IMG/VR virus record: IMGVR_UViG_3300042731_003040
Span: 44,380-108,379 of that record
From: a virus
Reading direction: 5' to 3' (one strand)
DNA: 64,000 nucleotides
Shown: positions 1-64,000 of the stretch, piece by piece
How the letters are laid out: each line of letters opens with the position of its first letter
How positions within the stretch are numbered: position 1 is the stretch's first letter
Program-made: the position numbers and the translations under genes
The notes under the pieces: model-generated
Told to the model about the DNA's origin: nothing
Databases searched by the model: none
The model's input: the letters and a program-made list of their open reading frames with translations, nothing else

Positions 1-561
1 GAGCGTTTGGACTTCGATGAGATCGCCAACTGGATAGTGGCTTTGTCCAAACGCTTCCACATTGTGCAGGGGTTGTTTGACCGTTGGAATGGTATCCCTC
101 TTGAGCAGACTCTCCACAAGCGGGGCTTCAAGCAGTTCAAGGCTGAGTTCTTCACTCGGGACACGACCAGCAAGATCTACCAGACGGCCAAGATGTTGAT
201 GTTGGATGAGCGCCTGGTACTCTATGACTGGCCGATACCAGAGCAGGGGGCTGTAAAGCACTCAGGGCTCATAGCGGAGCTTCTGGCTTTGCAGGCTCGG
301 CAGATTTCCAAGAATTTGGTGTTGGTGGAGGCCCCTGTGAAACGGGGCGCCCATGACGACCTGAGTGACGCCTTTGTACGCAGTGTTTGGCTATCTGTGG
401 AGCAAATGCTCAATCAGAAGCATACGGCCCACGGGGGAGTCTACCGTCCCCATGTGGCCAGTAGCATGACTTCCCAGCGGTATCAGGCTATGCGGATGAG
501 AAAGCATGGAGTTCCAAGCAGGATGCCTGGCAGGGTTCGGCAGCGCTTTGGGGTTAGGTAG
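1..561 (+). CDS. Terminase large subunit, C-terminal part (5' end outside window)
   Basis: The reading frame is open from the first base, so this is the 3' end of a longer gene and the real start lies upstream. The roughly 187 residues match the nuclease half of phage terminase large subunits. That domain cuts concatemeric DNA during packaging while the ATPase half, not in this window, pumps DNA through the portal. The best marker is the late acidic motif HDDLSDAFVRSVW, typical of the RNase H-fold nuclease where paired Asp residues bind metal. The tail after it is basic (RMRKHGVPSRMPGRVRQR), as is common in terminase C-termini. The portal gene follows two small genes later, which is the usual order. 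Family-level identification is fairly secure; the packaging mechanism (headful or cos) cannot be read from this part. Confidence 0.8.
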   Translation, partial: ERLDFDEIANWIVALSKRFHIVQGLFDRWNGIPLEQTLHKRGFKQFKAEFFTRDTTSKIYQTAKMLMLDERLVLYDWPIPEQGAVKHSGLIAELLALQARQISKNLVLVEAPVKRGAHDDLSDAFVRSVWLSVEQMLNQKHTAHGGVYRPHVASSMTSQRYQAMRMRKHGVPSRMPGRVRQRFGVR

Positions 562-563
562 TT

Positions 564-809
564 ATGGACGACTTTCCCAAAACACCGCTGGTTTTTGCCA
601 ATAAGGTGATTCAGCAGCTGATTGATCACGTGGTGGGGGACGACTACATAGTGACCAATGGGGACTACCTGACTATCCGAATTGCATTTCGGAATGGTGG
701 AGGCCGGTGGCTTAAGGTAGCTTTGGGGGATATCATTCACAGTCGATTGTTGACCAATATCGTTGTTGCCTGGGGTAAGATGCCCTGTCGGCAGAAAAAG
801 CCTTTTTGA
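564..809 (+). CDS. Small hypothetical protein
   Basis: This 81-residue protein begins two bases after the terminase stop and so is probably translated with it. The sequence mixes hydrophobic and charged residues (FANKVIQQLIDHVVGDDYIV) without a signal peptide or clear membrane span. The C-terminus is basic (CRQKKPF). I do not recognise the family. Its place between terminase and portal suggests a head or packaging accessory role, but this is inference from context only. Confidence 0.6.
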   Translation: MDDFPKTPLVFANKVIQQLIDHVVGDDYIVTNGDYLTIRIAFRNGGGRWLKVALGDIIHSRLLTNIVVAWGKMPCRQKKPF

Positions 810-838
810 GAAACAACTTCTAATCCCCCTAGATTCGA

Positions 839-1315
839 ATGCCTGAACTGACTGCTAAACAAGAGGCTTTGCTCCAAGAGGAGTTACAGCGTATTGAGGC
901 TGAACGATCCAGAGCGGCTGAGGCAGCTCGGCATCAAGGGAAGTCGGTAGAAGACGTGATCTTCCAGATTCAGGCAACTCGGGGAGAGCTGGAAGAGAAG
1001 GCCGCTCGTTTGCAAGAGTTGGCAACTCGGCTTCGTTCGGAAATCCGCAATGCGGCTGACTTGGAAGGCATTCGTCACTACACAACGTTCAACAACGCCC
1101 ACCTTCGATTGGCTGGGGCTGTCTTTCAGGCAGTACGCCGAACAGTGTCAACGGACCGGCTTTTGACAGCAGCCAAAGCAGACCAGGAAGACGCTCAACG
1201 ACGGGATGCTAGGGAGCGTCAGTATCAGGAGGCCCGGGTTCGTCAAAAGGCTGTAGAGCGTCTTCAGATTCCTCAGGAAGACGACTTTGAATCTATCTAC
1301 GGAGAGCTAGTCTGA
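839..1315 (+). CDS. Coiled-coil protein between terminase and portal
   Basis: This 158-residue protein is almost wholly helical and highly charged. Residues 5-70 show heptad-like Leu/Ala spacing with Glu, Arg and Gln (KQEALLQEELQRIEAERSRA), a strong coiled-coil look, and a second charged helix covers about 110-145. The stop codon TGA overlaps the portal ATG by one base, so translation of the two is coupled. No obvious Shine-Dalgarno is seen before the ATG. The function is unknown. A role in portal or terminase assembly is plausible from position, but no diagnostic motif supports it. Confidence 0.65.
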   Translation: MPELTAKQEALLQEELQRIEAERSRAAEAARHQGKSVEDVIFQIQATRGELEEKAARLQELATRLRSEIRNAADLEGIRHYTTFNNAHLRLAGAVFQAVRRTVSTDRLLTAAKADQEDAQRRDARERQYQEARVRQKAVERLQIPQEDDFESIYGELV

Positions 1316-3141
1316 TGCCTGACTACTTTTCCAACACTCCAGAACCTTCCTATATCGCGAGGACGTCGGTACGAACTACTCGTCCGTACGTTTCAGGGGG
1401 ATACCACACTCAGCTGACGGCCCGTGAGCGTTTGGCTCGTGAGCAGCAGAAACTGGCTAGTTGTGGTTCTTTTGGGGGAGCTGTTGGAGGGATGGGTTAC
1501 TCAGGGGGAGCTGCTGGTGGTTTCGGCAACACCATCATGTCGGGGTCGGACAACTTCTTCTCGGTCCAGCTTTCGACTGACTTTCTAGAGCTCCCACAGA
1601 CACTTAGAGAGAAGCGGGAGATCTACCGCCACTTCTACAACTCTGATGAACTGGTGGGACAGGCCATTGACTTGCATACGGAACTTCCGTTGAGCAAGGT
1701 TCGGTTGGCTCCTCCCAAAGCTCGGACGGCTCCTGAAGGGTTCAAGGATCCTCACGACTACAGTCGCTACATCCTGTCTAGATTCGAAAGGATGTGTAAG
1801 AGGACGAAGCTCTTTCAGCGCCTCGTCACAGTAGTCCACCACTATTGGTTGGATGGGGGCGCCGTGGTGTTTGCGGAGGACAGTGCTGTCCCTATCCCCG
1901 ATAACGTTGGTTTTGATGAGACTGTGGTAAAGCAAGCTGTTCTCACAGAGTCAGGGGAGGCTCTTGAGGTTCCTAAAAAGACTTTGGTAGCCCGAGCAGA
2001 CAAGGAAGAACAAGAGCTAGCCTACTACCAGAGACACTACAGTGGTTGGGCTAAGCTCATTGTGATTCCATTGGATCGAGTGAAGGTCACTACGGCAGAC
2101 TTCACAGAGAAGGTTAGGATTGAGCTCATTCCTAGCAATCGGACTAGAAAGCTGGTGCAGGATGCTCAGATGGGTAATCCTGAGGCTGAGCAGATGGTCC
2201 GGGACATCCCTGAAGAGGTGCGGAGTCACATCGAGAACGGGAACCTGATTCCTCTTGGTACGAATCCTGACGAGGGTAGTTTTGCGGTCATGGTCACGGC
2301 GGACAAGAGCGCCGAGCCCCACCTGGGTCGGAGCATTCTTGACCGTTGCTTACGGACTCTCTACTTCCGAGAAAAGCTTCGCCAGGCTCAGACCAGCATT
2401 GCTTCTCGGGCGATGACCCCCAAGCGTATTGTGTGGGCGGAAGGGCTTTCTGACGCTGATACAGACGATCTTCGGGAGCAGGTGGACCTGGCTCTGGTGG
2501 ATCCTGACTACAGCATCGTTGCGAACTACGAGATTCGTTGGGAAGAGATGGGGGCTCGGGACCGCCTTCTGGATCTTTCCTCGGAGTATGAGAACACCCA
2601 GCGTCTGTTGATCTCTGGCTTGGGTGTGACCGAGAGTCTGATGAGTGGGGAGTCTCTTTACTCCGGGGATCGCCTCAAGCTAGAAGTCATCAACCAACGC
2701 TACCTGTACCTTAGAGAGGTTCTGCAGGACTTCGTGGAAGAGTCCTTGTTCAAGCCGGTGGCTCGACGTATGGGGTTCGTTGAGACTGATGAGTGGGGCC
2801 AAGAGGTAGTTCTCTTCCCCCGTCTCAGCTTCACCCGACTACCCCTTCGAGACAGCCAGGATACTTTTGATGCCCTCTTCAACCTCTACCAGAAGGGTTC
2901 GATCAGTATTGACCTCATTCTGGAGATGTTGAATATCGATCCTGAAGATACCCGGGCCAAGATTGAAAAAGACTTGTTCACGGTCAACGATGCCCTCTTC
3001 AACGAGGTCATGCGTAGCGTCTACTCTGAGGTGGGCCGTGCTTTGGCCGAGAAGACGGATTTGGTAGAGAAGATCGCTGCTTACCTCAAATTGGACATGA
3101 CCAAGGGTGGTGAGGACGAAGGTGGCGGGGGTAGGTATTGA
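1315..3141 (+). CDS. Portal protein
   Basis: This 608-residue protein would form the dodecameric ring at the unique head vertex through which DNA enters and leaves. After a Gly/Ser-rich N-terminus (about 45-85) come features usual for myovirus portals: a segment on receiving and engaging membranes of helices (REIYRHFYNSDELVGQAIDL, about 100-120), a conserved WLDGGAVVFAED stretch near 180, and a long helical stem and crown region near 375-480 containing SRAMTPKRIVWAEG and ESLMSGESLYSGDRLKLEV. The length fits the family (about 500-650). A Gly-rich acidic tail ends the protein. It follows terminase and precedes the capsid protease, as in most tailed phages. GGAG/GAGAG precedes the overlapping ATG at about 10 bases. 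Confidence 0.8.
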   Translation: MPDYFSNTPEPSYIARTSVRTTRPYVSGGYHTQLTARERLAREQQKLASCGSFGGAVGGMGYSGGAAGGFGNTIMSGSDNFFSVQLSTDFLELPQTLREKREIYRHFYNSDELVGQAIDLHTELPLSKVRLAPPKARTAPEGFKDPHDYSRYILSRFERMCKRTKLFQRLVTVVHHYWLDGGAVVFAEDSAVPIPDNVGFDETVVKQAVLTESGEALEVPKKTLVARADKEEQELAYYQRHYSGWAKLIVIPLDRVKVTTADFTEKVRIELIPSNRTRKLVQDAQMGNPEAEQMVRDIPEEVRSHIENGNLIPLGTNPDEGSFAVMVTADKSAEPHLGRSILDRCLRTLYFREKLRQAQTSIASRAMTPKRIVWAEGLSDADTDDLREQVDLALVDPDYSIVANYEIRWEEMGARDRLLDLSSEYENTQRLLISGLGVTESLMSGESLYSGDRLKLEVINQRYLYLREVLQDFVEESLFKPVARRMGFVETDEWGQEVVLFPRLSFTRLPLRDSQDTFDALFNLYQKGSISIDLILEMLNIDPEDTRAKIEKDLFTVNDALFNEVMRSVYSEVGRALAEKTDLVEKIAAYLKLDMTKGGEDEGGGGRY

Positions 3142-3167
3142 ATTTCTGTCGATGCTTTCCCTAAAGC

Positions 3168-6100
3168 GTGCAGCCGATCTGGGCCACCAAAAACGATTTG
3201 GAGTCGGAGAACGAGGAAACTGAACGTCTCGTTCGAGAAGCTCCTAAGAAAAAACCCCCTCGTCGAGACCGGCGACGGGAACGGGTGAACCCTGATCGAG
3301 ACCTTGATACGCAAGGGGATCCGGACCTGAAGAATGATCCGGATCTGAGCCTAAACTACAAGGACGTGGGGGGCTCCGTATCGGAGCGGGTGGCCTTTAG
3401 GTTTGTTGCCAAAAAAGACCGTATCAAGGTCCGGCGTAAAGACACGGGTACCGTTGTCTACGTCACCAAGGAGAAGCTCAGGGAAGAAGGCGGTAAATAC
3501 GAACTGGTCAAACCAAAGGAGGATCCTCCTTGGGGGGGCAAGGGAGCCCAGCCGGGGGAGACCGATACAGAGCCTCCTTGGAAGGAAAAAGGGCCTCCTG
3601 AGAAGCCTGGTAAGGAGCCCCAGAAGCCTTCTGAGAAGCCTCCCGTTGAGGAGGGGGCCCAACCCGAGAAAGAGGAGAAGCCTGCTGAAGGGGGCCCTGA
3701 GGAGCCTGGAAAAGGGGGAGAGAAGCCTGCCGAGGGAGAGCATACTGAAGAGAAGCCGTCGGCCGCTGAGGCTGAAATCGACAAGCTGATCGAGCAGGAC
3801 CCTTCATTCCAAAAAGCCCTCTTGTCGGTGCAGGAAAAGGCTAATGCCTACGCTCAGAAATCAGAGGGCATTCTCAAGGAGTTGGAGGGCCTGGAGAAGG
3901 ATAGCAGCCCCGAAGCTGCTGAGCGAAAGAAGGCTCTAGTTGATGAGCTCAATTCTGGTCAGGATGAGCTGAATTCCTACATGGAGGCTGTCCAGTCTAG
4001 AGTGGACAGAGCTCAGGCCAAACAAGATTTGGCGCAACAAAAGGCCGATAAGGAGCAGGCAGAGGCCGAGGCTGAGGCAGCCAAATCAGAGGCTGAAAAG
4101 GCTGGGATCAAAGATCCTCAACGGCCTGAGCCTACTGAAGCGGAACGAATGGAAGCGATGGAGATGGTGGTGGACACCTTCCCTCCAGACATCGCTGCCG
4201 ACATCATTGCCAAAGGGTACCATCCCTCAGATCTTCAGAGCATGGCGGCTTCCTATGAGGCTGCCAAGGTTTCTCCCATTCCCAAGGGAGATTTGAAGGA
4301 CTTCGCTGCCAAGGTTGGGAAGATCTACCAAATTGACCCCAGCAAGGTGAAGCCTCCCAAGACCTGGGAGAAGGAAGGGCGTGAGGTCCCCTTTGAGGAG
4401 TTGAGTCCCAAAGAGCAGTCGGAGGCTATGCGTCAGCACCAGATGCAGACGGTGGCCATGAGTCTGGCAGCCAAAGACCAGCTTACGGAGGCCCTGACTC
4501 AAAGAACTCGCTCGGGGAAAGCTCAGATTCCTGAGGAACTGGCCGGTACCCTAGCTGACTTCATGCTGTCTCCAGAGGGAAAGGGTCGGGAGGATCAGGC
4601 TAAGAATCTCGCCTCCCAAACCTTCAAGATTACTAGGGAAAAGGGCGAAGCAGAGAACATCAAGGATGGCGTAGTCAAGAAGCTTTTGGGGTCCTTGCCG
4701 AAGGAAGCTCAGCAAATCGCTTCAGGCTTCTTGCAGGCCAATGACTATCTGGTAGCTCGGGAGAAATTTCTCGACTCTGGGGAGATTTCTGAGCATCAGA
4801 GCCCGGGGGATATTGTTAGTGGTTTCCGAGACTTGGACAGTTACTTCCAGAAGAGATCCAAGTTGTATCCTGGGGGGAATGACCAGCATGCGGGGAAGCT
4901 GCTGCAGAGCCAGATTCGAACTCGTCTGAAGGAACTGGACCAGCGCAAGTACGGAGAAGTCCGAAAGCGTTTGGATGCCATTGCTGCAGATGAGTACGAC
5001 ATCGCTGAAGGTAAGTGGAGAAAGGCGCGTAAAGCCTGGGAAGTAAAGAAGAAAAAGCACCAGCAGAAGGTCAGAGAGTACGACAACGCTCATCTGATCA
5101 CAGACTGGAAGAACCTTCCTGAAGGGCATCCTGGAGAGTTTACAGAGGCTCCCCCTGAGCCCCCGAAGAAGCCTCTTCGGTATGATTTGGTTCGAGGGAA
5201 GCGTCCTCGGGTTTGGGAGGAGCAGTTCCGGCGCATGGGCCAGAAGGTAGCTTCTCGATATCTCAAATCCTTTTATCCCTGCTCTGTACCGATGGACTCG
5301 AATTCTAGGACAGGTGCCTACCATGGGGTAGAGCCTGCGGACAACTCCCCCCCAGAAGGGTATGCCGGCTGGCAGCAAGCTCATCAGAGAGATCTAGGAG
5401 AGTCTGATTTCGACATCATCTTGCAGAGTGCTCGGGAGTGGATGAAAAGTCCTGTTCTTTCCAAGGACATCGACGGTTACCTGCCTGACATGCAGCTTCG
5501 GGCGGCCTTGGATTTGGCTATTCAGAGCAGCCCCTACAATCGAGCCATCAATCCTCAGACCTACAACATCTTGTTGGCTCGGTTGGCCAACATCCCTCCT
5601 GAGGAGTTCCTGGGGCAAACACTTCGTTCGGCCACAGTGTTGGTGAGGACTGCTGGAAGCAGCTACGTCGTCGAGAAGATGAGCCTAGTTGTTTATGGAA
5701 AGGGTCCTTTCAATATCGATGTGATTCGAGCCATTGAAGGGCAGTACTTTCAGTACCGGGACGAGGAAGGGAATGTCCGGGATGATGGGTACGCTCATGT
5801 CGATGATGTGAAATACGGACGAGCTCTTCCCCGGATGCAGGAACTGCAAGGCTTCGTGCCTGAAGGCTCTCTCAACATCTCTTATCCCAAAGGAGCCTCT
5901 GCTGAAGCCTTCAAGGCTGTGCAGGCGGCTTGTCGCAAACATAAGCTCCAGGTCGAAAAGGCCAAACCCGGATACAAGCCGAGCTTTCGGAAAATGCCGG
6001 GATCAAAAACCCGAAGGGCGCAATCCAGCAAAGGTGAGGACAGCATGAACAAGCAAGCGGCCAATGGCATTCTGGGTCGTCTCGATCGGCTCGCCGACAA

Positions 6101-6407
6101 CATCCAGAACAATCACGAGAAGATGGGCATGAACTTCGACACTGCCAAGGGTCTCGTGAATGAGTTGGATCGAGTAGCGGACGAGATCGAGAAGGAAGCC
6201 TTCGGTGAGGAGTCGTTGCATCGTCGGCAGGCCGAGGTGCTCCAGCGGGATCAAGACGAGCCCTACATGGACACGTTCAACTCTCCAATGGCGCCCGTTC
6301 AGACCGATTCCGACGAACCCTACATGGATGCCTTCGTGGACGACCAGAGCGTGGCCGTGGACGATGGCAAGTCCCAGGACGGCAAGGAACTGACTCCCAA
6401 CAACTGA
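3168..6407 (+). CDS. Large low-complexity head-region protein (1079 aa)
   Basis: Function not recognised. The listed start is GTG with a weak ribosome site; a later in-frame TTG is possible. Layout: a basic N-terminus (KKKPPRRDRRRERV, about 28-42), a strongly Pro/Glu/Lys-rich disordered stretch (about 115-205), a long charged helical section with coiled-coil character (about 205-330), a mixed helical region to about 690, then a more globular part (about 690-935) with motifs such as SREWMKSP-like and QSSPYNRAINPQTYN. The last 120 residues are a separate helical unit ending in two DEPYMD(T/A)F repeats. Lying between portal and protease, it may be an internal head or scaffold-type protein. An in-frame internal ATG at 6045 with a good ribosome site suggests a nested product. 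Confidence 0.7.
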   Translation: MQPIWATKNDLESENEETERLVREAPKKKPPRRDRRRERVNPDRDLDTQGDPDLKNDPDLSLNYKDVGGSVSERVAFRFVAKKDRIKVRRKDTGTVVYVTKEKLREEGGKYELVKPKEDPPWGGKGAQPGETDTEPPWKEKGPPEKPGKEPQKPSEKPPVEEGAQPEKEEKPAEGGPEEPGKGGEKPAEGEHTEEKPSAAEAEIDKLIEQDPSFQKALLSVQEKANAYAQKSEGILKELEGLEKDSSPEAAERKKALVDELNSGQDELNSYMEAVQSRVDRAQAKQDLAQQKADKEQAEAEAEAAKSEAEKAGIKDPQRPEPTEAERMEAMEMVVDTFPPDIAADIIAKGYHPSDLQSMAASYEAAKVSPIPKGDLKDFAAKVGKIYQIDPSKVKPPKTWEKEGREVPFEELSPKEQSEAMRQHQMQTVAMSLAAKDQLTEALTQRTRSGKAQIPEELAGTLADFMLSPEGKGREDQAKNLASQTFKITREKGEAENIKDGVVKKLLGSLPKEAQQIASGFLQANDYLVAREKFLDSGEISEHQSPGDIVSGFRDLDSYFQKRSKLYPGGNDQHAGKLLQSQIRTRLKELDQRKYGEVRKRLDAIAADEYDIAEGKWRKARKAWEVKKKKHQQKVREYDNAHLITDWKNLPEGHPGEFTEAPPEPPKKPLRYDLVRGKRPRVWEEQFRRMGQKVASRYLKSFYPCSVPMDSNSRTGAYHGVEPADNSPPEGYAGWQQAHQRDLGESDFDIILQSAREWMKSPVLSKDIDGYLPDMQLRAALDLAIQSSPYNRAINPQTYNILLARLANIPPEEFLGQTLRSATVLVRTAGSSYVVEKMSLVVYGKGPFNIDVIRAIEGQYFQYRDEEGNVRDDGYAHVDDVKYGRALPRMQELQGFVPEGSLNISYPKGASAEAFKAVQAACRKHKLQVEKAKPGYKPSFRKMPGSKTRRAQSSKGEDSMNKQAANGILGRLDRLADNIQNNHEKMGMNFDTAKGLVNELDRVADEIEKEAFGEESLHRRQAEVLQRDQDEPYMDTFNSPMAPVQTDSDEPYMDAFVDDQSVAVDDGKSQDGKELTPNN
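6045..6407 (+). CDS. Possible nested in-frame product of the 1079-aa gene (120 aa)
   Basis: Inside the large gene, in the same frame, an ATG at residue 960 is preceded by AAGGTGAGGA with a 4-base gap after it, a much better ribosome site than that of the full-length GTG start. The product would begin MNKQAANGILGRLDRLADNI, a typical clean N-terminus. It would be helical with two DEPYMD(T/A)F repeats and an acidic end. Nested in-frame scaffold genes are known for lambda (Nu3 inside C). Here the idea is inference from the ribosome site alone. Confidence 0.4.
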   Translation: MNKQAANGILGRLDRLADNIQNNHEKMGMNFDTAKGLVNELDRVADEIEKEAFGEESLHRRQAEVLQRDQDEPYMDTFNSPMAPVQTDSDEPYMDAFVDDQSVAVDDGKSQDGKELTPNN

Positions 6408-6420
6408 GCCTTGAAGTTCC

Positions 6421-7128
6421 ATGATTGACTACTGGAAACTCGTGAAGGACTTCTCGGTCGGGGACATCGTCCAGAAGTACATGCCGGGTCGTGGAGGAGC
6501 GTTGGCTCCCTTTGCAGGAAGGGTGACGGCGATTCTCAAAGGCATCGGTTTCCTAGATGTCCAGTGGCCATTCGGGAATGAGAGGGTCTCACCAGAAGAG
6601 GTGGTCAGGGTAAATCCTGCCTTTTCTGCGTACCTGCCTCCAACGTTGGATGCTTCCTACTATCCAGGGTGGGACACACGCCAAGCAGCGAAGAAGGGGA
6701 TCTGGAGGGACAAGGAAGTCCCTCCAGGTTTCCACAAAGCTTTGGCCTCCCTCTGGAACAAGAAGTTTGGAGAGGTGGCTGCTTACGATGAGCTCTGGCA
6801 TCGTTTTGCAGCTGGTTCCAACGACGAGGTCCTTCGGGAGGAAGTGGCAAAGTTCTATCGCTTTGCTTACAACTCGGCAGGGTTGCTGTTGGAGCAACAT
6901 GCTCGGACAGCTACCTACTGGTCTTCTCAAGGACGGCAGCACCGGGCCACGAGATCTGAAATGGATGCTCGTAAGCCCAATTGTCCGAAGTGTGGAACGC
7001 CTTTCCGTAAGACCATCTACAAGATGGATGAGGGACGAAGAGCACGGCTGTTTGCTTGCCCTAGTTGTCTGTTCCTGATCAAGCAGGACAACATCCTGGG
7101 GCCGGGTGGAGAAGCCGTAGCGTGGTGA
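6421..7128 (+). CDS. Zinc-ribbon protein, head region
   Basis: This 235-residue protein of unknown role has a C-terminal zinc ribbon: CPKC at 188-191 and CPSC at 213-216, separated by a basic loop. The N-terminal 70 residues look like a small beta-barrel of SH3/KOW type (FSVGDIVQKYMPGRGG, then AGRVTAILKGIGFLDVQWP and a conserved PEEVVRVNP end). A helical middle follows (100-165). Such a combination suggests nucleic-acid or protein binding. It sits 13 bases after the large head gene and 4 bases before the protease, so it is part of the head operon. The family resembles phage proteins seen beside capsid protease genes, but I cannot assign a function. Confidence 0.65.
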   Translation: MIDYWKLVKDFSVGDIVQKYMPGRGGALAPFAGRVTAILKGIGFLDVQWPFGNERVSPEEVVRVNPAFSAYLPPTLDASYYPGWDTRQAAKKGIWRDKEVPPGFHKALASLWNKKFGEVAAYDELWHRFAAGSNDEVLREEVAKFYRFAYNSAGLLLEQHARTATYWSSQGRQHRATRSEMDARKPNCPKCGTPFRKTIYKMDEGRRARLFACPSCLFLIKQDNILGPGGEAVAW

Positions 7129-7132
7129 ACAG

Positions 7133-8626
7133 ATGGCCTTTCTGAAGTACGCTAATGCCGCCGTAGTCAAGCCAGTCATTAACCTGGCTGGGTGGGATGA
7201 CGTGCGTCATCAATCGGTGACTTCAGGAAACGTCTTCAATGAGCGACAGGCGGCCAAGGCTTTCAATCAGTTCAGTCCCAACAAGTACATGCTTTCGCAT
7301 TGTACGATAATCGCTTCGGTAGACACTGAAGAGGGCCCGGGGCCCCTTGGTCGGCAGTTGGTAGATGGTTTCCAGGTTGACCGTCAGTACGGGGATTACT
7401 ACATCACCCCCGGCACTACCCAGTACGTCAACAACAACAACGACAGCTGGGAACGTAAACTACTACTTTCGGCTTTCCACACCTTCATTGGTGGAGAGAA
7501 CTACGTTGAGCATCTTCAAATTCCTGAGCTCAGCAAAGGGAAGATTGTAGATGCGGTGGCTCGGGACATTGGGGATTCCATCTACGTGGACATCCTGGTT
7601 GCGACGGACAAGAAGCACAAGCCTCTAGTCGCTGCCATTGAGAGCCAACAGCTTCAAACCCTTTCGATGGGGTGTTCGGTACGTTTCACGATCTGTAGTC
7701 GATGTGGAAACATTGCCATCGATGAGACTCAACTCTGCCCTCATATTCGATATGGAAAGGGTAACACTTTCCAGGATGCTTTGGGGCAGACTCGCAAGAC
7801 GGCTGAACTATGTGGGCACTTCAACGCTGAGCCTGGGAGTGTCAAATTCGTCGAAGCCTCTTGGGTAGGAAACCCGGCTTTCAAGGGAGCCGTACTTCGC
7901 AATATCCTCACTCCTCAGGAAGCGGAAGCCTATTCGAATCGAATTCAAGTGGCTTTCTCTCAACCTGCTCGAACTGCCGATGCCTCTCTGATGCAGAGAG
8001 CGGCATTCAACCTCAAGGGGTTCAACTTCGAAGATGAGGAGTCTTTCGAGGGTGAGGGGGAGAGTACCAATAAGGAAGAGAAGGATCCTCTCGAAACTCT
8101 AGTAGATGAGGTGGCCGACAAGATTCGAGATCTGGCCAAACAAAAGGTCAAGCAAGAACTCAGTGGTGGTGGATTGGCAGATTTGCCCGCTGACAGGGAT
8201 GAAGATCTCAATAACACCCTAATCAAAGAGGCGGCCCTGAAGAATCTGATGCTTCGGCAGCCTGCCTGGTTGAAAGTAGCCAGGATGGTCCTGAAGCGGG
8301 TACAAGATCCCGTTTTGGCTAGGAAAATCCTCCGGGGTCTCGTTCTCTACAAGAAAGCTGGGTGGGAGGCTGTACGACAGTCTAGGGAGTTCTCTGGGAG
8401 AGAGATTCTAGCTATCTCCCAATTCGCTGATCAACTCAGTCATAGAGTTTCCATGGCTGGGGAAAATCGCATTTACCGCACGGTTTTAGCTGTTGGCGGT
8501 ATGACCCCCTATCCAGATGTAAACAGCTATTTGGCCGTTTGTCGGCGCATCATAAACCGTGACCTGACGGGAGCTGAGAAGGAAGCTCTCGTCTTAAAAG
8601 GGAAACTTTACGACTTAGGGTCGTGA
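7133..8626 (+). CDS. Putative capsid maturation (prohead) protease
   Basis: This 497-residue protein is likely the serine protease that trims head proteins during capsid maturation. A conserved core runs from about 25 to 260: SGNVFNERQAAKAF near 31-44, FHTFIGGENYVEHLQ (H116, H127), then LSMGCSV with Ser178. A His followed about 50 residues later by a Ser in an SxG context is the pattern of herpesvirus-type prohead proteases (T4 gp21-like). An embedded zinc-like knuckle follows (C188, C191, C202, H204, then ELCGH near 228), known from related phage proteins rather than from gp21 itself. The C-terminal third (about 285-497) is acidic then helical and could be a scaffold-like domain. Catalytic assignment is by pattern only. 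Confidence 0.65.
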   Translation: MAFLKYANAAVVKPVINLAGWDDVRHQSVTSGNVFNERQAAKAFNQFSPNKYMLSHCTIIASVDTEEGPGPLGRQLVDGFQVDRQYGDYYITPGTTQYVNNNNDSWERKLLLSAFHTFIGGENYVEHLQIPELSKGKIVDAVARDIGDSIYVDILVATDKKHKPLVAAIESQQLQTLSMGCSVRFTICSRCGNIAIDETQLCPHIRYGKGNTFQDALGQTRKTAELCGHFNAEPGSVKFVEASWVGNPAFKGAVLRNILTPQEAEAYSNRIQVAFSQPARTADASLMQRAAFNLKGFNFEDEESFEGEGESTNKEEKDPLETLVDEVADKIRDLAKQKVKQELSGGGLADLPADRDEDLNNTLIKEAALKNLMLRQPAWLKVARMVLKRVQDPVLARKILRGLVLYKKAGWEAVRQSREFSGREILAISQFADQLSHRVSMAGENRIYRTVLAVGGMTPYPDVNSYLAVCRRIINRDLTGAEKEALVLKGKLYDLGS

Positions 8627-8669
8627 ATCTCTTTATAGCCCTCCTGGGGCAAGAAGGAGTCATCCTGCC

Positions 8670-10091
8670 ATGCGTGAGAGAACCACTTGGAGCCTAGAAG
8701 CTATTGCCGCCAGGACTGCAGCGGAGCAGGAGCGTACCGCTGACGATCCTCGGGCAATGAATCAAGACCACCATTCTCAGCAACCGTCGGCAGACCAGTA
8801 CGAGATCGGTGGGCCCAGCGACTTCGCAGAGGATGTGACTCCTCCCAACTGGAAGGACGAGCAGGCTGGTGGCGAGACGAAGAGGGATGAGATCGGACTT
8901 CCCCAGTTCGACTCGGACACCTTCAAGCAAGGCGCCTTGGACGAGGAGCATCTGCTCAAGAAGTCCGAGGTCTGTTCGAAGGTGGCCTCTTTGATCCTTG
9001 GCGAGGCCACAGAGGCTGCTGTCGAAGATCAGGCTGTCGAGTTGATGGACCTCTCCGATGCCACTCTTCTGTCGATGTACGCTCGTGTACTCGAAGCCAA
9101 GGGTCAGGTTCCTCCCCAGTTCTTGAAGAACAAGGGCGACGACAAGGGCGACGACAAGGGCGACGACAAGGGTCAAGAGCAAGACAAGGAAGCTGCCCAG
9201 CAGAAGCAGCAGCAGGACCAAGCCGAAGACCAGGAAGGTCAAGAAGGCAAGGAAGCTGCCCAGCAGAAGCAGCAGCAGGACCAAGCCGAAGACCAGGAAG
9301 GTCAAGAAGGCAAGGAAGCCGCTCAGCAGAAGCAGCAGCAGGACCAAGCCGAAGACCAGGAAGGTCAAGAAGGCAAGGAAGCTGCTCAGCAGAAGCAGCA
9401 GCAGCAGGGTGAAGGCGAGGAAGGCGACCAGGAGCAAGGCAAGGAAGCCGAGGCTCTCAAGCAGGCTTCCGAGGCTCTGACCCTTTTGGCTCAGCAGCAA
9501 CCGTTCCAGGCTCAGGCTCAGCAGTTGCTATCGCTGGTTCAGCAACAGTTGGCCCAACAGCAGCAGCAGTCTTGCTCGACTCCGATGTCGCAGCAACAGC
9601 AGCAGGCTCAGCAGCAGATGCAGCAGGCTCAGCAGATGATGGAGCAGGCTCAGCAGATGATGCAGCAAGCCCAGCAGCCGCAGCCGCAACAGTCGATGGA
9701 GGACGAGCTCCTCCAGCAGTTGCAGCAGGAGCCTGGTCAGGATGACCTGATGGAAGAGACCATCGAGATGGAAAGCCCTTCGATGGATGTCGGTGAGATC
9801 GCTCTGGACCAGCAGGATGCAGAGACTCTCGGACAGCTCTTCGCTTCCAATCCGGAAGTTCAGCAGGCCAGGCAGGCTCAGGCTCTGGAGACCGGGGTGC
9901 CTCAGGCTCCCTCAGCTCCAATGACTCGCACTGCTTCGGTCAATCCGTCCCTGCGAACTGTTGGCACTCAGCCGACAGGTGGGGTCTCCCAATTGGGAGG
10001 TGCTGCTGCTGCTGACTCCGGCTCCCAGGATACGGACAAGCTTTCAGCTCTCTGGAATTCGGCTCCTGACGTCAAGGATGTTTTCCGCTGA
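8670..10091 (+). CDS. Scaffold-like Q/E-rich protein with tandem repeats
   Basis: This 473-residue protein is extremely hydrophilic and rich in Gln, Glu and Asp. Residues 1-150 are mixed and acidic. Residues 155-166 hold three GDDK units, and residues 173-245 hold 21-residue repeats (KEAAQQKQQQDQAEDQEGQEG-like, three copies plus part of a fourth). Poly-Gln stretches follow to about 345, then an acidic helical region and a Ser/Thr/Gly-rich end. Composition and position, after the protease and before decoration and capsid genes, fit a head scaffold or core protein. AGGAG lies 11 bases before the ATG. The repeats make its length likely to vary between relatives. Function is inferred from place and composition. 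Confidence 0.65.
   Translation: MRERTTWSLEAIAARTAAEQERTADDPRAMNQDHHSQQPSADQYEIGGPSDFAEDVTPPNWKDEQAGGETKRDEIGLPQFDSDTFKQGALDEEHLLKKSEVCSKVASLILGEATEAAVEDQAVELMDLSDATLLSMYARVLEAKGQVPPQFLKNKGDDKGDDKGDDKGQEQDKEAAQQKQQQDQAEDQEGQEGKEAAQQKQQQDQAEDQEGQEGKEAAQQKQQQDQAEDQEGQEGKEAAQQKQQQQGEGEEGDQEQGKEAEALKQASEALTLLAQQQPFQAQAQQLLSLVQQQLAQQQQQSCSTPMSQQQQQAQQQMQQAQQMMEQAQQMMQQAQQPQPQQSMEDELLQQLQQEPGQDDLMEETIEMESPSMDVGEIALDQQDAETLGQLFASNPEVQQARQAQALETGVPQAPSAPMTRTASVNPSLRTVGTQPTGGVSQLGGAAAADSGSQDTDKLSALWNSAPDVKDVFR
9132..9167 (+). repeat. 12-bp tandem repeat, three copies (GDDK)
   Basis: The unit AAGGGCGACGAC is repeated three times exactly inside the scaffold-like gene, in frame, encoding KGDD units. It lies just upstream of the longer 63-bp repeat. 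Confidence 0.9.
9186..9404 (+). repeat. 63-bp coding minisatellite, three and a half copies
   Basis: Units at 9186-9248, 9249-9311 and 9312-9374, then a partial fourth from 9375. They encode a 21-residue unit starting KEAAQQKQQQ. Copies are nearly identical at DNA level, with synonymous changes such as GCTGCC against GCCGCT, so the expansion looks recent. All units keep the reading frame. Confidence 0.92.
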
Positions 10092-10097
10092 TCGTCG

Positions 10098-10110
10098 GGG
10101 CCCGAGGCCC
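10098..10110 (+). terminator. Short GC-rich hairpin after scaffold-like gene
   Basis: GGGCC, loop CGA, GGCCC: a compact five-pair stem just downstream of the scaffold-like gene. It has no T-run after it, so it may attenuate or protect mRNA rather than terminate fully. Confidence 0.35.
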
Positions 10111-10130
10111 ATTCAGATGAAGATGTAGAT
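10111..10130 (+). promoter_or_regulatory. Shared intergenic motif upstream of decoration/capsid genes
   Basis: ATTCAGATGAAGATGTAGAT here matches 18 of 20 bases of the segment at 40200-40219 upstream of the tail sheath gene. The core AGATGTAGA also recurs at 52798-52806 just after the tail tube gene. Two of the three gaps precede abundant virion protein genes, so a phage-specific promoter or mRNA element is possible. No clear -35/-10 pair of the sigma-70 type is seen. Confidence 0.4.
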
Positions 10131-10173
10131 AGGCCCATCCACCCCAGTCAATGAGAAGATCTAGGAGCAATTA

Positions 10174-10797
10174 ATGCCTCTCAGCATCGGACAAGGCTCG
10201 GGTGACTTCCGGGAGACCTCCGGTAGGGTACAAATCCTCCATGCAGGAGTCCGCAACTCTGTGGGCATTCTGACGGCGGATGCGTTCACGCAGGCGAATC
10301 CCCCCATCGTCACCACGGCAGCCAACGTCAGCACGACATTGTCGGGCATCTCGAAGTTGGGTGTCTTGGGTGCTTCCATCGCCTTCACCAGGCCCGATAT
10401 CGGCAATGCCCGAATCGGTGGCCCGGTGCAGGTGGGTGCTGCCTATGTGGCAGCTCAGAAGCCCCTCGGCATCTTCATCAACGATTCGCTCGGCAATGCC
10501 TACGAAAACACACCGGGTCCCGCCTCCGAGCGTGGTCCGTACCTCTCAGGTCAAGGTACCTGTGCCGTATCTCTCTGGGAGACCCAGATCCAGATCGGTG
10601 CCAACACGGCCCTGACCTACGCTGCTGGTGACAAGCTGTACGCCAGTGTGAACGGCCTGCTCACGAACAGGATTGAGGACGCTTATGAGTACAACGTGTC
10701 CGGTCAGAACGACCCGGATTTCGTGACAATCATGGGTGTCGTCAAGATCGCTCCTGATGCAAGCAACACTCTGATGGTCCTCGACCTGCGAGTCTAA
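10174..10797 (+). CDS. Putative head decoration protein
   Basis: This 207-residue protein is rich in Gly, Ala, Thr and Val with a predicted beta-rich fold and no membrane or signal segment. It begins after a good ribosome site (AGGAG, 7 bases from ATG) and lies 16 bases before the major capsid gene, the usual place of a decoration or head-stabilising protein. Codons look like those of the capsid gene (many GGC/GGT, ATC, GTC), as for a strongly expressed product. The motif LSGQGTCAVSLWETQI is notable but not diagnostic to me. Decoration protein is inferred from context; a capsid chaperone is the alternative. Confidence 0.55.
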   Translation: MPLSIGQGSGDFRETSGRVQILHAGVRNSVGILTADAFTQANPPIVTTAANVSTTLSGISKLGVLGASIAFTRPDIGNARIGGPVQVGAAYVAAQKPLGIFINDSLGNAYENTPGPASERGPYLSGQGTCAVSLWETQIQIGANTALTYAAGDKLYASVNGLLTNRIEDAYEYNVSGQNDPDFVTIMGVVKIAPDASNTLMVLDLRV

Positions 10798-10813
10798 GCG
10801 GAGGAAAGGTGAC

Positions 10814-11692
10814 ATGAATCAGGTTTCCAACGCTGTCAAGCAGCAGATCATCAGCGAGTACATCAAGACCGCAGCTGGCCGTGCCAAGCTGGCAGCCTCG
10901 ATGACCCAACCTCTGCGTCTCCGCAGAGACTACACCGCCGTCGGCCGCAAGACCTTCTTGGTCGAAGAGCTGCCTGATGGCGCACTCCCCATCTACGACA
11001 AGGACCCCGAGGTCACAGCGTACGTCGTGGGCGAGGAAGGCGAGAACATCGTCGCCATCCAGAAGCCACGTCGTGTGATCTTCCCGTTGTTCGAGATCGC
11101 CTCGAATCCCGAGATCCCCTTGACCCAGATCAAGGAGCGTCGTTTCGATCTGATCGAACGATCCCAAGACCTGGCCAAGGCTCAGATTCAGGCGGCCGAG
11201 GACGAGCGGGTCTTCGCCGTTCTGGACTCCATCGCCGTATCGGGCTTCGACACGCTTCCGGGTGGAACAAACCCGGATGTGAACGTCGTTGCTCCGATCA
11301 GCCCGTCGGTGCTGGCTGACGCCTTCGCTGAAGTGGAGAGGCACGACCTTCGGGTCGCTCGCATCTACATGAATGCGGTGGACTACGCCGACATCCGCAA
11401 GTTCGGTCGGGACATCCTGGACATCGAGAGCCAGGCCACCCTGCTGAAGACGGGTCTGCAGGCAACCCTCTGGGGCGCTCAGATCATCACGAGCCGCCTG
11501 GTTCCGGCCGGGTACGTGTATGTCTGTGCAGAACCGGAGAACTTCGGCCGGTTCCCCGTTCGGACCGAACTTACCGTTCTGTCGGCAGACGATCCGAAGG
11601 CTCGAACCATCGGGTTCAGCTGCTTCCAGAACGTCGGAATCGGTGCCTTCAACCCCCGTGGGTTGGTCCGCATCGTGGTCACTCGACTGTAG
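10814..11692 (+). CDS. Major capsid protein (HK97 fold)
   Basis: This 292-residue protein is the likely main shell protein. It has an N-terminal helical arm (about 1-40), then a segment with KTFLVEELPDG, a long helical region containing FDLIERSQDLAKAQIQAAED near 115-135 (spine helix), and a C-terminal beta-rich A-domain and P-domain part (GYVYVCAEPENFGRFPV near 236, IGFSCFQNVGIGAFNPRG near 265). The ending RGLVRIVVTRL is usual for HK97-like capsid proteins of this size. A strong ribosome site (GGAGGAAAGGTGAC) precedes the ATG. The gene follows the putative decoration gene and is closed by a strong hairpin, which fits high expression. Confidence 0.82.
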   Translation: MNQVSNAVKQQIISEYIKTAAGRAKLAASMTQPLRLRRDYTAVGRKTFLVEELPDGALPIYDKDPEVTAYVVGEEGENIVAIQKPRRVIFPLFEIASNPEIPLTQIKERRFDLIERSQDLAKAQIQAAEDERVFAVLDSIAVSGFDTLPGGTNPDVNVVAPISPSVLADAFAEVERHDLRVARIYMNAVDYADIRKFGRDILDIESQATLLKTGLQATLWGAQIITSRLVPAGYVYVCAEPENFGRFPVRTELTVLSADDPKARTIGFSCFQNVGIGAFNPRGLVRIVVTRL

Positions 11693-11720
11693 TAGTTTAG
11701 GCTACTTAGCGAGTATTGTT

Positions 11721-11754
11721 GAGCCCCTGGTCGGCAACAGCTGGCCGGGGGCTC
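11721..11754 (+). terminator. Strong hairpin terminator after capsid gene
   Basis: A 15-pair stem (GAGCCCCTGGTCGGC, loop AACA, GCTGGCCGGGGGCTC, with a few G-T pairs) lies 29 bases after the capsid stop. It is followed by the T-containing ATATTTGTCT. It is a good candidate to end the capsid transcript, although the T-run is imperfect. Confidence 0.7.
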
Positions 11755-11822
11755 AGCATATTTGTCTGACTGGTTGGCCTGTTTAAGGGTCTAAGGTAAC
11801 GGGAACCGTCCGAAGTTTATTT

Positions 11823-11900
11823 GTGATAACCATCCCTACCGAGATCGCTCGTGAGTTGATGATCTTGGCCGACCGGGTGGCCGCTAAACCTAGCGTCTAG
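11823..11900 (+). CDS. Possible 25-residue mini-ORF before UDG gene
   Basis: In the 248-base gap after the capsid gene a GTG-started frame encodes ITIPTEIARELMILADRVAA flanked by a few residues. The composition is protein-like (an amphipathic helix), but the ribosome site is weak and the frame is very short. The rest of the gap holds the hairpin at 11721-11754 and otherwise nothing I recognise. Confidence 0.22.
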   Translation: MITIPTEIARELMILADRVAAKPSV

Positions 11901-11940
11901 GGAGTTACTTTCGTCCGTCTGCTGGTGTATCTCTAGAGGG

Positions 11941-12606
11941 ATGCATGCGTCTTGGAAGAAGATCCTCCAAGGGGAGTTCGAGAAGCCCTACTTTCAGTCT
12001 TTGATAGAGTTCGTCAATAAGGAGCGTAGGGAGGGCGTGGTCTTTCCTCCTCCGGGGACGCTTTTCAATGCCTTTCAAGTCCCCTACGAAGAGGTCAAGG
12101 TTCTGATCCTAGGGCAAGATCCTTACCCCAATGCCGGACAGGCTTACGGTTTCTGCTTTTCGGTGCAGCCTGGCGTCAAGCCTCCCCCTAGCCTTGTGAA
12201 CATCTACAAGGAGCTGGAGGGGGACCTGGGGATCAAGCCTCCAAAGCACGGATGCCTTCAGCATTGGGTGGACCAGGGGGTCTTCCTTCTCAACGCTGTA
12301 TTGACGGTCCGAGCTCACCAGTCGGGTTCTCACCAAGGCAAGGGGTGGGAGCAGTTCACAGACAAGGTCATACGGCTCCTAGACGCCCGTCAGGAGCCTG
12401 TTGTCTTCGTTCTATGGGGCAGGTATGCCCGGAACAAGAAGGACCTCATAGACTGCCAGAGGCACCTTGTATTGGAGGCTGCTCATCCCTCTCCAATGTC
12501 GGCTAGGAACGGGTTCTTCGGAAGCCGCCCCTTCTCTCAGATCAACGCAGCCTTGGAGTATTCGGGGCTGGATCCTATAGACTGGCAACTACCCCCGAAG
12601 GTCTGA
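11941..12606 (+). CDS. ung: Uracil-DNA glycosylase (family 1)
   Basis: This 221-residue enzyme removes uracil from DNA by cutting the N-glycosidic bond, the first step of base-excision repair. All family-1 hallmarks are present: the water-activating motif GQDPYPNAGQAYGFCFSV with catalytic Asp60, Phe73 for uracil stacking, the LLNAVLTV strand with Asn118 for uracil recognition, and the DNA-intercalation loop HPSPMSARNGFFGSRPFS with His182. The length equals that of E. coli Ung (229). The ATG stands directly after AGAGGG, an unusually short spacing, but no upstream start exists in this frame. TGA overlaps the next ATG by one base. It is odd to find it next to the capsid genes rather than among replication genes. 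Confidence 0.96.
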   Translation: MHASWKKILQGEFEKPYFQSLIEFVNKERREGVVFPPPGTLFNAFQVPYEEVKVLILGQDPYPNAGQAYGFCFSVQPGVKPPPSLVNIYKELEGDLGIKPPKHGCLQHWVDQGVFLLNAVLTVRAHQSGSHQGKGWEQFTDKVIRLLDARQEPVVFVLWGRYARNKKDLIDCQRHLVLEAAHPSPMSARNGFFGSRPFSQINAALEYSGLDPIDWQLPPKV

Positions 12607-13211
12607 TGGAGCAGCTAGCTTTTCCGTTCTTTGAGTGGGAGGTAGCAGTACCTTTGGAGCCTCAACCCTACTATGGGAGCAGTTTTTTTGGGGGTAATGA
12701 CTGGCACTTCTGGACAGGCGGGGGGTGTACTTCTGTCGCTACTTTCCCAACCAAATCCTACGAGAACAAGGGGACCTACTATCATGCTTGCCCTTTCAAG
12801 GTAGGAAGACAGGCTGGGGGTGGGGTGATAAGGAAAATCCGGCTCTTCCAAGGGTACTCAGAGACCTGGTACTGGATTCTGAGTCTGGATCCGGTGGGAG
12901 ATTGTGTAGACTTGCTGAGCGATTGGGAGTCTCTCGGGGTTTCTAACAGGGAATGGTACCACTACGACGACAGATACTGGCACAACGAAGAAATCCATGT
13001 GAGGTCTCGGGATGCTATTGTTGCTCGGAAGAAGACTCCTTCCAAGATTCCATACTTGACCTTAGAGTACAACGTGGAAGGGGATGTGGTGGGCGCTAAA
13101 CTAGAACTTTTTAGGGCTTATTCAGGTGAAGAGCTTGAAGAGCTCAAGAACTTGGTTCCCTCAAAGGCTTTCGATCTAATTAAGTCTGCCTATCAGGAAT
13201 GCATGTGTTAG
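12606..13211 (+). CDS. Hypothetical protein, Trp/Tyr-rich
   Basis: This 201-residue protein is translationally coupled to the uracil-DNA glycosylase (1-base overlap). It is rich in aromatic residues (WHFWTGGG near 33-40, ETWYWILSLDP near 86-96, REWYHYDDRYWHNE near 115-128). No membrane segment, signal peptide or known motif is seen. The coupling hints at a shared regulatory unit with the glycosylase, but not at a function. Confidence 0.6.
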   Translation: MEQLAFPFFEWEVAVPLEPQPYYGSSFFGGNDWHFWTGGGCTSVATFPTKSYENKGTYYHACPFKVGRQAGGGVIRKIRLFQGYSETWYWILSLDPVGDCVDLLSDWESLGVSNREWYHYDDRYWHNEEIHVRSRDAIVARKKTPSKIPYLTLEYNVEGDVVGAKLELFRAYSGEELEELKNLVPSKAFDLIKSAYQECMC

Positions 13212-13220
13212 GGCTTGTGG

Positions 13221-13490
13221 ATGACTAGCATGGACCAAATTGTAGAAGAGATGGACTTTCAGGTTCTGCAAGAGGGAATCGAGAGTATTCAAGGTGGGGT
13301 CTCTACTCTGAAGGTTTGGGTAATAGGGCTGGTTCGCAAGAACTCTGGGGAGAGTGTACCCCTTTTGGTCTACCTGGAGCGCGAAGAGGCTATGAAAAGC
13401 TACGGATCCATGACTCAAGTGATGCTGAAGCGAGGGTTGGATTCCGAGTGGGAGTTGACTCTCAAGAGCAGGTATCTGGAGAATTTGTGA
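13221..13490 (+). CDS. Small hypothetical protein
   Basis: About 89 residues. The frame could start at TTG 13215, ATG 13221 or ATG 13230; 13221 is chosen because AGGG lies 7 bases before it. The predicted fold mixes beta and helix (GGVSTLKVWVIGLVRKNSG, then a helical REEAMKSYGSMTQVMLKRG). No motif is recognised. It stands in a short run of unknown accessory genes after the glycosylase. Confidence 0.5.
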   Translation: MTSMDQIVEEMDFQVLQEGIESIQGGVSTLKVWVIGLVRKNSGESVPLLVYLEREEAMKSYGSMTQVMLKRGLDSEWELTLKSRYLENL

Positions 13491-13572
13491 GAGGGGAGGC
13501 CCTCTGCTTTCGGTAAAGTATTTGTCTGATTGTCTTAGGGGGAGCCTATTTGCTCTTCAGGAGATGATCAAG

Positions 13573-14682
13573 ATGAGTAACCAGATCCGATACAAGTTGG
13601 GGGACTACTTGACCTACACGGCCACCCGGAGCTTCGATCTTGGCGCCCACCCGGGCCTGAAGATTTCGGCGGGAGATGAGGTACTGTTCGACGGTACCAT
13701 CATGAAGTTTGCCGGAATGGAGGTATCCATTCCCAAGCTTCGGGGAGCTATCAAGCTGGGGTGGTTGGTACCGGCTCAGCAGTACGATCCTGAGGCCCCG
13801 GTATTTCCTGTTTCGGCAGGCATTCAGGTTCGGGCGGCTGATGGCGGCAACCCGATGAACCCCAACCCCCCAAAAACACTTTCCTCTACGGTAGCTGCCG
13901 AAGAACAGGAAGTGATGGCTGTCAGCAGCCACGCCGCTCAGACGAGAGACCGAAACGTGACCAACTACCGGCGTACCCCTGCTTCTGAGAGCAGCCAGGG
14001 ACAGAGGTATGAGGGCACCACTGTCGAAGCTCAGGATGGTACGGTGGTCCGGAGCATTCGTACCCCGGCTCGTCAGGACACCAATCTTGGCAAGAAAACG
14101 CCTGGACAGGCCATCTCCGAGGCTGAGAAGGCTTCCAAGATTCAGCCTGGTCAAGGCATGACCCAGGAGGATTTGCTGGCTAGGATGAGTCCTGAGGACC
14201 GTGAGCAATACCTCTCAGAGATCCGTGCCCGCAAGAGCCAGTACGTAGACGAGCCTCAGGTGGTAGGCCGTGTGTCTGCTACTCAGGTTTCGGAGAGCAT
14301 GGGTATCAAGACGGCTATGACGGTTGGTGGGGGCACGGCCATTGCAGATCCCAGCTCTGGGGAGAGGGCTCCTCAGAACGTGGTAACCGAGGTAGAGGGG
14401 ATCAAGTTCACCAACACCTCTTCGGTCAAGAAGCCAGTTCAGCCTCAGTCTCAGCCTGTGGCCCCTGCTGACGAGGGTAGTTCGAGGAAGATTGCCAAGG
14501 CGATTTGCTCGGATTTCCCGGATAACTACGTGTTCACGGACCCCATTCGCAAGAAAATTGCCAGGCTTCAGGCAGACTACGATGATCGGCCGGACATCAT
14601 TCGGGCCGTAGCAGCAGCGGATACCGATCCCGAGGTTCGAGGACGTCTGTTGGAGGAATTTCCCCAGGCATTCTCGGGGTGA
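13573..14682 (+). CDS. Putative virion-associated protein with N-terminal beta domain
   Basis: About 369 residues when started at ATG 13573, which has AGGAG 9 bases upstream; a longer frame from TTG 13522 adds 17 unlikely residues. Residues 1-60 form a compact beta domain (YKLGDYLTYTATRSFDLG, then an IPKLRGAIKLGWLVP end). A Ser/Thr/Gln-rich disordered middle (about 80-300) follows, with a short helical C-terminal unit (about 305-365) containing HEAT-like spacing (NYVFTDPIRKKIARLQADYD, DIIRAVAAADTDPEVRGRLL). Function not recognised. The flexible linker between two small domains is typical of structural adaptor proteins. Confidence 0.6.
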   Translation: MSNQIRYKLGDYLTYTATRSFDLGAHPGLKISAGDEVLFDGTIMKFAGMEVSIPKLRGAIKLGWLVPAQQYDPEAPVFPVSAGIQVRAADGGNPMNPNPPKTLSSTVAAEEQEVMAVSSHAAQTRDRNVTNYRRTPASESSQGQRYEGTTVEAQDGTVVRSIRTPARQDTNLGKKTPGQAISEAEKASKIQPGQGMTQEDLLARMSPEDREQYLSEIRARKSQYVDEPQVVGRVSATQVSESMGIKTAMTVGGGTAIADPSSGERAPQNVVTEVEGIKFTNTSSVKKPVQPQSQPVAPADEGSSRKIAKAICSDFPDNYVFTDPIRKKIARLQADYDDRPDIIRAVAAADTDPEVRGRLLEEFPQAFSG

Positions 14683-14725
14683 GCGGTTTCTATTTGTGGG
14701 CGGCCTAATCTGAATAGGTTGCCTC

Positions 14726-16858
14726 ATGAGCAAAACCGGTGACAGTGCTGGGCGTCCGAAAGATGCCTCCGCCACAGTTTATCTGATGGAGGAGCTGGGG
14801 GACGCTCGCCTCCGTTGCGACCAACTCATTCGGTATCTGGATGAGGCGGTCAAACTCGTGGAACAGTCCAAGTACAGGGACCACTTCTTCGAGGTAGCGG
14901 GGCATCTCATCACAGGTCTGCCCGAGGCAGCCTTCAAGCTGCAGAAAGCTCTCCAGGCGGTGGCACTGGCGGCCGACCGTTTGGACTATGAAGAGGTCAA
15001 ACAAGAACTTCGGCCCGAGAAGGTCGAGGAGCTTGAGCGAGTTCTTCAGGATGTTCGTATCCGCCAAATCAGACGTCGTTCGGAGCCTCCCATGAATTAC
15101 AAGGATACCGCTGAAAGACTCAGACTTCTCGCTGCCAAGATCAAGGAGAGCCAAGCGTTCCCTGTGGTGGAGACGTTGCTTCTGGCGAGTGAGTTGGAAG
15201 GGCAACAGAAGGTGGCTAGTAACCGAGAGGTCTTGGCGGATTTCTTCGAGGGCCTGGCGACTTCTCTGGATGAGGCCCAGCCGGGAGAGATGAGTCGAGC
15301 CTATTTGGCCAAGCTGCTTCGGCGCGTGACCGGGGAGAACCTTCAGGTCAAGCCTCCTGTCAAGCAGGCGGAGTCAGAGGTGACTGCTCTTTCTACCGAG
15401 GTAGATGTCAATCGTCTGGAGCGGGCGCTTGTTAATGCCGAGGCCCAGGTCAAGGAGATGCGACATTCTCTGAATCTGTACAAGAGAGACCCTGGTCGGA
15501 ACCAGCCTCAGCTGAGTAATCTGGTGATAGCTGCCAGCTCTGCTGCCAAGGTTTTAGACCGGCTCATTATCAAGCCCTTGTGGGGGAAGCTGGGAGCCAA
15601 GGAAGAGGATCGAGAGTCTCGTTTCGAGGAGGGGAAGCCAGCGGACCCCACGAAGGACATGAGTCCCGAGGATGCCAAGAAGTGGCGAGAGCAGAATCGT
15701 AAGCACCGAGACGAGTTCAAGGGCGCTGCTGGAGGAGACCCTGCTGACTTGGCTCACGAGATCCTAGAGCAAGGACTTCGGCATCCTGCTCTGAAGGAGA
15801 TCACCAGATCTTGGTCGAAGGTGGAGGCCGATCTGAAGAAGGCGGAGACAGAGCACAAGAACCTGCATCGGTTTGGTGTTGGAAGCACCGAGGATGTGAC
15901 TCTTGTCAATGCTCACATCGTTCCGGCTCTCAAGTCCTATCGTGATATGGTGGACATCATCATCGAGCAGATAAGCAAGCGTCTGAAGCGACGTACGGCT
16001 TCGGAAGAGGATCGAGAGTCTCGTTTCGAGGAAGGGAAACCGGCCGATCCGACCAAGAACATGAGTCCTGAGGACGCCAAGAAGTGGAAAGAGCAGAACG
16101 ATAGGCACAAGGACAAGTTCAAGAGTGCTGATGCCCAAAAGGAGTCTGCCAAGTGGATCCAGAAGGCCATCAAGGACAAGGGAGCTCTTCATCGTCACTT
16201 CGGGATCCCTGAAGACGAGACGATCCCCACCGAGAAGATCAAGAGTGAGCTAGCCAAGCTGAAGAAGAAGGAAGACAAGAGCGACGCTGACAAGAAGCTC
16301 CAGCATCAGCTCAACATGGCTCTCACCCTGCGTGGTCCCAAGGTTCCCCCTCCAGGTGGGAAGAAGGCTGGCGACGAGTGGAAGGTGGAGGCTGTAGAGG
16401 TCACGGCTGCTCTCAAGCCTAAGGACAAGAAAGTCGTCGATGCTTTTGCCGACAAGAAGCCGATGGATGGTGACTTGCTCGACACGGACGGTAAGAAGCT
16501 GGAGAAGTCTGGCCTGGGTGGCGGTACATTCGCCGAGTGGAAGGGTGGCAAGATCCACATTCTGAGCCCGGGTGGGAACCGGAGCCATGACGCAATCCTC
16601 CGCTACATGAAGAAGTCGATCCCCAAGAACGACCTTGCCGACCATCCCCAGCTGAGGGCCGCGTCAGACCCTTGGAAGGCCGCAGCCCTCAAGTTCAAGC
16701 CTGGTGACAAGGTGAGGGTCAAGGACTCTCATGGTTCTGCCAAGTTCCGGGGCGACACTGGAGAGATCGAAAAGAACGTTCCGATGGGCAAGTACTACGT
16801 CCAGCTCAAGAAGAACGGACGGTCTTTGGTGGACGAGGGAGACCTGGAAAAGGCGTGA
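14726..16858 (+). CDS. Large helical protein with duplicated segment and KOW-like C-terminus
   Basis: This 710-residue protein is of unknown role. The N-terminal third is helical and charged. Two nearly identical 40-residue segments (starting EEDRESRFEEGKPADPTK and containing MSPEDAKKW) occur at about residues 293-332 and 427-466. Between them lies a helical domain, and after the second a Lys-rich helical stretch. A domain near 545-640 contains VEAVEVTAALKPKDKKVVDA. The last 55 residues look like a KOW/SH3 barrel (KFKPGDKVRVKDSHGSAKFR, then GKYYVQLKK). Such composite proteins occur as internal head or virion-associated proteins, but the evidence here is composition and place only. Confidence 0.6.
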   Translation: MSKTGDSAGRPKDASATVYLMEELGDARLRCDQLIRYLDEAVKLVEQSKYRDHFFEVAGHLITGLPEAAFKLQKALQAVALAADRLDYEEVKQELRPEKVEELERVLQDVRIRQIRRRSEPPMNYKDTAERLRLLAAKIKESQAFPVVETLLLASELEGQQKVASNREVLADFFEGLATSLDEAQPGEMSRAYLAKLLRRVTGENLQVKPPVKQAESEVTALSTEVDVNRLERALVNAEAQVKEMRHSLNLYKRDPGRNQPQLSNLVIAASSAAKVLDRLIIKPLWGKLGAKEEDRESRFEEGKPADPTKDMSPEDAKKWREQNRKHRDEFKGAAGGDPADLAHEILEQGLRHPALKEITRSWSKVEADLKKAETEHKNLHRFGVGSTEDVTLVNAHIVPALKSYRDMVDIIIEQISKRLKRRTASEEDRESRFEEGKPADPTKNMSPEDAKKWKEQNDRHKDKFKSADAQKESAKWIQKAIKDKGALHRHFGIPEDETIPTEKIKSELAKLKKKEDKSDADKKLQHQLNMALTLRGPKVPPPGGKKAGDEWKVEAVEVTAALKPKDKKVVDAFADKKPMDGDLLDTDGKKLEKSGLGGGTFAEWKGGKIHILSPGGNRSHDAILRYMKKSIPKNDLADHPQLRAASDPWKAAALKFKPGDKVRVKDSHGSAKFRGDTGEIEKNVPMGKYYVQLKKNGRSLVDEGDLEKA
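15601..15720 (+). repeat. 120-bp direct repeat, copy 1
   Basis: First copy of an in-frame repeat inside the 710-aa gene. It matches 16003-16122 over its whole length, with mainly synonymous or conservative changes, and encodes the EEDRESRFEEGKPADPTK/MSPEDAKKW segment. Confidence 0.88.
16003..16122 (+). repeat. 120-bp direct repeat, copy 2
   Basis: Second copy of the in-frame repeat at 15601-15720. The first 28 bases are identical to copy 1; differences grow toward the 3' end. Confidence 0.88.
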
Positions 16859-17733
16859 AGCAGCCGCTCGTTCCTCGACCGCCCTATGGAGAGGGCCAGT
16901 CTCGGGAGCCACAAGCGGAAGCTAGGCTCCCGCAGGGGGAACCTGCCGACAAAGGGCTGCCTCTGGACCCTGACTACTCGGGATACCAGACGTTTGCCAA
17001 GCCAGTGGAGGACATTCGGGAGCCGGACAACGATGACGAGTCCATTTGGAGGGTGGATGGCCCCAACGACCTGACCAAGGACCAGAGCCATCCTGATGTG
17101 AACGAGGAGAACTCTGACCAGAGCACCAGCTACCCTGGCCGAGGGTTCGATCAGGACAACTCCAAGACCAAATACCCGTATCGGGACGACCGGCCGAACA
17201 CACACAACTCGGCTCAACCCAACCCTTGGCACGTAACCCTCCTTCATTTGCTCCAGAAGGCCCCCTCAAGGCTTTTCAGGGCTGGGGGAAGGGTCAAGGT
17301 CGCTGCTACCTCAGAGGAGATTCTGGCGGGTCTAGACCCTGATTTCCAGGAGCGAGCCCAGGCGTGTACGGTGACCCTCAAGAGGGCGGATATCCGAAAC
17401 CTGAGGTGGATATTCGTGGTCAACTGTGGGCACAAGGATTGGGCTTCCAAGATCAAGGCCGTTCGGGGCAAGGGCAACATCACCGACTTCAACAAGCTGG
17501 ACTTGCAAATCACCTGTTCCTGTCCGGCTTGGCGGTGGTTGGGTCCGGAATTTCACGCCAAAGGGGATCACTACATTGATGGGAAGCCTCGGGGCACGGC
17601 TTCACCTCCCAACATACGAGATCCTGAGCGGGACAACTTCGTCTGCAAGCATGTTGCCGCTGTTTTAGCTTTTACCCGGGGATGGAAGGTGCCTGTGAAA
17701 GTCATCCGGAAGCCCCGGCCCAAAAAGAAATGA
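16855..17733 (+). CDS. SWIM-type zinc-finger protein
   Basis: This 292-residue protein starts at GTG overlapping the previous TGA (GTGA, 4-base overlap), so it is translationally coupled. Residues 1-125 are hydrophilic, Pro/Asp-rich and probably disordered. The C-terminal half carries a SWIM motif: Cys221-Ser-Cys223, a 40-residue insertion, then Cys264-Lys-His266 (CSC ... CKHVAAVLAF). SWIM fingers bind DNA or proteins in recombination-associated and transposase-related proteins. The strand before it (LRWIFVVNCGHKDWASKIKA) fits the usual SWIM context. The partner and role in this phage are unknown; a DNA-binding virion or early protein are both possible. Confidence 0.7.
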   Translation: MKQPLVPRPPYGEGQSREPQAEARLPQGEPADKGLPLDPDYSGYQTFAKPVEDIREPDNDDESIWRVDGPNDLTKDQSHPDVNEENSDQSTSYPGRGFDQDNSKTKYPYRDDRPNTHNSAQPNPWHVTLLHLLQKAPSRLFRAGGRVKVAATSEEILAGLDPDFQERAQACTVTLKRADIRNLRWIFVVNCGHKDWASKIKAVRGKGNITDFNKLDLQITCSCPAWRWLGPEFHAKGDHYIDGKPRGTASPPNIRDPERDNFVCKHVAAVLAFTRGWKVPVKVIRKPRPKKK

Positions 17734-17740
17734 AGATCAG

Positions 17741-18151
17741 ATGCCTACCTACACAGTTCGCCGCAAAACCGATGGGGTATTTCTCCGACGACGTCTCTCT
17801 TTTGTGGAGTACGATGCCGTCAAGGCCGGAGAACAAACACTGACTGACGAGGATGGGGTGGCTTTGGAGTTGGTGTTTGATCCGGGAGAGGTGGGCTTCG
17901 TTCTCAAAGACGGTCAGAGTGGTGGGTGGGCCACGAAGGCGGGTAAGGAGAACCAGTATCGGAAGGCTCGTCGTAAAGAGATGTCTCGTCGAGAACGAGA
18001 CCATGTTTTCAAGAATCGGCTCGTTCCAAATGTGGGAGGACTGGAAGCTCCCACGTGGAAGGACGCTCAGGAAGAGGTTCGTCGGGTGAAGGGTTCAGAA
18101 GCAGCCAGCACCTATGACAAACACGTAGCTAAGGAGCAAGCGAATGGCTGA
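17741..18151 (+). CDS. FmdB-like small protein without the usual cysteines
   Basis: This 136-residue protein starts MPTYTVRRKTDGVFLRRRLS, the pattern of FmdB-type zinc ribbons, but the four Cys are missing, so it probably does not bind zinc there. The C-terminal half is basic and helical (ARRKEMSRRERDHVFKNRLV), followed by VPNVGGLEAPTWKDAQEEVR, a layout I associate with a family of phage proteins near structural genes. It overlaps the next gene by 8 bases. Function unknown. The protein at 39721 is a related type that keeps the cysteines. Confidence 0.55.
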   Translation: MPTYTVRRKTDGVFLRRRLSFVEYDAVKAGEQTLTDEDGVALELVFDPGEVGFVLKDGQSGGWATKAGKENQYRKARRKEMSRRERDHVFKNRLVPNVGGLEAPTWKDAQEEVRRVKGSEAASTYDKHVAKEQANG

Positions 18152-18788
18152 CCGACTGTTTTCTGTTGTCCGCAGACGCCCGAACATGGTGGACATCATC
18201 GTTCCCAAAATTCAAGGTGTAGAGGGCTACAGGTTTCTGTCGTCTCTCAACTTTGATGGGACTTTCAATGCCTTGTTCACAGCGCCTATCGCTTCAGGCT
18301 ATTTGGATCAGAACATCAATCCGGCAGTCTTGAGTTCTGTTCCAGGGAGCAGCTTAGTTCGCTGCGTGTTCGATCCTGCAACCTTTTCTGGAGTTCCTTG
18401 GAACCTGGTGGACACCCAGCCTTTCTGGCTCAAATTCCAGCCAGTCCCTGGAACAGCCGGAGCTCCCTCCCTGCTTCTGCCCGATAGTGCCCATCATGGG
18501 ATAGGGAGGGTGACCATTTCTGGGACAGCTCCGAATGAATCTTCGGTGGCTGATTCTTTGGAGATACATCTGCCCATGAGCATGAAGGATGTCATCATCC
18601 TCAATGAGGAGCCTGGAGCAGGCAACGGTCTGTATGTGGCGTTTGAGACAGGAGGCCCGGAAGTTCTACTCCCTCAAGGTAGCCCGAAGTACGACCCTCG
18701 TGAGGGGAACATCAGTAAGCTTCTGGTTCGAGGATCTGGTGGGACGGCTGCTTTCTCGGCTTCGTTCACCAATGTGTTTCCCGCATAG
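18144..18788 (+). CDS. Beta-rich structural protein, start of fibre block
   Basis: This 214-residue protein begins with a good ribosome site (AAGGAG, 7 bases). It is beta-rich with many Gly, Pro, Ser and Phe and has no charged coiled coil. Motifs include FWLKFQPVPG, ISGTAPNESSVADSLEIHLP and SFTNVFPA. This composition is like small phage virion surface proteins. It opens the long run of fibre- and decoration-like genes. Family not recognised; a virion structural role is inferred from composition and neighbours. Confidence 0.55.
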   Translation: MADRLFSVVRRRPNMVDIIVPKIQGVEGYRFLSSLNFDGTFNALFTAPIASGYLDQNINPAVLSSVPGSSLVRCVFDPATFSGVPWNLVDTQPFWLKFQPVPGTAGAPSLLLPDSAHHGIGRVTISGTAPNESSVADSLEIHLPMSMKDVIILNEEPGAGNGLYVAFETGGPEVLLPQGSPKYDPREGNISKLLVRGSGGTAAFSASFTNVFPA

Positions 18789-18809
18789 TTCGAGCTTGGT
18801 TGAGTAAGT

Positions 18810-19136
18810 GTGTACCTTGTCAACTATCTCGATGCCCAGACGATTGCCCAGCAGTATATCGCTACTGCCAGGTTCCGTACTGGGCAGGTCCTGCTAGGGA
18901 CCAAGGATGGGGTGAACGTAATCTTCACCATCCCATTCGGAGACAAGTTCACGCACAATCTGCCCTTTCTGACGATACAGGTCTACTACAACGGGCAGAG
19001 AATCCTTTTGATCGACGACTATACCATTGCTGAAAGTGGGGGTTTTGGCACGGGATACGACACCGTGATCATGGAGATTGCTCCTTTGCCCACCGACAAG
19101 CTTTGGGCGGACTACATTGCTATTGGATCTCCTTGA
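18810..19136 (+). CDS. Small beta-domain structural protein
   Basis: This 108-residue protein starts at GTG. It consists of one beta-domain with a pattern repeated in the C-terminus of the next protein: an N-terminal hydrophobic strand set, then a VYYNGQRILLIDDYTIAESG hairpin like the DVYLNGQLLWNGAD of the 516-aa neighbour. Such NGQ/L-D domains are common in phage tail fibre and head fibre proteins. Function not proven; likely part of the same fibre assembly as its neighbour. Confidence 0.55.
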   Translation: MYLVNYLDAQTIAQQYIATARFRTGQVLLGTKDGVNVIFTIPFGDKFTHNLPFLTIQVYYNGQRILLIDDYTIAESGGFGTGYDTVIMEIAPLPTDKLWADYIAIGSP

Positions 19137-19151
19137 TAGCTCTCTTATACC
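19123..19151 (+). promoter_or_regulatory. Candidate sigma-70-like promoter for 516-aa fibre gene
   Basis: TTGGAT at 19123-19128 and TATACC at 19146-19151, with a 17-base spacer, lie 50 bases upstream of the ATG at 19202. The match to TTGACA/TATAAT is moderate. The downstream gene ends in a clear terminator, so it could be a monocistronic unit. Confidence 0.4.
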
Positions 19152-19160
19152 CTTGCTTTG

Positions 19161-19200
19161 CTAGGAACTCACCACCTCTCTGATCCTAGGAACTCACCAC
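19161..19200 (+). repeat. 15-bp direct repeat containing the ribosome site
   Basis: CTAGGAACTCACCAC occurs at 19161-19175 and again at 19186-19200, the second just before the ATG at 19202. The AGGA inside the repeat is the likely Shine-Dalgarno, so the ribosome-binding region is duplicated. Confidence 0.75.
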
Positions 19201-19201
19201 T

Positions 19202-20752
19202 ATGGCTCGTACATTCATTCGACAGGTAACTCAGATTTGGAACTCCGATACCTACGATGACACCATTGCAGCGGGTTCTACGATGGAGTCAGGTGTCACT
19301 ACCATCGAGGGAGATCTGAATACGCTTCGGTCCCAAGCCAAACGGGCAATGTGGGCGGATTCGGCGGGCAACTGGTACGACGATCTGACGACCACGAACT
19401 CCAAGAAGCGTGGCATCAATACCCTGAACAGCGACCTGGATGACATCGAGGAGAAGCGCTTTCTGTTCCGGGCGGATATCCTGACAGACGTCACGGTCAC
19501 GGCGGCTCAGAACTATGAGATCTTGGTTGTAGCCAGTAGCGAGGCACCTACCCAAACCGCTGCCGTTGGTGCTGTTACCACGGTGGGTGCTGTGGTCGCC
19601 TTCCACTCAGGTACTTTCGGAACTCACAGTTTGGACGAGGTTACGGGCGACACGGCTCTGACTCCGAAGAACTTGTGTCTGGTTCGTGATGGGACGACAG
19701 GTGACCCCATCCTATCGGACAACCGTCAAGTCTTTGCTCTCATCCAGTCCGAGAGCGCCGTGGACGGGCACACTTTCGACGATGCCAGCAATCGAGTCCA
19801 GCTCTCGTTCGTACGTCCCAACTCGACGTTCGATGACCTAGAGGCTTGCCCGGTGGCAGACATCGCCGGCAAGACCATCAACTATTCGTACGTCCGGCGT
19901 ATCGATCTCGACAGTATCCCTGAAGACGCCTACCTCAATGGGAGCTTCGTGGACCAGTCGGGTTCTGTGGACGTGACCCTGGACAACGCCATCGACAATC
20001 AGTCGGGGCCAGCCACTCAGACCCAGACCATCGAGTGGCAGATCGCCGACACCTACACCCTAGACTTCCAGGATTCCACGGGTGGCACCAACCTGCTTCG
20101 CATTGCTCCGAATGCGGCGGGTGACGAGATCGAGATGAACGTCGATACCCTCGACGTGAACACCACGAACGATGTGGACTTCAACCAGGCTCTCAAGGTG
20201 GATACGGCAGGCACCGAAATCGACGTCGGTGTCACGGCTGGATCTATCGAGACCACGGGCTCCGACGATCTACGTATCAACGGTGCTGGTGAGTTGTACC
20301 TGGATGACGGCAACCAGACGGGTTCCACCTGGGCCCAGACGGACGGCATCAAGCTGTCAGAGACGACCACAGAGTGGGACGACTTCGAAACAGCCTTCGG
20401 TGAGGTCAGCATCCTGAACGCCATCTTGCAGGCCAACACCAGCACGGTGGTCCGGAGCAAGGGTGTGGCTGAGGTGACTGGCGGCAACTATGCTGCTGAC
20501 ACCAACATGACCGGTGCTGGAGGTACTCCGAACCTGTCGGCTCAGCTGCCTGACTACAGTGGTGTGACAGCCTTCGTGACTGACTGTGATGTCTACCTCA
20601 ATGGTCAGTTGCTCTGGAACGGAGCGGATGCATCGGCGAACAATGACGTGTATCCTGGGGACGCCCCTGCCAACGGGGACCTCAAGTTCGAGTTCCAGGT
20701 GTTCGGCACGGGCTCCAAGAAAGATGTCATCACGCTGATCGTATGGGCGTAA
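19202..20752 (+). CDS. Fibre-type structural protein (516 aa)
   Basis: A 516-residue protein with an N-terminal helical part (about 1-100, including GVTTIEGDLNTLRSQAKRAM and a TLNSDLDDIEEKRFLFRAD coiled-coil-like region) and a beta-rich body with repeated Asn/Asp/Thr-rich strands (LNGSFVDQSGSVDVTLDNAI, then RIAPNAAGDEIEMNVDTLDV). The C-terminus carries a DVYLNGQLLWNGAD domain like that of the preceding small protein. Asn/Asp/Thr richness and lack of Cys-rich motifs fit a trimeric fibre or head fibre. Codons resemble those of capsid and sheath genes. A candidate promoter and duplicated ribosome site precede it and a terminator follows it, so it is likely highly expressed. Confidence 0.62.
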   Translation: MARTFIRQVTQIWNSDTYDDTIAAGSTMESGVTTIEGDLNTLRSQAKRAMWADSAGNWYDDLTTTNSKKRGINTLNSDLDDIEEKRFLFRADILTDVTVTAAQNYEILVVASSEAPTQTAAVGAVTTVGAVVAFHSGTFGTHSLDEVTGDTALTPKNLCLVRDGTTGDPILSDNRQVFALIQSESAVDGHTFDDASNRVQLSFVRPNSTFDDLEACPVADIAGKTINYSYVRRIDLDSIPEDAYLNGSFVDQSGSVDVTLDNAIDNQSGPATQTQTIEWQIADTYTLDFQDSTGGTNLLRIAPNAAGDEIEMNVDTLDVNTTNDVDFNQALKVDTAGTEIDVGVTAGSIETTGSDDLRINGAGELYLDDGNQTGSTWAQTDGIKLSETTTEWDDFETAFGEVSILNAILQANTSTVVRSKGVAEVTGGNYAADTNMTGAGGTPNLSAQLPDYSGVTAFVTDCDVYLNGQLLWNGADASANNDVYPGDAPANGDLKFEFQVFGTGSKKDVITLIVWA

Positions 20753-20779
20753 GCCTAACCTGTGAACCAGCCATACGGG

Positions 20780-20810
20780 AAGGCCGGGGAACAACCTCGG
20801 CCTTTCTTAC
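20780..20810 (+). terminator. Rho-independent terminator after 516-aa gene
   Basis: AAGGCCGGGG, loop AACAA, CCTCGGCCTT: a ten-pair stem with a single G-T pair, followed by TCTTAC. Loop AACAA is like the AACA loop of the capsid terminator at 11721. Confidence 0.75.
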
Positions 20811-20831
20811 GAAAACCAGATGAGATGAAAA

Positions 20832-21557
20832 ATGAGCATTGAAAAGTCAGTGATCAAGATCGGAACCATTCAGGAACTTGGCAACCAGTTCGACGACTTC
20901 AAAGAGGAGGCTTTAGCTGAGCAACATCGGAATGAGGGGGCTCGATCGGCTCTCAAGCAGGCGATGAAGCTATTTCAGCCAATCTTCGATAAGGTAGAGG
21001 CGGAAGCCAAGGAGGGAGCGTTTGACGAGGTTGAGGGGGCTATAGCAATCTGTGAGGTGGTCAAGCGATCCCTTAAGCGAGTCTTGGGCGCCCTGGATGG
21101 GCTGGCCACACAAGCCAACGTCAACCGTTTGGTGCAAGAGGGTAAGGTCGCTGGCTACGAGAGGGTCATCAAGGTATCCAAAAAGGCTTTGGATACCGAG
21201 ATCGCCAAGAAGACGGCTCAGGAGAACGGTGAGAATGAGTCAAATCTGACCCCTCTTGGGGAAGAGCCGACGGATCCCAGGATCAAAGGTAGAGCCGGGG
21301 GTCAGACAGTTAGTGAACGTTCTGCTGGAATTCGTCCTGGCCTTTCTATAGCTGCTCAAAGGAAGTCTGAGGATGTTACTGAAACTACTGAGGAAAACAC
21401 TTCAGTAACCCCTGATCAAGAAGCTCAGTTGCCCCAGGAGAAGGCTTCTGATATCCCCCCTCCGGTTTCAGCTTCCATTGGTAACGGAAGATCTAGTAAG
21501 AAGACATCTTCCAAGCCCGGCGCAAAGCGCAGAGGAAGACCTAGAAAGGTCACCTAA
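20832..21557 (+). CDS. Helical protein with C-terminal AT-hook-like motif
   Basis: This 241-residue protein is helical and charged in residues 1-125 (IQELGNQFDDFKEEALAEQH, a heptad-like stretch). A Ser/Thr/Gln-rich disordered linker follows to about 225, and the end is basic: SSKKTSSKPGAKRRGRPRKVT. The core GRP flanked by basic residues (RRGRPRK) is the AT-hook form that inserts in the minor groove of AT-rich DNA. A single AT-hook at the very C-terminus suggests DNA or RNA contact. The last base of the stop overlaps the next ATG. It lies among structural genes, so it may be a packaged DNA-binding protein or a regulator; the sequence does not say which. Confidence 0.55.
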   Translation: MSIEKSVIKIGTIQELGNQFDDFKEEALAEQHRNEGARSALKQAMKLFQPIFDKVEAEAKEGAFDEVEGAIAICEVVKRSLKRVLGALDGLATQANVNRLVQEGKVAGYERVIKVSKKALDTEIAKKTAQENGENESNLTPLGEEPTDPRIKGRAGGQTVSERSAGIRPGLSIAAQRKSEDVTETTEENTSVTPDQEAQLPQEKASDIPPPVSASIGNGRSSKKTSSKPGAKRRGRPRKVT

Positions 21558-21862
21558 TGCCACAGACACCAGACAGGTTTCCTGGAGAACGATACGAGGA
21601 AGGTATCATTCTACAGGACAATACTGCTGGTGATCCGACCGAGAACGGAGGCGTCCGCTACACGAGCGGAGACTTCCGGATGAAGGACTCGGTAGGTGTC
21701 TTCAATCCTCGGGAGGGGGGTCTCCCGGCGGCTAGTCAGGTGGGGGACATGTTGCTTTCTACGGATGGGTCTGAATTCACTGTCCAGCACCCCATCGTGA
21801 GTTGTGACGGTTGGTTAGCCAATTGGCATGGGGAGTTGTTGATCGAGGGGCTTGAACCATGA
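21557..21862 (+). CDS. Small structural protein
   Basis: This 101-residue protein overlaps neighbours on both sides (TAATG before, ATGA after), so it is tightly coupled. It contains RYTSGDFRMKDSVGVFNPRE, a beta-hairpin-rich pattern found in phage fibre-associated proteins, and ends in an acidic LIEGLEP. Function unknown; probably assembles with the fibre proteins around it. Confidence 0.5.
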   Translation: MPQTPDRFPGERYEEGIILQDNTAGDPTENGGVRYTSGDFRMKDSVGVFNPREGGLPAASQVGDMLLSTDGSEFTVQHPIVSCDGWLANWHGELLIEGLEP

Positions 21863-22464
21863 CGTTAGCGGGCCACGCAAGACAGACTCTGACCAAAGGT
21901 ATTCACACCCCGATTACCTGGACTTTCACCAACTCCACGAATCGGACCAACTTCGTCCCAGCCAGCGGGATTCCCGACGGGTCAGTCTTTGCTCTGACGG
22001 CCGATGACGTTTACAAGTTGGGCCTTCAGACTGACGACAGTAGTGTCTGGATTCTGACCAACCATAGTCCTGTTACATGGGAACAGTTTGGAGGGACGCC
22101 TTCCCCTGCTGCTGACTCTAGGTATGTTTGTGTGAGTGCCAACCGAGGAGCTTACTTTGTCACTGATACCTACCTTCGGTGGAACCAAAACGTTCCGATG
22201 AACTTGGCGGGTTTCGTGCTACCTTTTGACACGAACTTGTTTGCGATGTCTGCTGTCTGTGAAACGAGCTCTAGCTGGACAGCTGAGGTCCACAAGAACG
22301 GGGGAGGTCTGGTTTCGAGCGCTACTTTGTCGGTGAGCACGGCAAGGACAGCGTATCGAACGGACCTGGACATTGATTTCAGCGCTGGAGATGAGGTTCA
22401 GCTCTACTTGAACGGAACCAACATCTTCAATCCAGGGATAAAGGCGTTTTTCAGGCGTAGGTAG
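21859..22464 (+). CDS. Beta-sandwich-like fibre or surface protein
   Basis: This 201-residue protein overlaps the previous stop by 4 bases. It is beta-rich with alternating polar and hydrophobic residues and Asn/Thr/Ser enrichment. The C-terminal half (about 110-201: VPMNLAGFVLPFDTNLFAMS, TAEVHKNGGGLVSSATLSVS, DEVQLYLNGTNIFNPGIKAF) reads like a jelly-roll domain of the kind found at the tips of phage fibres. Receptor binding is possible but unproven. Confidence 0.52.
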   Translation: MTLAGHARQTLTKGIHTPITWTFTNSTNRTNFVPASGIPDGSVFALTADDVYKLGLQTDDSSVWILTNHSPVTWEQFGGTPSPAADSRYVCVSANRGAYFVTDTYLRWNQNVPMNLAGFVLPFDTNLFAMSAVCETSSSWTAEVHKNGGGLVSSATLSVSTARTAYRTDLDIDFSAGDEVQLYLNGTNIFNPGIKAFFRRR

Positions 22465-22466
22465 AC

Positions 22467-24809
22467 ATGGCCCGACAATTTCTAGTCACCACTACTGGAA
22501 CCCAGAATCCTGTTGTCATTGCTGACTTGGGCTCACGGTCTATCTCGCACCCTACGACGGATCTGGATCTGGCTCTGGAGTACAGTGCCGAGGAGATCGT
22601 AGCTTCGGCAGACCTTCAGTCAGCCATCACTTCTGGCTACATTACGGCCGAAGACGAAAACTCCAACAGCATTACCAACATCGCCACCCAGGCTGGAGGC
22701 GTCACTAGCTTCAACTCTCGGGCGGGAGCGGTTGAGCCCACCTCAGGAGACTATGCCGTTTCGGATCTGGGATCGGGCACGTTGAGTCAGCTCAACTCGG
22801 TTATCAGTGATGCCACCCTAGATGATTCCAGCGATCCTCGGGACCCTACCAGCCATGCTTTGGGTGGAGCAGCTCACAGCACTTCTACGCTGTCCCAACT
22901 GAACGCCAAAATCTCGGACGCTACTCTAGATGATTCTAGTGCTGCTAGGACTCCCACAGCTCACGCTTCCTCTCATTCTGATGGGGGTTCGGATGAAATC
23001 TCGGTAGAGGATCTTGCAACGACTGCTTCTGACACTAGTCAAGTTCTTCGTCCTGATGGTGCAGGGGGCTTGGCTTTCGGAGCGGATGCTGGGGGACAAG
23101 AAATCTACGACGCTATTGTGGCTGCAAGTGGAGGGGATTACACGTCAGTAGCCGCAGCGTTCGCAGCTGGTAAGAAGTCGGTTTACGTACGCAAAGGGAC
23201 CTACGTAGAAACAGCTGACGTGGTTCTGACGGATGGTTGCAGACTCCATGGTGAAGTGGGGGCGATCATCTATCTAAACGGCAGCTATTCTGTCAAAGTG
23301 GACGGGTCTGGGGGAACCCAGGAAACTACTGGGACCATTGCGGTCACAAACGGCAGCACACAGGTCACAGGTACCAGCACTACCTTTACCAACTTGTCGG
23401 CGGGAGACTACATCCTCATCGACACCACCTTCTACGAGATCGACTCAATCACCAGTGACACGGTGTTGGATCTGACGCTCATGTGGGAAGGGGCTACAGA
23501 GTCGGGTCTGAGCTACATCGCTCAGACGATGGTCAATGTTGCTGCCTTTCAGAGCATCATCATCACTGGCTCATCTTCTGTGGGACTCTACATTCGAGGG
23601 GGCTTGGCTGTCTCTCTCAACAACGTAGTGATCACGGGTTGTGCCAACAACGTACAGATCATCGATTCTGGATCCATCAGCATGTTGACTGTTCTGTCGA
23701 GAGACAGTGCAGGAGTGGGTCTCTCTTTTGATGGGGTTTATGGCAGCGGAATGGTCAACGTTGCTTCCTACAACAACAACGGGGCTGGTTTCTACTTCAC
23801 AGGCTGTAGCGGCTTCTTTGTGGCTAGCTGCAACGCTTCTGGGAATGATGGGAATGGGTTCGATGTAACGGGTTCTTCAACCAAGGTTACTCTGACCACT
23901 TGTGGCTCTTCTCAGAACAATGGGAAAGGCTTCAACGTAGACTCAGGGGTAGAGCTCTGCACTATCAACGCTTGTCTGTGTCGGGGAAACGGCTCTGAAG
24001 GTATCGACATTGACGGCTCTGAAAATGTGGTGGTCAACTGTGCCATTCGGGACAACGGGGCAAATGGCATTCAGTGTGGGATCAGTGGCCTGATTGCTAG
24101 CAACCAGATCTCGAATAACACCAGCAATGGGATCATGATCGGCTATGATGCCGATGTACTTGTAGACGGGAACATTATCTACGACAACGGGAACTACGGC
24201 ATTAACACTGAGGGTACAGGTAACACCAACTGTATCGTTTCGAACAACCGAATCTATGACAACACCGGCAACATCGGGATTCGGATAGCCTCTGGGAGCA
24301 CTGGCTGGGTGTTGAGCGGGAACCTGGTCACCGGACACACCACGAACATCTCGAATCTGGAGAGCACTACCAAGATCTCTGTGGATGCTACTGGGACTCC
24401 GGCGGCAGGTAACTTGGTCAGGCACAACGGGACCAACCCTGCTTGGACTAGTGCACTAACGGGGCTGACTACAGCCTCCTTCACGGAATACCAGATCAAT
24501 GGGGGCACGGCCGTTACGGGGAACTTTGCTCCGAACTTCACCACCAATGGGCAGAAGCAAATGGTGGTCCTGGGGGCATCCGTAAGTATCACGTCCCTGA
24601 CTTTCCCAGGGGCAGGAAACTACATTCTTAGAATCGTTCAAGACGGGACTGGGAGTAGGGTATTGACCTGGCCGGCAGCGGTACAAGCACCAGGGGGAAA
24701 GACTTCAGGATTGGTGCTGAGTACGGGGGCTGGGGCAGTAGATGTTGCTGCGATCTATTACGACGGATCGACAGCACGGGTAGTTCTGTCAAAGAACTTC
24801 GCTACATGA
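22467..24809 (+). CDS. Tail spike-like protein with right-handed beta-helix
   Basis: This 780-residue protein has three parts. Residues 1-200 form a collar/stalk with repeated Ser/Asp/Thr-rich strands (two ISDATLDDSS segments near 111 and 151). Residues 205-640 form a parallel beta-helix: GGDYTSVAAAFAAGKKSVYV opens like pectate-lyase spikes, then many rungs with NN/GN turns (NNNGAGFYFTGCSGFFV, GNDGNGFDVTGSS, NGKGFNVDSG, DNGNYGINTEGTG). Residues 640-780 form a C-terminal beta domain (TINGG-like strands, LRIVQDGTGSRVLTWP). Such helices often bind or degrade host surface polysaccharide, but the catalytic residues cannot be placed from the sequence. AGGTAGAC lies before the ATG. Confidence 0.75.
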   Translation: MARQFLVTTTGTQNPVVIADLGSRSISHPTTDLDLALEYSAEEIVASADLQSAITSGYITAEDENSNSITNIATQAGGVTSFNSRAGAVEPTSGDYAVSDLGSGTLSQLNSVISDATLDDSSDPRDPTSHALGGAAHSTSTLSQLNAKISDATLDDSSAARTPTAHASSHSDGGSDEISVEDLATTASDTSQVLRPDGAGGLAFGADAGGQEIYDAIVAASGGDYTSVAAAFAAGKKSVYVRKGTYVETADVVLTDGCRLHGEVGAIIYLNGSYSVKVDGSGGTQETTGTIAVTNGSTQVTGTSTTFTNLSAGDYILIDTTFYEIDSITSDTVLDLTLMWEGATESGLSYIAQTMVNVAAFQSIIITGSSSVGLYIRGGLAVSLNNVVITGCANNVQIIDSGSISMLTVLSRDSAGVGLSFDGVYGSGMVNVASYNNNGAGFYFTGCSGFFVASCNASGNDGNGFDVTGSSTKVTLTTCGSSQNNGKGFNVDSGVELCTINACLCRGNGSEGIDIDGSENVVVNCAIRDNGANGIQCGISGLIASNQISNNTSNGIMIGYDADVLVDGNIIYDNGNYGINTEGTGNTNCIVSNNRIYDNTGNIGIRIASGSTGWVLSGNLVTGHTTNISNLESTTKISVDATGTPAAGNLVRHNGTNPAWTSALTGLTTASFTEYQINGGTAVTGNFAPNFTTNGQKQMVVLGASVSITSLTFPGAGNYILRIVQDGTGSRVLTWPAAVQAPGGKTSGLVLSTGAGAVDVAAIYYDGSTARVVLSKNFAT

Positions 24810-24822
24810 AAGGTACCAGTAA

Positions 24823-25422
24823 ATGGGAACAACTACATCCACACAAACCTACCTGTTGAGTGAATTCCCCAACACCAAGTGCAACGTCCAGATCTTGGAA
24901 GCCGAGATCGTGGCGGCCAGCTTGACCGTGAATCTGGTCAGTACTCCTCAACTGACAGGTTCTTCGGTAGTCTGCACTTTCGAAGACCTTTTGACTTCGG
25001 GAGATGTCACCTCTCTTGATGCCGTTGTGGCGGCTCACCAGGGGGACGACTTCGGTTCGACCCTTATCAAAGCCAACTCAACCGGTCAAAGTGAAAACAG
25101 CACTACCGATTGGGTAAGCAAACTGTCGTTGACGGCGGATCCTTTGCCCTCGGGGGTCTATTTGGTTTCGTGGGCGATCGAACATGAGATGGCAGCCATC
25201 GTTTCTGGAACAGGTTCTCAGGTTCGATTGACCTGGAATGGATCCTCTGTCTATGTGGACACTTGGGATCTGAACCAGCCTCACAACTTCGGTGGTGCTA
25301 TCCCGATGGATCTCGACGCAGGAGCGGAGCCCGTGGTGGCTTTGGAGTTCAAGAAGATCGGAGCTTCGGCTGCGACGGCGTACTGTCGTCAAGCCCGTCT
25401 CTCCATTGCCAAGATCGGCTAG
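24823..25422 (+). CDS. Beta-rich structural protein
   Basis: This 199-residue protein has TAYLLSEFP-like opening strands, a helical segment and a C-terminal beta unit (YLVSWAIEHEMAAIVSGTGS, RLTWNGSSVYVDTWDLNQPH). It has no charged coiled coil or signal peptide. AAGG lies 9 bases before the ATG. The pattern suggests a small jelly-roll protein that could cap or decorate fibres. Family not recognised. Confidence 0.52.
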   Translation: MGTTTSTQTYLLSEFPNTKCNVQILEAEIVAASLTVNLVSTPQLTGSSVVCTFEDLLTSGDVTSLDAVVAAHQGDDFGSTLIKANSTGQSENSTTDWVSKLSLTADPLPSGVYLVSWAIEHEMAAIVSGTGSQVRLTWNGSSVYVDTWDLNQPHNFGGAIPMDLDAGAEPVVALEFKKIGASAATAYCRQARLSIAKIG

Positions 25423-25434
25423 TCATAGCCTTCG

Positions 25435-26775
25435 ATGTCCATCATCTTTGATAACGCAACCTCAGCAGACAACGGCAGTGGTTCGTACACCTATACCCAT
25501 ACTCTGGGGATGGGTTCGGGATCCAACCGTCTGCTGGTGGTGGTGATCTGTCCGAGAGGGCCATCGAACACGGTTACCGGAGCAACCTACAACGGGGCCT
25601 CGATGACTCGGGGCCCCGAAACTTACGTGGACCAGTACGGTTATCGTCTTCGAGCTACGATGTTCTACATGCTGGACGCTCAACTACCGTCCAGTGCGGG
25701 ATCGTACAGCATAGCTTTCACAGTTGGGGGAACTGTCTGGGAATGGATCTCTGGGGCGGTGAGCATTTCGGGTGCTTACCAAGGGGCGCCTGAGTCTACG
25801 GTTTACGGGACTCAGCTGAGTGGTTCCACGATGTCTGTATCCCTGCCGTCTGTTAGCGATCAGTCGTGGTGTTTCGACGGGCTCCTAGAAGACCTGGCCT
25901 ATGGCAGCGGAACTCCTGATTCAGGGCAGATCGAGCGTTGGGATCGTAATCGAGCTAGTTGTTGTGGTATGGGATCCACCCATGGGAAGAGTGGGTCTGG
26001 TTCTCGGACTATGGGGTGGACCTTTAGTGGGTCAGGAAACAGTTGTGCTCAGGTAGCGGCGGCTTGGGCTAAAGCCGGATCTGGTAGCCCGGCCGTGGTG
26101 GATTCCTCGCAAGGCAACCAGTCTGGGACCACTTGTACGGTCAGCCATACCTGTTCTGCAGGGTCGAATCGAAAGCTGATTGTCTTTGCTAGCGGGGAAA
26201 GAGCGGGGGCTACGGACATAACTGGGGTTACCTACAACGGGCAGGCTTTGACCAAGGTCACAGAAATAGATCTTGGAACTACTTACCAGAACTGCCATTC
26301 GGCTTGGTACTTGGATGACACAGACTTTCCAGGGACTCCGGGTGCCTACAACGTGGTGGCTTCTTACAGTGCCAGTGTGTCTAACGGGATTGTCCACATT
26401 GTCGAGCTCAACAATGCTGCTCAAGGGGATCCTGAGGCTTACAACACCAGTACGGCCTCAAGTACGACTACAATTTCTACCAGTGTTACCACTCAACATG
26501 ACAACTCTTTGATCGTGGGGGGAGTGTCGAGTGGGGACGGTGGAAGGACTTTTTCTCCAACTACAGGACAGACCGAGCTGGAGGAAACGGATGTCGGGGG
26601 TGCCTTTAATGCCGCTGTAACAGGGGCCGAGGCCATAGCTACGGCTGGATCTGAGTCTATGGCATGGTTGGCGTCTGCCAGCTGCAACCGGTTATTGCAA
26701 ATTCTTCTTTCTATTGGAGATGCCGGGACCGAGACAGGGGTGGAGAACTCTCCCTACTACGGGGCCAACTTTTAG
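25435..26775 (+). CDS. Structural protein with two homologous beta domains
   Basis: This 446-residue protein appears to be an internal duplication. Half 1 (about 1-215) contains SNRLLVVVICPRGPSNTVTG, TGATYNGASMTRG and AGSYSIAFTVGG; half 2 (about 218-430) contains SNRKLIVFASGERAG, TGVTYNGQALTKV and PGAYNVVASYSA. The pattern is a jelly-roll-like surface domain used in receptor- or carbohydrate-binding proteins. Both halves are Gly/Ser/Thr-rich with several Cys. No good ribosome site is seen before ATG. A terminator follows. Likely part of the outer fibre set. Confidence 0.55.
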   Translation: MSIIFDNATSADNGSGSYTYTHTLGMGSGSNRLLVVVICPRGPSNTVTGATYNGASMTRGPETYVDQYGYRLRATMFYMLDAQLPSSAGSYSIAFTVGGTVWEWISGAVSISGAYQGAPESTVYGTQLSGSTMSVSLPSVSDQSWCFDGLLEDLAYGSGTPDSGQIERWDRNRASCCGMGSTHGKSGSGSRTMGWTFSGSGNSCAQVAAAWAKAGSGSPAVVDSSQGNQSGTTCTVSHTCSAGSNRKLIVFASGERAGATDITGVTYNGQALTKVTEIDLGTTYQNCHSAWYLDDTDFPGTPGAYNVVASYSASVSNGIVHIVELNNAAQGDPEAYNTSTASSTTTISTSVTTQHDNSLIVGGVSSGDGGRTFSPTTGQTELEETDVGGAFNAAVTGAEAIATAGSESMAWLASASCNRLLQILLSIGDAGTETGVENSPYYGANF

Positions 26776-26797
26776 GATTTCCTAGGTTGTTTTTGGG

Positions 26798-26824
26798 AAA
26801 GCCTCTCTCAGAAGGGCTTTTTGG
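26798..26824 (+). terminator. Terminator after duplicated-domain gene
   Basis: AAAGCC, loop of about 10 bases, GGCTTT followed by TT and GGG: a six-pair stem (plus one G-T) with a T-rich 3' arm, 23 bases after the stop. The rest of the 157-base gap (26776-26932) holds no convincing gene; a short frame from 26857 is noted under rejected items. Confidence 0.55.
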
Positions 26825-26932
26825 GTTCGAGTGGAGGGGGCGCTGAGGTTTCTTTTATGGCCTGTCAGGGTCGTATAGGTAGTTTTCCGCCAGCCAGACA
26901 GCGGAAGTCCCCAGAATCAGGAGTTCAGGCTG

Positions 26933-27538
26933 ATGCTCAGGCTTATCCACAGTCAGACCGTTCAAGGCGCCCTTCTCGTTGACGATATCGATGACGGGCT
27001 TCCCAACAAGCAAGTTCACCGGCTTGGCACTTCGGCGGACCCTAACGCCTACCCTCGGGATGGCTACGCTAACGCTCCCAAGCAGTCTTGCTACATCCCT
27101 CGGGTCAAGCCAACGGATGCCACTTTGCCCGGCTACATCGACCTCGACCAGACCCCTCGGGTGGTTTTGTCGGCGGACCGAGGCAAGATCTACGGCCTCC
27201 AGCAGGCAGGTCTCATTACGGTGGTTTCTTTCGTGGCCAGTGACTTAACGGCTCCGGCCGTGACAGGGGCTACCATTGGAGCTCCGGCGGCAGGAGACGT
27301 GACCATCGCTGGGACCAACTTCCTGAGTGTGACTCCGAACATCAGTACGGTTCACCTTTCGGGAGCTGGGGTGGGCGATGTCACTTTGACCCAGGCCCAG
27401 ATCGTGGCGGTTTCTCCTGGTGCCATCACCGATACCCAGATCATCATCGATTCAACCCTCATTGCAAGCTTGGCACTCGGAGATGTCATCGTGGTGCACT
27501 CCGACGACCAGGACAGCAACAGCTACACCATCGTCTAA
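26933..27538 (+). CDS. Structural protein with C-terminal IPT-like domain
   Basis: This 201-residue protein starts at ATG with AGGAG 10 bases upstream. Residues 1-105 carry a mixed part with QVHRLGTSADPNAYPRDGYA. The C-terminal part (about 108-201) is an Ig-like/IPT domain: GAPAAGDVTIAGTNFLSVTP, then TQIIIDSTLIASLALGDVIV. A very similar domain closes the 373-aa protein two genes on, so the two were probably copied from one another. A structural role in the fibre block is likely. Confidence 0.55.
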   Translation: MLRLIHSQTVQGALLVDDIDDGLPNKQVHRLGTSADPNAYPRDGYANAPKQSCYIPRVKPTDATLPGYIDLDQTPRVVLSADRGKIYGLQQAGLITVVSFVASDLTAPAVTGATIGAPAAGDVTIAGTNFLSVTPNISTVHLSGAGVGDVTLTQAQIVAVSPGAITDTQIIIDSTLIASLALGDVIVVHSDDQDSNSYTIV

Positions 27539-27546
27539 TCCGTGAC

Positions 27547-27921
27547 GTGCCTCAACTCCTCCGCAAAATCCTTGAGCAAGAAGGACGAGACTTCTACCGG
27601 ATTGATCACCGGTGGCAGCCTCGGAGTCTTCTGCCCGAGCCTTATACTCGGAACATGCTCAAGGAAGCCCAAGAGAGATACGACCGTCTCTCCAAGGCTG
27701 AGGCAGAGTTTAAGGGGCTGTTGCGAGCAGACCGTTACATCAAGATTCTTCGGCGAATGCAGATCACCCTTCGGAAAGCTGCCTTCGCTTGGAGAGCTGA
27801 CGACCTCAAATTTATCGCAGCCGTTTCGGAGTTCTTCATGGACTACGGGACCGTTCTCCAGATGCTCAAGATTGACGAAGCTCGGGGACGGTTGGACGAG
27901 CCAGAACCAGAGCAAGAGTAG
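27547..27921 (+). CDS. Small helical protein
   Basis: This 124-residue protein starts at GTG 8 bases after the previous stop. It is helical and charged (EAQERYDRLSKAEAEFKGLL, YIKILRRMQITLRKAAFAWR) with an acidic tail (RGRLDEPEPEQE). It stands alone as a helical protein inside a block of beta-rich proteins, so it may be a chaperone or an adaptor rather than a surface protein. A frame from 27542 overlaps it but lacks normal composition and is treated as a shadow. Confidence 0.55.
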   Translation: MPQLLRKILEQEGRDFYRIDHRWQPRSLLPEPYTRNMLKEAQERYDRLSKAEAEFKGLLRADRYIKILRRMQITLRKAAFAWRADDLKFIAAVSEFFMDYGTVLQMLKIDEARGRLDEPEPEQE

Positions 27922-27930
27922 GAGCTGATC

Positions 27931-29052
27931 ATGCGTGTTGGAGTCATTCGTGGCGACCTAGGTGGACCCATCTTCTTGGCAGACGTGGAGCCGGTTTCTC
28001 GTAGGAACGTTCCCGTCGATCCTCCTGGTCAGGAGCGCTACATCGGGCGACCTACGGTAGCCGAGGTGGAAGCTGTCCTGGCCGACTCGACAGTCGGGGC
28101 TGGTGCTGTTCTGGAGGGAAGCGACATCGCAGGATCTTTCCCCCTGACCATCACTTTGGGTGTCGATGATGACCTCATGTTGAAGACCTCTTCTTCAGCA
28201 TCTTTCTCTACCTACACGATTGCGGCTGGTGCCTACACCACTCTGCCGCTCTTGCTGGCGGCCATCAACACGGCCCTTGCCGGTTCGGGTATCACAGCCA
28301 GGGCTGGCACCGGGTCCGGATCGAGAGTGGCTCTGGAGTCGGACACGAAGGGTGTGGACAGCTACATCGAGAACGACACAGTGGCCCATGGCTCGACGGC
28401 CAACACTGGGTTGGGGTTGGCTGATGGAGCGGTTCGGGACATGCCCACGGCTGCTACCTTCATCACCGATTGCTTGCCCGTAGGCGGCCCTCTGGACGTC
28501 TCTTCGACCACGGTCAATGCCGTGGGGGCTACGACCAATGCCAATGCCCTGGGCCTGATTCCGTCGGCTAGGGGCACGGTCACGGCTCTGGCAGATGCCC
28601 TGGCTCCTCGGTTGGCTGACACAGCAGCTGCCATCGACAGCTTCCTGGTGGGCTATCTGAGTGAGTACCGGAATGCCAGTTTCAATCCTGATCCTCGTCG
28701 AGTCCCGGCCCTTTCCAGTGGGGCGGCTGTGGAGGTAGTGGCTGATGACGGTTCGACTCCGTACGCAGGCACTCTCCCGACCATCACCACTTCTACTCTG
28801 GGCAGTCCCACAGCGGGAGACGTGACGATCGCTGGAACAGGTCTGGGAGGAGAGGCCCCCGAGACCAAGGTGAAGTTCACTGGGGATGTCGTGAAGCTAC
28901 TGGACCAACGGCTCATCGAGGCCAATGGTGGCTCAGTTTCGAGCACGGCCATCGTCATTCCGGCGGCCCTCATTCCAGGTGCGGCGACCACGACGACTTC
29001 GGTGCAAGTCCAGGTTCGTCAGCGTCTCTCAGCTGTTGATGCACTCGTCTAG
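27931..29052 (+). CDS. Structural protein with sheath-like module and IPT-like domain
   Basis: This 373-residue protein has a strong ribosome site (AGGAG, 7 bases before ATG). Residues about 69-165 match the inserted module of the tail sheath at 40276: a TITLGVDDDLML strand, an AAGAYTTLPLLLAAINTALA helix, then SRVALESDTKG and GLGLADG. Residues about 285-373 form an IPT/Ig-like domain (PTAGDVTIAGTGLGGEAPET). A helical segment with NPDPRRVPALSSGAAVEV lies between. Codons resemble those of capsid and sheath genes (many ACC, GTC, ATC). Likely a virion surface or fibre-base protein; the modular build is its main point of interest. Confidence 0.58.
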   Translation: MRVGVIRGDLGGPIFLADVEPVSRRNVPVDPPGQERYIGRPTVAEVEAVLADSTVGAGAVLEGSDIAGSFPLTITLGVDDDLMLKTSSSASFSTYTIAAGAYTTLPLLLAAINTALAGSGITARAGTGSGSRVALESDTKGVDSYIENDTVAHGSTANTGLGLADGAVRDMPTAATFITDCLPVGGPLDVSSTTVNAVGATTNANALGLIPSARGTVTALADALAPRLADTAAAIDSFLVGYLSEYRNASFNPDPRRVPALSSGAAVEVVADDGSTPYAGTLPTITTSTLGSPTAGDVTIAGTGLGGEAPETKVKFTGDVVKLLDQRLIEANGGSVSSTAIVIPAALIPGAATTTTSVQVQVRQRLSAVDALV

Positions 29053-29057
29053 ATGAT

Positions 29058-29073
29058 GGGGGCTTTGGCCCCC
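29058..29073 (+). terminator. GC-rich hairpin after 373-aa gene
   Basis: GGGGGC, loop TTTG, GCCCCC: a perfect six-pair stem a few bases after the stop. It lacks a T-run; it could terminate with help, or shield the mRNA 3' end. Confidence 0.45.
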
Positions 29074-29116
29074 TGTCCTGACCCAAATCCAAATCCAGAT
29101 CAAATCAAGCGTAGTA

Positions 29117-29137
29117 CGACCCTATTTTTTAGGGTCG
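29117..29137 (+). promoter_or_regulatory. Hairpin with T6 loop upstream of 29152
   Basis: CGACCCT, loop ATTTTTT, AGGGTCG, 15 bases before the ATG at 29152. A similar T6-loop hairpin lies at 44606-44623. The structure could hinder ribosome binding or act as an attenuator. Confidence 0.4.
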
Positions 29138-29151
29138 AGATGGGATGCCAA

Positions 29152-29403
29152 ATGAGCAAGCAAGCTTCTGGCGGGGAGTTCCGTACCCACGATCTGTACT
29201 TTGCAGCCTATCTCCAGGTGGCTGGTGTGCAGATGCTTCGGGCAGACCGTAATGGATCAGGAAAGGTTGCCTTCGTATTCGATACGAGCATTTGCAACCT
29301 AGAGGAGCTCCAGACGGCCTGGTTCAACCAGACCGGCAAGGTGGCGGCTCTTCCGTACTCACACGCCGTCAAGTCTCTGAAATCGATTTGCCACATGACC
29401 TGA
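29152..29403 (+). CDS. DUF5659-like small protein
   Basis: About 83 residues from ATG 29152; a longer frame from ATG 29053 adds a Pro/Asn-rich leader over the two hairpins and is unlikely. The layout is that of the DUF5659 family: FRTHDLYFAAYLQVAGVQML at the start, GKVAFVFDTSICNLEELQTA in the middle and HAVKSLKSICHM at the end. The family is common in phages and mobile elements and its function is unknown. I judge the family match from memory of the pattern. It sits in the fibre block without obvious link to the neighbours. Confidence 0.6.
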   Translation: MSKQASGGEFRTHDLYFAAYLQVAGVQMLRADRNGSGKVAFVFDTSICNLEELQTAWFNQTGKVAALPYSHAVKSLKSICHMT

Positions 29404-29432
29404 GGAGGTCCGGCAAGGTTTCGGAGGGAGCA

Positions 29433-29447
29433 AGCCCAGAACGGGCT
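29433..29447 (+). terminator. Weak hairpin
   Basis: AGCCC, loop AGAAC, GGGCT, followed by AACTTTG, in the 80-base gap before 29484. A five-pair stem with a weak T-run; possible terminator only. Confidence 0.3.
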
Positions 29448-29483
29448 AACTTTGCTCTTGTTGCCTCTTCTTAGTGAGGAAGC

Positions 29484-29891
29484 ATGGCGACGACACGAGG
29501 AAGAGTCGTATACACGAACCAGGTCGTAATCGATCAGGCAGACTTCTTTGAACCTGATGGGTTCACACGGGTCACCGGGTTGGTCATCGGAGACCTGACT
29601 TCAGAGCTGTTCTTCAATAACGTGTTGCAGCCTTGGTCTTTGACTGATGGTTCTGCAACTCAAGATGCCCAGGTAGTTTCTGGGGCAGTTCTCTGGAACG
29701 AAGTTTCAGGTAGCCCGGGTTTCTACAACGTTCGTTTTCGTCCGAACGCTGAGGGCTATTGGAGACTGCTGATCAACTACCCGGCAGGGACTCAGATCAT
29801 GGGCCAGGACTATGATGTGAAGACTCAGCCACCTTTCGCCGCACCTGGACTTCGGGCTTCTTTCGTTGGTTCTTCTGACGGGCCGTGTTGA
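29484..29891 (+). CDS. Beta-rich structural protein
   Basis: This 135-residue protein has GAGG plus AAGC before the ATG. It is beta-rich: MATTRGRVVYTNQVVIDQAD then FTRVTGLVIGDLTSELFFNN, and GSPGFYNVRFRPNAEGYWRL, a pattern like small Ig-like or fibre-associated domains. The stop lies 8 bases before the next GTG. Function is unknown, with a structural role inferred from context. Confidence 0.52.
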   Translation: MATTRGRVVYTNQVVIDQADFFEPDGFTRVTGLVIGDLTSELFFNNVLQPWSLTDGSATQDAQVVSGAVLWNEVSGSPGFYNVRFRPNAEGYWRLLINYPAGTQIMGQDYDVKTQPPFAAPGLRASFVGSSDGPC

Positions 29892-29898
29892 GGTAGCG

Positions 29899-30282
29899 GT
29901 GCCCAAGACCACCTACTTGAGGAACGCCCAACTCAACCAAGCGTTGAGAGGGACTGCGTGGACACCTCCTGCATTGGTCTACTGTGCCTTGTTCAACGTG
30001 GCTCCTACAGCAGCCGGGGGAGGCACCGAGGTTTCGGTAGGAGGCTACGTTCGGCAGTCTGTGACTTTCGGAGCTCCTTCCAATGGTCGAGTCTACAACA
30101 GTACGGATGTTGTGTTTCCTGTAGCTACGGCAGATCAAGGAGACGTTGTTGCCTACGGGATCATGGATGCTCTGACAGCCGGCAACCTACTTTACTGGGC
30201 TAACTTGAACGTTGCCTACCCTGTCCAAACCGACAACCAGTGGAAGTTCCCTGTAGGGACTCTTTTGGTGATCGAGGATTGA
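29899..30282 (+). CDS. Tail-fibre-like protein
   Basis: About 127 residues from GTG 29899, which has GAGG 5 bases upstream; the frame from 29866 overlaps the previous gene and is less likely. It starts VPKTTYLRNAQLNQALRGTA, a conserved opening of a family of small phage tail-fibre proteins (TYLRNA...LRGTAYTPP...LYVALF), and continues with GGTEVSVGGYVRQSVTFGAP. The remaining strands (DVVAYGIMDALTAGNLLYWA) fit the same fold. It probably forms part of the outer tail or head fibre; the family is known mainly from annotation by similarity. Confidence 0.65.
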   Translation: MPKTTYLRNAQLNQALRGTAWTPPALVYCALFNVAPTAAGGGTEVSVGGYVRQSVTFGAPSNGRVYNSTDVVFPVATADQGDVVAYGIMDALTAGNLLYWANLNVAYPVQTDNQWKFPVGTLLVIED

Positions 30283-30283
30283 T

Positions 30284-31309
30284 ATGGCCCAAGCGACTAT
30301 CCAGATCACTCAAGGCGCAATCGTTGGCGGATCGGGGCAATCCATCATCGGCTTCGATACGACTACGGATGTGACCCTTACGGATGACGGTGGGGCAGGG
30401 GCCACCAGCTACCAATGGGAGGTTGTGTCCTATCCAGCTCCTCTAGCGTCCCCTCCAACCATCAATGACGATACAGACCAGGTGGCAACCATCACGGACG
30501 CGCTTCTTGATGGGGTCTACGTGATACGTCTGACTCGGAATGACCCTGTGGACGGGGTCACGACCGATGTACGGTTCTTTGCGGTAGCCGACGAAGACGG
30601 GCTCAGCCTTCCCTCATGGGGGATGAACCGTAACATGTCCAACGTGGGAGGATCCGTTGCTGCTCAGTTGGCTGGTTGGTTTGGTTCTGAGGCAGCGAGC
30701 ACCAACGTTTTCCTGGACGCCTACCTGCGAGACCTAAAAACCAAGGTCAAGCTAGTTCTTCCCGAAGCTCCCACGGACAATAGCAAGCTCACGTTCGCTT
30801 ACAATGGGGGTTCGGTCTTTGCTGCAGGGATCAGTATCATTGATCCCACGGGAGCACAGAACGGTCTCGTGCTCTCTCGGATAGAGTCTACGGAAGGGCT
30901 TGTCTTCCAAGCGGGGGACATCACTGGGGCTGCGGGCAGTTCTGTGACTATCCAGGCTGGCTCTGTCTTGGCTGGGGACTTCAACGGGGGTGACGTGGTC
31001 ATCTCTAGTGGAGCGGGCAACGGGGCTGGAGTGGAAGGATCTGTCACCTTGAACGTGGCTTCTGCGGAGATGGTCAAGTGCAGTGCCGTAGGAATCGGCT
31101 TGTATGGGGCTGACCCGGTTCCTCAGGCGGATGACCCGGGGGAGATTGTAGACAACACTGGGGGCTCCACAGCGGGTCCCTTGGAGGATGTGGGGGCGAC
31201 TTTCAACCAGACCACCCTCAATAACAACTTGGCTTTGTTGGCCGATGGGTTTAACAAGATACGAGCCATCCTCTCTGAAGGCTCGGGTGGGATGGGCGTC
31301 TGCAAATAG
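30284..31309 (+). CDS. Structural protein with Ig-like N-terminus and fibre-like body
   Basis: This 341-residue protein starts one base after the previous stop. Residues 1-105 read like an Ig/PKD-type domain (TSYQWEVVSYPAPLASPP, TDALLDGVYVIRLTRNDP). Residues 120-265 form a repetitive beta-rich part with GG and AG turns (GDITGAAGSSVTIQAGSVLA, GGDVVISSGAGNGAG) as in trimeric fibre shafts. The end is helical (TLNNNLALLADGFNKIRAIL) and finishes GMGVCK. A helical C-terminus could trimerise the shaft. Confidence 0.58.
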   Translation: MAQATIQITQGAIVGGSGQSIIGFDTTTDVTLTDDGGAGATSYQWEVVSYPAPLASPPTINDDTDQVATITDALLDGVYVIRLTRNDPVDGVTTDVRFFAVADEDGLSLPSWGMNRNMSNVGGSVAAQLAGWFGSEAASTNVFLDAYLRDLKTKVKLVLPEAPTDNSKLTFAYNGGSVFAAGISIIDPTGAQNGLVLSRIESTEGLVFQAGDITGAAGSSVTIQAGSVLAGDFNGGDVVISSGAGNGAGVEGSVTLNVASAEMVKCSAVGIGLYGADPVPQADDPGEIVDNTGGSTAGPLEDVGATFNQTTLNNNLALLADGFNKIRAILSEGSGGMGVCK

Positions 31310-31311
31310 CT

Positions 31312-31330
31312 TTTCAGGCTGAGCCTGAAA
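31312..31330 (+). promoter_or_regulatory. Hairpin between 30284 and 31357 genes
   Basis: TTTCAGGC, loop TGA, GCCTGAAA: a perfect eight-pair stem just after the stop at 31309. No T-run follows, so it looks more like an mRNA 3'-end or processing hairpin than a terminator. Confidence 0.42.
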
Positions 31331-31356
31331 GATGAGCATCGAATCACGAGGTAATC

Positions 31357-31785
31357 ATGCCAAGTCTGCGCAAAATTGAAGTTCCCAAACCCTTGAAAAT
31401 GGTCGTCAACAAAGAAGAACAAGAGTTCGGTCTTTTTGAGCTGATTGAGCACTTCGTGAGGACTCAGTCGGCTTACAACGACGATGGAGCGGGCATCAAG
31501 TCAGCTTTGGTTTTGCTGGACAGGATCGAAAAGGCCAGGAAGGAAGCCGAAGAGCTGAAGAAGAGTCTTTCAATGAAGGAAGACGGAGAGGAAGCGGCCC
31601 AGGAGCTCACGCCGAAGCCTATGATTTTGGATGAAGAAGACTACCAACGCCTTCTGAAGACGATCCAGAAGCCTCACAAGCTCCGCAACCAGATGACTGG
31701 CGAGATGGTGTCTGGGTACCCCATTACCCCGGCCCACATTTTCGGGGATTACATCAAGGCAGTCGAAGAGGCTGAGAAGATCTAG
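31357..31785 (+). CDS. Helical protein, possible chaperone or adaptor
   Basis: This 142-residue protein has a good ribosome site (GAGG, 5 bases). It is helical and charged with coiled-coil character (ALVLLDRIEKARKEAEELKK) and a conserved-looking end (KLRNQMTGEMVSGYPITPAH, then DYIKAVEEAEKI). No motif is recognised. Its place after the fibre block and before neck-like genes suggests an assembly factor, but this is only positional. Confidence 0.55.
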   Translation: MPSLRKIEVPKPLKMVVNKEEQEFGLFELIEHFVRTQSAYNDDGAGIKSALVLLDRIEKARKEAEELKKSLSMKEDGEEAAQELTPKPMILDEEDYQRLLKTIQKPHKLRNQMTGEMVSGYPITPAHIFGDYIKAVEEAEKI

Positions 31786-31794
31786 TGAGGGTAG

Positions 31795-32619
31795 ATGGCC
31801 TACGGGCAAGGTGAGTATGGGCAGATAGGGTACGGCGGCTCCTCTTTGGAGTCTGGCGGCCCTGCTCTGACTTTCTTTGATCCTTCAGAGGCCGAAGCCA
31901 TCACTCAAGACGACCCTTTGGAGTTCGTTGTTGAGTCTCCTGCTGAACTGGACGTCTTCAGTCTGAATCTAAGCCTGGGTGGGAAACAGGCTATCGTAGG
32001 TGGTGTGTTCCTCTCTGGGTATGAGGGGAGCATCACCTACGATCCTGAGACGAAAGTCGTCATCACCATAGAGAAACACCCTGACTTTCTGTCGAACACG
32101 GAAGTCAGCATCACCATCACCGATCTGGCAGGGAACACAGATACCCTCGGGTACAACCTGTTGGTTCCCAATCCAATCGTTGGGCATGCAACCGTAACCG
32201 CTAGTCCAACGATTGAGACCAGTGTTCCTGTTCGGGCCATTGTTTCGGACCCCAAGACTTTCTCGTACATGCAGAGGTTTCAACGGGGGGATCTGCCCAT
32301 TCACTTCAGCACGGCTCAGGGGTCCTATGTGCCGGCAACGGTCAGCTACACCCTCTACCAAGTCCGTGAGGATGGGACTCGGAAGCGGGTAGGGCCTCGT
32401 AACAGAGTTCCTGTGGCGGGGACCTTTGGGGAGTTCTATGTAACCGGAAGAGCTGGTGAAAGTGGACAGCCTGGGCGGTGGGTAGTCAAGTGGGAGTACC
32501 AGCGAAACTACTCATACCCCGTGGAAGAGAAAGAGATGGCATTTCAGGTCGTGGATGCAGCGACTTTGAACTGTCCTCTCGATACGACTCCACGTTGCAG
32601 AAGGTACGGGTGGAACTGA
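31795..32619 (+). CDS. Structural protein with Ig-like domains
   Basis: This 274-residue protein starts with a Gly/Tyr-rich segment (MAYGQGEYGQIGYGG), a known opening of phage structural proteins. It then has two beta domains: about 25-125 (PLEFVVESPAELDVFSLNLS, TITDLAGNTDTLGYNLL) and about 180-260 (STAQGSYVPATVSYTLYQVR, GRWVVKWEYQRNYSYPVEEK). The second resembles the N-terminal domain of the 297-aa gene at 33018. TGA overlaps the next ATG by one base. Probably a virion surface or neck component. Confidence 0.55.
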   Translation: MAYGQGEYGQIGYGGSSLESGGPALTFFDPSEAEAITQDDPLEFVVESPAELDVFSLNLSLGGKQAIVGGVFLSGYEGSITYDPETKVVITIEKHPDFLSNTEVSITITDLAGNTDTLGYNLLVPNPIVGHATVTASPTIETSVPVRAIVSDPKTFSYMQRFQRGDLPIHFSTAQGSYVPATVSYTLYQVREDGTRKRVGPRNRVPVAGTFGEFYVTGRAGESGQPGRWVVKWEYQRNYSYPVEEKEMAFQVVDAATLNCPLDTTPRCRRYGWN

Positions 32620-33014
32620 TGGATAACCTCTCCAAGCGAATCGCATTTCGTTACCAGGAGGCCAACAGCCCCCTCAACCAAGACTTCTGGATGTCTCAAG
32701 ACGACATACGGGAGCTCTGCCCAGCCTGTGCTGACCGGATGGCTTCGTTGAACATCCGACAGGTCAGGGCCTCGGTCTTCTTCTCCAATGCCTCTGAGCT
32801 GGCAGGTCTGAAGACAGCCAAAGGGTGGAAGTCTCTTCCCAAAGGGTGGACTCAAGACTCTCTCAAGAGCATGTGGGAGACCATCACTGGGGACGTGAAG
32901 CACAAAGTCACGAAGTGCATCAAGAAGATGGAGGGCAAGGTCGATGACCCTGGGGCCTTCTGCGCTTCGTTGGCTGACAAGATGGAGCCTGGGTGGAGAA
33001 GCCGTAGGGACTAA
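32619..33014 (+). CDS. Small protein with Cys-containing C-terminal helical domain
   Basis: About 131 residues from ATG 32619, which overlaps the previous stop; the longer frame from 32478 runs through another gene and is unlikely. N-terminal part: LCPACADRMASLNIRQVRAS with a CPAC pair. The C-terminal part carries LPKGWTQDSLKSMWETITGD and TKCIKKMEGKVDDPGAFCAS, a pattern (CIKKMEGK...DPGAFCASLAD) that recurs as a small domain in diverse phage proteins. Its function is not known to me. It stands next to neck-like genes. Confidence 0.58.
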   Translation: MDNLSKRIAFRYQEANSPLNQDFWMSQDDIRELCPACADRMASLNIRQVRASVFFSNASELAGLKTAKGWKSLPKGWTQDSLKSMWETITGDVKHKVTKCIKKMEGKVDDPGAFCASLADKMEPGWRSRRD

Positions 33015-33017
33015 TCG

Positions 33018-33911
33018 ATGTCAGTCGCATTCTACAGAGGGCAACAGCTGGGTTGTGAAGACCTGAACATCTACCTGGAGAACGCCTCTGGGACTCCTAC
33101 CAATGCGGCCGAGATCTGGTACTCCCTTCACGATGTGACCACGGGGCAAGAGGTGTTGTTGGGGGTTCCTCGTCGATCTCCTGTCAACCCTTCCGTGGGG
33201 CACTACTACGCTAGTGTGATCATCCCTCTTGATGCGAACATTGGGAACTACCGGGTGAGGTGGTTCTTCCGGGAAACGGTGGGGGGTCCCATTCACGAAG
33301 TGGTCCAGGAATTCTCGGTCATCGACAAGGCAACGTGTCCTACCACTTCCTACACGGATTGTGAGACGGACATGATTCGTAGGTTGAGGATTCTGCTCCG
33401 AGACAACAATCCTGACCGAAACTACCATTTCAGACCCCCTACCCACGAAGCCACGATCAACCAGTACAACCAGGTCTTCGGATTCATTTGGGAGGATGAG
33501 GAGCTTCAGGAGTACCTGGCTAGGGGCATGGACATGATCATTGCTGCCCCGCCCAGGACTCCCTTCGCTTCCTGTGATCAGCTGGTGCAGTGTCGCCCTG
33601 AGTGGAGGACTCTCCTACTCAATGGGGCTATGATCCATGCTCTCTTGGCCTTGCAGATCAACTGGATTGCTGACGAATTCGACTACAGCATCGGGGGCGT
33701 GAGTCTGACCATCGACAAGTCGAGCAAGTACGAGAGCGCCTACAACAGTGTCAAAGACATGTTCAATGACCAGTTGGAAAAGGCCAAAAGCACGGTCAAG
33801 ATCGTTCGAGGACTGCAGCAGCCTCGCTACGGTATCGGAATTCGCTCGTCTTTCGGCCCTTACACAGGTCGGGGTGTGTTGAGTCCTCGAAAGTTTGTAG
33901 GTTTCGGTTGA
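33018..33911 (+). CDS. Putative head-tail connector / neck protein
   Basis: This 297-residue protein has an N-terminal Ig-like domain (about 1-105: NAAEIWYSLHDVTTGQEVLL, YRVRWFFRETVGGPIHEVVQ) like that of the preceding structural protein. A C-terminal helical domain follows (about 115-265: ETDMIRRLRILLRDNNPDRN, EWRTLLLNGAMIHALLALQI, SKYESAYNSVKDMFNDQLEK), which resembles helical connector proteins beneath the portal. It ends with a Gly/Arg-rich tail. The combination fits a neck protein that contacts the portal and carries an outer domain. Assignment is by fold pattern and position. Confidence 0.5.
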   Translation: MSVAFYRGQQLGCEDLNIYLENASGTPTNAAEIWYSLHDVTTGQEVLLGVPRRSPVNPSVGHYYASVIIPLDANIGNYRVRWFFRETVGGPIHEVVQEFSVIDKATCPTTSYTDCETDMIRRLRILLRDNNPDRNYHFRPPTHEATINQYNQVFGFIWEDEELQEYLARGMDMIIAAPPRTPFASCDQLVQCRPEWRTLLLNGAMIHALLALQINWIADEFDYSIGGVSLTIDKSSKYESAYNSVKDMFNDQLEKAKSTVKIVRGLQQPRYGIGIRSSFGPYTGRGVLSPRKFVGFG

Positions 33912-33913
33912 TA

Positions 33914-33936
33914 CCTAACCCCTTTGTGGGGTAAGG
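33914..33936 (+). promoter_or_regulatory. Hairpin that holds the ribosome site of the 33944 gene
   Basis: CCTAACCCC, loop TTTGT, GGGGTAAGG: stem with one A-A mismatch. The TAAGG in the 3' arm is the likely Shine-Dalgarno of the ATG at 33944 (7-base gap), so folding would hide it. Confidence 0.45.
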
Positions 33937-33943
33937 CTTTCGT

Positions 33944-34279
33944 ATGCCCGATGAGTCCAAGAAGAAACTGACTGTCAAAGATCCTGTTCCTAAGGAAGTG
34001 CTGGTTGTGTTGGAGCAGCTGGCTAAGGCTCGGGGGTCCTTGGCTGACCAGCTACTGGAGATGGAGCAGCGGAGGATCACTTTTTTGGCAGCTGCCAAAA
34101 GGGTTGAAGACCAGCGGAAAGCAGTTTTCGAGGAGATCTTGACTTCCCGAGGGCTGGCTCCCGGGACCCCTGTTAACATCTCCAGCTCGACTGGTGAGAT
34201 CACTCTGACGAGCCCTCCTGAGGGAGGTCATCCAGAGGAAACGTCTTCGGAGGAAACGCCTTCGGAGAAAACGCGCTGA
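33944..34279 (+). CDS. Small coiled-coil protein
   Basis: This 111-residue protein is helical in residues 15-80 (LVVLEQLAKARGSLADQLLE, TFLAAAKRVEDQRKAVFEEI), then has a short beta/Pro turn and a Glu/Thr/Ser-rich tail. The tail holds three ETPSEKT-like units (HPEETSSEETPSEKTR). The ribosome site is in a hairpin. The function is unknown; it may be a neck accessory. Confidence 0.55.
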   Translation: MPDESKKKLTVKDPVPKEVLVVLEQLAKARGSLADQLLEMEQRRITFLAAAKRVEDQRKAVFEEILTSRGLAPGTPVNISSSTGEITLTSPPEGGHPEETSSEETPSEKTR

Positions 34280-34296
34280 GTGAGCTTTCCTTTTTT

Positions 34297-34317
34297 GGAT
34301 TCCCTTGAGGGGAATCC
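34297..34317 (+). promoter_or_regulatory. Hairpin abutting the ATG at 34318
   Basis: GGATTCCC, loop TTGAG, GGGAATCC, ending at the base before the ATG. The GAGGGG that serves as Shine-Dalgarno lies in the loop and 3' arm. A T-run (TTTTTT) precedes the hairpin. Confidence 0.48.
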
Positions 34318-35694
34318 ATGCCCTACGCTACTCAGCGAGACAGAGATCCGCACCAGCTGGAAATTGAGAGCTCCCCTTACCCGGTCTCTCCGTTGAATTT
34401 GTCCATGACTTCTGGCTACGAGCCGGGGGTCATCAATTTGACGTGGGATGACGCGGCCCAACTGTTTCAGAATTCTCGGTTTCAGATCATCGGGGTCAAC
34501 GTTTGGAGGTCTTTCGACAGCGAGTTCGGTCCTTACGATCGGGTCACGACCTTGCCGGTGGGATCTAATTTCTGGCAGGACCGTACAGACAACGTGCTGA
34601 TTCCAGCTGAGGATGTTTCGGATTCGTTCATCCTCAGAGGAGTTAACTCGACCGGATCGGACTACGGTAGGTACGTATTTCAGACCCAGTATCCTATCGT
34701 GAAGGCAGGTTCCCAGGCGATACCGGCAAACAGTCCTGATGATGTGTTGGTGATGGTGGATGGGGTCCAGGCTCGGGTAAAGCGAGTTGATGGGTTCGCC
34801 AAAGAAGTCGAGCTGGATACCACCAAATACTACAACACCGAGAAGCAGAACCAGGATACCCCTGTCTATCCGGGGGACAACAGCGTGGTCACCTGTGCCT
34901 ATCGGTACAACCGAACGCTTCTGAAGACAGACCTAGCACAAAGGGTCTTCTACAGAGTTACCACGGTAGGTCTTCCTGAGGCTTCTGATCTGTCGGCCGC
35001 TTGTTGTGAGGATCTTCGGGAGACGCCTTTGGAGCGGGCTCCTGTGACCAGCACCTCAGAGATTGAGAAGCTGGACTACATCTGGAGGGAAGGTATTCGA
35101 CGCAATCGTTGGATTCTGTTCCAGGGGGGCGAGCGAGTGAAGGTCTTCATCAAGAAGCATGTAGGGCCTATTTGCCCATGCCGAGGTCCTCACTACGAGA
35201 GTTTTCATCAGCCCAAGAATGATTGCGAGCTGTGTTTTGGGGCGGGTATTTTGGGAGGGTATGAAGGCCCCTACGATATCATCATTGCTCCTGACGATGC
35301 TGAGCGTAGGATTGCTCAACGGGACGTTGGTCGAACCGTGGAACATACCTACGAGGTCTGGACGGGTCCTTCCCCTCTCCTAAGCCAGAGAGACTTCTTG
35401 GTTAAGATCAACGGGGAGCGCTACTCAATTGGAGCCGTACGGTTTCCGTCCAATCGAGGAATGGTGTTGCAGCAGCATTTCAATATCAGCCGTTTGGACG
35501 AACAGGACATTCGTTACAGGGTCCGGGTAACGGCTCCTTGTGGGGTGTCTGCCAACGTGGCGGGAGTTGGTCGAGCTCTTCCTGGCATACCTCCTGGCAG
35601 TAATGCGTCTGTCCCCCTCACTGAGAAGTGCAACATTCCTAATGAGCGTGAGATCAGAGGCCGCACTGTGACCTGGAAGAACATCACGTTCTGA
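34318..35694 (+). CDS. Structural protein with FnIII-like domain and zinc-knuckle
   Basis: This 458-residue protein begins with an FnIII/Ig-like part (about 20-125: GVINLTWDDAAQLFQNSRFQ, VNVWRSFDSEFGPYDRVTTL). A second beta domain lies at about 130-215. A Cys cluster at about 285-310 (CPC, then CELCFGAG) reads as a zinc knuckle. The C-terminal part (330-458) is beta-rich with a Cys pair (TAPCGV, EKCNIPNE). Proteins with a CPC...C..CxGxG insertion occur in the neck region of other large phages. Likely a neck or tail-completion structural protein; exact role unknown. Confidence 0.55.
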   Translation: MPYATQRDRDPHQLEIESSPYPVSPLNLSMTSGYEPGVINLTWDDAAQLFQNSRFQIIGVNVWRSFDSEFGPYDRVTTLPVGSNFWQDRTDNVLIPAEDVSDSFILRGVNSTGSDYGRYVFQTQYPIVKAGSQAIPANSPDDVLVMVDGVQARVKRVDGFAKEVELDTTKYYNTEKQNQDTPVYPGDNSVVTCAYRYNRTLLKTDLAQRVFYRVTTVGLPEASDLSAACCEDLRETPLERAPVTSTSEIEKLDYIWREGIRRNRWILFQGGERVKVFIKKHVGPICPCRGPHYESFHQPKNDCELCFGAGILGGYEGPYDIIIAPDDAERRIAQRDVGRTVEHTYEVWTGPSPLLSQRDFLVKINGERYSIGAVRFPSNRGMVLQQHFNISRLDEQDIRYRVRVTAPCGVSANVAGVGRALPGIPPGSNASVPLTEKCNIPNEREIRGRTVTWKNITF

Positions 35695-35700
35695 TTACCT

Positions 35701-36213
35701 ATGCGGCCTCCTAAAGTCAAAGTTGGCCGAGTCAACCTCAAGCCTTTGCTCCCTCCCGGGAGTCTGGAGACATTTGATGCTCAGAAGGTCCTTCGGTCTA
35801 TTTCCAGGGAGGTGGTGAAGCAGCTCAGAGACAAAATCCTTCAGGAGCCTTTCTCGGACCGGGCCAAAGTAGCGTTGAGCAAGGCCATAGGTGTCACGGT
35901 GGGGCCCCGGAGCATCACTATCACAGCCAAGCACCCGGCCTTCAAGCCTCTACTGGAGGGACGCAAAGCCAGACAGATGACCTGGTTGACCAAGGCTAAG
36001 CGCCCCATTCCCATCATCACAGAGGACGGTGAGCTGATCTTTCGTTCGGCTACTCCTCGATCGATGCAGAGGGGCAGTTGGTATCATCCTGGAAGGTCTC
36101 CCACGACTGTCATTGAGCGTGCCCGAAAGGAGGCTCGAAAGAGCGTAAAGAAGAGAATAGTCAAGGCTTTAGCTAGCCACGTACGTAAGACGTACAAGAA
36201 GGGATCCAGATGA
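35701..36213 (+). CDS. HK97 gp10-like tail completion/neck protein (putative)
   Basis: This 170-residue protein is basic. A mixed first half (LRSISREVVKQLRDKILQEP, VALSKAIGVTVGPRSITITA) is followed by a conserved-looking SMQRGSWYHPGRSPTTVIER and a very basic helical end (ARKSVKKRIVKALASHVRKT). The W(Y)HPG-x-x-P...AR pattern is typical of HK97 gp10-type proteins, which sit at the head-tail joint. The assignment rests on this motif and on position in the neck region. Confidence 0.55.
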   Translation: MRPPKVKVGRVNLKPLLPPGSLETFDAQKVLRSISREVVKQLRDKILQEPFSDRAKVALSKAIGVTVGPRSITITAKHPAFKPLLEGRKARQMTWLTKAKRPIPIITEDGELIFRSATPRSMQRGSWYHPGRSPTTVIERARKEARKSVKKRIVKALASHVRKTYKKGSR

Positions 36214-36214
36214 A

Positions 36215-36766
36215 ATGAGTGGTGGTATGGTTGTTTTGGGCAACGTCACGGGGACTCACTTGATAGAGGATATTCAGGTGTCTGTGCCTTATCAGGTGGC
36301 TGTGACGCTCACACAAGAAGACGTTGTAAGGTCTCGTGACTTGTGGGTTGCTCTTCAGCAGAGGTTCATAGTCAAGCTCCGAGATTTTCGTCAGGTACCG
36401 AATCCTCCTAGATCGAATAATGCAACCTCGGCAGATTCTTCAGATCTGTTGAGACTGCAAGAGGAGAATCGGAAGCTTCAATCCGAGCTGAGGCAGTCGA
36501 ATCAGCGGACCGATGGTCTCGAATACAAGCTGGATGCCATCCTAGCGGCCCTAGGAAAGCTTTCTACGGTATCCCCTAGGGGAGAGACCGCTCCCGTTGA
36601 AAAGCCTCTCAGTGAGGCTGTGGGGGGTGACACGCCCATGTTCCTTCCGGAGTTTTCAGGGACTGAGTCGGAGGCTCGTATCAAGGTCAAAACTCAGCAG
36701 GAGGAGAGTGGCAGGGTACAGGAGGCGGCCGCTCTGCTGAGGAGGCTTCGCCAGCAAGAGAAGTGA
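36215..36766 (+). CDS. Coiled-coil neck-region protein
   Basis: This 183-residue protein starts almost at the previous stop. Residues 1-65 are beta-rich (MVVLGNVTGTHLIEDIQVSV), residues about 78-115 form a coiled coil (LLRLQEENRKLQSELRQSNQ), and the rest is Pro/Glu/Gln-rich and disordered, ending with a basic helix (AAALLRRLRQQEK). Unknown function; the coiled coil suggests an oligomer. Confidence 0.52.
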   Translation: MSGGMVVLGNVTGTHLIEDIQVSVPYQVAVTLTQEDVVRSRDLWVALQQRFIVKLRDFRQVPNPPRSNNATSADSSDLLRLQEENRKLQSELRQSNQRTDGLEYKLDAILAALGKLSTVSPRGETAPVEKPLSEAVGGDTPMFLPEFSGTESEARIKVKTQQEESGRVQEAAALLRRLRQQEK

Positions 36767-36801
36767 TTCTTTTGATAGCGTTGGAATGACAGAGGTACGT
36801 T

Positions 36802-37494
36802 ATGGATCCCAAATGGAAGGCTGTTTCCGTCCCTACCAGCAAGACGGCTTGTTCCTGTGACTCTGGAAAAGCTAAATGGCCTTCCAGTTTGGAGGCAGTG
36901 TGGCAGAATCCCACTGCTTACGACGCTTTGGAGGACGGCCCTTCCTACATGCCCACGAAGACAGCCAGTACAACGGATCGGGCGGCTGTAGCCCGAATGG
37001 TTCAGGCCAATACGTACGCTGGGCAAAAGTTGGCTGACGAGGTGGGGGGAACCAGGTTAGTATCTCTGCTGACGGTCATGAAGGCTTTGTACCTGATCCA
37101 CCAGACTCATCACTGGAGGACCAACGGGGCGTCCTACTATGCGGACCATTTGTTGTTCCAGCGGATCTACGAAGAGTCTCTGGAGTACATCGATGGGATG
37201 GCAGAGCGGGCTATAGGGACGTCAAACAACCCTTGGGTGATCTGTCCTATGAAGTTGGCCAAAGGTCAGCTCAATGTCGTACACTTCTTCTGTGAGGGCA
37301 ATTCTCAACCGAGCCCTGAGCAAATGGTCAACATCAGCCTCAAAGCGGAGCTGGCTTTCTTGGCTTTTCTGAAGCAGGTTGTAGAGGCTATGAGGCAAGA
37401 GGGAAGCTCGACGGATGGCGTTGAGGACCTGATTCAGGGAACCGCCAGTAAGCATGAAGAGTTCGTTTACCTGCTGCAGCAGCGGTCCAGGTAA
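36802..37494 (+). CDS. Dps/ferritin-like protein
   Basis: This 230-residue protein has a four-helix ferritin-like core from about 60 to 225. The segment from 97 to 140 aligns without gaps to the E. coli Dps ferroxidase region: THHWRTNG (Dps AHWNMRG), ADHLLFQ (VHEMLD), and YIDGMAERAIG (HLDTMAERAV). By that alignment His104, His116, Asp131 and Glu135 equal Dps His51, His63, Asp78 and Glu82, while Dps Asp67 is Gln120 here. Dps proteins store iron and protect DNA from oxidation, forming 12-mers that may also bind DNA. Residues 1-55 are an extra N-terminal part with a CSCDSG cluster. GAGG precedes the ATG. Finding it inside the neck operon is unusual. Alternative: a ferritin-fold structural protein without iron activity. 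Confidence 0.72.
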   Translation: MDPKWKAVSVPTSKTACSCDSGKAKWPSSLEAVWQNPTAYDALEDGPSYMPTKTASTTDRAAVARMVQANTYAGQKLADEVGGTRLVSLLTVMKALYLIHQTHHWRTNGASYYADHLLFQRIYEESLEYIDGMAERAIGTSNNPWVICPMKLAKGQLNVVHFFCEGNSQPSPEQMVNISLKAELAFLAFLKQVVEAMRQEGSSTDGVEDLIQGTASKHEEFVYLLQQRSR

Positions 37495-37529
37495 AATCCA
37501 AATCCAGAATACATCAGACGAGGATACAG

Positions 37530-38540
37530 ATGAGCAAGAAAGAAGAAGGGCTTACTCTTGGGGTAGGTCTAGACATCGGGACCATGAACCTTGTAGGGGC
37601 CCGGGAGGTGGAAGGCAAGACCGTCTTCACACAGGTACGGGACGCCTTTCTGGACCTTGATCCGGAAGCGAAACGATCTCTCAAGATGTCGGGAGTGAAC
37701 TTTCTGGAGAGCAACGGGTCCTTGGTGGTGGTTGGGGACAGTGCCTTGACCATGGCCAACCTTTTCAAGAGGGAGGCTCGTCGTCCTTTGAGTCGAGGGG
37801 TGATCTCGGCTGGGGAACTGGATGCTCAAGAGATCTTGAACGTCTTGTTGCTTGAAGTGGTGGAGCAGGCCCGGGAAGAGGGGGAGCACTGCTTCTACTC
37901 AGTTCCTGCGCCGCCTCTTGATGATCCAGGTCAAGACATCATTTTCCACACTGAGATCTTTCGTAAGATCATCAGGGGGCACAAGTACACGGCGCATCCA
38001 GCCAACGAGGCGATGGCCATCATCTTCAGCCAGTGCGTTGAGGAGCAGTTCTCGGGTTTGGCGGTGAGTTTCGGGGCCGGGATGTGCAACGTGGCCTTGG
38101 CCTACAAGGCTGCTTCTGGAATGGAATTTTCCTTGGCTCGGGGAGGAGACTGGGTGGATTCTCAGTCGGCCCGAGCGGTGGGCAAGACTGCTAGTCAGAT
38201 GTGTGCCATCAAGGAAAAGGGAGTGAACCTGGCTCAACCTCAAGGTAGAGAACAGGAGGCTCTGGCTCTCTACATTCGCTCTTTGATCAACTACTGTCTC
38301 CAGAACATCGTTGCTCAGTTCAAGAAGGTTCGAAACGATGTGTCGTTGCCTGATCCGATCCCCTTTATCGTTTCGGGAGGATCTTCGATGGCCGGCGGGT
38401 TCTTGGAGTTGTTCAAGGATGAGTTCCAGCAGGTCAAAGGGTTCCCCATCGAAATCAGTGAGATTCGAGCAGCCGCCGATCCCATGACAGCCGTGGCCGA
38501 GGGGTTGTTGGTGCTCGCCAAGCAGGAACACGAAGAGTAG
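37530..38540 (+). CDS. Actin/MreB-like ATPase
   Basis: This 336-residue protein has the three ATP motifs of the actin/Hsp70 superfamily in order and spacing: phosphate-1 GLDIGTMN (13-20), phosphate-2 VSFGAGMCNV (179-188) and adenosine IVSGGSSMAGGF (280-291). Other MreB/FtsA-like points are RPLSRGVISAGELDA (85-99), HPANEAMAIIF (156-166) and GGDWVD (205-210). The length equals MreB (about 340). Actin-like proteins polymerise with ATP and move or place cargo in cells. The next gene starts one base after the stop (GTG 38542), so it is translated with neck and tail genes. It lies 35 bases after the Dps-like gene. Whether it polymerises cannot be read from sequence. Confidence 0.82.
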   Translation: MSKKEEGLTLGVGLDIGTMNLVGAREVEGKTVFTQVRDAFLDLDPEAKRSLKMSGVNFLESNGSLVVVGDSALTMANLFKREARRPLSRGVISAGELDAQEILNVLLLEVVEQAREEGEHCFYSVPAPPLDDPGQDIIFHTEIFRKIIRGHKYTAHPANEAMAIIFSQCVEEQFSGLAVSFGAGMCNVALAYKAASGMEFSLARGGDWVDSQSARAVGKTASQMCAIKEKGVNLAQPQGREQEALALYIRSLINYCLQNIVAQFKKVRNDVSLPDPIPFIVSGGSSMAGGFLELFKDEFQQVKGFPIEISEIRAAADPMTAVAEGLLVLAKQEHEE

Positions 38541-38541
38541 C

Positions 38542-39717
38542 GTGTACTACTTTCTCACCAACTCCCTTAGGAACCGTTTGATTCTGGAGCTGCAGGATTC
38601 GTTTTCGAAGCATGCTCTCTACAAAAAGATCGTTCCTAACATCCAGAACAAGTACGCCTTCAAAGAGCGGCCTCAGTTTGGGGTAGTGGTCAAGGGAGCC
38701 AGCGGAAACAAAATCCAGCTCTCGGCGGACAACTTCATTGGGGAAGTACTGAGCCATGTCATGCTGGCGTATGTGGGGGAACATCAGTTTCCCTTGGAGT
38801 GGGTGAGAGAGGACCTGAATAGAGTTAGGGCAGCAGGAGGTTTCCCTTCTCCTCCGGGGATCTACTATATCGAGGTTCTTCAGGCTCCAACCAATCCGAC
38901 AGAGCCTGGGTTTTTCGCTATCGACCCTCTTTACACGCAGCCTGATGAAGCGGTTCTGGTTTTCCAGTCGGGAATTGAGAAAGAGGCCCAGCTTCAGAAC
39001 GTACCCGTTCAGGACACTGTGCGGATCTGGGAGAACAACAAGCGGCTTCTCATCGAGGGAACGGACTACATCGTCAATTATGAGACGGGGGCGGTGGCTG
39101 TCTTGCAGTCGTTCCCTCCTGGGACTACTTGGATTGCTCAATACCGTTATGCTGGGGAGTCCCAAGGTCCTATTCCCTTCTACTGGAACAGGGCGGACTT
39201 CGAGAGCATTCCGGGGGTGGTACTGGCTTTTGGAAAGAGAGCTGTTGAGGGGGATACGGTGGCTGTGGTTGTCTACCAGGATAGGGTAGGCACAGCCAAG
39301 GCTTATGGAGGGCAATTCGAAGCCTCTTTTGATTTGGATGTTATGGCTCGTGATACCGAGCAGGTGGGGGAAATCGCCGACATGATCTTCATGTACCTCA
39401 TGGCGGAGAAGCGTCCGATTCTGAGTGAAGAAGGTCTAGAGATCATGGACGTCTCTATGGGGGGTGAGGCTGAAGAAGTGATGGATGAGAGTGGAGACAA
39501 CTACTCCTATACCGTTTCCATGTCGGTACAGATCCAGTCGGTGTGGGAAATTCATATTCCGCAACCTCTCACCATCAGCAGAGCTACTCCTGTGACAGCT
39601 GCGGGGGATTCCGATCCTTCTCAACCTTCAGGACTTGTGGCCAGGGCGGACAAGCTGTTTTTCCAGACCACCCCCATTCTGGCCAACAGAAATCCAGATT
39701 ACGAACGCATCGGATGA
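38542..39717 (+). CDS. Neck or tail-terminator structural protein (putative)
   Basis: This 391-residue protein starts at GTG one base after the actin-like gene stop. It has a helical N-terminus (RNRLILELQDSFSKHALYKK), a helical/mixed first domain and a beta-rich middle (VPVQDTVRIWENNKRLLIEG, TDYIVNYETGAVAVLQSFPP). A C-terminal half with RDTEQVGEIADMIFMYLMAE and YSYTVSMSVQIQSVWEIHIP follows. Position just before the sheath gene is that of T4-like tail terminator or sheath-stabiliser genes, but sequence identity cannot be judged. No motif is decisive. Confidence 0.5.
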   Translation: MYYFLTNSLRNRLILELQDSFSKHALYKKIVPNIQNKYAFKERPQFGVVVKGASGNKIQLSADNFIGEVLSHVMLAYVGEHQFPLEWVREDLNRVRAAGGFPSPPGIYYIEVLQAPTNPTEPGFFAIDPLYTQPDEAVLVFQSGIEKEAQLQNVPVQDTVRIWENNKRLLIEGTDYIVNYETGAVAVLQSFPPGTTWIAQYRYAGESQGPIPFYWNRADFESIPGVVLAFGKRAVEGDTVAVVVYQDRVGTAKAYGGQFEASFDLDVMARDTEQVGEIADMIFMYLMAEKRPILSEEGLEIMDVSMGGEAEEVMDESGDNYSYTVSMSVQIQSVWEIHIPQPLTISRATPVTAAGDSDPSQPSGLVARADKLFFQTTPILANRNPDYERIG

Positions 39718-39720
39718 ACC

Positions 39721-40155
39721 ATGCCCAAGTACACTTTCGAGTGTGATTCCTGCAACGTTAGGTTCACTCGGACTCTCAAAATGGGAGAACACCTGACCTG
39801 CGCCTGTCCCAAGTGCAGAGAGCAGGTTCCTAGGTTTTGGGATGGACAGGGGTTTTCCTTCGATTTTGCCGAGGGAGGGAAGGCCCCGGCAAACAGTGGG
39901 GTGACCAAGCACGATTATCCGACGGCGGACCAGGCTGTGGGAAGGTCCGCCGACAAACGGTGGGCAGAGTACCGAGAGCGGGAAAAGGTGAAAGAAAAGG
40001 TTCGGGAGAGGGGGGGTTCCAGAGCCTTGAATCGGACAGACTCCCCGGAAATAAACGGAAATCGTAGCTATATCCAGTACACAGCCATAGGAGAAAAGGA
40101 GCTCCAGGGACGTCGGGAAGTGGTGGGTAAGCTTAAGCAGCTAGAGCCTCGATAA
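39721..40155 (+). CDS. FmdB-type zinc-ribbon protein
   Basis: This 144-residue protein begins MPKYTFECDSCNVRFTRTLK with Cys8, Cys11, and then Cys27, Cys29 and Cys32 (CACPKC), the four-cysteine ribbon of the FmdB family. The remaining two thirds are basic and Glu/Arg-rich with NRSYIQYTAIGEKELQGRRE. FmdB-like ribbons are common in phages and their roles are mostly unknown; regulatory and structural roles have been suggested. The start lies 3 bases after the previous stop. It closes the neck cluster before the 120-base gap. Confidence 0.65.
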   Translation: MPKYTFECDSCNVRFTRTLKMGEHLTCACPKCREQVPRFWDGQGFSFDFAEGGKAPANSGVTKHDYPTADQAVGRSADKRWAEYREREKVKEKVRERGGSRALNRTDSPEINGNRSYIQYTAIGEKELQGRREVVGKLKQLEPR

Positions 40156-40167
40156 ACTATCGTTTGA

Positions 40168-40183
40168 CTCTACTAATGTAGAG
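40168..40183 (+). promoter_or_regulatory. Hairpin upstream of sheath gene
   Basis: CTCTAC, loop TAAT, GTAGAG, 13 bases after the stop of 39721. A TTGACT overlaps its 5' arm (40164-40169) but has no matching -10 at 17 bases. May end the neck transcript or mark an operator. Confidence 0.35.
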
Positions 40184-40199
40184 CGGTTCTGCTGCTCAG

Positions 40200-40219
40200 A
40201 TTCAGATGTAGACGTAGAT
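40200..40219 (+). promoter_or_regulatory. Shared intergenic motif upstream of tail sheath
   Basis: ATTCAGATGTAGACGTAGAT, 18 of 20 bases like 10111-10130. CAGATGTAGAC also recurs exactly at 52797-52807. The rest of the 120-base gap (40156-40275) holds TAAAAT at 40240-40245, a fair -10 without a -35, and the AGGAG ribosome site at 40265-40269; no gene is seen in it. Confidence 0.42.
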
Positions 40220-40275
40220 CAAAAGCCCTAGATCCAGATTAAAATTGGCATTTTTCCTGCGAATAGGAGTGTCCA

Positions 40276-43200
40276 GTGTCTCTAGGACCATTGACGACCT
40301 ACGTTCCCCCTGGCATCTACACCCGCACCCTGACCGAGGTCAACGCAGCCAACTTGGTGGCTGGCCTTCGGATCCCCGTTGTCATTGGCGTGGGACAGGA
40401 ACAGCTGGAGCAATCCGACCTGGAAATGGTCAGGGGTAGCTCGGCTACTCTGGACCAGCAAATCGTCAGCGAGGACGTCTCACAGTCTTTCGTGGTGGAC
40501 AACTCCAATCCTCTGGTTCCCGTTCTGGGACCCACGGATGGGACCTTCACGACGGTTCGAGTTCGCAACTACCCCATTGTGGATGGACAGGGCTTTGGCC
40601 GAGTGACCAACGACGTTCGTTCGGTCAGTGCCACGGTCAACGGGACGCCTGTGGCCATCGGAAGTGTGCAGGGTACCAACGGATACATCACCTTCCAGGT
40701 ACCGCCTCAGGTGGGGGACGACGTTCGGGTCACCTATTACTTCCACCGAGGAGACACTGCTTTCACGGATACCGTGTCTGACCAGGTGACTCCGACCACA
40801 GCGGACCTGACCACTCCTGCAGTGGCCAACTTCGCTTTCACGACAGGTATCAGCGACACCTTCGTGATCGGAGTGGATGGTACTGACAGTACCGTTGTCT
40901 TTACCGAGGGCATTCACACAGCTCTAGCCGTCAAGACCATGATCGACGCCGCTCTGATCACTGGATTGACTACGGCAGTCTTCACGGACAACGAAGGCAA
41001 TGACCACGTCACTCTGACGGCGGCTCAGAAGCTGGTGATTGGTACGGGCAACGCTAATGGAGCTTTGGGCTTCACGGCGGGGGCTTCCACCAGTCGAAAC
41101 GTCAACTTCCGGGTGTTCCAGCGTCCTATCGTGGATGGAACGGATGGAGGGATCACCACCACAGACCCAAGCAAGGTTGTGGTGCTAGTGAACAACTCTC
41201 AGGTCATTCCCACTGCTGTGGATGGCACCAACGGAATCGTGACTTTGCCGATGGCCCCTGCGGCTGGAAGCACCGTCACAATTCAGTACTGGGCCAACAC
41301 GTGGCAGGACACCTTCGACTACTTGCCCAACACGCTGGTTTCGACGGTGACCCGTTGCGGGTTCTCGCCTGGTCGTTCGGACTACATCCAGAACCAGGAT
41401 TTCGTCATCTCCAATCCGAGCGAGGATGTCTCGGTGGTCCACTGGGGCTCCAGTGTGGCTGTTTCCTCAGTCCTGAGAACGGCTGGGGCAACCGTCTTCG
41501 ACGAGACGCAGATCCTGGCCTCTTTGGTCGATGACAAGATGTACTTGGCGGAATGCACCCGGGTGGTAGACACCACGGTCGTTCCTGCCGAGACATCTCC
41601 CAATGAGTTCCTGCTCCCGGCTATTCCGACCACAGGCAACGGTCGAGACACGCCGCTTGGGAGCACACTCTACAACACGGTCACCAATGGCCGGATGAAC
41701 CTGAACACGGATCGTCCCGATCTCATCACGGTCTACACTGGTCGAGATCTTCGGGATGCGTTGGGTCGGGATCCCATCGATGTGATCGAAGTGGATGCCC
41801 TCAATCGCCAGATCACGCTCAAGCAGGCCGTTCCTCCAGATCACAACGCCTACGCCACGTTCTGGTATAGCCGTCTGTCTGACGACACCTACGTGCTGAC
41901 CAACAAGGTGGCTGGAGCCGTTGGTACAGGAGAGTACGAGGTATTCAGTTCCGTTCAGAACAACAACCTCTTGCAGGTTCTGTTCGGAAGCAAGACGGCT
42001 ACCGAAGTCATTCAGTGGCCTCGGGGAGTGGAGAGTATTCCAGATGCCTTCCACACGGGTACGGGAACTGGGTCTCCAGTGGCCGAGACTGTCACTGTTA
42101 CCTTCGCTTCTGAGGCAGCCAAGAATGCTGCTTACACTAACGAAGGGGCCGCTCCCTACGAGTTCTTCGCTGGAACTTCGGATCAGTGGGTGACCGTGCT
42201 CAACGGCGTGACCTACCCTACGGACCTGGATACAGCCGTGGTTGGTCGAATCGTTGGGACTCGGGTGGCTGTGGATGGTTCCGACCAGATCACCTTCACC
42301 ACGGGCGTCAACGACGTTCTGAACCTGACCATCGACGGGACGGACTACACTGTGACTTTCTCAGCAGGCGCTACTGCTGTGGGGCCAGTGGGAACGCCTG
42401 GGACGGTCCTTGCTCAGATCGCTGCGGTCATTCCGACCACACCTGAACTGGTTCAGTTGGGTCCCTCGGGATCTGATGTGATGTTCATCATCCCCTCGTC
42501 TTCGACGCCTGCGGCTTTGCCTGGTGGCTTCGACCATGTCTCTGCGGTCAGCGTCCGTCAGGGTACTGCCGAGACGACTTTGGGCTTTGTGCCTTTCCAG
42601 TCGGCCTCGGGGACTCCCACGGCAACCAACAAGCCGGCCACCCTTTTGGGTACGGAGACCGGGGACTTCATCATCACTCTTGGCGTGAACGACGAGTTCA
42701 AGTTCCGGGTCGATGGATTGGAGTACACAGTCACTCTGACGGCGGGCACTCGTACGGCGACCCAGGTGGTTTCGGACATCACGGGTGTGGTTGCTGGGGT
42801 GGCTTCTGTGGGTACCTTGGCCAACTTGGACAAGGTTCGACTCACCAGTACCACCACCAACTCTGGCTCTAGGATCGTCATTCTCGATGGCTCAGCCAAC
42901 GATACGCTGGGCTTCACCGAAGATGATTCGGCGAGCTACACGCCTGTCACGGCTCAGGAAGTGGTCAACGAGCTTCTGGCCACGGCCAGTTTCCAGACCG
43001 ACGGGGTGGCTTACGTTTCCACCATCAATGGAAGCCAGTACGTAACCATTGAGTCCAGTGATGTGGGAGCCACTACCCCATCGGCATCGAGCATCGCTTT
43101 CACGTCGGTTTCCAACTCGGCATTCAACACTACCACGGGTACAGGCATCGAGCCTGGCACCAGTGGAGACAATGGTGAGGACGCTCGGGACATTTACACC

Positions 43201-44535
43201 GTTGCCACGGACCGAACAGACGGCCTGGGTTCTGGTGGAACCGGTGTTCCGGGGCAGACCTACACGGATGCCAAGACGGGCCTGAGATTCACGGTTCTGG
43301 AGTCTGCCACGGGGTCCTACACTCCTGGAGGCACCTTTACTCTGACTGTCAGCCCGACCTGGAAAGTCCATCCTTCGATTCCAAGCCTGCAGTTGGGCGG
43401 TCTCGAAGTCATCGTCACGGACACGGTGGGTGTGGGAGTGGACGACACGGCCAATGTTCAGGCGTTCAATCCTGGTGGTAGCGAGCCAGCTGTCGGAGAC
43501 TTCTACTACATCAGCTATCAGTACCTGAAGCAGGATTTCTCGACTCGGCTGTTCCAAACCTTCAAGGTCATCGAGGCCAACTTTGGTCGTTTGAGTCCTG
43601 AAAACAGGGTCACCTTGGCTAGCTTCCTGGCCATTCTGAATGGTGCGGTCCTCGTGGGTATCAAACAGGTGCTCAAGGAGTCCAACACCAACCAGGCCAG
43701 TGACGCTTCGTTCTTGGCGGCCCTTCAGGAGCTGACCATTCCGCTGCCTGGCAACGTCAAGCCGGATGTATTGGTGCCTCTCACGACCTCTACGACGGTC
43801 TATGGGGCTCTGATGCAGCACTGTGAGGTTCAGTCCAACATTCGCAACCAAGCGGAAAGGATGGGCTTCATTGGGTTCGCTTCGGGAACCTCTCCGATCA
43901 CAGCCCAAACGATTGCCAAGAGCTTGCTCAGCAACCGTATCGTGGCTGTGTACCCGGACTCGGCAGTCATTACTGTGACCAATGAACTGGGTGAGAGCAG
44001 CGAATCTCTGGTTGACGGCACCTTCCTGGCTTCAGCTTTGGCTGGTGCGATCGTCAGCCCGGCTGTGGACGTGGCGACTCCGTACACGAGGCGACAACTT
44101 GTCGGAATCGACCGGCTTCCTCGGGTTTTGGACCCGGTGGAGGCAAGCCAGACAGCAGTGGCTGGTATCACGGTCCTGGAGGATCTCGCAACAACTGTTC
44201 GAGTCAAGCAGGGTCTGACCACGGACATGTCCACGATTCTGACTCGCCTTCCCACGGTGACTCAGATTGCGGACTTCGTGCAGCAACAGTCCCGAGCTAC
44301 CTTGGATGCCTTCGTGGGCACCAAGTTCCTCAGCCAAAGGACGAACGAAGTCGAAGTCTCGATGACTTCTCTGTTCAACCAGATGTTGCAGGCAGAGATT
44401 GTTGGAGGCTTCACGGGAATCAACGCAGAGGTGGATCCCAACGATCCGACCATCATGCGGTTCGAGGCGTTCTACGCTCCGATCTTCCCGCTTTTGTACA
44501 TCGTCCTCACATTCAACCTAAGAGCTAACGTCTAG
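40276..44535 (+). CDS. Tail sheath protein (large, modular)
   Basis: This 1419-residue protein is the probable contractile sheath subunit. The start is GTG with AGGAG 6 bases before it. The N-terminus (LTTYVPPGIYTRTLTEVN) and C-terminal domain (from about 1080: RLSPENRVTLASFLAILNGA, IPLPGNVKPDVLVPLTTSTT, then TRLPTVTQIADFVQQQSRAT and LLYIVLTFNLRANV) follow sheath form. T4 gp18 has 659 residues, so this one is more than double. The extra mass is beta-rich insertions: modules at about 186-264, 665-770 and 785-878 all have a TTGxxDxF-like strand, a VTF strand, a helix and an LGF end. Codon use resembles that of the capsid gene and a strong terminator follows, so high expression is likely. Sheath identity is from form, size class and position before the tube gene. 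Confidence 0.7.
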   Translation: MSLGPLTTYVPPGIYTRTLTEVNAANLVAGLRIPVVIGVGQEQLEQSDLEMVRGSSATLDQQIVSEDVSQSFVVDNSNPLVPVLGPTDGTFTTVRVRNYPIVDGQGFGRVTNDVRSVSATVNGTPVAIGSVQGTNGYITFQVPPQVGDDVRVTYYFHRGDTAFTDTVSDQVTPTTADLTTPAVANFAFTTGISDTFVIGVDGTDSTVVFTEGIHTALAVKTMIDAALITGLTTAVFTDNEGNDHVTLTAAQKLVIGTGNANGALGFTAGASTSRNVNFRVFQRPIVDGTDGGITTTDPSKVVVLVNNSQVIPTAVDGTNGIVTLPMAPAAGSTVTIQYWANTWQDTFDYLPNTLVSTVTRCGFSPGRSDYIQNQDFVISNPSEDVSVVHWGSSVAVSSVLRTAGATVFDETQILASLVDDKMYLAECTRVVDTTVVPAETSPNEFLLPAIPTTGNGRDTPLGSTLYNTVTNGRMNLNTDRPDLITVYTGRDLRDALGRDPIDVIEVDALNRQITLKQAVPPDHNAYATFWYSRLSDDTYVLTNKVAGAVGTGEYEVFSSVQNNNLLQVLFGSKTATEVIQWPRGVESIPDAFHTGTGTGSPVAETVTVTFASEAAKNAAYTNEGAAPYEFFAGTSDQWVTVLNGVTYPTDLDTAVVGRIVGTRVAVDGSDQITFTTGVNDVLNLTIDGTDYTVTFSAGATAVGPVGTPGTVLAQIAAVIPTTPELVQLGPSGSDVMFIIPSSSTPAALPGGFDHVSAVSVRQGTAETTLGFVPFQSASGTPTATNKPATLLGTETGDFIITLGVNDEFKFRVDGLEYTVTLTAGTRTATQVVSDITGVVAGVASVGTLANLDKVRLTSTTTNSGSRIVILDGSANDTLGFTEDDSASYTPVTAQEVVNELLATASFQTDGVAYVSTINGSQYVTIESSDVGATTPSASSIAFTSVSNSAFNTTTGTGIEPGTSGDNGEDARDIYTVATDRTDGLGSGGTGVPGQTYTDAKTGLRFTVLESATGSYTPGGTFTLTVSPTWKVHPSIPSLQLGGLEVIVTDTVGVGVDDTANVQAFNPGGSEPAVGDFYYISYQYLKQDFSTRLFQTFKVIEANFGRLSPENRVTLASFLAILNGAVLVGIKQVLKESNTNQASDASFLAALQELTIPLPGNVKPDVLVPLTTSTTVYGALMQHCEVQSNIRNQAERMGFIGFASGTSPITAQTIAKSLLSNRIVAVYPDSAVITVTNELGESSESLVDGTFLASALAGAIVSPAVDVATPYTRRQLVGIDRLPRVLDPVEASQTAVAGITVLEDLATTVRVKQGLTTDMSTILTRLPTVTQIADFVQQQSRATLDAFVGTKFLSQRTNEVEVSMTSLFNQMLQAEIVGGFTGINAEVDPNDPTIMRFEAFYAPIFPLLYIVLTFNLRANV

Positions 44536-44546
44536 TTCGAAGGACG

Positions 44547-44574
44547 GGGTGCCAAGGGATAGCCTTTGGCACCC
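44547..44574 (+). terminator. Strong terminator after tail sheath
   Basis: GGGTGCCAAGGG, loop ATAG, CCTTTGGCACCC: a twelve-pair stem with one G-T pair, 12 bases after the sheath stop. It is followed by TGTGAGGG, not a T-run, so termination may be partial. Confidence 0.6.
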
Positions 44575-44605
44575 TGTGAGGGTTCCTTCCTAGGGGTCTG
44601 TAAAT

Positions 44606-44623
44606 CCTGTCTTTTTTGGCAGG
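44606..44623 (+). promoter_or_regulatory. Hairpin with T6 loop
   Basis: CCTGTC, loop TTTTTT, GGCAGG, 84 bases before the helicase ATG. Like the hairpin at 29117-29137 it carries a run of six T in the loop. Confidence 0.35.
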
Positions 44624-44627
44624 AGCA

Positions 44628-44656
44628 TTCGCAGGCTAGGGCTCATGTGCTATACA
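44628..44656 (+). promoter_or_regulatory. Candidate promoter of the helicase gene
   Basis: TTCGCA at 44628-44633, a 17-base spacer, then TGC plus TATACA at 44651-44656 (extended -10). It lies 51 bases before the helicase ATG and after the sheath terminator, so the helicase may have its own transcript. Confidence 0.48.
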
Positions 44657-44682
44657 TGAACCTCGTAGGTCTATGCCGTTTT

Positions 44683-44702
44683 GGTGTAATGATCTTATCA
44701 CC
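44683..44702 (+). promoter_or_regulatory. Imperfect palindrome just before helicase ATG
   Basis: GGTGTAATGATCTTATCACC is an imperfect palindrome (7 of 10 positions match). It ends 5 bases before the ATG at 44708 and lies just downstream of the candidate promoter, a typical operator or translational-operator place. Confidence 0.38.
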
Positions 44703-44707
44703 TAGGT

Positions 44708-47700
44708 ATGGAGATGGACGCCTCTACCGATTACGACTTCCGTGTTCAGGCAGCTCAGGACGAGGACATCAGCGAGCTAGAGGCCGCTGAGTACATCGTT
44801 TTCAACTTGGCTCTGGATACCTATTTCCGGTACATCGAAGAGGTCACAGGGGAGGAGCCCCCAGAGGATGACGAGAATACTCTGGATGAGGCCCCCGAGG
44901 GTGACACCACGAAGTTGGATTCTCTGGCTTCGGATGGCATTCGACTCTTGAAGCGAGTGGATAGCCGATTCCAAGAAGATGCGGTGTCCATGCTGGATAC
45001 CAACCTGCCCTCTGAGACCCACAAGAAGATGCTTCAGAGGGCGTTTCGGCGCCCAGCCAGGTCAAGGGACGCTATCTCTCGTCGAGCTCTCTTGATGCGA
45101 ACTGTGCTCTCCAGAGGAGGGCACAAGACCGTCAAAGCGGTCTTCCACAAAACTCGACCCCTTCGTGCTGTCAAAGATGCCTTGGCAGATGCCATGATGG
45201 AGGATGCAGGGCCGGCTTTGCAGAGATTTGCAGCGGTACCGATTCGGAATCCTCGGATCAAGGCTTGGATCAAGGCAGCAGCTTCCGTTACCAGGGAAAG
45301 GGATCAGCCCAATGCTGCTCCTCTCAACCCCGTGGAGGTGGCCTCTTCGGTAGGTGCCGATCATGCGGAGGCACTTCGGAAGGACACTGTTGACGAAACA
45401 GGTCTCCAAGGGGCGGAAGAGCAAGCCGTTGCTGGGGATGAAAGGGAGAACAGGATTTCCGACATCGAGTCGGAGGCTGCCGAAGCTGCCGCTGAGGTTC
45501 TGGCTGATGCCGGTGAGCCCGATGAGGTTTTGACTCGTAGTGAGGTCATTGGCATTGCTACCGCTGCAGCGGTGGCAGCTTCTACCGACCCTACCGACCC
45601 TACCAACATCCCAGAGCCTCTTAAGCGTCTAGATGACGAGCAGAGAGCAGCGGCCATGACTGACGGCAAGGTCTTGGTGGCGGCAGGGGCCGGGTCTGGA
45701 AAGAGCTGGACTTTGGTGGCCCGGGTCGAGCATCTCATCAAGGATCGAGGCGTCAATCCTGCCAGGTGTCTAGTCACTTCCTTCAACAAGAAGGCCGCTC
45801 TAGAGCTCGACTACAAGATCGGCAATGTCATTGGTGGGGACATGGCTGACGCTATGTCTATTGGGACCCTTCACGGGTTGTTCCGGCAGTTCATCGACAA
45901 GTATGGGACTCAGGAAGAGCGTATCGCTGTGGGGGTTGATAGGAAAGGTCCCAACGGGTTCGTGAAGGGAGGCGATTCTGTTGCTTCGGCTGTCAACCGG
46001 GTGTGGCGCAAGTGCTATGCCACCCAGAAGGCTGATGGGACGTGGAAGGATGCTGACGCTCCTAGGGTCAAGGATGGAATGCGTGCCAAGACCCAGTGGG
46101 CTGGAAACAACGTGACTCCTGCCCAGGCCATAGAGAAAGCGGCCACGCCAGAAGAGGCTCAGCTGGCTCAGTGGTATGAGTGGTACATGGGTTTCAAAGG
46201 GGACCTGGGGAAGGATTGGGAACCCCCTTGTGGTCGAAAGCTCAGGGAGTGGGAAGGGTTCCTAGCAAAGAAGCGTCTTGGGGGAAGGATTCGTCTTGGA
46301 GACTTCGACGACATGTTGGGTATCTTCAAAGACATCCTCAAGAGACAACCGGAAGTGAAGGCCACTGTCCAGGCGGCCTTCGACCACATTTTGGTTGACG
46401 AGTGTCAGGATCTTAATGAGACCCAGAATGAAATTATCATGATGATGTCCGAACACATCACTGATGGTTCTGATGGAAAGTCTCTTTGGATGGTGGGCGA
46501 CGATAAGCAGTGCGTGGGTGTAGACACGCCTGTCCAGGTTTCAGCAACCGAGACTGTGCCCGCGGGGGAGCTTCAAGCGGGTGCCACTGTGTTGGCTTAC
46601 CGCAATGGCAAATTGCGTCCCCAGAAGGTGTTGCACGCCAAACATTCCGATTGGCGCACTGGGTACAAGGTCACTACGGAAAGCGGTAAGACGCTTACTA
46701 TGTCTCCCAACCACAAGATTTGGGCACAAGGTCCCGTTCTTGAGGAAAGGCAAGTAGCCGTCTACCTTATGTATCGTCAGGACAAGGGCTTCCGGGTTGG
46801 GATCACCAACAAGTGCCACGACGAGGATTACTACAACTCGTTTGGGGGTCGAGCCTTCATGGAGAAGGCCGAGCGTATGTGGGTTCTTACCGTATGCCAA
46901 GACCGTGAAGAAGCCTTGTTGAAGGAGGCTTCCTACTCTTTGGAATACGGTGTGCCTACGGCAGTGTTCGAGGGGGCCAGCAGGGGTATCAACCAGGATC
47001 GGTTGGATGCCTTGTTTGAGACTTTTGGACATAACGGTAGGAAACTGCTGGCTGAAAAGACTCTGGGTTTTGACCTTCCCCACTGGGTTAGCCAATCTTA
47101 CACGAAGCATGGGCGTCTCCGTAGAACCGTGCAGATGACGGCTCATGGATCAAAGGGAAGCCAGGTTGCTTTGGAGTGGTCTGGGGATGACCTGGACGGG
47201 AAGTTGGAAGGCATCCAGTTCTCCAAGCAAGCTAATGGGCGTCGCCGTCTCCGCAAATGGTTCACCAATTATCGAGAGGCTCTTGAGTTCGCTGAGCAGG
47301 TGGCAGAAAGGACTGGAGCTGCGTTGTCTCGGCGTTTGTCTACTCCTGAAGGGCCTGTGCGGTTGCTCACTGCTTCTGGGTTGTTCTCTGGAATGCAAGT
47401 GGTTGTTAGGGACGATGAGGATCCCGAAGCCGTTGCTTTGGAAACCATCGTGTCGGTGGAACCCGTTTCCGAGACGGCCTTCGTGGATCTGGACGTGGAA
47501 GATGCTTCCAACTTCGTCGGAGGCGGTATTCTTTCCCACAACAGTATCTACGCCTTCCGTGGAGCTCGTCCTGATCTGTTCACCGCCCTGGATGGTAAGG
47601 AAGGCTGGAAGACCCGATCCATTCGAACCAACTACCGCTGCCCCCCTGAGATTGTCGAGGCCGCCAACCTTCTCATTGCGAACAACGAGGACCAGATCCC

Positions 47701-49126
47701 CATGGAGGCCACCCCCAATCCAGCTCGGATTCGAGGGATGGCAAGCATGCGGGTAGAGCAGATGCAGGACTGTGAAGGTACGGCTATCTTGGCAGCCAAC
47801 ACCATCAAATCCGCTCTTGATGGGGACAGTTGCGAGATCTCTGACAATGCGGTCCTGTGCCGTACCAATGCCGAATTGAACATGTTCGAGACGGCGTTGC
47901 TGCTTCGAGGCATCCCGTACGCTCGCAAAGGAGCCAGCAGCTTCCTTGGGTCTCCAGAAACGGCGGCCTTCTTGGGCTACATCAAGATGGTTTCAGGGGG
48001 CACTGACTTTGAGGGGCAGCAGAAGGCTCTTCGATCTATTCTCAACACGCCGAATCGGTTCTTCGTAGCCCCTGATGCAGCCAAAGCTGCTGTAGACCAG
48101 GCGCTTAGAGAGTACGCTTCAATGGAAAGGATGCCTATCAAGAACGTGGACCCGATGGAAGCCTTGGGTGATGATCGGTTCCGGCGTTCTTTGGCACATG
48201 CCTTGACCAAGATTGACCGTCCTCGTAGCCGGCGAGAAGAGTTCAAGCTGAGCAAGACGGTCGAGAAGTTAGATGCTTTCTGGGAAGAGGTAGCGGATTT
48301 GAGAGAGACCGCTCAAGCCGAGGAGACCACAACTCACCAATTGTTCGACGCCGTTCTCAGTGTCTCAGGAATCGAGTTGGAGGTGGATCCTAACACGGGA
48401 AGGATCACGGGAGAGAAGCCGGTTACTTTCCGAGAAGCCGTTTCCAACAACTTGAAGGACCAGGGTGGGGAGGACGATGACGCAGGGGCTGAGGATGAAG
48501 ACAGCTCCATGCAAGGGTTGGGGAACATTTCCTTCCTCTACGAGCTGGCCAAGCCTGATCCGAATGACCCTGCAGACAAGGCAGCCGATCCTCGAACTCC
48601 CTTTGGATTCCGAGCCAAGATGGAACGAATCAAGGAGCGGGCAAAGGAGCTTCGCTACGACATCACGGCTTGGGACAAGCAACAAGAGGCCAAGCCTCCT
48701 GAAGAGCGACAGCCGCCTCCTGGGGTGTACCTTGGGACCGTGCACTCCACGAAAGGTGCACAGTGGAAGAACACCTTTGTTCAGATGCCCGCTGGCAAGT
48801 TCCCTTTCCAGCCGCCTGCCAAGCCTGGGTCTGAGCCGCCTCCCCCAGAGGTGATCGAGAAGGAGATGCAGCAGGAGCGAAGGCTGGGCTATGTGGCGAT
48901 CACTCGGGCTATCGACAACCTGACCATTCTCTGTCCAAACGAGGTCAACGGGAAGCCTGCAGGGGTTAGTCCTTTCGTAGCCGAAGCGGGGCTACACCTT
49001 GGGGAAAACATCGGAGCAGAGCCCACCTCTCCTGAAGAAGAGCCTCCTGGAGAGCCTTCAAAGGAGGCTTCCGATGATTCGGGTTCGGATTGGGATGGTT
49101 ACGAAGCTGACTACGAGAGGTCCTAG
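44708..49126 (+). CDS. UvrD/Rep-like SF1 helicase with intein
   Basis: This 1472-residue precursor contains an SF1A DNA helicase interrupted by an intein (602-945). Helicase motifs in order: Q-like LDDEQRAA (about 310), Walker A AAGAGSGKS (Lys332), motif II VDECQD (563-568), motif III GDDKQ split from SIYAFRGA by the intein, motif IV IRTNYRCPPEIVEAAN, motif V VHSTKGAQWKN (about 1345) and motif VI YVAITRA (about 1395). After splicing about 1128 residues remain. The first about 300 residues are an added acidic and helical part not seen in UvrD (about 720 aa). The start is at ATG 44708, or 44714 with TAGGT upstream. It lies between the sheath and tube genes, an unusual place for a repair or replication helicase. 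Confidence 0.9.
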   Translation: MEMDASTDYDFRVQAAQDEDISELEAAEYIVFNLALDTYFRYIEEVTGEEPPEDDENTLDEAPEGDTTKLDSLASDGIRLLKRVDSRFQEDAVSMLDTNLPSETHKKMLQRAFRRPARSRDAISRRALLMRTVLSRGGHKTVKAVFHKTRPLRAVKDALADAMMEDAGPALQRFAAVPIRNPRIKAWIKAAASVTRERDQPNAAPLNPVEVASSVGADHAEALRKDTVDETGLQGAEEQAVAGDERENRISDIESEAAEAAAEVLADAGEPDEVLTRSEVIGIATAAAVAASTDPTDPTNIPEPLKRLDDEQRAAAMTDGKVLVAAGAGSGKSWTLVARVEHLIKDRGVNPARCLVTSFNKKAALELDYKIGNVIGGDMADAMSIGTLHGLFRQFIDKYGTQEERIAVGVDRKGPNGFVKGGDSVASAVNRVWRKCYATQKADGTWKDADAPRVKDGMRAKTQWAGNNVTPAQAIEKAATPEEAQLAQWYEWYMGFKGDLGKDWEPPCGRKLREWEGFLAKKRLGGRIRLGDFDDMLGIFKDILKRQPEVKATVQAAFDHILVDECQDLNETQNEIIMMMSEHITDGSDGKSLWMVGDDKQCVGVDTPVQVSATETVPAGELQAGATVLAYRNGKLRPQKVLHAKHSDWRTGYKVTTESGKTLTMSPNHKIWAQGPVLEERQVAVYLMYRQDKGFRVGITNKCHDEDYYNSFGGRAFMEKAERMWVLTVCQDREEALLKEASYSLEYGVPTAVFEGASRGINQDRLDALFETFGHNGRKLLAEKTLGFDLPHWVSQSYTKHGRLRRTVQMTAHGSKGSQVALEWSGDDLDGKLEGIQFSKQANGRRRLRKWFTNYREALEFAEQVAERTGAALSRRLSTPEGPVRLLTASGLFSGMQVVVRDDEDPEAVALETIVSVEPVSETAFVDLDVEDASNFVGGGILSHNSIYAFRGARPDLFTALDGKEGWKTRSIRTNYRCPPEIVEAANLLIANNEDQIPMEATPNPARIRGMASMRVEQMQDCEGTAILAANTIKSALDGDSCEISDNAVLCRTNAELNMFETALLLRGIPYARKGASSFLGSPETAAFLGYIKMVSGGTDFEGQQKALRSILNTPNRFFVAPDAAKAAVDQALREYASMERMPIKNVDPMEALGDDRFRRSLAHALTKIDRPRSRREEFKLSKTVEKLDAFWEEVADLRETAQAEETTTHQLFDAVLSVSGIELEVDPNTGRITGEKPVTFREAVSNNLKDQGGEDDDAGAEDEDSSMQGLGNISFLYELAKPDPNDPADKAADPRTPFGFRAKMERIKERAKELRYDITAWDKQQEAKPPEERQPPPGVYLGTVHSTKGAQWKNTFVQMPAGKFPFQPPAKPGSEPPPPEVIEKEMQQERRLGYVAITRAIDNLTILCPNEVNGKPAGVSPFVAEAGLHLGENIGAEPTSPEEEPPGEPSKEASDDSGSDWDGYEADYERS
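46511..47542 (+). other. Intein in helicase motif III, with GIY-YIG-like middle
   Basis: The 344-residue insertion begins at Cys602 (CVGVDTPV, block A) and ends with ...VGGGILSHN at Asn945, followed by Ser946 (SIYAFRGA), so the first residue is Cys, the penultimate residues are His-Asn and the +1 residue is Ser. Block B is TMSPNHKI with His669. The middle (about 685-750) reads VYLMYR ... GFRVGIT ... R715 ... WVL ... E740, resembling a GIY-YIG nuclease, with YGVPT after it. LAGLIDADG motifs were not seen. The insertion site between GDDKQ and SIY is within an ATPase motif, the usual type of intein site. Confidence 0.88.
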
Positions 49127-49128
49127 AC

Positions 49129-50073
49129 ATGGCTGCTCAGTACACTGAGATCACGTTGGAGGATATGGATCGCTTTTTTAAGCGAGCCTATCGAGCTTTG
49201 CGACCACGTCGAGACCTTGATCGTGGGGAGTATGTCTACACTCTCAAGCTCAGTAAGAACGTAGGTATTCGGGTCTACTCATCCATCACAAAGGAAGGAA
49301 CGGGAGCTGGGGTAGGCAGTGATGCCATTCGAGTTGTCTTGTACGGGACTCGGGTTCGAAGACCTTTGGTCAAGGGGAAGGCGCCCATCGTCAAGCGCAC
49401 CCAGGGATGGAGGAACAGCCTTCAGAAGCAGATTGAACAGGCCATCGAGACCTACGACGAGAAGGAAAGCTACTGGGAGGAACGAGCTGGGGGTCCGAGT
49501 CCTGAGGAGCGTGAAGAGTCTCGTCAGAAAGAAGGCAAGCCCACGCTTCGGATCGAGCCTCGACTGAAGGTCAAGCCTCTGATCCTAGCCATCCTGGAAG
49601 AGGTTGGGGGGCCTGATGACGCCATCAGTGTGTTCACAGACAGCGAGAACGTGAACACAGTGGTTGTTCTTGCCAAAGAAAGCGCTTCCCCTTCGGAGTT
49701 GATTCACTCCTTGAGCAAAGCGTTCGTGGCGAAAGGTATCAAGCCTAAGCAAACCAGGGGGAAAGTGGTTTTGCTAGACTACGATGACGTGGCTGGTTCA
49801 GACACGGCCCCGGCTCCGAAGTTGCCTCCCACAGACAAGCAGATTCGGTTCGCTCTCAAGCTGCTCAAGAAGGTCAGCGACGACAACTGGTACGACCATA
49901 GCTGGAACCAGAAGTACAAGATCCCTACGGTTCCCGACGAAGAACAACTGCGTGGGATGGAGCGGCGCCAGGTCAGTGCTCTCATTGACGACTTGCTGAA
50001 GAACGGGTTCGGCTACTACAGAAACGCTTCTACTTTGGATTTGGAATACCCTGAATACGACCAGTTGATGTAG
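49129..50073 (+). CDS. Hypothetical protein with conserved phage N-terminal domain
   Basis: This 314-residue protein starts 2 bases after the helicase stop with GAGAGG upstream. Residues about 30-115 show VYTLKLSKNVGIRVYSSITK, then VGSDAIRVVLYGTRVRRPLV and RTQGWRNSLQKQIEQAIETY, a pattern (VRVYSSI ... GSDAIRV ... GWR..L) that I know from unknown phage proteins. The middle has an Ala/Glu-rich helical part. The C-terminal 85 residues begin PPTDKQIRFALKLLKKVSDD, like the small helical DUF3072-type domain. Function unknown; likely co-transcribed with the helicase. Confidence 0.58.
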   Translation: MAAQYTEITLEDMDRFFKRAYRALRPRRDLDRGEYVYTLKLSKNVGIRVYSSITKEGTGAGVGSDAIRVVLYGTRVRRPLVKGKAPIVKRTQGWRNSLQKQIEQAIETYDEKESYWEERAGGPSPEEREESRQKEGKPTLRIEPRLKVKPLILAILEEVGGPDDAISVFTDSENVNTVVVLAKESASPSELIHSLSKAFVAKGIKPKQTRGKVVLLDYDDVAGSDTAPAPKLPPTDKQIRFALKLLKKVSDDNWYDHSWNQKYKIPTVPDEEQLRGMERRQVSALIDDLLKNGFGYYRNASTLDLEYPEYDQLM

Positions 50074-50082
50074 ACTGAGGGT

Positions 50083-50910
50083 ATGCCGGACCTAGAGCTG
50101 CAGGTCGTCGTAAACGAAGATCTTCCGTACGAGTTGGAGTCCGGGGTCGCTTTTGGGGACTTCGAGGTTCGTGAAGGGGTTGTTTACGACGGGGGCCCTG
50201 AAAGCCTGCTTCAGCTTTACCGGAATCTCCTGGTGGGGAGAGCTCACGGCCTAACTCTCTACACTCGGAAGATCCCTTGGGTGTCGAGTCTGGTTGCCAT
50301 CGCCTTGTTCTTGAGGAGGGACCTGGCAGTGCATCCCAAGATGGCACAGTTTGTGATGTCGGCCGACCTGGCTAGCACCTACGGAGCGGCTGGGTTAGCC
50401 CATGTGGAGCCCGACGTGTGTTCCTTCTTGAGACTCCTGAGGGACTACGTGGTGGACCAAAAGCTCGGAAAACCAGAGTTGGGCCGGAGACTTCATCAAG
50501 CGGTCGAGTGGATCGGGGAGTACATTTTGGAGGACCGTCTTCCGAACCTTCGGCCTGACCCAGAACCTCCTCAGGTATTGGATGTGGGCACAGATGGGTT
50601 CGTAACGGCGCTGTCTTCCAGGCCGGAAATCACCCAAGATGATTGGATCCCTCTCTATCGGCAAGGTTTCTTGCGTGGGGTACTCTTCACTCCTCCCGAG
50701 AATGACTTCAGAGGGTACCTAGCTTCCCGCAAGAGCTCTTGGCTGACCTTCGACCTGCCCAAGGCCGCTGTTTGGCTAAACGAGGCTGAGAAGGCTCTGA
50801 GGGGCCTGGCCGGTCCGCTTTGGGAAGCGGATGGGGATTGGCTTTGGGGCCCGGAGCCTGGGACACTCCTTCCTCCTTCCTCCGTTTTGGATGTTCTGAC
50901 CAGGGTCTAG
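50083..50910 (+). CDS. Hypothetical protein, conserved alpha/beta type
   Basis: This 275-residue protein starts with GAGGGT before the ATG. It mixes helix and strand: VYDGGPESLLQLYRNLLVGR, WVSSLVAIALFLRRDLAVHP, FVTALSSRPEITQDDWIPLY, then a Trp-rich C-terminus (EADGDWLWGPEPGTLLPPSS). No transmembrane span is likely. A vague similarity of the first 120 residues to DHH-type hydrolases came to mind but the DHH motif itself is not present, so I give no function. Part of the unit after the helicase. Confidence 0.55.
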   Translation: MPDLELQVVVNEDLPYELESGVAFGDFEVREGVVYDGGPESLLQLYRNLLVGRAHGLTLYTRKIPWVSSLVAIALFLRRDLAVHPKMAQFVMSADLASTYGAAGLAHVEPDVCSFLRLLRDYVVDQKLGKPELGRRLHQAVEWIGEYILEDRLPNLRPDPEPPQVLDVGTDGFVTALSSRPEITQDDWIPLYRQGFLRGVLFTPPENDFRGYLASRKSSWLTFDLPKAAVWLNEAEKALRGLAGPLWEADGDWLWGPEPGTLLPPSSVLDVLTRV

Positions 50911-50943
50911 CGATAGAGTTTTCGTGCCCATGTCTCTGTAGGC

Positions 50944-51990
50944 ATGCCTGCACGAGTTTTAGTCACCCTCGGAACGGATGGGATCACCAACTGGGTTCAG
51001 GCCCCGAACGGTCGAAAACTGAGTTTGGGGACCATTGCTCCTGTCAAGTTCGTAGTGGAATTGGCTTCCAACGCTAGGGCGGCTCGGCAGGCTCTGGATG
51101 GCTTTGTTCGGGATGGGGAGGGGATGCTGAGTGTGGATCTTCAGGGGATGTTGGATTTGCTCACACCTAGACGCACTCGATGGGCCACGGATGCTTTTAT
51201 TCCCTCTGATCTACAACAGATGGAGAAGTCTAGCCTGGACCTACAGTGGGTCGATTTGTTCCTCTCAAAGGCAGAGGGACAGGTGCAGAAGTTGTCTTCG
51301 GAACCCGGAGACCCTTCTGAACTGGAGACCCTCAACAAGTCTGTCCAGGCTCTTTGCCATCCAGAGCAGGTTTCCTTTGAGGGAAGGCTGACTGCCATCG
51401 AAGCGTGTCTTGAGAAGGTTCCTTTGTCGGAGGAGAGGGTAGCTACCTTGAGATATTTGGTAGCGAGTCTTCAAACTCCTAAGGCCGCCGTTGAGTTGGC
51501 CGAAAGCATTCTAGCTGAGGTTCGAGAGACGAATGCTCGGATTGATTCCCTGGTCGAGCAAGGAAAGCGTTTCAGTTCGGTCAAAGCCAAAACTGAACTG
51601 GCCAAGGTGGTCAATGCTGTGGCCGGCATTGCTACTCATGATGTGACGGTTCCAGAAGTTCGAGAGGAGCTGAATGCAACGGCCTGTCGAGCAGACGAGT
51701 TGCACCGTCTCTTTTTCAGCAAGAGTGCAGCTCTTCGTCCGGGAGCAGCCACTCAACTTGAGTCAGCTCTCAACAAACTCCTCCGAAAGTTCCGTGGTGT
51801 GAAGGTGTCCTTGGATTTTCGTACCCGAGGCAAGAAGCAGGAGCCTTACATCACAGTTGCTATGCCGAGCCGAGATTGGTTTGAGAACACCTTGGCTCGT
51901 GACTTGGACGCTTTGGGGGACTTCAATTCTCTAGTTGGCTCCTATGGGGCTGAGTACAAGCTGACCGGACAAGAGATCATCATCCAATGA
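50944..51990 (+). CDS. Hypothetical helical protein
   Basis: This 348-residue protein has a beta-rich N-terminus (MPARVLVTLGTDGITNWVQA), a long helical middle (about 100-235: LSSEPGDPSELETLNKSVQA, AAVELAESILAEVRETNARI) and a mixed C-terminus (LRKFRGVKVSLDFRTRGKKQ, PYITVAMPSRDWFENTLARD). No motif is recognised. It closes the unit before the tail tube gene, so it is either the end of the helicase transcript or a tube-related factor. Confidence 0.52.
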   Translation: MPARVLVTLGTDGITNWVQAPNGRKLSLGTIAPVKFVVELASNARAARQALDGFVRDGEGMLSVDLQGMLDLLTPRRTRWATDAFIPSDLQQMEKSSLDLQWVDLFLSKAEGQVQKLSSEPGDPSELETLNKSVQALCHPEQVSFEGRLTAIEACLEKVPLSEERVATLRYLVASLQTPKAAVELAESILAEVRETNARIDSLVEQGKRFSSVKAKTELAKVVNAVAGIATHDVTVPEVREELNATACRADELHRLFFSKSAALRPGAATQLESALNKLLRKFRGVKVSLDFRTRGKKQEPYITVAMPSRDWFENTLARDLDALGDFNSLVGSYGAEYKLTGQEIIIQ

Positions 51991-52019
51991 GGATTTGAAC
52001 CCGCCAGGGAGGACCTACC

Positions 52020-52742
52020 GTGCCTACTGCAACCAATTCCAACAGCAACGCAAACTACATCTACCGGATGGGCACGAGCCCCAACACCCGAGCGGCCGTT
52101 TCACAAAAAAACAAGGTCTACGGGTACATGGAGGGAGCCCAACGGTTTCAGCAGATCGGTGTTCTTTCTGAGTTCGGGCATGATGAGTCTCGGGCCATCG
52201 AGCCTATCCGTGGGGTAGGTTATGGTGATCAGGTTGCCGAGCTCATTCCGGGTGTAACGGAGCCAATGACCTTGACGGTCAACAAGACTCTGCTGTACGC
52301 CGTGAACATCTTCCAGGCACTCGGCTACAAGGGTGGGGTTCGAGGGCTGGTTCGAAGCCTCAAGCACCACCGGTGGCCGTTCGACATCCGTCAAGAACTG
52401 GTTTTCAGTGAGATCGCTTCGGCTTGGGATACCTCTGAGTATCAAGAGAAAGCTTTGACTCAGGCAGGGGCTGTTCCGACACCTGCGTCTGTGATCAAGG
52501 CTCTGTTCACCTTCTACGAGGGTTGCTGGATGAACAGCTACTCGGCTTCCTACACATCGGATGCCTCGATCGTAGCGGAGAACTCCAGCGTCACCGTGAC
52601 CGACGTTCTTGATGGCAAGAGCACCTATGGTGAGTACATCGACAGCGGTCTGGCTCCAGTGTCTGAGAATGGTTCGGCAGGTGTTGGCTACTCCATCCGG
52701 TTCTCTGGAGGAGGCGCCGCGACACCGGCTCCTGCCGTCTAG
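52020..52742 (+). CDS. Tail tube protein
   Basis: This 240-residue protein starts at GTG with GGGAGG 7 bases upstream. It would form the inner tube through which DNA travels. The pattern matches myovirus tube proteins in size and position: QRFQQIGVLSEFGHDESRAI, GDQVAELIPGVTEPMTLTVN (a typical strand with GxxEP(M/I)xLxV), then a helical RSLKHHRWPFDIRQE region and a C-terminal SASYTSDASIVAENSSVTVT beta unit. It ends with an Ala/Pro tail. The chaperone-like and tape measure genes follow, the standard order. The sheath gene is separated by the helicase unit, unlike T4, where 18 and 19 are adjacent. Confidence 0.72.
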   Translation: MPTATNSNSNANYIYRMGTSPNTRAAVSQKNKVYGYMEGAQRFQQIGVLSEFGHDESRAIEPIRGVGYGDQVAELIPGVTEPMTLTVNKTLLYAVNIFQALGYKGGVRGLVRSLKHHRWPFDIRQELVFSEIASAWDTSEYQEKALTQAGAVPTPASVIKALFTFYEGCWMNSYSASYTSDASIVAENSSVTVTDVLDGKSTYGEYIDSGLAPVSENGSAGVGYSIRFSGGGAATPAPAV

Positions 52743-52749
52743 TACGGTT

Positions 52750-52827
52750 GGACGACGATGAAGATGAGAATGCAGCAAGTACAATTGCGCCCTAGGCAGA
52801 TGTAGACTTCCGCCTTCATCGCCGTCC
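52750..52827 (+). other. Long-arm inverted repeat after tail tube gene
   Basis: GGACGACGATGAAG at 52750-52763 pairs with CTTCATCGCCGTCC at 52814-52827 (13 of 14 positions). The 50-base interior also holds small hairpins (GCAA/TTGC and GCC/GGC) and the CAGATGTAGAC motif at 52797-52807. No T-run follows. It may be an mRNA-stability, processing or termination element placed between the tube and chaperone genes. No gene is seen in the 101-base gap. Confidence 0.6.
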
Positions 52828-52849
52828 TCAGATAAAGAAGAGGATGAGG

Positions 52850-53992
52850 ATGGCAACACTCAAGGCGACAAAGCTCCAAGCAGCTATACGCAAGGCAAAG
52901 AAGGTTGGTCTGGTTGAGGAGTTCGTAACCATTACGGGCTGCCCGATAACGCTGACCAACCTTCAGCCTGAGCAGTTTGAGCAGATCGTAGATGAATGCG
53001 AAGAACTGGAGGATGTGGCCTACTACCACGCCTACCAGATCGGGCACATTTCTCGCAGTCTGGTTGAGGTCAACGGGATCGACCTAAGAGATGTTGACTT
53101 CGTAGAAGTTGAGGTCCAAGAGCCTGATGATTCGGGGCAGTTGGTACCCAAGACGGTCCAGATCGAGCGTCACGAATGGGTCAAGAAAGAGATCCTTTCG
53201 ACATGGGGGAGAGAAGCCCTTGCTATAGCTTGGCGCAAGTTCATGGATGTCCTCCACAAGGCCGAGTTAGCGTCTAAGGAGGGGGTTACTTTCGACCTGG
53301 CGCAAGAAACTCCAGAGGAGAAGTATCGCCGTCTGTTGGACGAGGCCAGGGAAATTGAGGAGAACCTGCCTCCGGATCTGGTTCCACGCATTCTGGAGGA
53401 GAAAGGCTACCTGCTCAAGGCTTCTAAAGAGGAGTTGGAAGCCGCTGGAGAGAGGATAGATCGCCTAGCTCAGGAGCAAGAGGAGAGCTCCCCTTCTTCG
53501 GAACCTCCACCACCCTCTCCTGAGCCTCCAGTACCCCCTCCAGTACCCCCTCCAGTGGCTTTGGCGTCTCCTACTCAGGGTTCCCCTCAGGAGGTTCCAA
53601 AACAGCCTCTAGACGCTCCTGAGGGCCCTAGTCAGGACGTTAAGCAGAGAATGTCTAGTCGGACTCCTTTGAATCGCCAAGGAGTGCAGGCTCCGATACC
53701 GGTTCAGAGGCGTGTGGTTTCGGCTCAACAGTCAGTTCCGGTGCCCCCCAATATTGCAGCCGCTGCTATGAGTGCGTCGGACAAGGCGGAGATAGAGAGG
53801 AAGGCGTTAGAGGAGTTGGACCCTAGTTTAGCTCAGGCAGATCCTTCTCAGTCTGCCAAACGACCTTCTGCGGGGGAGATTGCGGAACTTCGAAAACAAG
53901 GGACTTTGGATGCTCGGGCTCTCGTAGGCATCACGGACACCCCTCCTCCTGCTGGGATAAACCCTAGGTACCGAAAGCCGCCTGGACTGTGA
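52850..53992 (+). CDS. Putative tail assembly chaperone, first
   Basis: About 380 residues from ATG 52850, chosen over 52844 because AAGAGG lies 6 bases before it. Residues 1-150 are helical (KLQAAIRKAKKVGLVEEFVT, PEQFEQIVDECEELEDVAYY, WVKKEILSTWGREALAIAWR), the size and character of tail assembly chaperones (lambda G-like). From about 205 a Pro-rich stretch (PPPPSPEPPVPPPVPPP) and a disordered Gln/Ser-rich tail follow. It lies between tube and tape measure genes, where these chaperones occur. A programmed frameshift is not needed because the next gene has its own ATG. Confidence 0.55.
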   Translation: MATLKATKLQAAIRKAKKVGLVEEFVTITGCPITLTNLQPEQFEQIVDECEELEDVAYYHAYQIGHISRSLVEVNGIDLRDVDFVEVEVQEPDDSGQLVPKTVQIERHEWVKKEILSTWGREALAIAWRKFMDVLHKAELASKEGVTFDLAQETPEEKYRRLLDEAREIEENLPPDLVPRILEEKGYLLKASKEELEAAGERIDRLAQEQEESSPSSEPPPPSPEPPVPPPVPPPVALASPTQGSPQEVPKQPLDAPEGPSQDVKQRMSSRTPLNRQGVQAPIPVQRRVVSAQQSVPVPPNIAAAAMSASDKAEIERKALEELDPSLAQADPSQSAKRPSAGEIAELRKQGTLDARALVGITDTPPPAGINPRYRKPPGL

Positions 53993-53996
53993 TCGT

Positions 53997-55253
53997 ATGA
54001 GCTACGAGGAAGACCAGGCCAAACTCAAGCGAGAGTTGGAAGGGGCGCCCGAGGATCCGGATGACGCTTCTTTCATTCCTCCAGAGCCTGAGGTTAACCC
54101 GGAAGTATACAAGGATGTGGAGCCCTTGCTTTTTCGAGGGTTTCTATACCAAGCAGCAGAGATCAATGGGGTCCCTTTCGTTTTCAAGTCTCTCAACCAG
54201 CATGAGTTCGATGCTTTGAATTTAGGGGGAGTTCCCTCTGGTAACCACAAGCTGGTTCAGAGGTACTACGACCGGTTTCTTTCTTACGGGGTCTTCAAGA
54301 TCGATGACCAGAATGTGCTGGTAGATCGGGAAGAGAGTCTGCCTGAACTGGTTGACTTCTTTAAGAGCCTTTCGGGCGAGGCCAAGCAAAAGGTAGTGCG
54401 TTACCTGAGTGAATTGAATCGTAGGGCCAGTCGAGCTGTCTTGTTGTCTGAGGTCTTTGCTATGGAAAGCACCTCCAGGCATCGATGGTCTCAGTATCAG
54501 GGGATGGATCTAACTTCTCCAGCCGTCACGGGGATTCGAGGCACTGAGTACCTGGGACTCAACTGGGGACAGTTGGCTTGGCGGGCGTTCAACTACTTCG
54601 AGGACATGAAGGTCCAAATGGAGGTGGACTGGGAAAACACGAAATTCGTAGCCAGCTCAATGGCCGGGAAGGGCATGAACAAGATTCACTCCCAGGATAA
54701 GACTCGGCGCAAGAGCGAAATGATGGAGAGGCGCGAACGAAAGGACAAGATCCTTCGTTTGGCCGTCTTAGGTGAGCCATTTGAGGATAGCAAGAAGGAT
54801 AGCGCTCAACTCAAGGTAGCTCGAACGGTCGAAGAGTTGACGGACCAATTGGAAAGAGATCTTAAGGGTGAGAAAGACTGGCACGACATGGTGATTGCTG
54901 ACCATGAACGGCGACTCAAAGAAGAGTACGAGGCCAAGTCCCAACGTCTGAAGGATCTGGCAGCTGCTCATCTGGCTGAGTATGGGGAGAGCCGACTAGC
55001 AGGCTCTACGGATCGTCAAGGGTTGTCTAAGGCCCAAGTGGAAGAACGTGTTCAGCGACGACGTCAACTCATGGCTCAGCGATTGGCTCAGGGAATCGTC
55101 TACCCGGAGCTTCAAGACCCTAAGATGGCCAACCACATTGAGAAGTGGCAGAGCGCTGTTCCTCTGATTAGGACCAGTCGGGATCCGAGCACTGCTACTC
55201 CTGCTGTTACCCGTTCTCGTCCTGTGTCTCAGCCCTTCAACCTTAAGAGGTAG
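53997..55253 (+). CDS. Putative tail assembly chaperone, second
   Basis: This 418-residue protein starts four bases after the previous stop. Its middle is helical with YDRFLSYGVFKIDDQNVLVD, ELVDFFKSLSGEAKQKVVRY, GLNWGQLAWRAFNYFEDMKV. The long charged C-terminal helices (KTRRKSEMMERRERKDKILR, EELTDQLERDLKGEKDWHDM) would be coiled coil. Position before the tape measure gene and the helical, charged build fit a tape-measure chaperone. It is longer than most of that class (usually under 300 aa). Confidence 0.55.
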   Translation: MSYEEDQAKLKRELEGAPEDPDDASFIPPEPEVNPEVYKDVEPLLFRGFLYQAAEINGVPFVFKSLNQHEFDALNLGGVPSGNHKLVQRYYDRFLSYGVFKIDDQNVLVDREESLPELVDFFKSLSGEAKQKVVRYLSELNRRASRAVLLSEVFAMESTSRHRWSQYQGMDLTSPAVTGIRGTEYLGLNWGQLAWRAFNYFEDMKVQMEVDWENTKFVASSMAGKGMNKIHSQDKTRRKSEMMERRERKDKILRLAVLGEPFEDSKKDSAQLKVARTVEELTDQLERDLKGEKDWHDMVIADHERRLKEEYEAKSQRLKDLAAAHLAEYGESRLAGSTDRQGLSKAQVEERVQRRRQLMAQRLAQGIVYPELQDPKMANHIEKWQSAVPLIRTSRDPSTATPAVTRSRPVSQPFNLKR

Positions 55254-55255
55254 TT

Positions 55256-58200
55256 GTGCCTACTCCTGAAGAAGTCCTGACTATTGGGTTGGACCTGGAT
55301 ATTACAGGGGCTCTCAAGGATCTGGCAGCCTTTCAACGGAAGATGTCTGCTCAGATGGGGGCGGTGACGGATACCGTAGACAAGCTGAGCAAGGCCAACG
55401 AAAGGATGGCTAAGAAGGCTGCCAAAGGGACCAGAGAGTGGGAAGAGTCCGTCGAAGATCTAGAAGAGTCAGTGGACAAGCTGGAGAAGGTACTGGCGAA
55501 TCTGGAGCGTCGAGCCAAGAAGGCTAGTGGAGAAGAGAAAAGACGTCTTGAGCAAGAGATCGCTACTCTTCGACGGGTAGCAGAAGAGAAAAAGAAGGGA
55601 GAGAAGAAGGAGAAGGGAAAGAGAGGGGTAGGGGAGGCTGAAGCAGCTGCGAAAGGTGCTGTAGCTGGAGCTCTTGCTGGCTTGGCTGGTAGAGAGGCTA
55701 AGGACATTGGGAGGGATATCTTTGGAGGTATGAGAGGGGGCATGCAGTCCTTGTTCCAGAAGGACCTAAAGGGCTCTATCGCTGGAGGGGGAAAGCTTCT
55801 TAGCGGCATCATGGAGGGAACCTTCAAGGTTGGTGGTGGGCTCTTCAAGCGAGGTGGGAAAGTATTTGGAGACCAGGCCGGAAGTTTCCTGATGCGCAAG
55901 TCTCAGCAGCAGATGGCTAAGGGAGGGATGAAGGGCAAGATGGCGGGGGGTGGCCTGGCGGGCGTAGGAGCCGCCTTGAAGGGATTGGGGGGCATGTTCA
56001 AGGCAGTGGGTCCCCTTCTCAACACTCTTAGCAAGATCGGACCCTTGGTGGGAATGCTGTCTTCAGCCTTAATGGGGGTAGTTCAGCTTCTCATAGATCT
56101 AGATTCTAGGGCCAAAGACTTCAATCGATCTATCCTCCAGACGGCAGGCAATGCTGAGTTTCTGGCCAACAACTTCTACGATTCGGAGTTGGCTGCCGGG
56201 GATATGGAAGATACCCTGAAAGGGGTGAGAGACGCTGCCTACAGTCTCAAGAACATTGACTGGGGGATCACTGCGGACGAGCACAAGGCGGTCTACAACA
56301 CTCTCAACCAAGAGGGTGTAGCCTTTGCTGATGTCTCCAAGTGGGCTAAAGCTTCCAAGAGATCGGTTGAGGACTTTTCGTTCGAGTTGGTGAAAGTGAG
56401 CGTGGGGATTTCTAGGAATCTCGGCGTACCTCTTCAAGAGATCAACCAAATGCAGGCCGAGATGATAACGGAGCTAGGTTCTAGTTTGGATGAGACCAAG
56501 CTGGCCTTTGCTCAAATGACTCGGGCAGCTACAGAGTCGGGGATTGCTGGCAACAAGTTTTTCGCCATGATTCGGGGTGTGAGTCAGGACTTGGCTCTGT
56601 ACAACACTCGAATGGGATCGGCTTCGAAGCTTCTCAAGGAAGTGGGTAAAGCCATGAATCCTCGGGCAGCTCAACAATTCATGCAGTTTGCCATGCAGGG
56701 GCTAAAGTCGATGGATCAGGACGCTCGTATGCGTCTCAATCTGCTGACCGGAGGCAAGGGCAAAGGCATCGTCACGAAGGATTTGGAACGTAAGGGCAAG
56801 CTTCTGGTTAGAGACATTCGAGAGTCTTTCGTTCAGGGTTCTGAGGCTCTAGCGGCTTCTTGGAGTGAGGACAAGATTCAGGAGGCTTTGTCCAAAGGAG
56901 GGATCGAACGGGCCCAGCTGCTTCGTGATGTAGGGAAGATGCGTGGCGGAGGTGCTCTGGTAGGGGCAGCTGAAGAGATGAAGATCGATAGGTCTGCCGT
57001 CAAGAAAGGGGAGTACGGGGTGGCGGCTGCTATGCGAAACCTTTCTGCAGGGGGCAGCTTGGAGATGATGAGGGCGGGCATCATGAAGTTCAGTGGGGCC
57101 AAATCTCTTTCTGAGGGCATCGGAAGCATCGGTCAGGACAAGATGGCTCAGATGCTAGGCATCTCTGAAGAGCAGGTGCGGGGAATGGCCAAGCTGGAAG
57201 GCCACTTGATGCGACAGAGAGAGTTGCTCAAAGCAGACTTAGAGTCGTCAGATGAGAAGGTAAGAGAAGATGCCAAGCAGAGGCTTGAGGCAGCGGGGAT
57301 AACCGAGGAGCAGCTCAAGAGCAACCAGGTGGGTATGGGTGCTCTTATGGAAACGCTGTCTGATAAGGATCGGAAGCAGGCTGAGGAAGACTCTGAAACT
57401 CAACTAGATGTATCGAAGCGGCAAGCAGACATGCAGACGAGCATGCTTCAGAAGTTCGAGATACTCGTCAACTTCCTCATGAACCAGCTCTACAACGTAC
57501 TCCTGGACATCTGGGAAGCCGTTGAATCTATCATGGATCCATTGGGTTCAGAGAAGGAGAAACGTAAGGCTAAGCGAGCTATTCTGGAGACCAAAGACCC
57601 TGAGATGATCAAGGCCATGCGAGACATGGGGGAGAATCTGGATGCCTACGCTTTGAGAGGAAAGGCTTCAGATGTGTATGGCAAGGCTTTGACGGAGAAG
57701 GTTCAAACAGATGAGGGTCGAGCGCAGGTATTGAAGGTTGCCCAGGAGCAGTTGACTCACGAAGACATCATGGCTGCCGGAGCAATGGGAGGTGTCTCCA
57801 AGGCCAAGATGGATAAGCTGAGGTCCAAGCTGTACAAGAAGGTAACAGCAACAGAGGCAGGTATGGCTCCTGCTGTTTCTGTTGGGGGCCCAGGCACTAT
57901 GGCCCCTGCAATGGCAATGGCAGGGGCTACCAAAGTTACGGTACCTATCGAAGGGGTGGACTTTGGTCAGGCTATGCGAGATGCTGGTTTCAGTCCCGAT
58001 GAGATTTCCCATCTCTTGGAAAAGGGAATCTGGGCTGCCGCTCCTTCTCGGGCAGTTTCTTTTGCTACCAGAGTAGGCAAGCCTGAGGCCAAGAAAGAAG
58101 CCAAGGTACAAGCTGAAGAGCAGGCCAAGGTCCAGCAGCCTTCCGCTCAGCAGCAGGCTTCGGCAAAGACGGCTGCCCCTCCAGGCCAACCTGCTGCGGC

Positions 58201-58957
58201 AGCGTCCGGCGTAGGTACTCTTGGCCAGGATGAGATGGCTCGTAGGTTAGGTGGGGGGATGAGAGGTTCTTTGGCTGCCGCTGTGGAGGCTGCCAGGGCG
58301 AAGATTCGACCCGGTGGGTCTGGGGGTACTCTGGAAGGCAAGGCTGAGGAGGTACCCGCTACGGCTAAGGGTCAAGGTCAGCTGCATGAAGACATGAGCC
58401 GGATGGAGAAACGTCTCTCTACAAAGGGCATCCGGTACGACAAGTCCTTCCTGACCGGAGACTATGGTTCTGAGATCGAGAAGAGAGTTCTCGATGCGAT
58501 GCGTGTGGCCCTCGTGGAATTCGCTATCTACAAGGACGCTGACAAGGAAGCCTTGGTTAGGTCTCTAGGAAAGGCTGATCCTAAGACCTTCGGAAAGGAC
58601 CTTCTACAAGCAGCCCAGACAACCAAGAATCCTGCTGATTTCGCTAAATCTCTCACTACGGGAACTATGGGGGAGGGTACGCCTACACAGACCGGGGGGT
58701 ATGTTGTGGGACGGAACCCGGATGGCACAGCCCGTGTTCTTCGTCCACCGGCGGGCGAGTCTCCGGCCTTCGTGGGTCCTGGGGAAAGCATCATGTCCCG
58801 AGGGGCGATGGCAGCCATGGCTGGAGGGGGTCGAGGTGGGTTGCCTCCTATTCAGGTCAGCGTCAATGGTGTAGGAGGTCGGGAACTAGCTCGGATCATC
58901 GAAGCCAAGGTGGCTGATGGTGTGTACGAGTACAAGCGCAGGGAAGGGTTCTCTTGA
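55256..58957 (+). CDS. Tail tape measure protein
   Basis: This 1233-residue protein sets tail length. It starts at GTG with AGAGG upstream, has a coiled-coil N-terminus (KLSKANERMAKKAAKGTREW, about 25-120), an Ala/Gly-rich hydrophobic region (about 125-285) with possible membrane-active helices (KIGPLVGMLSSALMGVVQLL), long helical and charged middle parts, and a C-terminus with FVGPGESIMSRGAMAAMAGG then IQVSVNGVGGRELARIIEAK, both typical of tape measures. At about 1.5 Angstrom per residue it predicts a tail of roughly 185 nm. The tube and chaperone genes precede it, the baseplate genes follow. Confidence 0.8.
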   Translation: MPTPEEVLTIGLDLDITGALKDLAAFQRKMSAQMGAVTDTVDKLSKANERMAKKAAKGTREWEESVEDLEESVDKLEKVLANLERRAKKASGEEKRRLEQEIATLRRVAEEKKKGEKKEKGKRGVGEAEAAAKGAVAGALAGLAGREAKDIGRDIFGGMRGGMQSLFQKDLKGSIAGGGKLLSGIMEGTFKVGGGLFKRGGKVFGDQAGSFLMRKSQQQMAKGGMKGKMAGGGLAGVGAALKGLGGMFKAVGPLLNTLSKIGPLVGMLSSALMGVVQLLIDLDSRAKDFNRSILQTAGNAEFLANNFYDSELAAGDMEDTLKGVRDAAYSLKNIDWGITADEHKAVYNTLNQEGVAFADVSKWAKASKRSVEDFSFELVKVSVGISRNLGVPLQEINQMQAEMITELGSSLDETKLAFAQMTRAATESGIAGNKFFAMIRGVSQDLALYNTRMGSASKLLKEVGKAMNPRAAQQFMQFAMQGLKSMDQDARMRLNLLTGGKGKGIVTKDLERKGKLLVRDIRESFVQGSEALAASWSEDKIQEALSKGGIERAQLLRDVGKMRGGGALVGAAEEMKIDRSAVKKGEYGVAAAMRNLSAGGSLEMMRAGIMKFSGAKSLSEGIGSIGQDKMAQMLGISEEQVRGMAKLEGHLMRQRELLKADLESSDEKVREDAKQRLEAAGITEEQLKSNQVGMGALMETLSDKDRKQAEEDSETQLDVSKRQADMQTSMLQKFEILVNFLMNQLYNVLLDIWEAVESIMDPLGSEKEKRKAKRAILETKDPEMIKAMRDMGENLDAYALRGKASDVYGKALTEKVQTDEGRAQVLKVAQEQLTHEDIMAAGAMGGVSKAKMDKLRSKLYKKVTATEAGMAPAVSVGGPGTMAPAMAMAGATKVTVPIEGVDFGQAMRDAGFSPDEISHLLEKGIWAAAPSRAVSFATRVGKPEAKKEAKVQAEEQAKVQQPSAQQQASAKTAAPPGQPAAAASGVGTLGQDEMARRLGGGMRGSLAAAVEAARAKIRPGGSGGTLEGKAEEVPATAKGQGQLHEDMSRMEKRLSTKGIRYDKSFLTGDYGSEIEKRVLDAMRVALVEFAIYKDADKEALVRSLGKADPKTFGKDLLQAAQTTKNPADFAKSLTTGTMGEGTPTQTGGYVVGRNPDGTARVLRPPAGESPAFVGPGESIMSRGAMAAMAGGGRGGLPPIQVSVNGVGGRELARIIEAKVADGVYEYKRREGFS

Positions 58958-58960
58958 TAG

Positions 58961-59686
58961 ATGGTTCGCATTCCGTCTCCCAACGATATGACTCCCTTCG
59001 CTCCGGCGGGCGGAGAAGTTCCGTCTGCGGATACGGGATACGTACACCCTGCTGAAATCCGTCGGGGACTCATCCCGATGGCTTTCCAAATCACGAGTCC
59101 CTTTGACCGGAGACGAGTACTGCTCCCTCATGCGTTGGTGCTTCATGTCAACCCTTTGAGCATTCAAGAGTCCTATGTTCAAAAGGTAGAGCGCTTTCAG
59201 ACCCGAGGTGGTTGGCAAGAGCAACATTGGGGTTCGGATTTGTCCGAGATCAGTGCTGACTCTACCACCGGGGCTTTCATGAACATCTACACGGGGCTCA
59301 CCTCAGTGCTTCGGCAGCGGACGATAGCTTGGGACCGGTATCGAGATCTTGTAGAGCTGTTCTACAACAACGGCAGTGTTTACGATCCTTTCGGCAACAT
59401 TGTGCTGCAGGGAGGGGTGATGCTCATCTACGATCGGGGGACCTACATGGGAACCTTCCGGTCCTTAGAGACTCAAGAAACAGATGACGCGCCTTTTTCC
59501 TTCAAGGTCAATTGGAGCTTCAAGGTAGAGGAGACTATCTTGCTTGTTCCCTCTACCATGAGGAGCCCTAACATCCGACTTCCGACGTTTCAGAATCAGA
59601 ACACTTTACCTGCTTCGAACGGCTCAACGGTCACCGGGTCCGCCCGAGCATTGACGGCTGAGGAAGCCAATGAATTTGGAGTGTGA
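58961..59686 (+). CDS. Baseplate / tail tip protein
   Basis: This 241-residue protein starts 3 bases after the tape measure stop. It has a beta-rich domain from about 60 to 200: HALVLHVNPLSIQESYVQKV, ERFQTRGGWQEQHWGSDLSE, YRDLVELFYNNGSVYDPFGN, GTFRSLETQETDDAPFSFKV, and WSFKVEETILL. The same arrangement recurs in the C-terminal part of the next protein. Domains of this kind sit at the tail tip (phage tail/baseplate component with a LysM-neighbour-like fold). Assignment is from pattern and position after the tape measure. Confidence 0.6.
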   Translation: MVRIPSPNDMTPFAPAGGEVPSADTGYVHPAEIRRGLIPMAFQITSPFDRRRVLLPHALVLHVNPLSIQESYVQKVERFQTRGGWQEQHWGSDLSEISADSTTGAFMNIYTGLTSVLRQRTIAWDRYRDLVELFYNNGSVYDPFGNIVLQGGVMLIYDRGTYMGTFRSLETQETDDAPFSFKVNWSFKVEETILLVPSTMRSPNIRLPTFQNQNTLPASNGSTVTGSARALTAEEANEFGV

Positions 59687-59688
59687 GG

Positions 59689-61656
59689 ATGGCAACAAAC
59701 GTACCAGATCCTTCTCCAGTTCAAGGAGATGTTGACCCCCAAGCTAGCAACAACGGAGCTACGGAGAGTCGTTCTCCGGTGTCTTCCAACGAACGTTTGT
59801 TGCGACAGATCGAAGCTAGTGCTGACTTCTACGACCCTCGAAAGTACGAATCTCTTCTAACCTACTACAACGATCTCGACCTCCAACCTGAGGGAGGACT
59901 CTCTATGGACTACATCGGGTTGACGGCTTCCAAGCCTAACCCGAAAATGTTCGTGGTAGGTATACTTCCTCCGACAATGAACATCACGGGGAGGTTGCTT
60001 GACAGGTCCTCCAGTGCTGCTGCCATCACCGACCCTCTTCCGGTGAGAGCTTACGATCAGGGCAACCCTCGCCTGGTTTTGCAAGATGGTCAGTTGGTAG
60101 AAGACACGTCTGGAGATGCCACTGCTGGAGGAGGTAGTGATACTGAAGGTTCTCAAAAGTGGGGAGCTAACGCTAGAAACCTTCCTCGGTACTTCTGGGT
60201 TGAGTGGGTTACCATGTGTAGGGACAGGTTGGGAATCGATCCTGTCGAGTTAGCGGCTGTCTGCTACAACGAAAGTGGGTTCAACCCTGGAGCTGTCAAT
60301 TCTGGTTCCAATGCCAAAGGCTTGTTTCAGTTCATGCCTGGGGTTGCTGATGACTACATGACAGACGAGCAGTTCGAGGATTTTGAAAACCTCTCTGCTA
60401 GCGAACAACTTCCTTACTTTGAGCAGTTCTTGGCGAAAGGGAAGTATCTTTGGAGGGGGCGTAAGCCTGGAGCTAGTGGGGCCGGCTCTCAGAGAGTTGG
60501 GGCCTATCAACATGTGTTTGGTGGGCAGCAGGGCCTGAACATGTACGGGGAGTGGTACATTAGTGCTGAAGCCCAACAGAGGAATTTGGCAGCCGTTCAG
60601 GCTAAGGTTGACCAACTAGAAGCTCAAGCAGCGGCAGCAACAGACCCTGCAGATCGTGACCATTATCTGGCCGAAGCTATTCGAACTCGCAGGTTGTTGC
60701 AGAAAGGTTATCCCGGGGGTCGCCAAGGTTGGCTGAATGATCGGGCGTATCGCCAGAACCGAGGGTTTGACAAGAATGGTGACGGAGCCATTACCTCTAG
60801 CGATATCTGGGCATCCATCGCCAGCAAGCCTCCTATGTGGATTCAACAGATCATCCGTGAGGTAGAAGCTTCTGGGGAAAAGGCTGAGTACGAAGGTTCC
60901 TTGGGAACTCAGTTGCGTCCCATGTGGGTGGAGGATGGGAGCCCTGAAGCTGACTTGGTGAGGAAGCTACTTAGCCAGGTAGGGCAAACGGGGTACAACG
61001 CTACTCCGAACGGTATCAAGTTCTTGGAAAAACAGAAGGCCATGATTGCCCAGGCTCAGATGAAGCTGGACAACATGCGCAACACGCCCCCTCTCAAGAT
61101 GCGGGTCAATCCGGCCAGCTTCACAGTCAAAGGGGAGAAGATCGTTTCGGACGGCAATTGGAGCCGCAACGGACCTATCATCGAGCATTGGGGAGACGCC
61201 CAGGACAAGATCTCGGGATCTGGGAAAGTGGCTGGCTTCTACTCCATGTACCGTAACGATGCTCGAATGCCCGGGTTGACCCGGACTGCCAAATTCTTCT
61301 CCGAATCCTTTCAGAACTTCTTGTCTCTGTTCCTGATCTACCGGAACAACGGCGGCCTTTTCCTGCAAGACCAGCAAGGAGAGGACGTTCGGCAGAACTT
61401 GTCGGTAGTAGGCACAATCTACATCTACTATGACAACACTTTGTACCTAGGGAGCTTTGACAACTTCAACATCACTGAGGATGCCACCGCTCCCCACACC
61501 TTGGAGTACAGTTTTGAGTTCACAGTGAGAGCGGCGTTCTTGCTTGATCGTCCCAATGAACAAAGCTTCACGTACGGAGCTCCTAATCTGTTTCCTTCTG
61601 AAAAAGCCCCCCTTCTTCAAGCCACGTCAGGCTCTGGAGTTCTAGGGGGTCGGTAA
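59689..61656 (+). CDS. Baseplate protein with lytic transglycosylase domain and EF-hand
   Basis: About 655 residues from ATG 59689 (GGAG 7 bases upstream; the GTG at 59683 overlaps the previous stop). Residues about 165-330 are an SLT-type lytic transglycosylase domain: LAAVCYNESGFNPGAVNSGS with catalytic Glu195, then AKGLFQFMPG. This cuts the glycan strand of peptidoglycan. An EF-hand-like loop at 361-372 (DKNGDGAITSSD) has the calcium positions Asp, Asn, Asp, Ala, Thr, Asp. The C-terminal part (about 465-620) repeats the beta domain of the preceding protein (MRVNPASFTVKGEKIVSDGN, HTLEYSFEFTVRAAFLLD). Together it fits a tail-tip lysin placed in the virion, used at entry. Confidence 0.78.
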   Translation: MATNVPDPSPVQGDVDPQASNNGATESRSPVSSNERLLRQIEASADFYDPRKYESLLTYYNDLDLQPEGGLSMDYIGLTASKPNPKMFVVGILPPTMNITGRLLDRSSSAAAITDPLPVRAYDQGNPRLVLQDGQLVEDTSGDATAGGGSDTEGSQKWGANARNLPRYFWVEWVTMCRDRLGIDPVELAAVCYNESGFNPGAVNSGSNAKGLFQFMPGVADDYMTDEQFEDFENLSASEQLPYFEQFLAKGKYLWRGRKPGASGAGSQRVGAYQHVFGGQQGLNMYGEWYISAEAQQRNLAAVQAKVDQLEAQAAAATDPADRDHYLAEAIRTRRLLQKGYPGGRQGWLNDRAYRQNRGFDKNGDGAITSSDIWASIASKPPMWIQQIIREVEASGEKAEYEGSLGTQLRPMWVEDGSPEADLVRKLLSQVGQTGYNATPNGIKFLEKQKAMIAQAQMKLDNMRNTPPLKMRVNPASFTVKGEKIVSDGNWSRNGPIIEHWGDAQDKISGSGKVAGFYSMYRNDARMPGLTRTAKFFSESFQNFLSLFLIYRNNGGLFLQDQQGEDVRQNLSVVGTIYIYYDNTLYLGSFDNFNITEDATAPHTLEYSFEFTVRAAFLLDRPNEQSFTYGAPNLFPSEKAPLLQATSGSGVLGGR

Positions 61657-61659
61657 GCA

Positions 61660-64000
61660 ATGGCACGCAGTCCATACCAAGGCACTTGGCAACAAGGCAT
61701 TCGTCCTACGATAGTGACGGCGCCTGATGCCCTTGTGTTCATCAACGGGGAGATCGACGTTCTGGGGTGCTCTCAGTGTCAACGCCGCTTCGACATCCAG
61801 AAGTACATCACTAGTATTCAAGTGGACCTGAACGTCGATAGTCCGCCTGGTTCGGCTAGCATCAATCTGAGCATCCCCCGGCATACGATAGACGATTTCT
61901 ACTTCGAAGGGGTCCCTCTCATCTCTCCGATGATGGAGGTAGAGATCTATGCCAAGGGCTATTTCACTCTAGAGGGCCTACCGCAGTACTACCCCATCTT
62001 TTGGGGACTCACGACGGAAATCAGTGACCAGTATGCTGGAGGGGAACACACTGTCAGCATCAACTGCTCAGACATCCTGAAGTGGTGGGAACTGTGCAAG
62101 ATGAACATCAACCCATCCTTCACAGGAGGGCAGTTCAAGGGGCTCGCTTTCGGCAACATCTTCCACGGCATGAACCCTTATGATGTCATCTGGACGCTAG
62201 CTCAACAGTCGTTCGGAGATGTGGTTGTGGGCACCGGTTCTCTCACATCCTTCTTCAAGGAGAACTCCCAGAAGCAGACTTTCCAGTACGCTCTTCGGGA
62301 CATCATGCAGTACTGGAACGAAAGGTTCACGCGCATTCGTTCCAACATGATGCTGTACGGGACGGAGGGTGCTTCTGTCCGAGGGGACTATCTGTACGCA
62401 CGGTACAAGGCTTGGCGAGCGGGTATCGGAACGTCGAAGAAAGACGCTGTCAACCAACCTTTCGCCTCTGCTGTAGTTAGAGAAGCCAACGGAGGGGCCT
62501 TAGGAAGTCAGATGATCTTCGATCCCACCTCTTCTTCGGTGGTGGCTTTTCGCACTCAGATGATGGAGGCTGGTCAGGTCAACTTCTGGCAATCGGAGTA
62601 TCAAACCAAGCTGGAGTTGGCTAATGCTGCCAAAGAAGCAATCGGCTACGAGTTCTTCATGGATGTGACGGGGGACATTGTATTCAAGCCTCCCTTCTAC
62701 AACCTGGATGTGCTGAGCAACAAGCCAGTATCTTGGATTCAGGATATTGACATCATCAACTGGGACTTCTCGGAGTCTGAAGCGGAAGTAGTCACCCAGC
62801 TGTCAATTCAAGGCAACTACACGGGCGGTGTGGATTGGGGTATGGGAGAGGAGACCACTCCTTTCACCTCAGTCACAGACTATCATCTACTCCGTAAATA
62901 CGGATGGCGTACCCAGACTTTCAACTCAGAGTTCATGGCTTCCCCCAAGCTCATGTTCTACATGGGTCTGGACCTCATGGATCGTTACAACGCTCGTCGG
63001 CATCGATCTACGGTCAACATTCCTTTGCGCCCCGAGCTCCGACTTGGCTTTCCTGTCTACGTCGCTCCCAAGGATCAGATGTGGTACGTCCAGGGGATCA
63101 GCCACAACATCCAGTTTGGGGGACAAGCCCAAACTACTCTGACCTTGAGTGCTCGTCGCCAAAAGTTCGTAGCGCCTCAAGGGATTGGAACCATCCGTCT
63201 CACAAACTATGAAGGCCCACCGCCTTCTGAAGCACCTGCTACCCAGCTTCAAGACAGCAACCCGAAGCCTTCTGTTCGTCAGCTTCGAGCCGGGGGCGCT
63301 TTCAAGCTCACCATTGGGGAAGCTGCTTTGGTTCCTCCGGTGAAAGCTCAGGATACCGGCAACTCTTTCAATCCCTACGCGCCTTTGATCTTGAGGCATC
63401 CCAAAACAGGGAGGATCGTGGGTTACCCTAATGTGGTGATGACCTACACCCGGCCCTTTGCTTCTGAGTTGTTCAGTGAAGAGCAACTGGCTCGGGCAGA
63501 AGGTCGGAAGCCTAGTCCTAGAGACAATCCCTATCTCAAAGACTACGATGAGGTCACAGCTAAGAATCTGGCGGATACCGAACGGGCCATGATCACTCAG
63601 ACCACTGAGGATCGGATTCGAGACAAACATCTTTCGAACCGTTACTCCTATGGTCTCAATTCGGCAGGGGTGTACACGTACGCTCACGATGTTTCGAAGG
63701 TCTTGGAAGAGATTTTGCTCATCCCGAAGTCCAAGATCACGGTTGAGACTCTGGAAGAGGACGAGGCCACGGCTTCGGTTCTTGGTAAGCAGCGAGGCTC
63801 TGCCATGATTCGTCCGGTCTCTGATTCCAGAGGCTTCGAGGTCATCGGACACTACAAGTACGGCCGAGGTATCTCTCTGAGAGATGGCTCTTTGGTTTTG
63901 TCTGGGCCGAACAACACCAACCAGCAAGCCAATGTAGATCTCCAGTTGGCTCTGAGTGGGGGTTTGTACGAGACTCTTAAGGCTCAATCCCAAGGACTCA
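61660..64000 (+). CDS. Baseplate hub protein, 3' end outside window
   Basis: The frame stays open from ATG 61660 to the window end (780 codons without a stop), so at least 780 residues. It starts 3 bases after the previous stop, with GGTAAGCA upstream. The N-terminal 200 residues have NGEIDVLGCSQCQRRFDIQK with a CSQC pair, then VDLNVDSPPGSASINLSIPR and WGLTTEISDQYAGGEHTVSI, the layout of phage tail hub/late control domains (gp27/gpD-like). The middle (about 220-470) is mixed with YYPIFWGL, NWDFSESEAEVVTQLSIQGN and YVQGISHNIQFGGQAQTTL (about 480-500). Later parts are beta-rich with no recognised enzymatic motif. Hub identity is moderate and rests on position and form. Confidence 0.6.
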   Translation, partial: MARSPYQGTWQQGIRPTIVTAPDALVFINGEIDVLGCSQCQRRFDIQKYITSIQVDLNVDSPPGSASINLSIPRHTIDDFYFEGVPLISPMMEVEIYAKGYFTLEGLPQYYPIFWGLTTEISDQYAGGEHTVSINCSDILKWWELCKMNINPSFTGGQFKGLAFGNIFHGMNPYDVIWTLAQQSFGDVVVGTGSLTSFFKENSQKQTFQYALRDIMQYWNERFTRIRSNMMLYGTEGASVRGDYLYARYKAWRAGIGTSKKDAVNQPFASAVVREANGGALGSQMIFDPTSSSVVAFRTQMMEAGQVNFWQSEYQTKLELANAAKEAIGYEFFMDVTGDIVFKPPFYNLDVLSNKPVSWIQDIDIINWDFSESEAEVVTQLSIQGNYTGGVDWGMGEETTPFTSVTDYHLLRKYGWRTQTFNSEFMASPKLMFYMGLDLMDRYNARRHRSTVNIPLRPELRLGFPVYVAPKDQMWYVQGISHNIQFGGQAQTTLTLSARRQKFVAPQGIGTIRLTNYEGPPPSEAPATQLQDSNPKPSVRQLRAGGAFKLTIGEAALVPPVKAQDTGNSFNPYAPLILRHPKTGRIVGYPNVVMTYTRPFASELFSEEQLARAEGRKPSPRDNPYLKDYDEVTAKNLADTERAMITQTTEDRIRDKHLSNRYSYGLNSAGVYTYAHDVSKVLEEILLIPKSKITVETLEEDEATASVLGKQRGSAMIRPVSDSRGFEVIGHYKYGRGISLRDGSLVLSGPNNTNQQANVDLQLALSGGLYETLKAQSQGL

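Follow-up and report, generated by a model that had tools for sequence, protein, structure and literature searches.

A Dps mini-ferritin encoded among the neck-type genes of a huge-phage clade

The gene at 36802-37494 (+ strand) of the window, the whole 64,000-nt stretch of viral DNA analyzed here, encodes a 230-aa protein that, by its sequence and predicted fold, is a genuine Dps (mini-ferritin) with the ferroxidase site residues intact. In earlier descriptions, Dps is an auxiliary gene that phages carry occasionally. In the huge-phage clade examined here it is inherited vertically, is present in nearly every member and keeps a fixed position amid the virion-assembly genes; its active-site residues are invariant, and the protein has terminal peptides of its own. 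Phage-encoded Dps is already known, with published examples in Gratiaviridae and Flandersviridae (PMC8008677) and in Lactobacillus phages (PMC6669764), but a core, syntenic and tagged subfamily appears to be new. In the papers we consulted, Dps is nowhere described as a core gene within the structural block of huge phages, and the main text of "Clades of huge phages" (PMC7162821) mentions neither ferritin nor Dps nor actin.

Predicted fold and ferroxidase site

The open reading frame starts with ATG, and its boundaries are exactly 36802 and 37494. Its product carries the motifs THHWRTNG, ADHLLF and YIDGMAERAIG, and a sequence-only reading had called it Dps/ferritin-like, an identity borne out by profile matches, by solved Dps chains and by the predicted fold. 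The Pfam Ferritin profile (PF00210), proposed earlier as a check, matched at E = 2.6e-5 and 24.6 bits, barely over the curated gathering cut-off of 24.5, and PHROG 3636, "DNA binding protein," matched at 1.3e-10. A phmmer search of PDB with the single sequence gave 1jig (Dlp-2) as the top match (1.9e-8), and the family profile gave 1ji5 at E = 2.4e-12 among solved Dps chains. Taken together, these scores rule out a chance match.

Using an alignment of 32 sequences, AlphaFold2 (AF2) modeled the protein with a mean pLDDT of 84.9, above 90 in the ferritin core and with low confidence in the N-terminal extension up to about residue 56. The predicted helices run in the order A-B-BC-C-D (residues 85-106, 112-140, 149-164, 172-200 and 205-229), so that the model contains both the four-helix ferritin bundle on which the Dps call depended and the short BC helix between B and C that is a Dps hallmark (37246-37293, +). 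Helix D (37414-37488, +) includes an H218-E219...Y223 LL.QR stretch conserved among relatives. Structural comparison of the model by VIA-align 2 gave a best Z of 16.5 (rmsd 2.1 over 139 residues), with nearly all of the top rows being Dps proteins, and Foldseek gave E = 3e-4. Dlp-1 and Dlp-2 of Bacillus anthracis (1ji5, 1jig), Nostoc Dps4 and Thermosynechococcus DpsA (5hjh, 2vxx) share with the phage protein the four-helix fold, the BC helix and intersubunit ferroxidase residues (sequence E of 2e-12, Z of 15.6-16.2). The phage protein differs from them in its longer N-terminal extension, where a GPPYLP-type peptide occurs, in its DHLLF.R.Y signature and in the H-E...YLL.QR stretch of helix D.

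The ferroxidase half-sites lie within residues 100-139 (37099-37218, +) and comprise H104, H116, Q120, D131 and E135. His104, His116, Asp131 and Glu135 align, as had been claimed, with Dps His51, His63, Asp78 and Glu82, and all four are invariant in 81 of the 81 distinct relatives that reach the site, as is Trp105. The equation of Dps Asp67 with Gln120 holds for the window protein but not for most of the family, in which this position is Glu (41 relatives), Asp (18), Gln (15), Met (5) or Ala (1) and is acidic in 59/81. In canonical Dps proteins, residue 67 is Glu or Asp and contacts the metal via a water molecule (Howe et al., PMC6675082), and the Asn found there in Nostoc Dps4, an iron-oxidizing protein, binds no metal (PMC6675082). 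Because this position touches the metal only indirectly and Dps4 tolerates Asn, Gln120 need not signify a dead center. We also considered a cyanobacterial His-type center, defined by His replacing Asp78 (PMC6675082), and rejected it, since Asp131 is kept in 81/81 relatives; the phage protein has Asp where Nostoc Dps4 has His78.

Gene order and descent in the huge-phage clade

The window is part of a 108-kb viral contig, and an identical Dps gene occurs in a 437-kb contig. The gene had been read as lying inside a neck cluster and running in the direction of its neighbors. The shared direction is confirmed for C458, D170, E183, the Dps gene, VOL and G391, all on the + strand, with a gap of 35 nt on each side of the Dps gene; the neck setting draws support from PHROG matches of the neighbors, which are weak but recur, and from weak gp10-like fold matches of D170. 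On the upstream side are A297, a head-tail connector-like protein (33018-33911, +; phrog_17327 in 8/13 family members, best 1.9e-5); C458, a virion structural protein (34318-35694, +; phrog_1004 in 14/17 members, best 1e-5); D170, tentatively HK97 gp10-like (neck/tail completion; 35701-36213, +), whose AF2 model (pLDDT 75) has gp10/tail-component proteins as its best viral fold matches, weak at E = 0.013-0.019; and, directly before the Dps gene, E183, a coiled-coil protein assigned to the block by synteny (36215-36766, +; Trimer_CC at 0.0058, below cut-off). On the downstream side are VOL, an actin-superfamily protein (37530-38540, +); G391, tentatively a virion structural protein (38542-39717, +; phrog_11431 in 3/18 members, best 1e-4); ZN144, a zinc-ribbon protein (39721-40155, +; Zn_ribbon_8 at 1.8e-7, below the Pfam cut-off, and synteny); and H1419, a large protein with a DUF2460-like stretch (40276-44535, +; 3.2e-5, below the Pfam cut-off, and synteny). 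PDB profile searches with C458, D170, G391 and A297 gave no convincing match, nor did a PDB fold search with D170. Farther upstream, a head protein is encoded at 29866-30282 (phrog_240, 1.3e-25), which supports a head-to-neck order leading into the block, and directly after the structural genes a large protein at 44708-49126 matches a DNA helicase (phrog_1967, 3.3e-78). With an actin-like gene inside it and a helicase after it, the block is not made up purely of virion genes.

VOL matches Pfam Volactin (PF25216) at 5e-69; the likeness to Volactin, an actin-like protein of Haloferax volcanii, thus belongs to this adjacent gene and not to Dps. A VOL-based search recovered 72 viral loci. The labels clade 1 to clade 3 used below are our own, drawn from gene context and the Dps tree. 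VOL adjoins Dps throughout clade 1, and its cellular matches in our genome scan, in Hyphomicrobiales MAGs, are only about 30% identical. Probable inteins, recognized by HINT-like sequence only, interrupt the C458 gene in one locus (L050:5729-8362, 877 aa) and the actin-like gene in another (L085:8369-10480, 703 aa).

Clade 1 comprises 60 distinct Dps proteins on huge-phage contigs of up to 529 kb; these contigs are metagenomic and possibly incomplete, near-duplicates were collapsed by sequence only, and start codons were chosen by rule. Its gene order is A297, B111, C458, D170, E183, (X), DPS, VOL, G391, ZN144, H1419, where X is a small protein present in some loci, and Dps fills this one slot, between the neck-type genes and the Volactin gene, in nearly every clade-1 locus that extends that far. 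Loci that span the slot but lack Dps are L050, L058, the distant L061, L069 and L085, and remoter VOL matches that do not share the block. Whole-record searches found no Dps elsewhere in L050 (398 kb) or L058 (411 kb), and both keep the block, so Dps is not essential. A large distance separates Dps from the block on LR745208.1 (485 kb).

Across 38 loci, Dps proteins share a mean pairwise identity of 43%; the corresponding values are 67% for VOL, 60% for both C458 and G391, 47% for D170 and 31% for E183. Dps distances correlate with those of neighboring genes (r of 0.42-0.72, reached in 0/1000 label shuffles), and in the eight closest pairs the dN/dS of Dps (NG86) is 0.08-0.16; clade-1 Dps is under purifying selection, with dN/dS of about 0.1. 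In the Dps tree the syntenic proteins form one group, within which the non-syntenic L176 is nested, and grouping follows genomic context.

From the 207 relatives detected by an IMG/VR profile scan, we retained the top 80. In clade 2, represented by L182, Dps is flanked on one side by thymidylate synthase/kinase, MazG-like, phosphoesterase and HNH genes and on the other by an epimerase, a VOL-like gene and a DNA polymerase; hhalign comparison of these neighbors with the window block matched VOL alone. In clade 3 (L196, L197 and L201), a few genes separate Dps from terminase and portal, and in the L195 and L197 contigs the C458/VOL block is more than 100 kb from Dps. Recent capture of the gene from a host was rejected: a pattern-based scan of 84,980 bacterial and archaeal genomes, combined with the family profile, found no relative among 56 pattern matches, and a plasmid search found none either. 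Because the genome scan requires the family's own peptide patterns, the gene may still have a distant cellular origin. Among 50,697 phage records, the only full-length-like relative was in one uncultured metagenomic record, and annotated Dps matches from cultured phages cover only 18-38% of the window protein.

Terminal peptides

The extension before helix A (residues 1-83; 36802-37050, +) begins MDPKWKA and has a net charge of 0. Its CSCDSG cluster (residues 17-22; 36850-36867, +), singled out in the sequence-only reading, is present in the window protein but is no family feature: K.AC.C recurs in only 3/82 relatives, and we rejected the cluster as a metal-binding family trait. What is conserved is a peptide of the form W34..P37..Y....GP(P/S)Y(L/M)P51 (36901-36954, +), with W34, P37, G46, P47, P48 (Ser in the window), L50 (Met in the window) and P51 as its conserved positions. 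The pattern W..P..(Y/F)....GPP(Y/F) occurs in 51/60 distinct clade-1 proteins versus 0/20 relatives outside the slot, and several of the nine clade-1 exceptions are truncated at locus ends.

C-terminal tags, either Y.Y.R/YDR-like or W-K-like, are found by a strict pattern in 41/60 clade-1 proteins versus 1/20 outside the slot; the window protein has none. L176, which belongs to clade 1 by tree but lies outside the block, lacks both the N-terminal motif and the C-terminal tag. The clade-1 terminal peptides look like docking peptides. Slot and peptides mostly mark a single clade, however, so common descent suffices to explain their correlation.

The WK-like ending also closes protein X, which is fused to Dps in L077. 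Endings of the type TAS(D)DPWK occur at the C-termini of many Dps and X proteins, and tandem KTA.WKV copies occur in L034:223-669. Protein X is encoded upstream of Dps in L062 (7838-9259), L059, L044, L048 and others, but not in the window's genome, and carries one to four or more copies of a domain LWKY.DP.G..FYL.EK..T.KSP.TGK.F..KP. The idea that this is a WW-like domain binding GPPYLP was dropped, as a Pfam scan gave no match above cut-off and GPPYLP is kept where X is absent. We likewise rejected the WK ending as a genome-wide phage address label: among all ORFs of the 437-kb contig, the sole clear carrier is the ORF at 14726-16858 of the window, a 710-aa protein with an internal, WK-tag-like AASDPWKAAAL stretch.

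Proposed function and alternatives

We slightly favor, over its negation, the view that the protein forms a ferroxidase cage that is expressed late and works inside the infected cell, where it would remove iron and peroxide near assembling phage DNA. Twelve subunits would form a hollow cage, with Fe(II) bound at every dimer interface by His104 and His116 from one chain and Asp131 and Glu135 from its partner. The bound iron would be oxidized with H2O2 or O2 and stored as ferric iron inside, so that hydroxyl-radical (Fenton) chemistry would be deprived of its reactants during copying and packaging of the phage genome. Attachment of such a cage to an assembly partner is probably the task of the clade-specific N- and C-terminal peptides, and the tandem arrangement of its gene with those of the neck and head would make the cage a late product. 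The predicted Dps fold, conserved ligands, purifying selection and fixed gene order speak for this view, as do neighbors that match virion families, a Dps tree that follows genomic context and terminal peptides found mostly inside the slot; we count against it the Gln at the Asp67 position, the tag/slot correlation that is largely that of one clade, and the two phages (L050, L058) that do without Dps. It overlaps with host protection and with a place in the virion, both discussed below, and the likelihoods we attach to the three are neither exclusive nor meant to sum to one.

A somewhat unlikely alternative is that Dps shields the infected cell rather than the phage DNA as such, the neck operon supplying only late expression. 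Such a role has been proposed for gut phages with Dps and Mn-catalase; the argument is published for Gratiaviridae (PMC8008677) and Lactobacillus phages (PMC6669764), and relatives in other modules fit it as well. Dps is phage-borne in these groups (Gratiaviridae/Flandersviridae, Lactobacillus myophages) and in Cronobacter, Aeromonas and Salmonella phages, as it is here, although the Lactobacillus phage gene is reported to sit near genes of DNA metabolism rather than in a neck block (PMC6669764). Vertical inheritance as a core gene, together with clade-specific tails, goes beyond what a sporadic auxiliary gene would show and counts against host protection; the chemistry is common to host protection and to a cage guarding phage DNA, and the difference is what is protected.

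The sequence-only reading suggested that the product could be a virion component, and of this we are more doubtful. Dps would then be built or packaged into the particle, for instance in the neck or head, held by the GPPYLP peptide and the C-terminal tags, and would either protect packaged or injected DNA from oxidation or enter the cell with it. The fixed slot among connector and neck genes across the whole clade, the confinement of the terminal peptides to the slot clade, the lack of both peptides in L176 and the proximity of Dps to terminase and portal in L196, L197 and L201 are all consistent with a virion protein. Yet L050 and L058 have the full block without Dps, relatives reside in a replication/nucleotide cluster, block and Dps are more than 100 kb apart in L195 and L197, and the block itself includes an actin-like gene and has a helicase gene after it. 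This movement from module to module speaks against Dps being an indispensable part of the neck, although in clade 1 alone the protein may serve in the virion. We view with equal doubt the broader proposal that this clade uses dedicated docking peptides at the ends of the protein to mount a ferroxidase cage in or on the virion or assembly site; if it does, particles or assembly foci would carry their own iron and peroxide detoxification. If Dps does act during assembly or within the particle, phages would be answering with an enzyme to selection imposed by oxidative damage to their packaged DNA.

It is highly improbable that the protein compacts the DNA of phage or host as E. coli Dps does, by means of a basic tail at its N-terminus. 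The names of PHROGs 3636 and 858 and the history of the family suggest such a role, but the tails are neutral to acidic: over 44 proteins the medians are -2 for the N-tail, +1 for the C-tail and 5.9 for pI, and the window protein has an N-tail charge of 0 and a pI of 6.1, so that neither it nor the median protein has a basic N-tail of the E. coli type. Least credible of all is a ferritin fold kept as pure scaffold without iron chemistry, for which Gln120 and the 15 Gln and 5 Met at this position in the family could be cited, given that H104, H116, D131 and E135 persist in 81/81 relatives despite a mean clade-1 identity of about 43%. One relative has a different architecture: a 451-aa protein (L179:2610-3965) in which the Dps domain is fused to an N-terminal glycine-rich, membrane-like segment.

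Follow-up and report, generated by a model that had tools for sequence, protein, structure and literature searches.

Genes of the neck block

The window analyzed here is a stretch of 64,000 nucleotides (positions 44,380 to 108,379 of IMG/VR virus record IMGVR_UViG_3300042731_003040). It belongs to a virus record of 108 kb, and an identical stretch is also found in a 437 kb virus contig. A same-strand module of neck and tail genes runs from 31 to 61 kb of the window and includes the following features.

34318..35694, + strand: neck/virion structural protein encoded 5' of the adaptor gene (synteny; phrog_1004 'virion structural protein', E 3.4e-4)
36215..36766, + strand: putative adaptor gene, 183 aa (AlphaFold model; tail profile picks out actin neighbors; about once per genome)
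36584..36763, + strand: conserved tail formed by the adaptor's final 60 aa, with F[IL]P ... A..LR.LR (tail profile)
36802..37494, + strand: Dps-like ferritin-fold protein, 230 aa (PF00210, PDB Dps chains)
37530..38540, + strand: Volactin-family actin-like ATPase, 336 aa (PF25216 profile, nucleotide-site motifs)
38542..39717, + strand: predicted tail-terminator/gateway (neck) protein, 391 aa, GTG start (AlphaFold model, Foldseek, VIA-align)
39721..40155, + strand: FmdB-like zinc-ribbon protein, 144 aa (Zn_ribbon_8, E 1.8e-7, below the curated cut-off)
40276..44535, + strand: large conserved structural-type protein at the end of the neck block, probably the tail sheath (synteny; weak DUF2460 match)

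The four open reading frames from the Dps-like gene to the FmdB-like gene had been predicted to form one tight unit. All four are on the + strand, separated by exactly 35, 1, and 3 bases, and the gaps are indeed short. They are not specially short, however, as intergenic gaps are mostly 1-38 bases across the module and closeness alone thus singles out no group of genes. The adaptor gene, with 1 base to the gene upstream and 35 bases to the Dps gene, is joined as closely. No promoter or terminator signals delimiting the four genes as a unit rose above shuffles. PHROGs were uninformative for most of the neighbors as well as for actin and the 391-aa neck protein. A DNA helicase-like gene (44708-49126, 1472 aa; phrog_1967, E 3e-78) is encoded within the structural block.

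The 'neck' label originally given to the 391-aa protein agrees with its AlphaFold model, which has a terminator fold with an inserted beta domain (about residues 131-204), and Foldseek gave the same result. Using VIA-align, the model matched the neck of phage 812 (8q01_M, Z 11.8), a Pa193 neck and tail entry (9b42_G, Z 11.7), and lambda gpU (Z 8.3), with an rmsd of 3.4-6.5 over the three comparisons. The protein models as a tail terminator/gateway neck protein. The FmdB label was borne out by a Zn_ribbon_8/FmdB-like match, but with a score under the curated cut-off.

The predicted actin-like identity of the 37530-38540 product was confirmed by a match to Volactin (PF25216) with an E-value of 5e-69 and 233.7 bits (cut-off 35) over residues 12-330. 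Against solved structures, the actin family profile found MamK, other actin-like proteins, FtsA, and MreB, with MamK the best match (PDB 5jyg, 5ljv; E 8.6e-12). The phosphate-1, connect, and adenosine motifs are kept across relatives 27-71% identical. The phosphate-2 Asp is replaced by Ser (SFGAGMCN in the window), as it is in every row of actin alignment A1 except L066, which has Gly. Archaeal members from the Thermoplasmatota carry S[FVIM]GAG[ML]TN and bacterial members likewise have Ser, and the window's actin contains the shared S-x-G-[AS]-G-[ML]-x-N motif. Because the Ser is common to phage and archaeal members, it characterizes the family and serves well as a mark of membership. MamK, in contrast, keeps the Asp (VDIGAG), and the Volactin profile is a far better match to the phage protein than MamK. 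By sequence, the phage actin belongs to the Volactin family. Absence of the Asp could mean that hydrolysis is slow or does not occur.

The volactin of Haloferax volcanii (HVO_2015), a member of the same family over its full length, makes dynamic filaments in vivo (PMC10869688), and by analogy the phage actin is likely to form filaments too. HVO_2015 has a cellular shape function while the phage volactin is encoded in a neck operon with an adaptor. In two relatives inteins with LAGLIDADG domains split the actin gene at different nucleotide-site motifs, before GDWID (L059:7989-10091) and at GAGM (L073:6369-8480); such placement is typical of ATP sites under functional constraint.

Dps in one clade of relatives

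To place the window's genes, we compared 72 viral loci encoding a related actin, with near-copies set aside for distinct counts; the contigs of these relatives may be incomplete, and L079 was left out of two structure-model alignments. Conserved co-occurrence of Dps and actin, on which the original prediction had staked itself, was found. Dps is encoded between the adaptor and actin in most of the 72 loci (46 distinct), and the order adaptor, Dps, actin, neck protein, FmdB-like protein, and the 40276 gene is kept in about 46 distinct relatives. In neck-module phages, the tail-terminator gene always comes next after actin. As every module neighbor is conserved too, synteny alone does not make Dps and actin a unit.

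The Dps-like assignment was upheld by matches to Ferritin (PF00210, E 2.6e-5; at 24.6 bits, just above the cut-off of 24.5) and to PDB Dps chains (E 1.9e-8). Inter-subunit ferroxidase residues H104, H116, D131, and E135 are invariant in 19 sequences. An N-terminal peptide, W.DPT.YD....GPPYLP, is joined to the ferritin domain by a variable linker and is present in 50 of 60 relatives by a strict pattern. No other ORF in the searched loci matches this pattern, and a motif search gave no docking partner.

In the midpoint-rooted actin tree Dps is restricted to a single supported clade, where 46 of 49 rows have it. Four changes in total are needed (one gain plus three losses, for instance), the direction of change resting on the outgroups without it. 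Dps is missing in three loci inside the clade; two of these are the contigs L038 (398 kb) and L046 (411 kb), in which no ferritin-like gene was found at any position. The outgroup LR745208 shares the neck block and codes for a short Dps without the N-terminal peptide about 142 kb away. Dps also evolves faster, with 33-41% identity to its relatives versus about 60-71% for actin. With starts estimated, the gap from adaptor to Dps has a median of 364 bases in the relatives and is often hundreds of bases, and the gap from Dps to actin varies widely, being 60 bases or fewer in 23 of 45. Since Dps is clade-limited and absent in-position from the outgroups, it most likely joined an adaptor-actin pair that already existed. 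From these comparisons Dps is most likely a later, dispensable insertion between the two genes.

This distribution bears on the original prediction, in which Dps and actin jointly protect or organize DNA ends or capsids. That 46 of the clade's 49 rows retain the gene order is consistent with such a reading, as is the peptide on the clade's Dps, which the displaced LR745208 copy does not have. All outgroups, and the genomes L038 and L046, nevertheless keep actin and adaptor without Dps, and the faster divergence of Dps and its variable distance from actin also argue against a joint function, which we consider very unlikely. Organization of capsids late in infection may still hold, but protection of genome ends found no support.

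Dps is probably a co-expressed passenger specific to the neck module. As a guess, its peptide may dock the protein to neck parts, and ferroxidase activity could protect particles or DNA from iron-driven damage. The ferritin fold and ferroxidase residues are common to other phage Dps proteins (PHROG 3636; Gratiaviridae), from which the window's Dps differs in its neck-module location and its conserved N-terminal GPPYLP peptide. A Dps-actin pair is not described in the jumbo-phage, huge-phage, and phage-Dps literature checked. The earlier statement that the combination has no parallel was too strong, however, as Dps genes are known from other phages (PMC8008677) and the prophage pair AlpA-AlpC joins a phage actin to an adaptor (PMC4446434).

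The putative adaptor and its C-terminal tail

The 36215-36766 gene was omitted from the unit first proposed, yet its recurrent pairing in sequence comparisons makes it the deep, long-standing partner of actin. In deeper relatives the gene directly 5' of actin is kept while all other neighbors change. Proteins encoded at this position in the deep relatives have unrelated N-terminal parts and a common C-terminal end. The AlphaFold model of the window's adaptor has a confident small beta head (residues 1-59), a coiled coil (74-116), a disordered linker with FLPEF, and a terminal helix (168-181). The head has no Pfam family over the cut-off and no match to a DNA-binding family. A GINS B-domain-like assignment for the head was rejected (best fold match E 0.64, not significant). 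The amphipathic character of the terminal helix was also set aside as evidence, with a moment of 0.41 versus 0.27 for controls, 17% of which reach 0.41.

We trained a profile of the 60 C-terminal residues on the near clade only and ran it against 1,937 ORF tails from divergent loci. The top 14 matches were all the neighbor of actin or a displaced homologue. The best match per locus adjoins actin in 10 of 12 divergent representatives, one of them doubtful (L080, where the match is probably to a spurious ORF); 0.77 were expected, and 0 of 200,000 random draws gave this result. The tail is short, matches in the most distant loci are individually weak, and the weakest (E 0.05-7) were counted by position only. 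The profile found no tailed neighbor in L071 or the Hyphomicrobiales loci. Ten phage genomes or contigs of 277-512 kb each have one clear tail, beside actin, with a single weak extra match (E 0.02) in one of them. A head-only profile matches only relatives with the neck module. With the head confined to these phages, the tail is the part common to proteins with unrelated heads.

The pairing extends beyond phages. Actin and a tailed neighbor are encoded in gas-vesicle clusters of Anaerolineae, with two GvpL/F in L088 and L128 and with GvpG and GvpO in L105 and L127. A Patescibacteria gas-vesicle cluster (L089, with GvpL/F) probably also has the adaptor-actin pair, judged by gene position and a tail match that is weak (E 7.3). 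In Acidobacteria and Omnitrophica it is the gene 3' of actin that bears the tail. No tail gene was found with the cellular Thermoplasmatota volactins sampled. One Thermoplasmatales MAG, G017, encodes both a cellular and a virus-like volactin (contigs C38 and C47), and only the virus-like copy has a tail adaptor beside it.

A proposed cargo system and its alternatives

Actin-adaptor systems such as ParMRC couple a filament to cargo through the adaptor. Here, too, the adaptor gene adjoins the actin gene and the two are conserved together, as in ParMRC/AlpAC-type pairs. A conserved tail with a variable head makes the tail the natural actin-binding part and the head the cargo part. The pair is encoded beside structural genes of its putative cargo, the phage neck or the bacterial gas vesicle, so in phages the best candidates for cargo are late virion parts. 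We propose, at a probability of about 0.55, that the functional core is the adaptor with the volactin ATPase, in which the tail would bind actin, the head and coiled coil would hold late virion cargo, and filaments would position it. Contact would be made by the terminal helix and F[IL]P motif of the adaptor, probably with the filament or its end. The cargo, read from operon position alone, would most likely be head-neck or tail intermediates, which filaments would place or bring together as they polymerize. Dps, an active-type ferritin-fold protein whose gene entered between the other two in one clade, would be made at the same time and not be needed by the pair, and it may dock to neck parts through its GPPYLP peptide. 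Tail-actin binding, filament formation, and cargo identity are what we infer in this scheme.

A different cargo, DNA, is suggested by the nearest studied phage case. In Corynebacterium prophage CGP3 the adaptor AlpA is co-transcribed with the actin-like AlpC and the filament is coupled to cargo through it (PMC4446434). If the window's adaptor head likewise bound phage DNA, the actin would move genomes as in AlpA-AlpC or ParR-ParM, and the start of the L088 adaptor does resemble a winged-helix domain by eye. AlpA binds DNA and the Alp genes are early, whereas the window's pair is placed among neck genes, not replication genes, and its adaptor head matched no known DNA-binding family and no fold significantly. 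There is also no iteron- or centromere-like repeat array in 33900-45000, and only 1 base separates the adaptor from the gene upstream. DNA positioning is an unlikely role for the pair.

Alternatively, the actin-fold protein could act in neck and tail assembly as a non-filamentous ATPase or chaperone to which the adaptor carries substrates. HSP70 is a member of the actin superfamily, the phosphate-2 site is unusual, and in neck-module phages the tail terminator invariably follows. Against this, the nearest solved relatives, led by MamK, form filaments, and the family member volactin polymerizes in vivo. Volactin genes also occur within gas-vesicle clusters, as well as in archaea without phage genes. 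We therefore consider a chaperone role distinctly improbable and retain the filament-based cargo system as the preferred reading.

Extended to all these loci, that reading becomes a modular cargo system in which adaptors that swap heads and share only a tail would attach volactin filaments to very different giant assemblies, necks and virions in phages and gas vesicles in bacteria. We put forward this wider version tentatively, at somewhat below even odds; in it phages would gather or place virions with an actin counterpart of PhuZ. The jumbo-phage cytoskeleton is known for tubulin (PhuZ). Like PhuZ, which nucleus-forming jumbo phages are believed to use for positioning their material, the window's protein is a phage-encoded cytoskeletal candidate, but PhuZ has the tubulin fold and the window's protein the actin fold by profile. 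No tubulin-family gene (PF00091), and so no PhuZ-type cytoskeleton at this sensitivity, was found in 12 large phage records including LR745208 and LR756511. In this large family of giant phages, the position of a volactin-family actin gene in the neck block, next to a tailed adaptor, suggests that phages may use an actin of their own to handle new particles. In the literature searched we found no paper on volactin in jumbo phages or on an actin-like gene within virion-neck genes, and no report of an actin-like gas-vesicle partner. If true, a short tail that ties one actin family to both phage particles and gas vesicles would be a general cargo rule for prokaryotic actin-like filaments, and such a rule would predict partners from sequence alone.

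Other genes were seen 3' of actin among the relatives. Two viral contigs have short mitochondrial-carrier-like ORFs directly after it (PF00153; L066:1246-1620 and L072:9014-9325). At distant loci a GT9/heptosyltransferase-like gene is found just 3' of actin, by Pfam GT9 in L061:9454-10713 and L087:9302-10606 and by weak PHROG matches and eye in L068:9003-10016.

Follow-up and report, generated by a model that had tools for sequence, protein, structure and literature searches.

A Volactin-family actin-like gene in the virion module of uncultured huge phages, and a candidate adaptor whose tail motif recurs in haloarchaea

What would an actin-like protein do among the genes that build a phage virion? 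The question is raised by an open reading frame at 37530-38540 (+ strand, ATG to TAG, 336 aa) of the 64,000-nucleotide window analysed here, which is part of a 108-kb virus record; the identical protein is also encoded in a 437-kb virus contig. The preliminary description had read this frame as an actin-like ATPase gene in a virion assembly operon, with the next gene starting one base after its stop codon. All of this was confirmed: the downstream frame starts with GTG at 38542, and the window is one long plus-strand virion module that comprises portal, HK97 capsid, head/neck genes, the actin-like gene, a neck/terminator gene, a zinc ribbon, a probable sheath and a baseplate-hub/lysozyme-like gene. 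The genes around the actin-like frame are listed below, with distances given relative to it.

34318-35694, + strand: virion structural or head completion protein (phrog_1004, 3.4e-4; at most 5.5 kb upstream in 70/84 loci)
35701-36213, + strand: neck-region protein, syntenic (at most 4 kb upstream in 66/88 loci; weak match to phrog_2819)
36215-36766, + strand: proposed volactin adaptor, 183 aa, with an N-terminal domain, a coiled coil and a C-terminal FLP...ALLRRLRQQEK tail (at most 3 kb upstream in 81/90 loci; tail motif)
36802-37494, + strand: Dps/ferritin-like protein, a lineage-specific neighbour (PF00210, 2.6e-5; NCBIfam DpsA, 2.7e-10, below the cut-off)
37530-38540, + strand: Volactin-family actin-like protein, 336 aa (PF25216, 5e-69; AlphaFold2 model; Foldseek matches to MreB, MamK and BeeR, E 1e-13 to 1e-11)
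38542-39717, + strand: neck or tail-terminator-like protein (structure model matches neck proteins of phages 812 and E217)
39721-40155, + strand: zinc-ribbon (FmdB-like) protein, syntenic (Zn_ribbon_8, 1.8e-7, just below the cut-off; at most 4 kb downstream in 85/103 loci)
40276-44535, + strand: probable tail sheath, 1419 aa (at most 5 kb downstream and syntenic in 84/99 loci; called a sheath on our own judgement of the C-terminal sequence)

Judged by its sequence, the product is a full-length member of the Volactin family: PF25216 was matched with 233.7 bits (cut-off 35), residues 12-330 aligning to model positions 3-321, and the match to the family and its relatives is far beyond chance. Pfam MreB_Mbl scored 18.6 bits, under its cut-off of 27. 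The protein had rightly been described as diverged from both MreB and ParM, but the family already has a name, taken from a Haloferax volcanii protein (VolA, HVO_2015) published in 2024. The three actin ATP motifs reported earlier are present in the correct order (phosphate-1, D15-I-G17-T18; phosphate-2, S180-F-G182-A-G184-M; adenosine, G283-G284-S285), with the correction that Ser180 of phosphate-2 stands where MamK has its catalytic Asp161. Loss of the phosphate-loop glycines in homologues had been named as an observation that would speak against an actin-like protein; in an alignment of 35 diverse homologues, G17, G182 and G184 are invariant, as are D15, T18, E160, N187, G206, D207, D210, K228, E229, G283 and G284.

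A non-actin fold had been named likewise. With the 35-sequence alignment as input, AlphaFold2 returned a model with a pLDDT of 91 and a pTM of 0.89, which predicts an actin-like fold with high confidence. A Foldseek search of the model against the PDB retrieved MreB, MamK, BeeR and crenactin (E 8e-14 to 8e-12), MreB and MamK being the best matches, and the volactin profile had MamK as its best sequence match in the PDB (2.7e-11). The actin fold is common to MamK, MreB, BeeR, salactin and the window protein, which is 16-18% identical to the solved structures; salactin, too, has been reported to be close to MamK (PMC10746226). A PHROGs search and a single-sequence search of the PDB gave no significant match.

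In the alignment with MamK, E160 of the window protein corresponds to the catalytic E143 and S180 to the catalytic D161. The serine is a family-wide trait, found in all volactins sampled including the haloarchaeal ones (Haloarcula, Natrinema), and the phosphate-2 signature SFGAGMxN reads SFGAGMCN in the window and SFGAGMTN in these two; GGDW/KE motifs are likewise common to the window and the haloarchaeal homologues. Mutation of D161 or E143 abolishes ATPase activity and filament dynamics in actins (PMC5059902). Since volactin of H. volcanii is dynamic in vivo (PMC10869688), a volactin filament carrying Ser180 need not be inactive, although its ATPase cycle is best called putative.

Huge phages of a large, uncultured group carry a volactin relative inside the virion-building genes. 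A single-sequence scan yielded 72 relatives and profile scans of IMG/VR confirmed at least 530; they lie on several hundred contigs of uncultured phages, many of which measure 280-620 kb. Among 50,697 phage records, matches were confined to two, both from uncultured huge phages (485 and 595 kb). Outside the viruses, tblastn detected Haloarcula plasmid genes, annotated as 'hypothetical', whose products are 37% identical over 96% of the window protein, and a Natrinema gene at 36%; of 14 control genomes, H. volcanii was the only one above the Volactin cut-off. A close-match pattern search of viral contigs for haloarchaeal volactin gave nothing; this approach, then, revealed no copy in haloviruses. 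A single-gene tree places the Haloarcula protein between lineages of phages; with its long branches, it does not show whether the gene passed from haloarchaea to phages or the other way. A bacterial branch occurs in metagenome-assembled genomes of Hyphomicrobiales, in a cellular context. In two of these (L074 and L076), the volactin-family genes lie near adenylate cyclase-like, cNMP-binding and ~920-aa ABC transporter-like genes (names given from our own reading of the sequence), and no partner with the tail motif described below was found near them.

The volactin gene holds a constant place within the virion module, between portal and baseplate. The neck gene lies at most 2 kb downstream of it in 91/107 loci and, when the search was started from the neck gene, volactin directly adjoined it in all of the 69 loci whose upstream sequence was 1 kb or longer, a sample of closer relatives; a neck query from the L057 lineage returned only two loci. 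Promoter and terminator scans gave sites no more frequently than in shuffled sequence. The position may reflect late transcription alone. As proposed earlier, a role tied to virion parts rather than to DNA partition is plausible, and for the entry-linked role suggested at the same time we found nothing in favour and nothing against. The reading we prefer, at a probability of roughly 50%, is that a volactin filament and an adaptor with a tail like those of ParR and arcadin-2, both expressed late, would hold or move virion assembly intermediates. An in-frame intein of ~360 aa splits the volactin gene of another phage (L059, 9989-12091), between the conserved SLAR and GDWID motifs. Inteins usually sit in essential genes, for which reason we counted this one in favour of the preferred reading.

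The unbroken linkage to the neck gene, with overlapping or abutting genes, would also suit an assembly ATPase that forms no filaments, either a chaperone-like switch in head-tail joining or a part built into the neck. The Hsp70-fold protein of closteroviruses, a virion component, offers a precedent; Hsp70 homologues are among the viral structures matching the volactin model, and the replacement of the catalytic Asp by Ser points the same way. We nevertheless consider this unlikely, though the strongest of the alternatives: the nearest characterised relatives (volactin, MamK and MreB) form filaments, the neighbouring partner bears a tail like that of actin adaptors, and homologues exist in haloarchaea, which have no neck.

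Returning to the proposed filament, this raises the question which gene could encode its partner. The Dps-like gene, to which the preliminary description had attached significance, was found in 63/96 loci, and because the deeper lineages do not keep it, we rejected it as a meaningful partner. A partner that recurs more constantly is encoded by the coiled-coil gene at 36215-36766; the preliminary description did not pick it out, and in the deep lineages without Dps it directly abuts volactin. Sequence conservation in its protein is low (mean column identity 23%) outside two parts, an N-terminal domain and a C-terminal FIP...ALRKLRK tail. In the loci searched, no gene other than that of the adaptor had the N-terminal domain (~55 aa, window 36215-36380); the C-terminus is a short basic helix, VxxAxxxLRKLRK. 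The gene immediately upstream of volactin encodes different N-termini in other lineages (a single transmembrane helix or other domains), followed by the same type of tail, for example STVDTSSTTDKLRKLRGKRG, NITSQVEKLKKLRKRG, SGSNIQDKLNKLKKLKEG and GSVEEALAALRKLKEKK.

We trained a tail matrix on window-clade tails only and used it to score every gene on the same strand in 83 non-redundant loci that lie outside this clade. The top-scoring gene was at position -1 relative to volactin in 43/83 and at -2 in 13/83 (together 56/83), with ~10% expected per position. Column-permuted matrices put gene -1 on top in a mean of 20/83 loci (maximum 37 in 60 runs), compared with 42 for the real matrix in this set-up, so that composition explains a part of the signal, but not all of it. 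Tails scoring above 4 made up 0.8% at other positions; taken one by one, separate volactin clusters had them at -1/-2 in 77/108, 26/36, 6/6, 5/5, 2/2 and 2/2 loci. Among the 110 open reading frames of the 108-kb record, the adaptor, itself a member of the training set, was the only strong match. The idea of a tail arose from viewing the loci, which makes the matrix test a confirmation of something noticed beforehand and not a prediction made blind. Several volactin clusters are without the motif, including the L071 lineage (25 loci) and the homologues from alphaproteobacteria. In L071 (9496-9783), ~24 related loci and L301, the upstream transmembrane protein ends in another conserved tail (TSFGDxRIGEV / SSFDGKRIGQI), which may be a second type of volactin-binding peptide.

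The layout has parallels in ParM-ParR and crenactin-arcadin-2, in which a neighbouring protein binds the actin-like protein through its C-terminal helix: the 17 C-terminal residues of ParR were bound to ParM (PMC3794156), and the C-terminus of arcadin-2 sits in the groove of crenactin (PMC5173319). It is by this analogy that we propose binding of the tail helix to volactin, although the partners are unrelated outside the tail and neither a DNA-binding adaptor nor a centromere was found here. A ParM-like DNA segregation system, retained by a plasmid-like or pseudolysogenic phage, would account for the ParR-like layout of the tail, and salactin, another haloarchaeal actin, does aid DNA partition (PMC10869688). 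This explanation is nonetheless improbable, the least favoured of those weighed here: no tandem or iterated repeat family of a centromere-like kind occurs in 36100-38700, no DNA-binding domain was matched in the adaptor in Pfam (weak coiled-coil hits only), and the gene keeps its place within the virion module, not with replication genes.

In two haloarchaeal plasmids, from Haloarcula and Natrinema, the gene directly upstream of volactin encodes DUF7139, a multi-pass membrane protein. When these proteins were scored with the phage-trained matrix, after it had been fixed, they reached 23.8 and 22.4. None of 5000 shuffles and 0.3% of 948 other proteins attain such values, and 12 other annotated haloarchaeal neighbours all scored below -4. 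Each DUF7139 protein has two tandem copies of the motif (SSGVDQQVAGLKGLKGG and SSTVDDQTAKLKELREQ in Natrinema), which sit within the tail and not at the very end. By these scores, the phage adaptor and haloarchaeal DUF7139 have the tail motif in common. Among the 14 control genomes, DUF7139 was matched only in H. volcanii. The Natrinema plasmid has a second DUF7139 match, in two frames, with no annotated volactin near it. Volactin filaments of H. volcanii span the cytoplasm and contact the membrane by their tips alone (PMC10869688). Such contact would be accounted for by a membrane protein that carries volactin-binding peptides in tandem, and we infer that DUF7139 may be the membrane adaptor for volactin tips. 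No mention of DUF7139 was found in the literature outside subscription full texts.

The window system and its haloarchaeal counterpart thus have in common a full-length Volactin match and an adjacent partner with the same tail motif. They differ in that the window protein is ~37% identical to its Haloarcula homologue, phage-encoded and placed in a virion module, and in that its lineage has a coiled-coil protein as partner in place of a multi-pass membrane protein; dynamic filaments anchored to the membrane by their tips are described for H. volcanii volactin only (PMC10869688). We tentatively suggest, at somewhat less than even odds, that huge phages and haloarchaea have a common two-part actin cytoskeleton of volactin and a tail-peptide adaptor, whose other end the phages have rewired to virion assembly, through a coiled coil in some lineages and a membrane anchor in others.

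Those membrane-anchored partners of some phage lineages, along with the role of haloarchaeal volactin in cell shape (PMC10869688), could also indicate that the filaments remodel the host, altering its shape or disturbing its MreB and so making room for large virions, in which case the place among late genes would set only the timing. For the window lineage, whose partner has no transmembrane segment and is encoded among neck genes, this seems doubtful, and overall we rate it slightly below the assembly ATPase without filaments.

According to the preferred proposal, volactin would be co-transcribed with head, neck and tail genes and would probably polymerise late in infection. The N-terminal domain and coiled coil of the adaptor would hold a virion part or an assembly site, while its C-terminal LRKLR helix would dock on volactin, likeliest in the hydrophobic groove of actins or at the filament end. 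The remainder of the adaptor would decide the cargo, namely the membrane in haloarchaea and some phage lineages and a virion part in the window lineage. In a very large phage without PhuZ tubulin, such a filament could serve to anchor, position or transport procapsids, necks or tails; the cargo is the weakest step of this proposal.

For virion traffic, the known phage cytoskeleton is PhuZ, a tubulin of jumbo phages that form a nucleus. Its spindle is analogous in being a phage-encoded cytoskeleton of giant phages that moves capsids, but here actin would take the place of tubulin. Tubulin (PhuZ, PF00091) was matched in 0/29 large records, which may be fragments, and multi-subunit RNA polymerase (PF00562) in 1/19, from a distant lineage, which indicates that these phages are mostly not of the phiKZ type. 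If our reading is true, phages lacking tubulin would have, in the two-part system, a counterpart of the PhuZ spindle that is based on actin. The peptide common to the phage and haloarchaeal neighbours is a first candidate for a tether of volactin filaments, and the volactin-adaptor pair makes direct tests possible in H. volcanii and in vitro. The portions of the literature on volactin, salactin, and jumbo and huge phages available outside subscription (PMC10869688, PMC10746226, PMC13282480, PMC7162821, PMC7950403) mention neither a virus-encoded volactin nor a volactin-binding motif.

Some further observations concern the phage genomes themselves. The distant volactin phage with the polymerase genes (L062, 277 kb) has two Rpb2-type matches and is without tubulin. 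In the window, a 710-aa protein (14726-16858) weakly matches the fusellovirus VP2 family (8e-4, below the cut-off), and a UvrD/Rep-like helicase placed among the tail genes (44708-49126) is split by an intein (PF14890, 1.2e-7).
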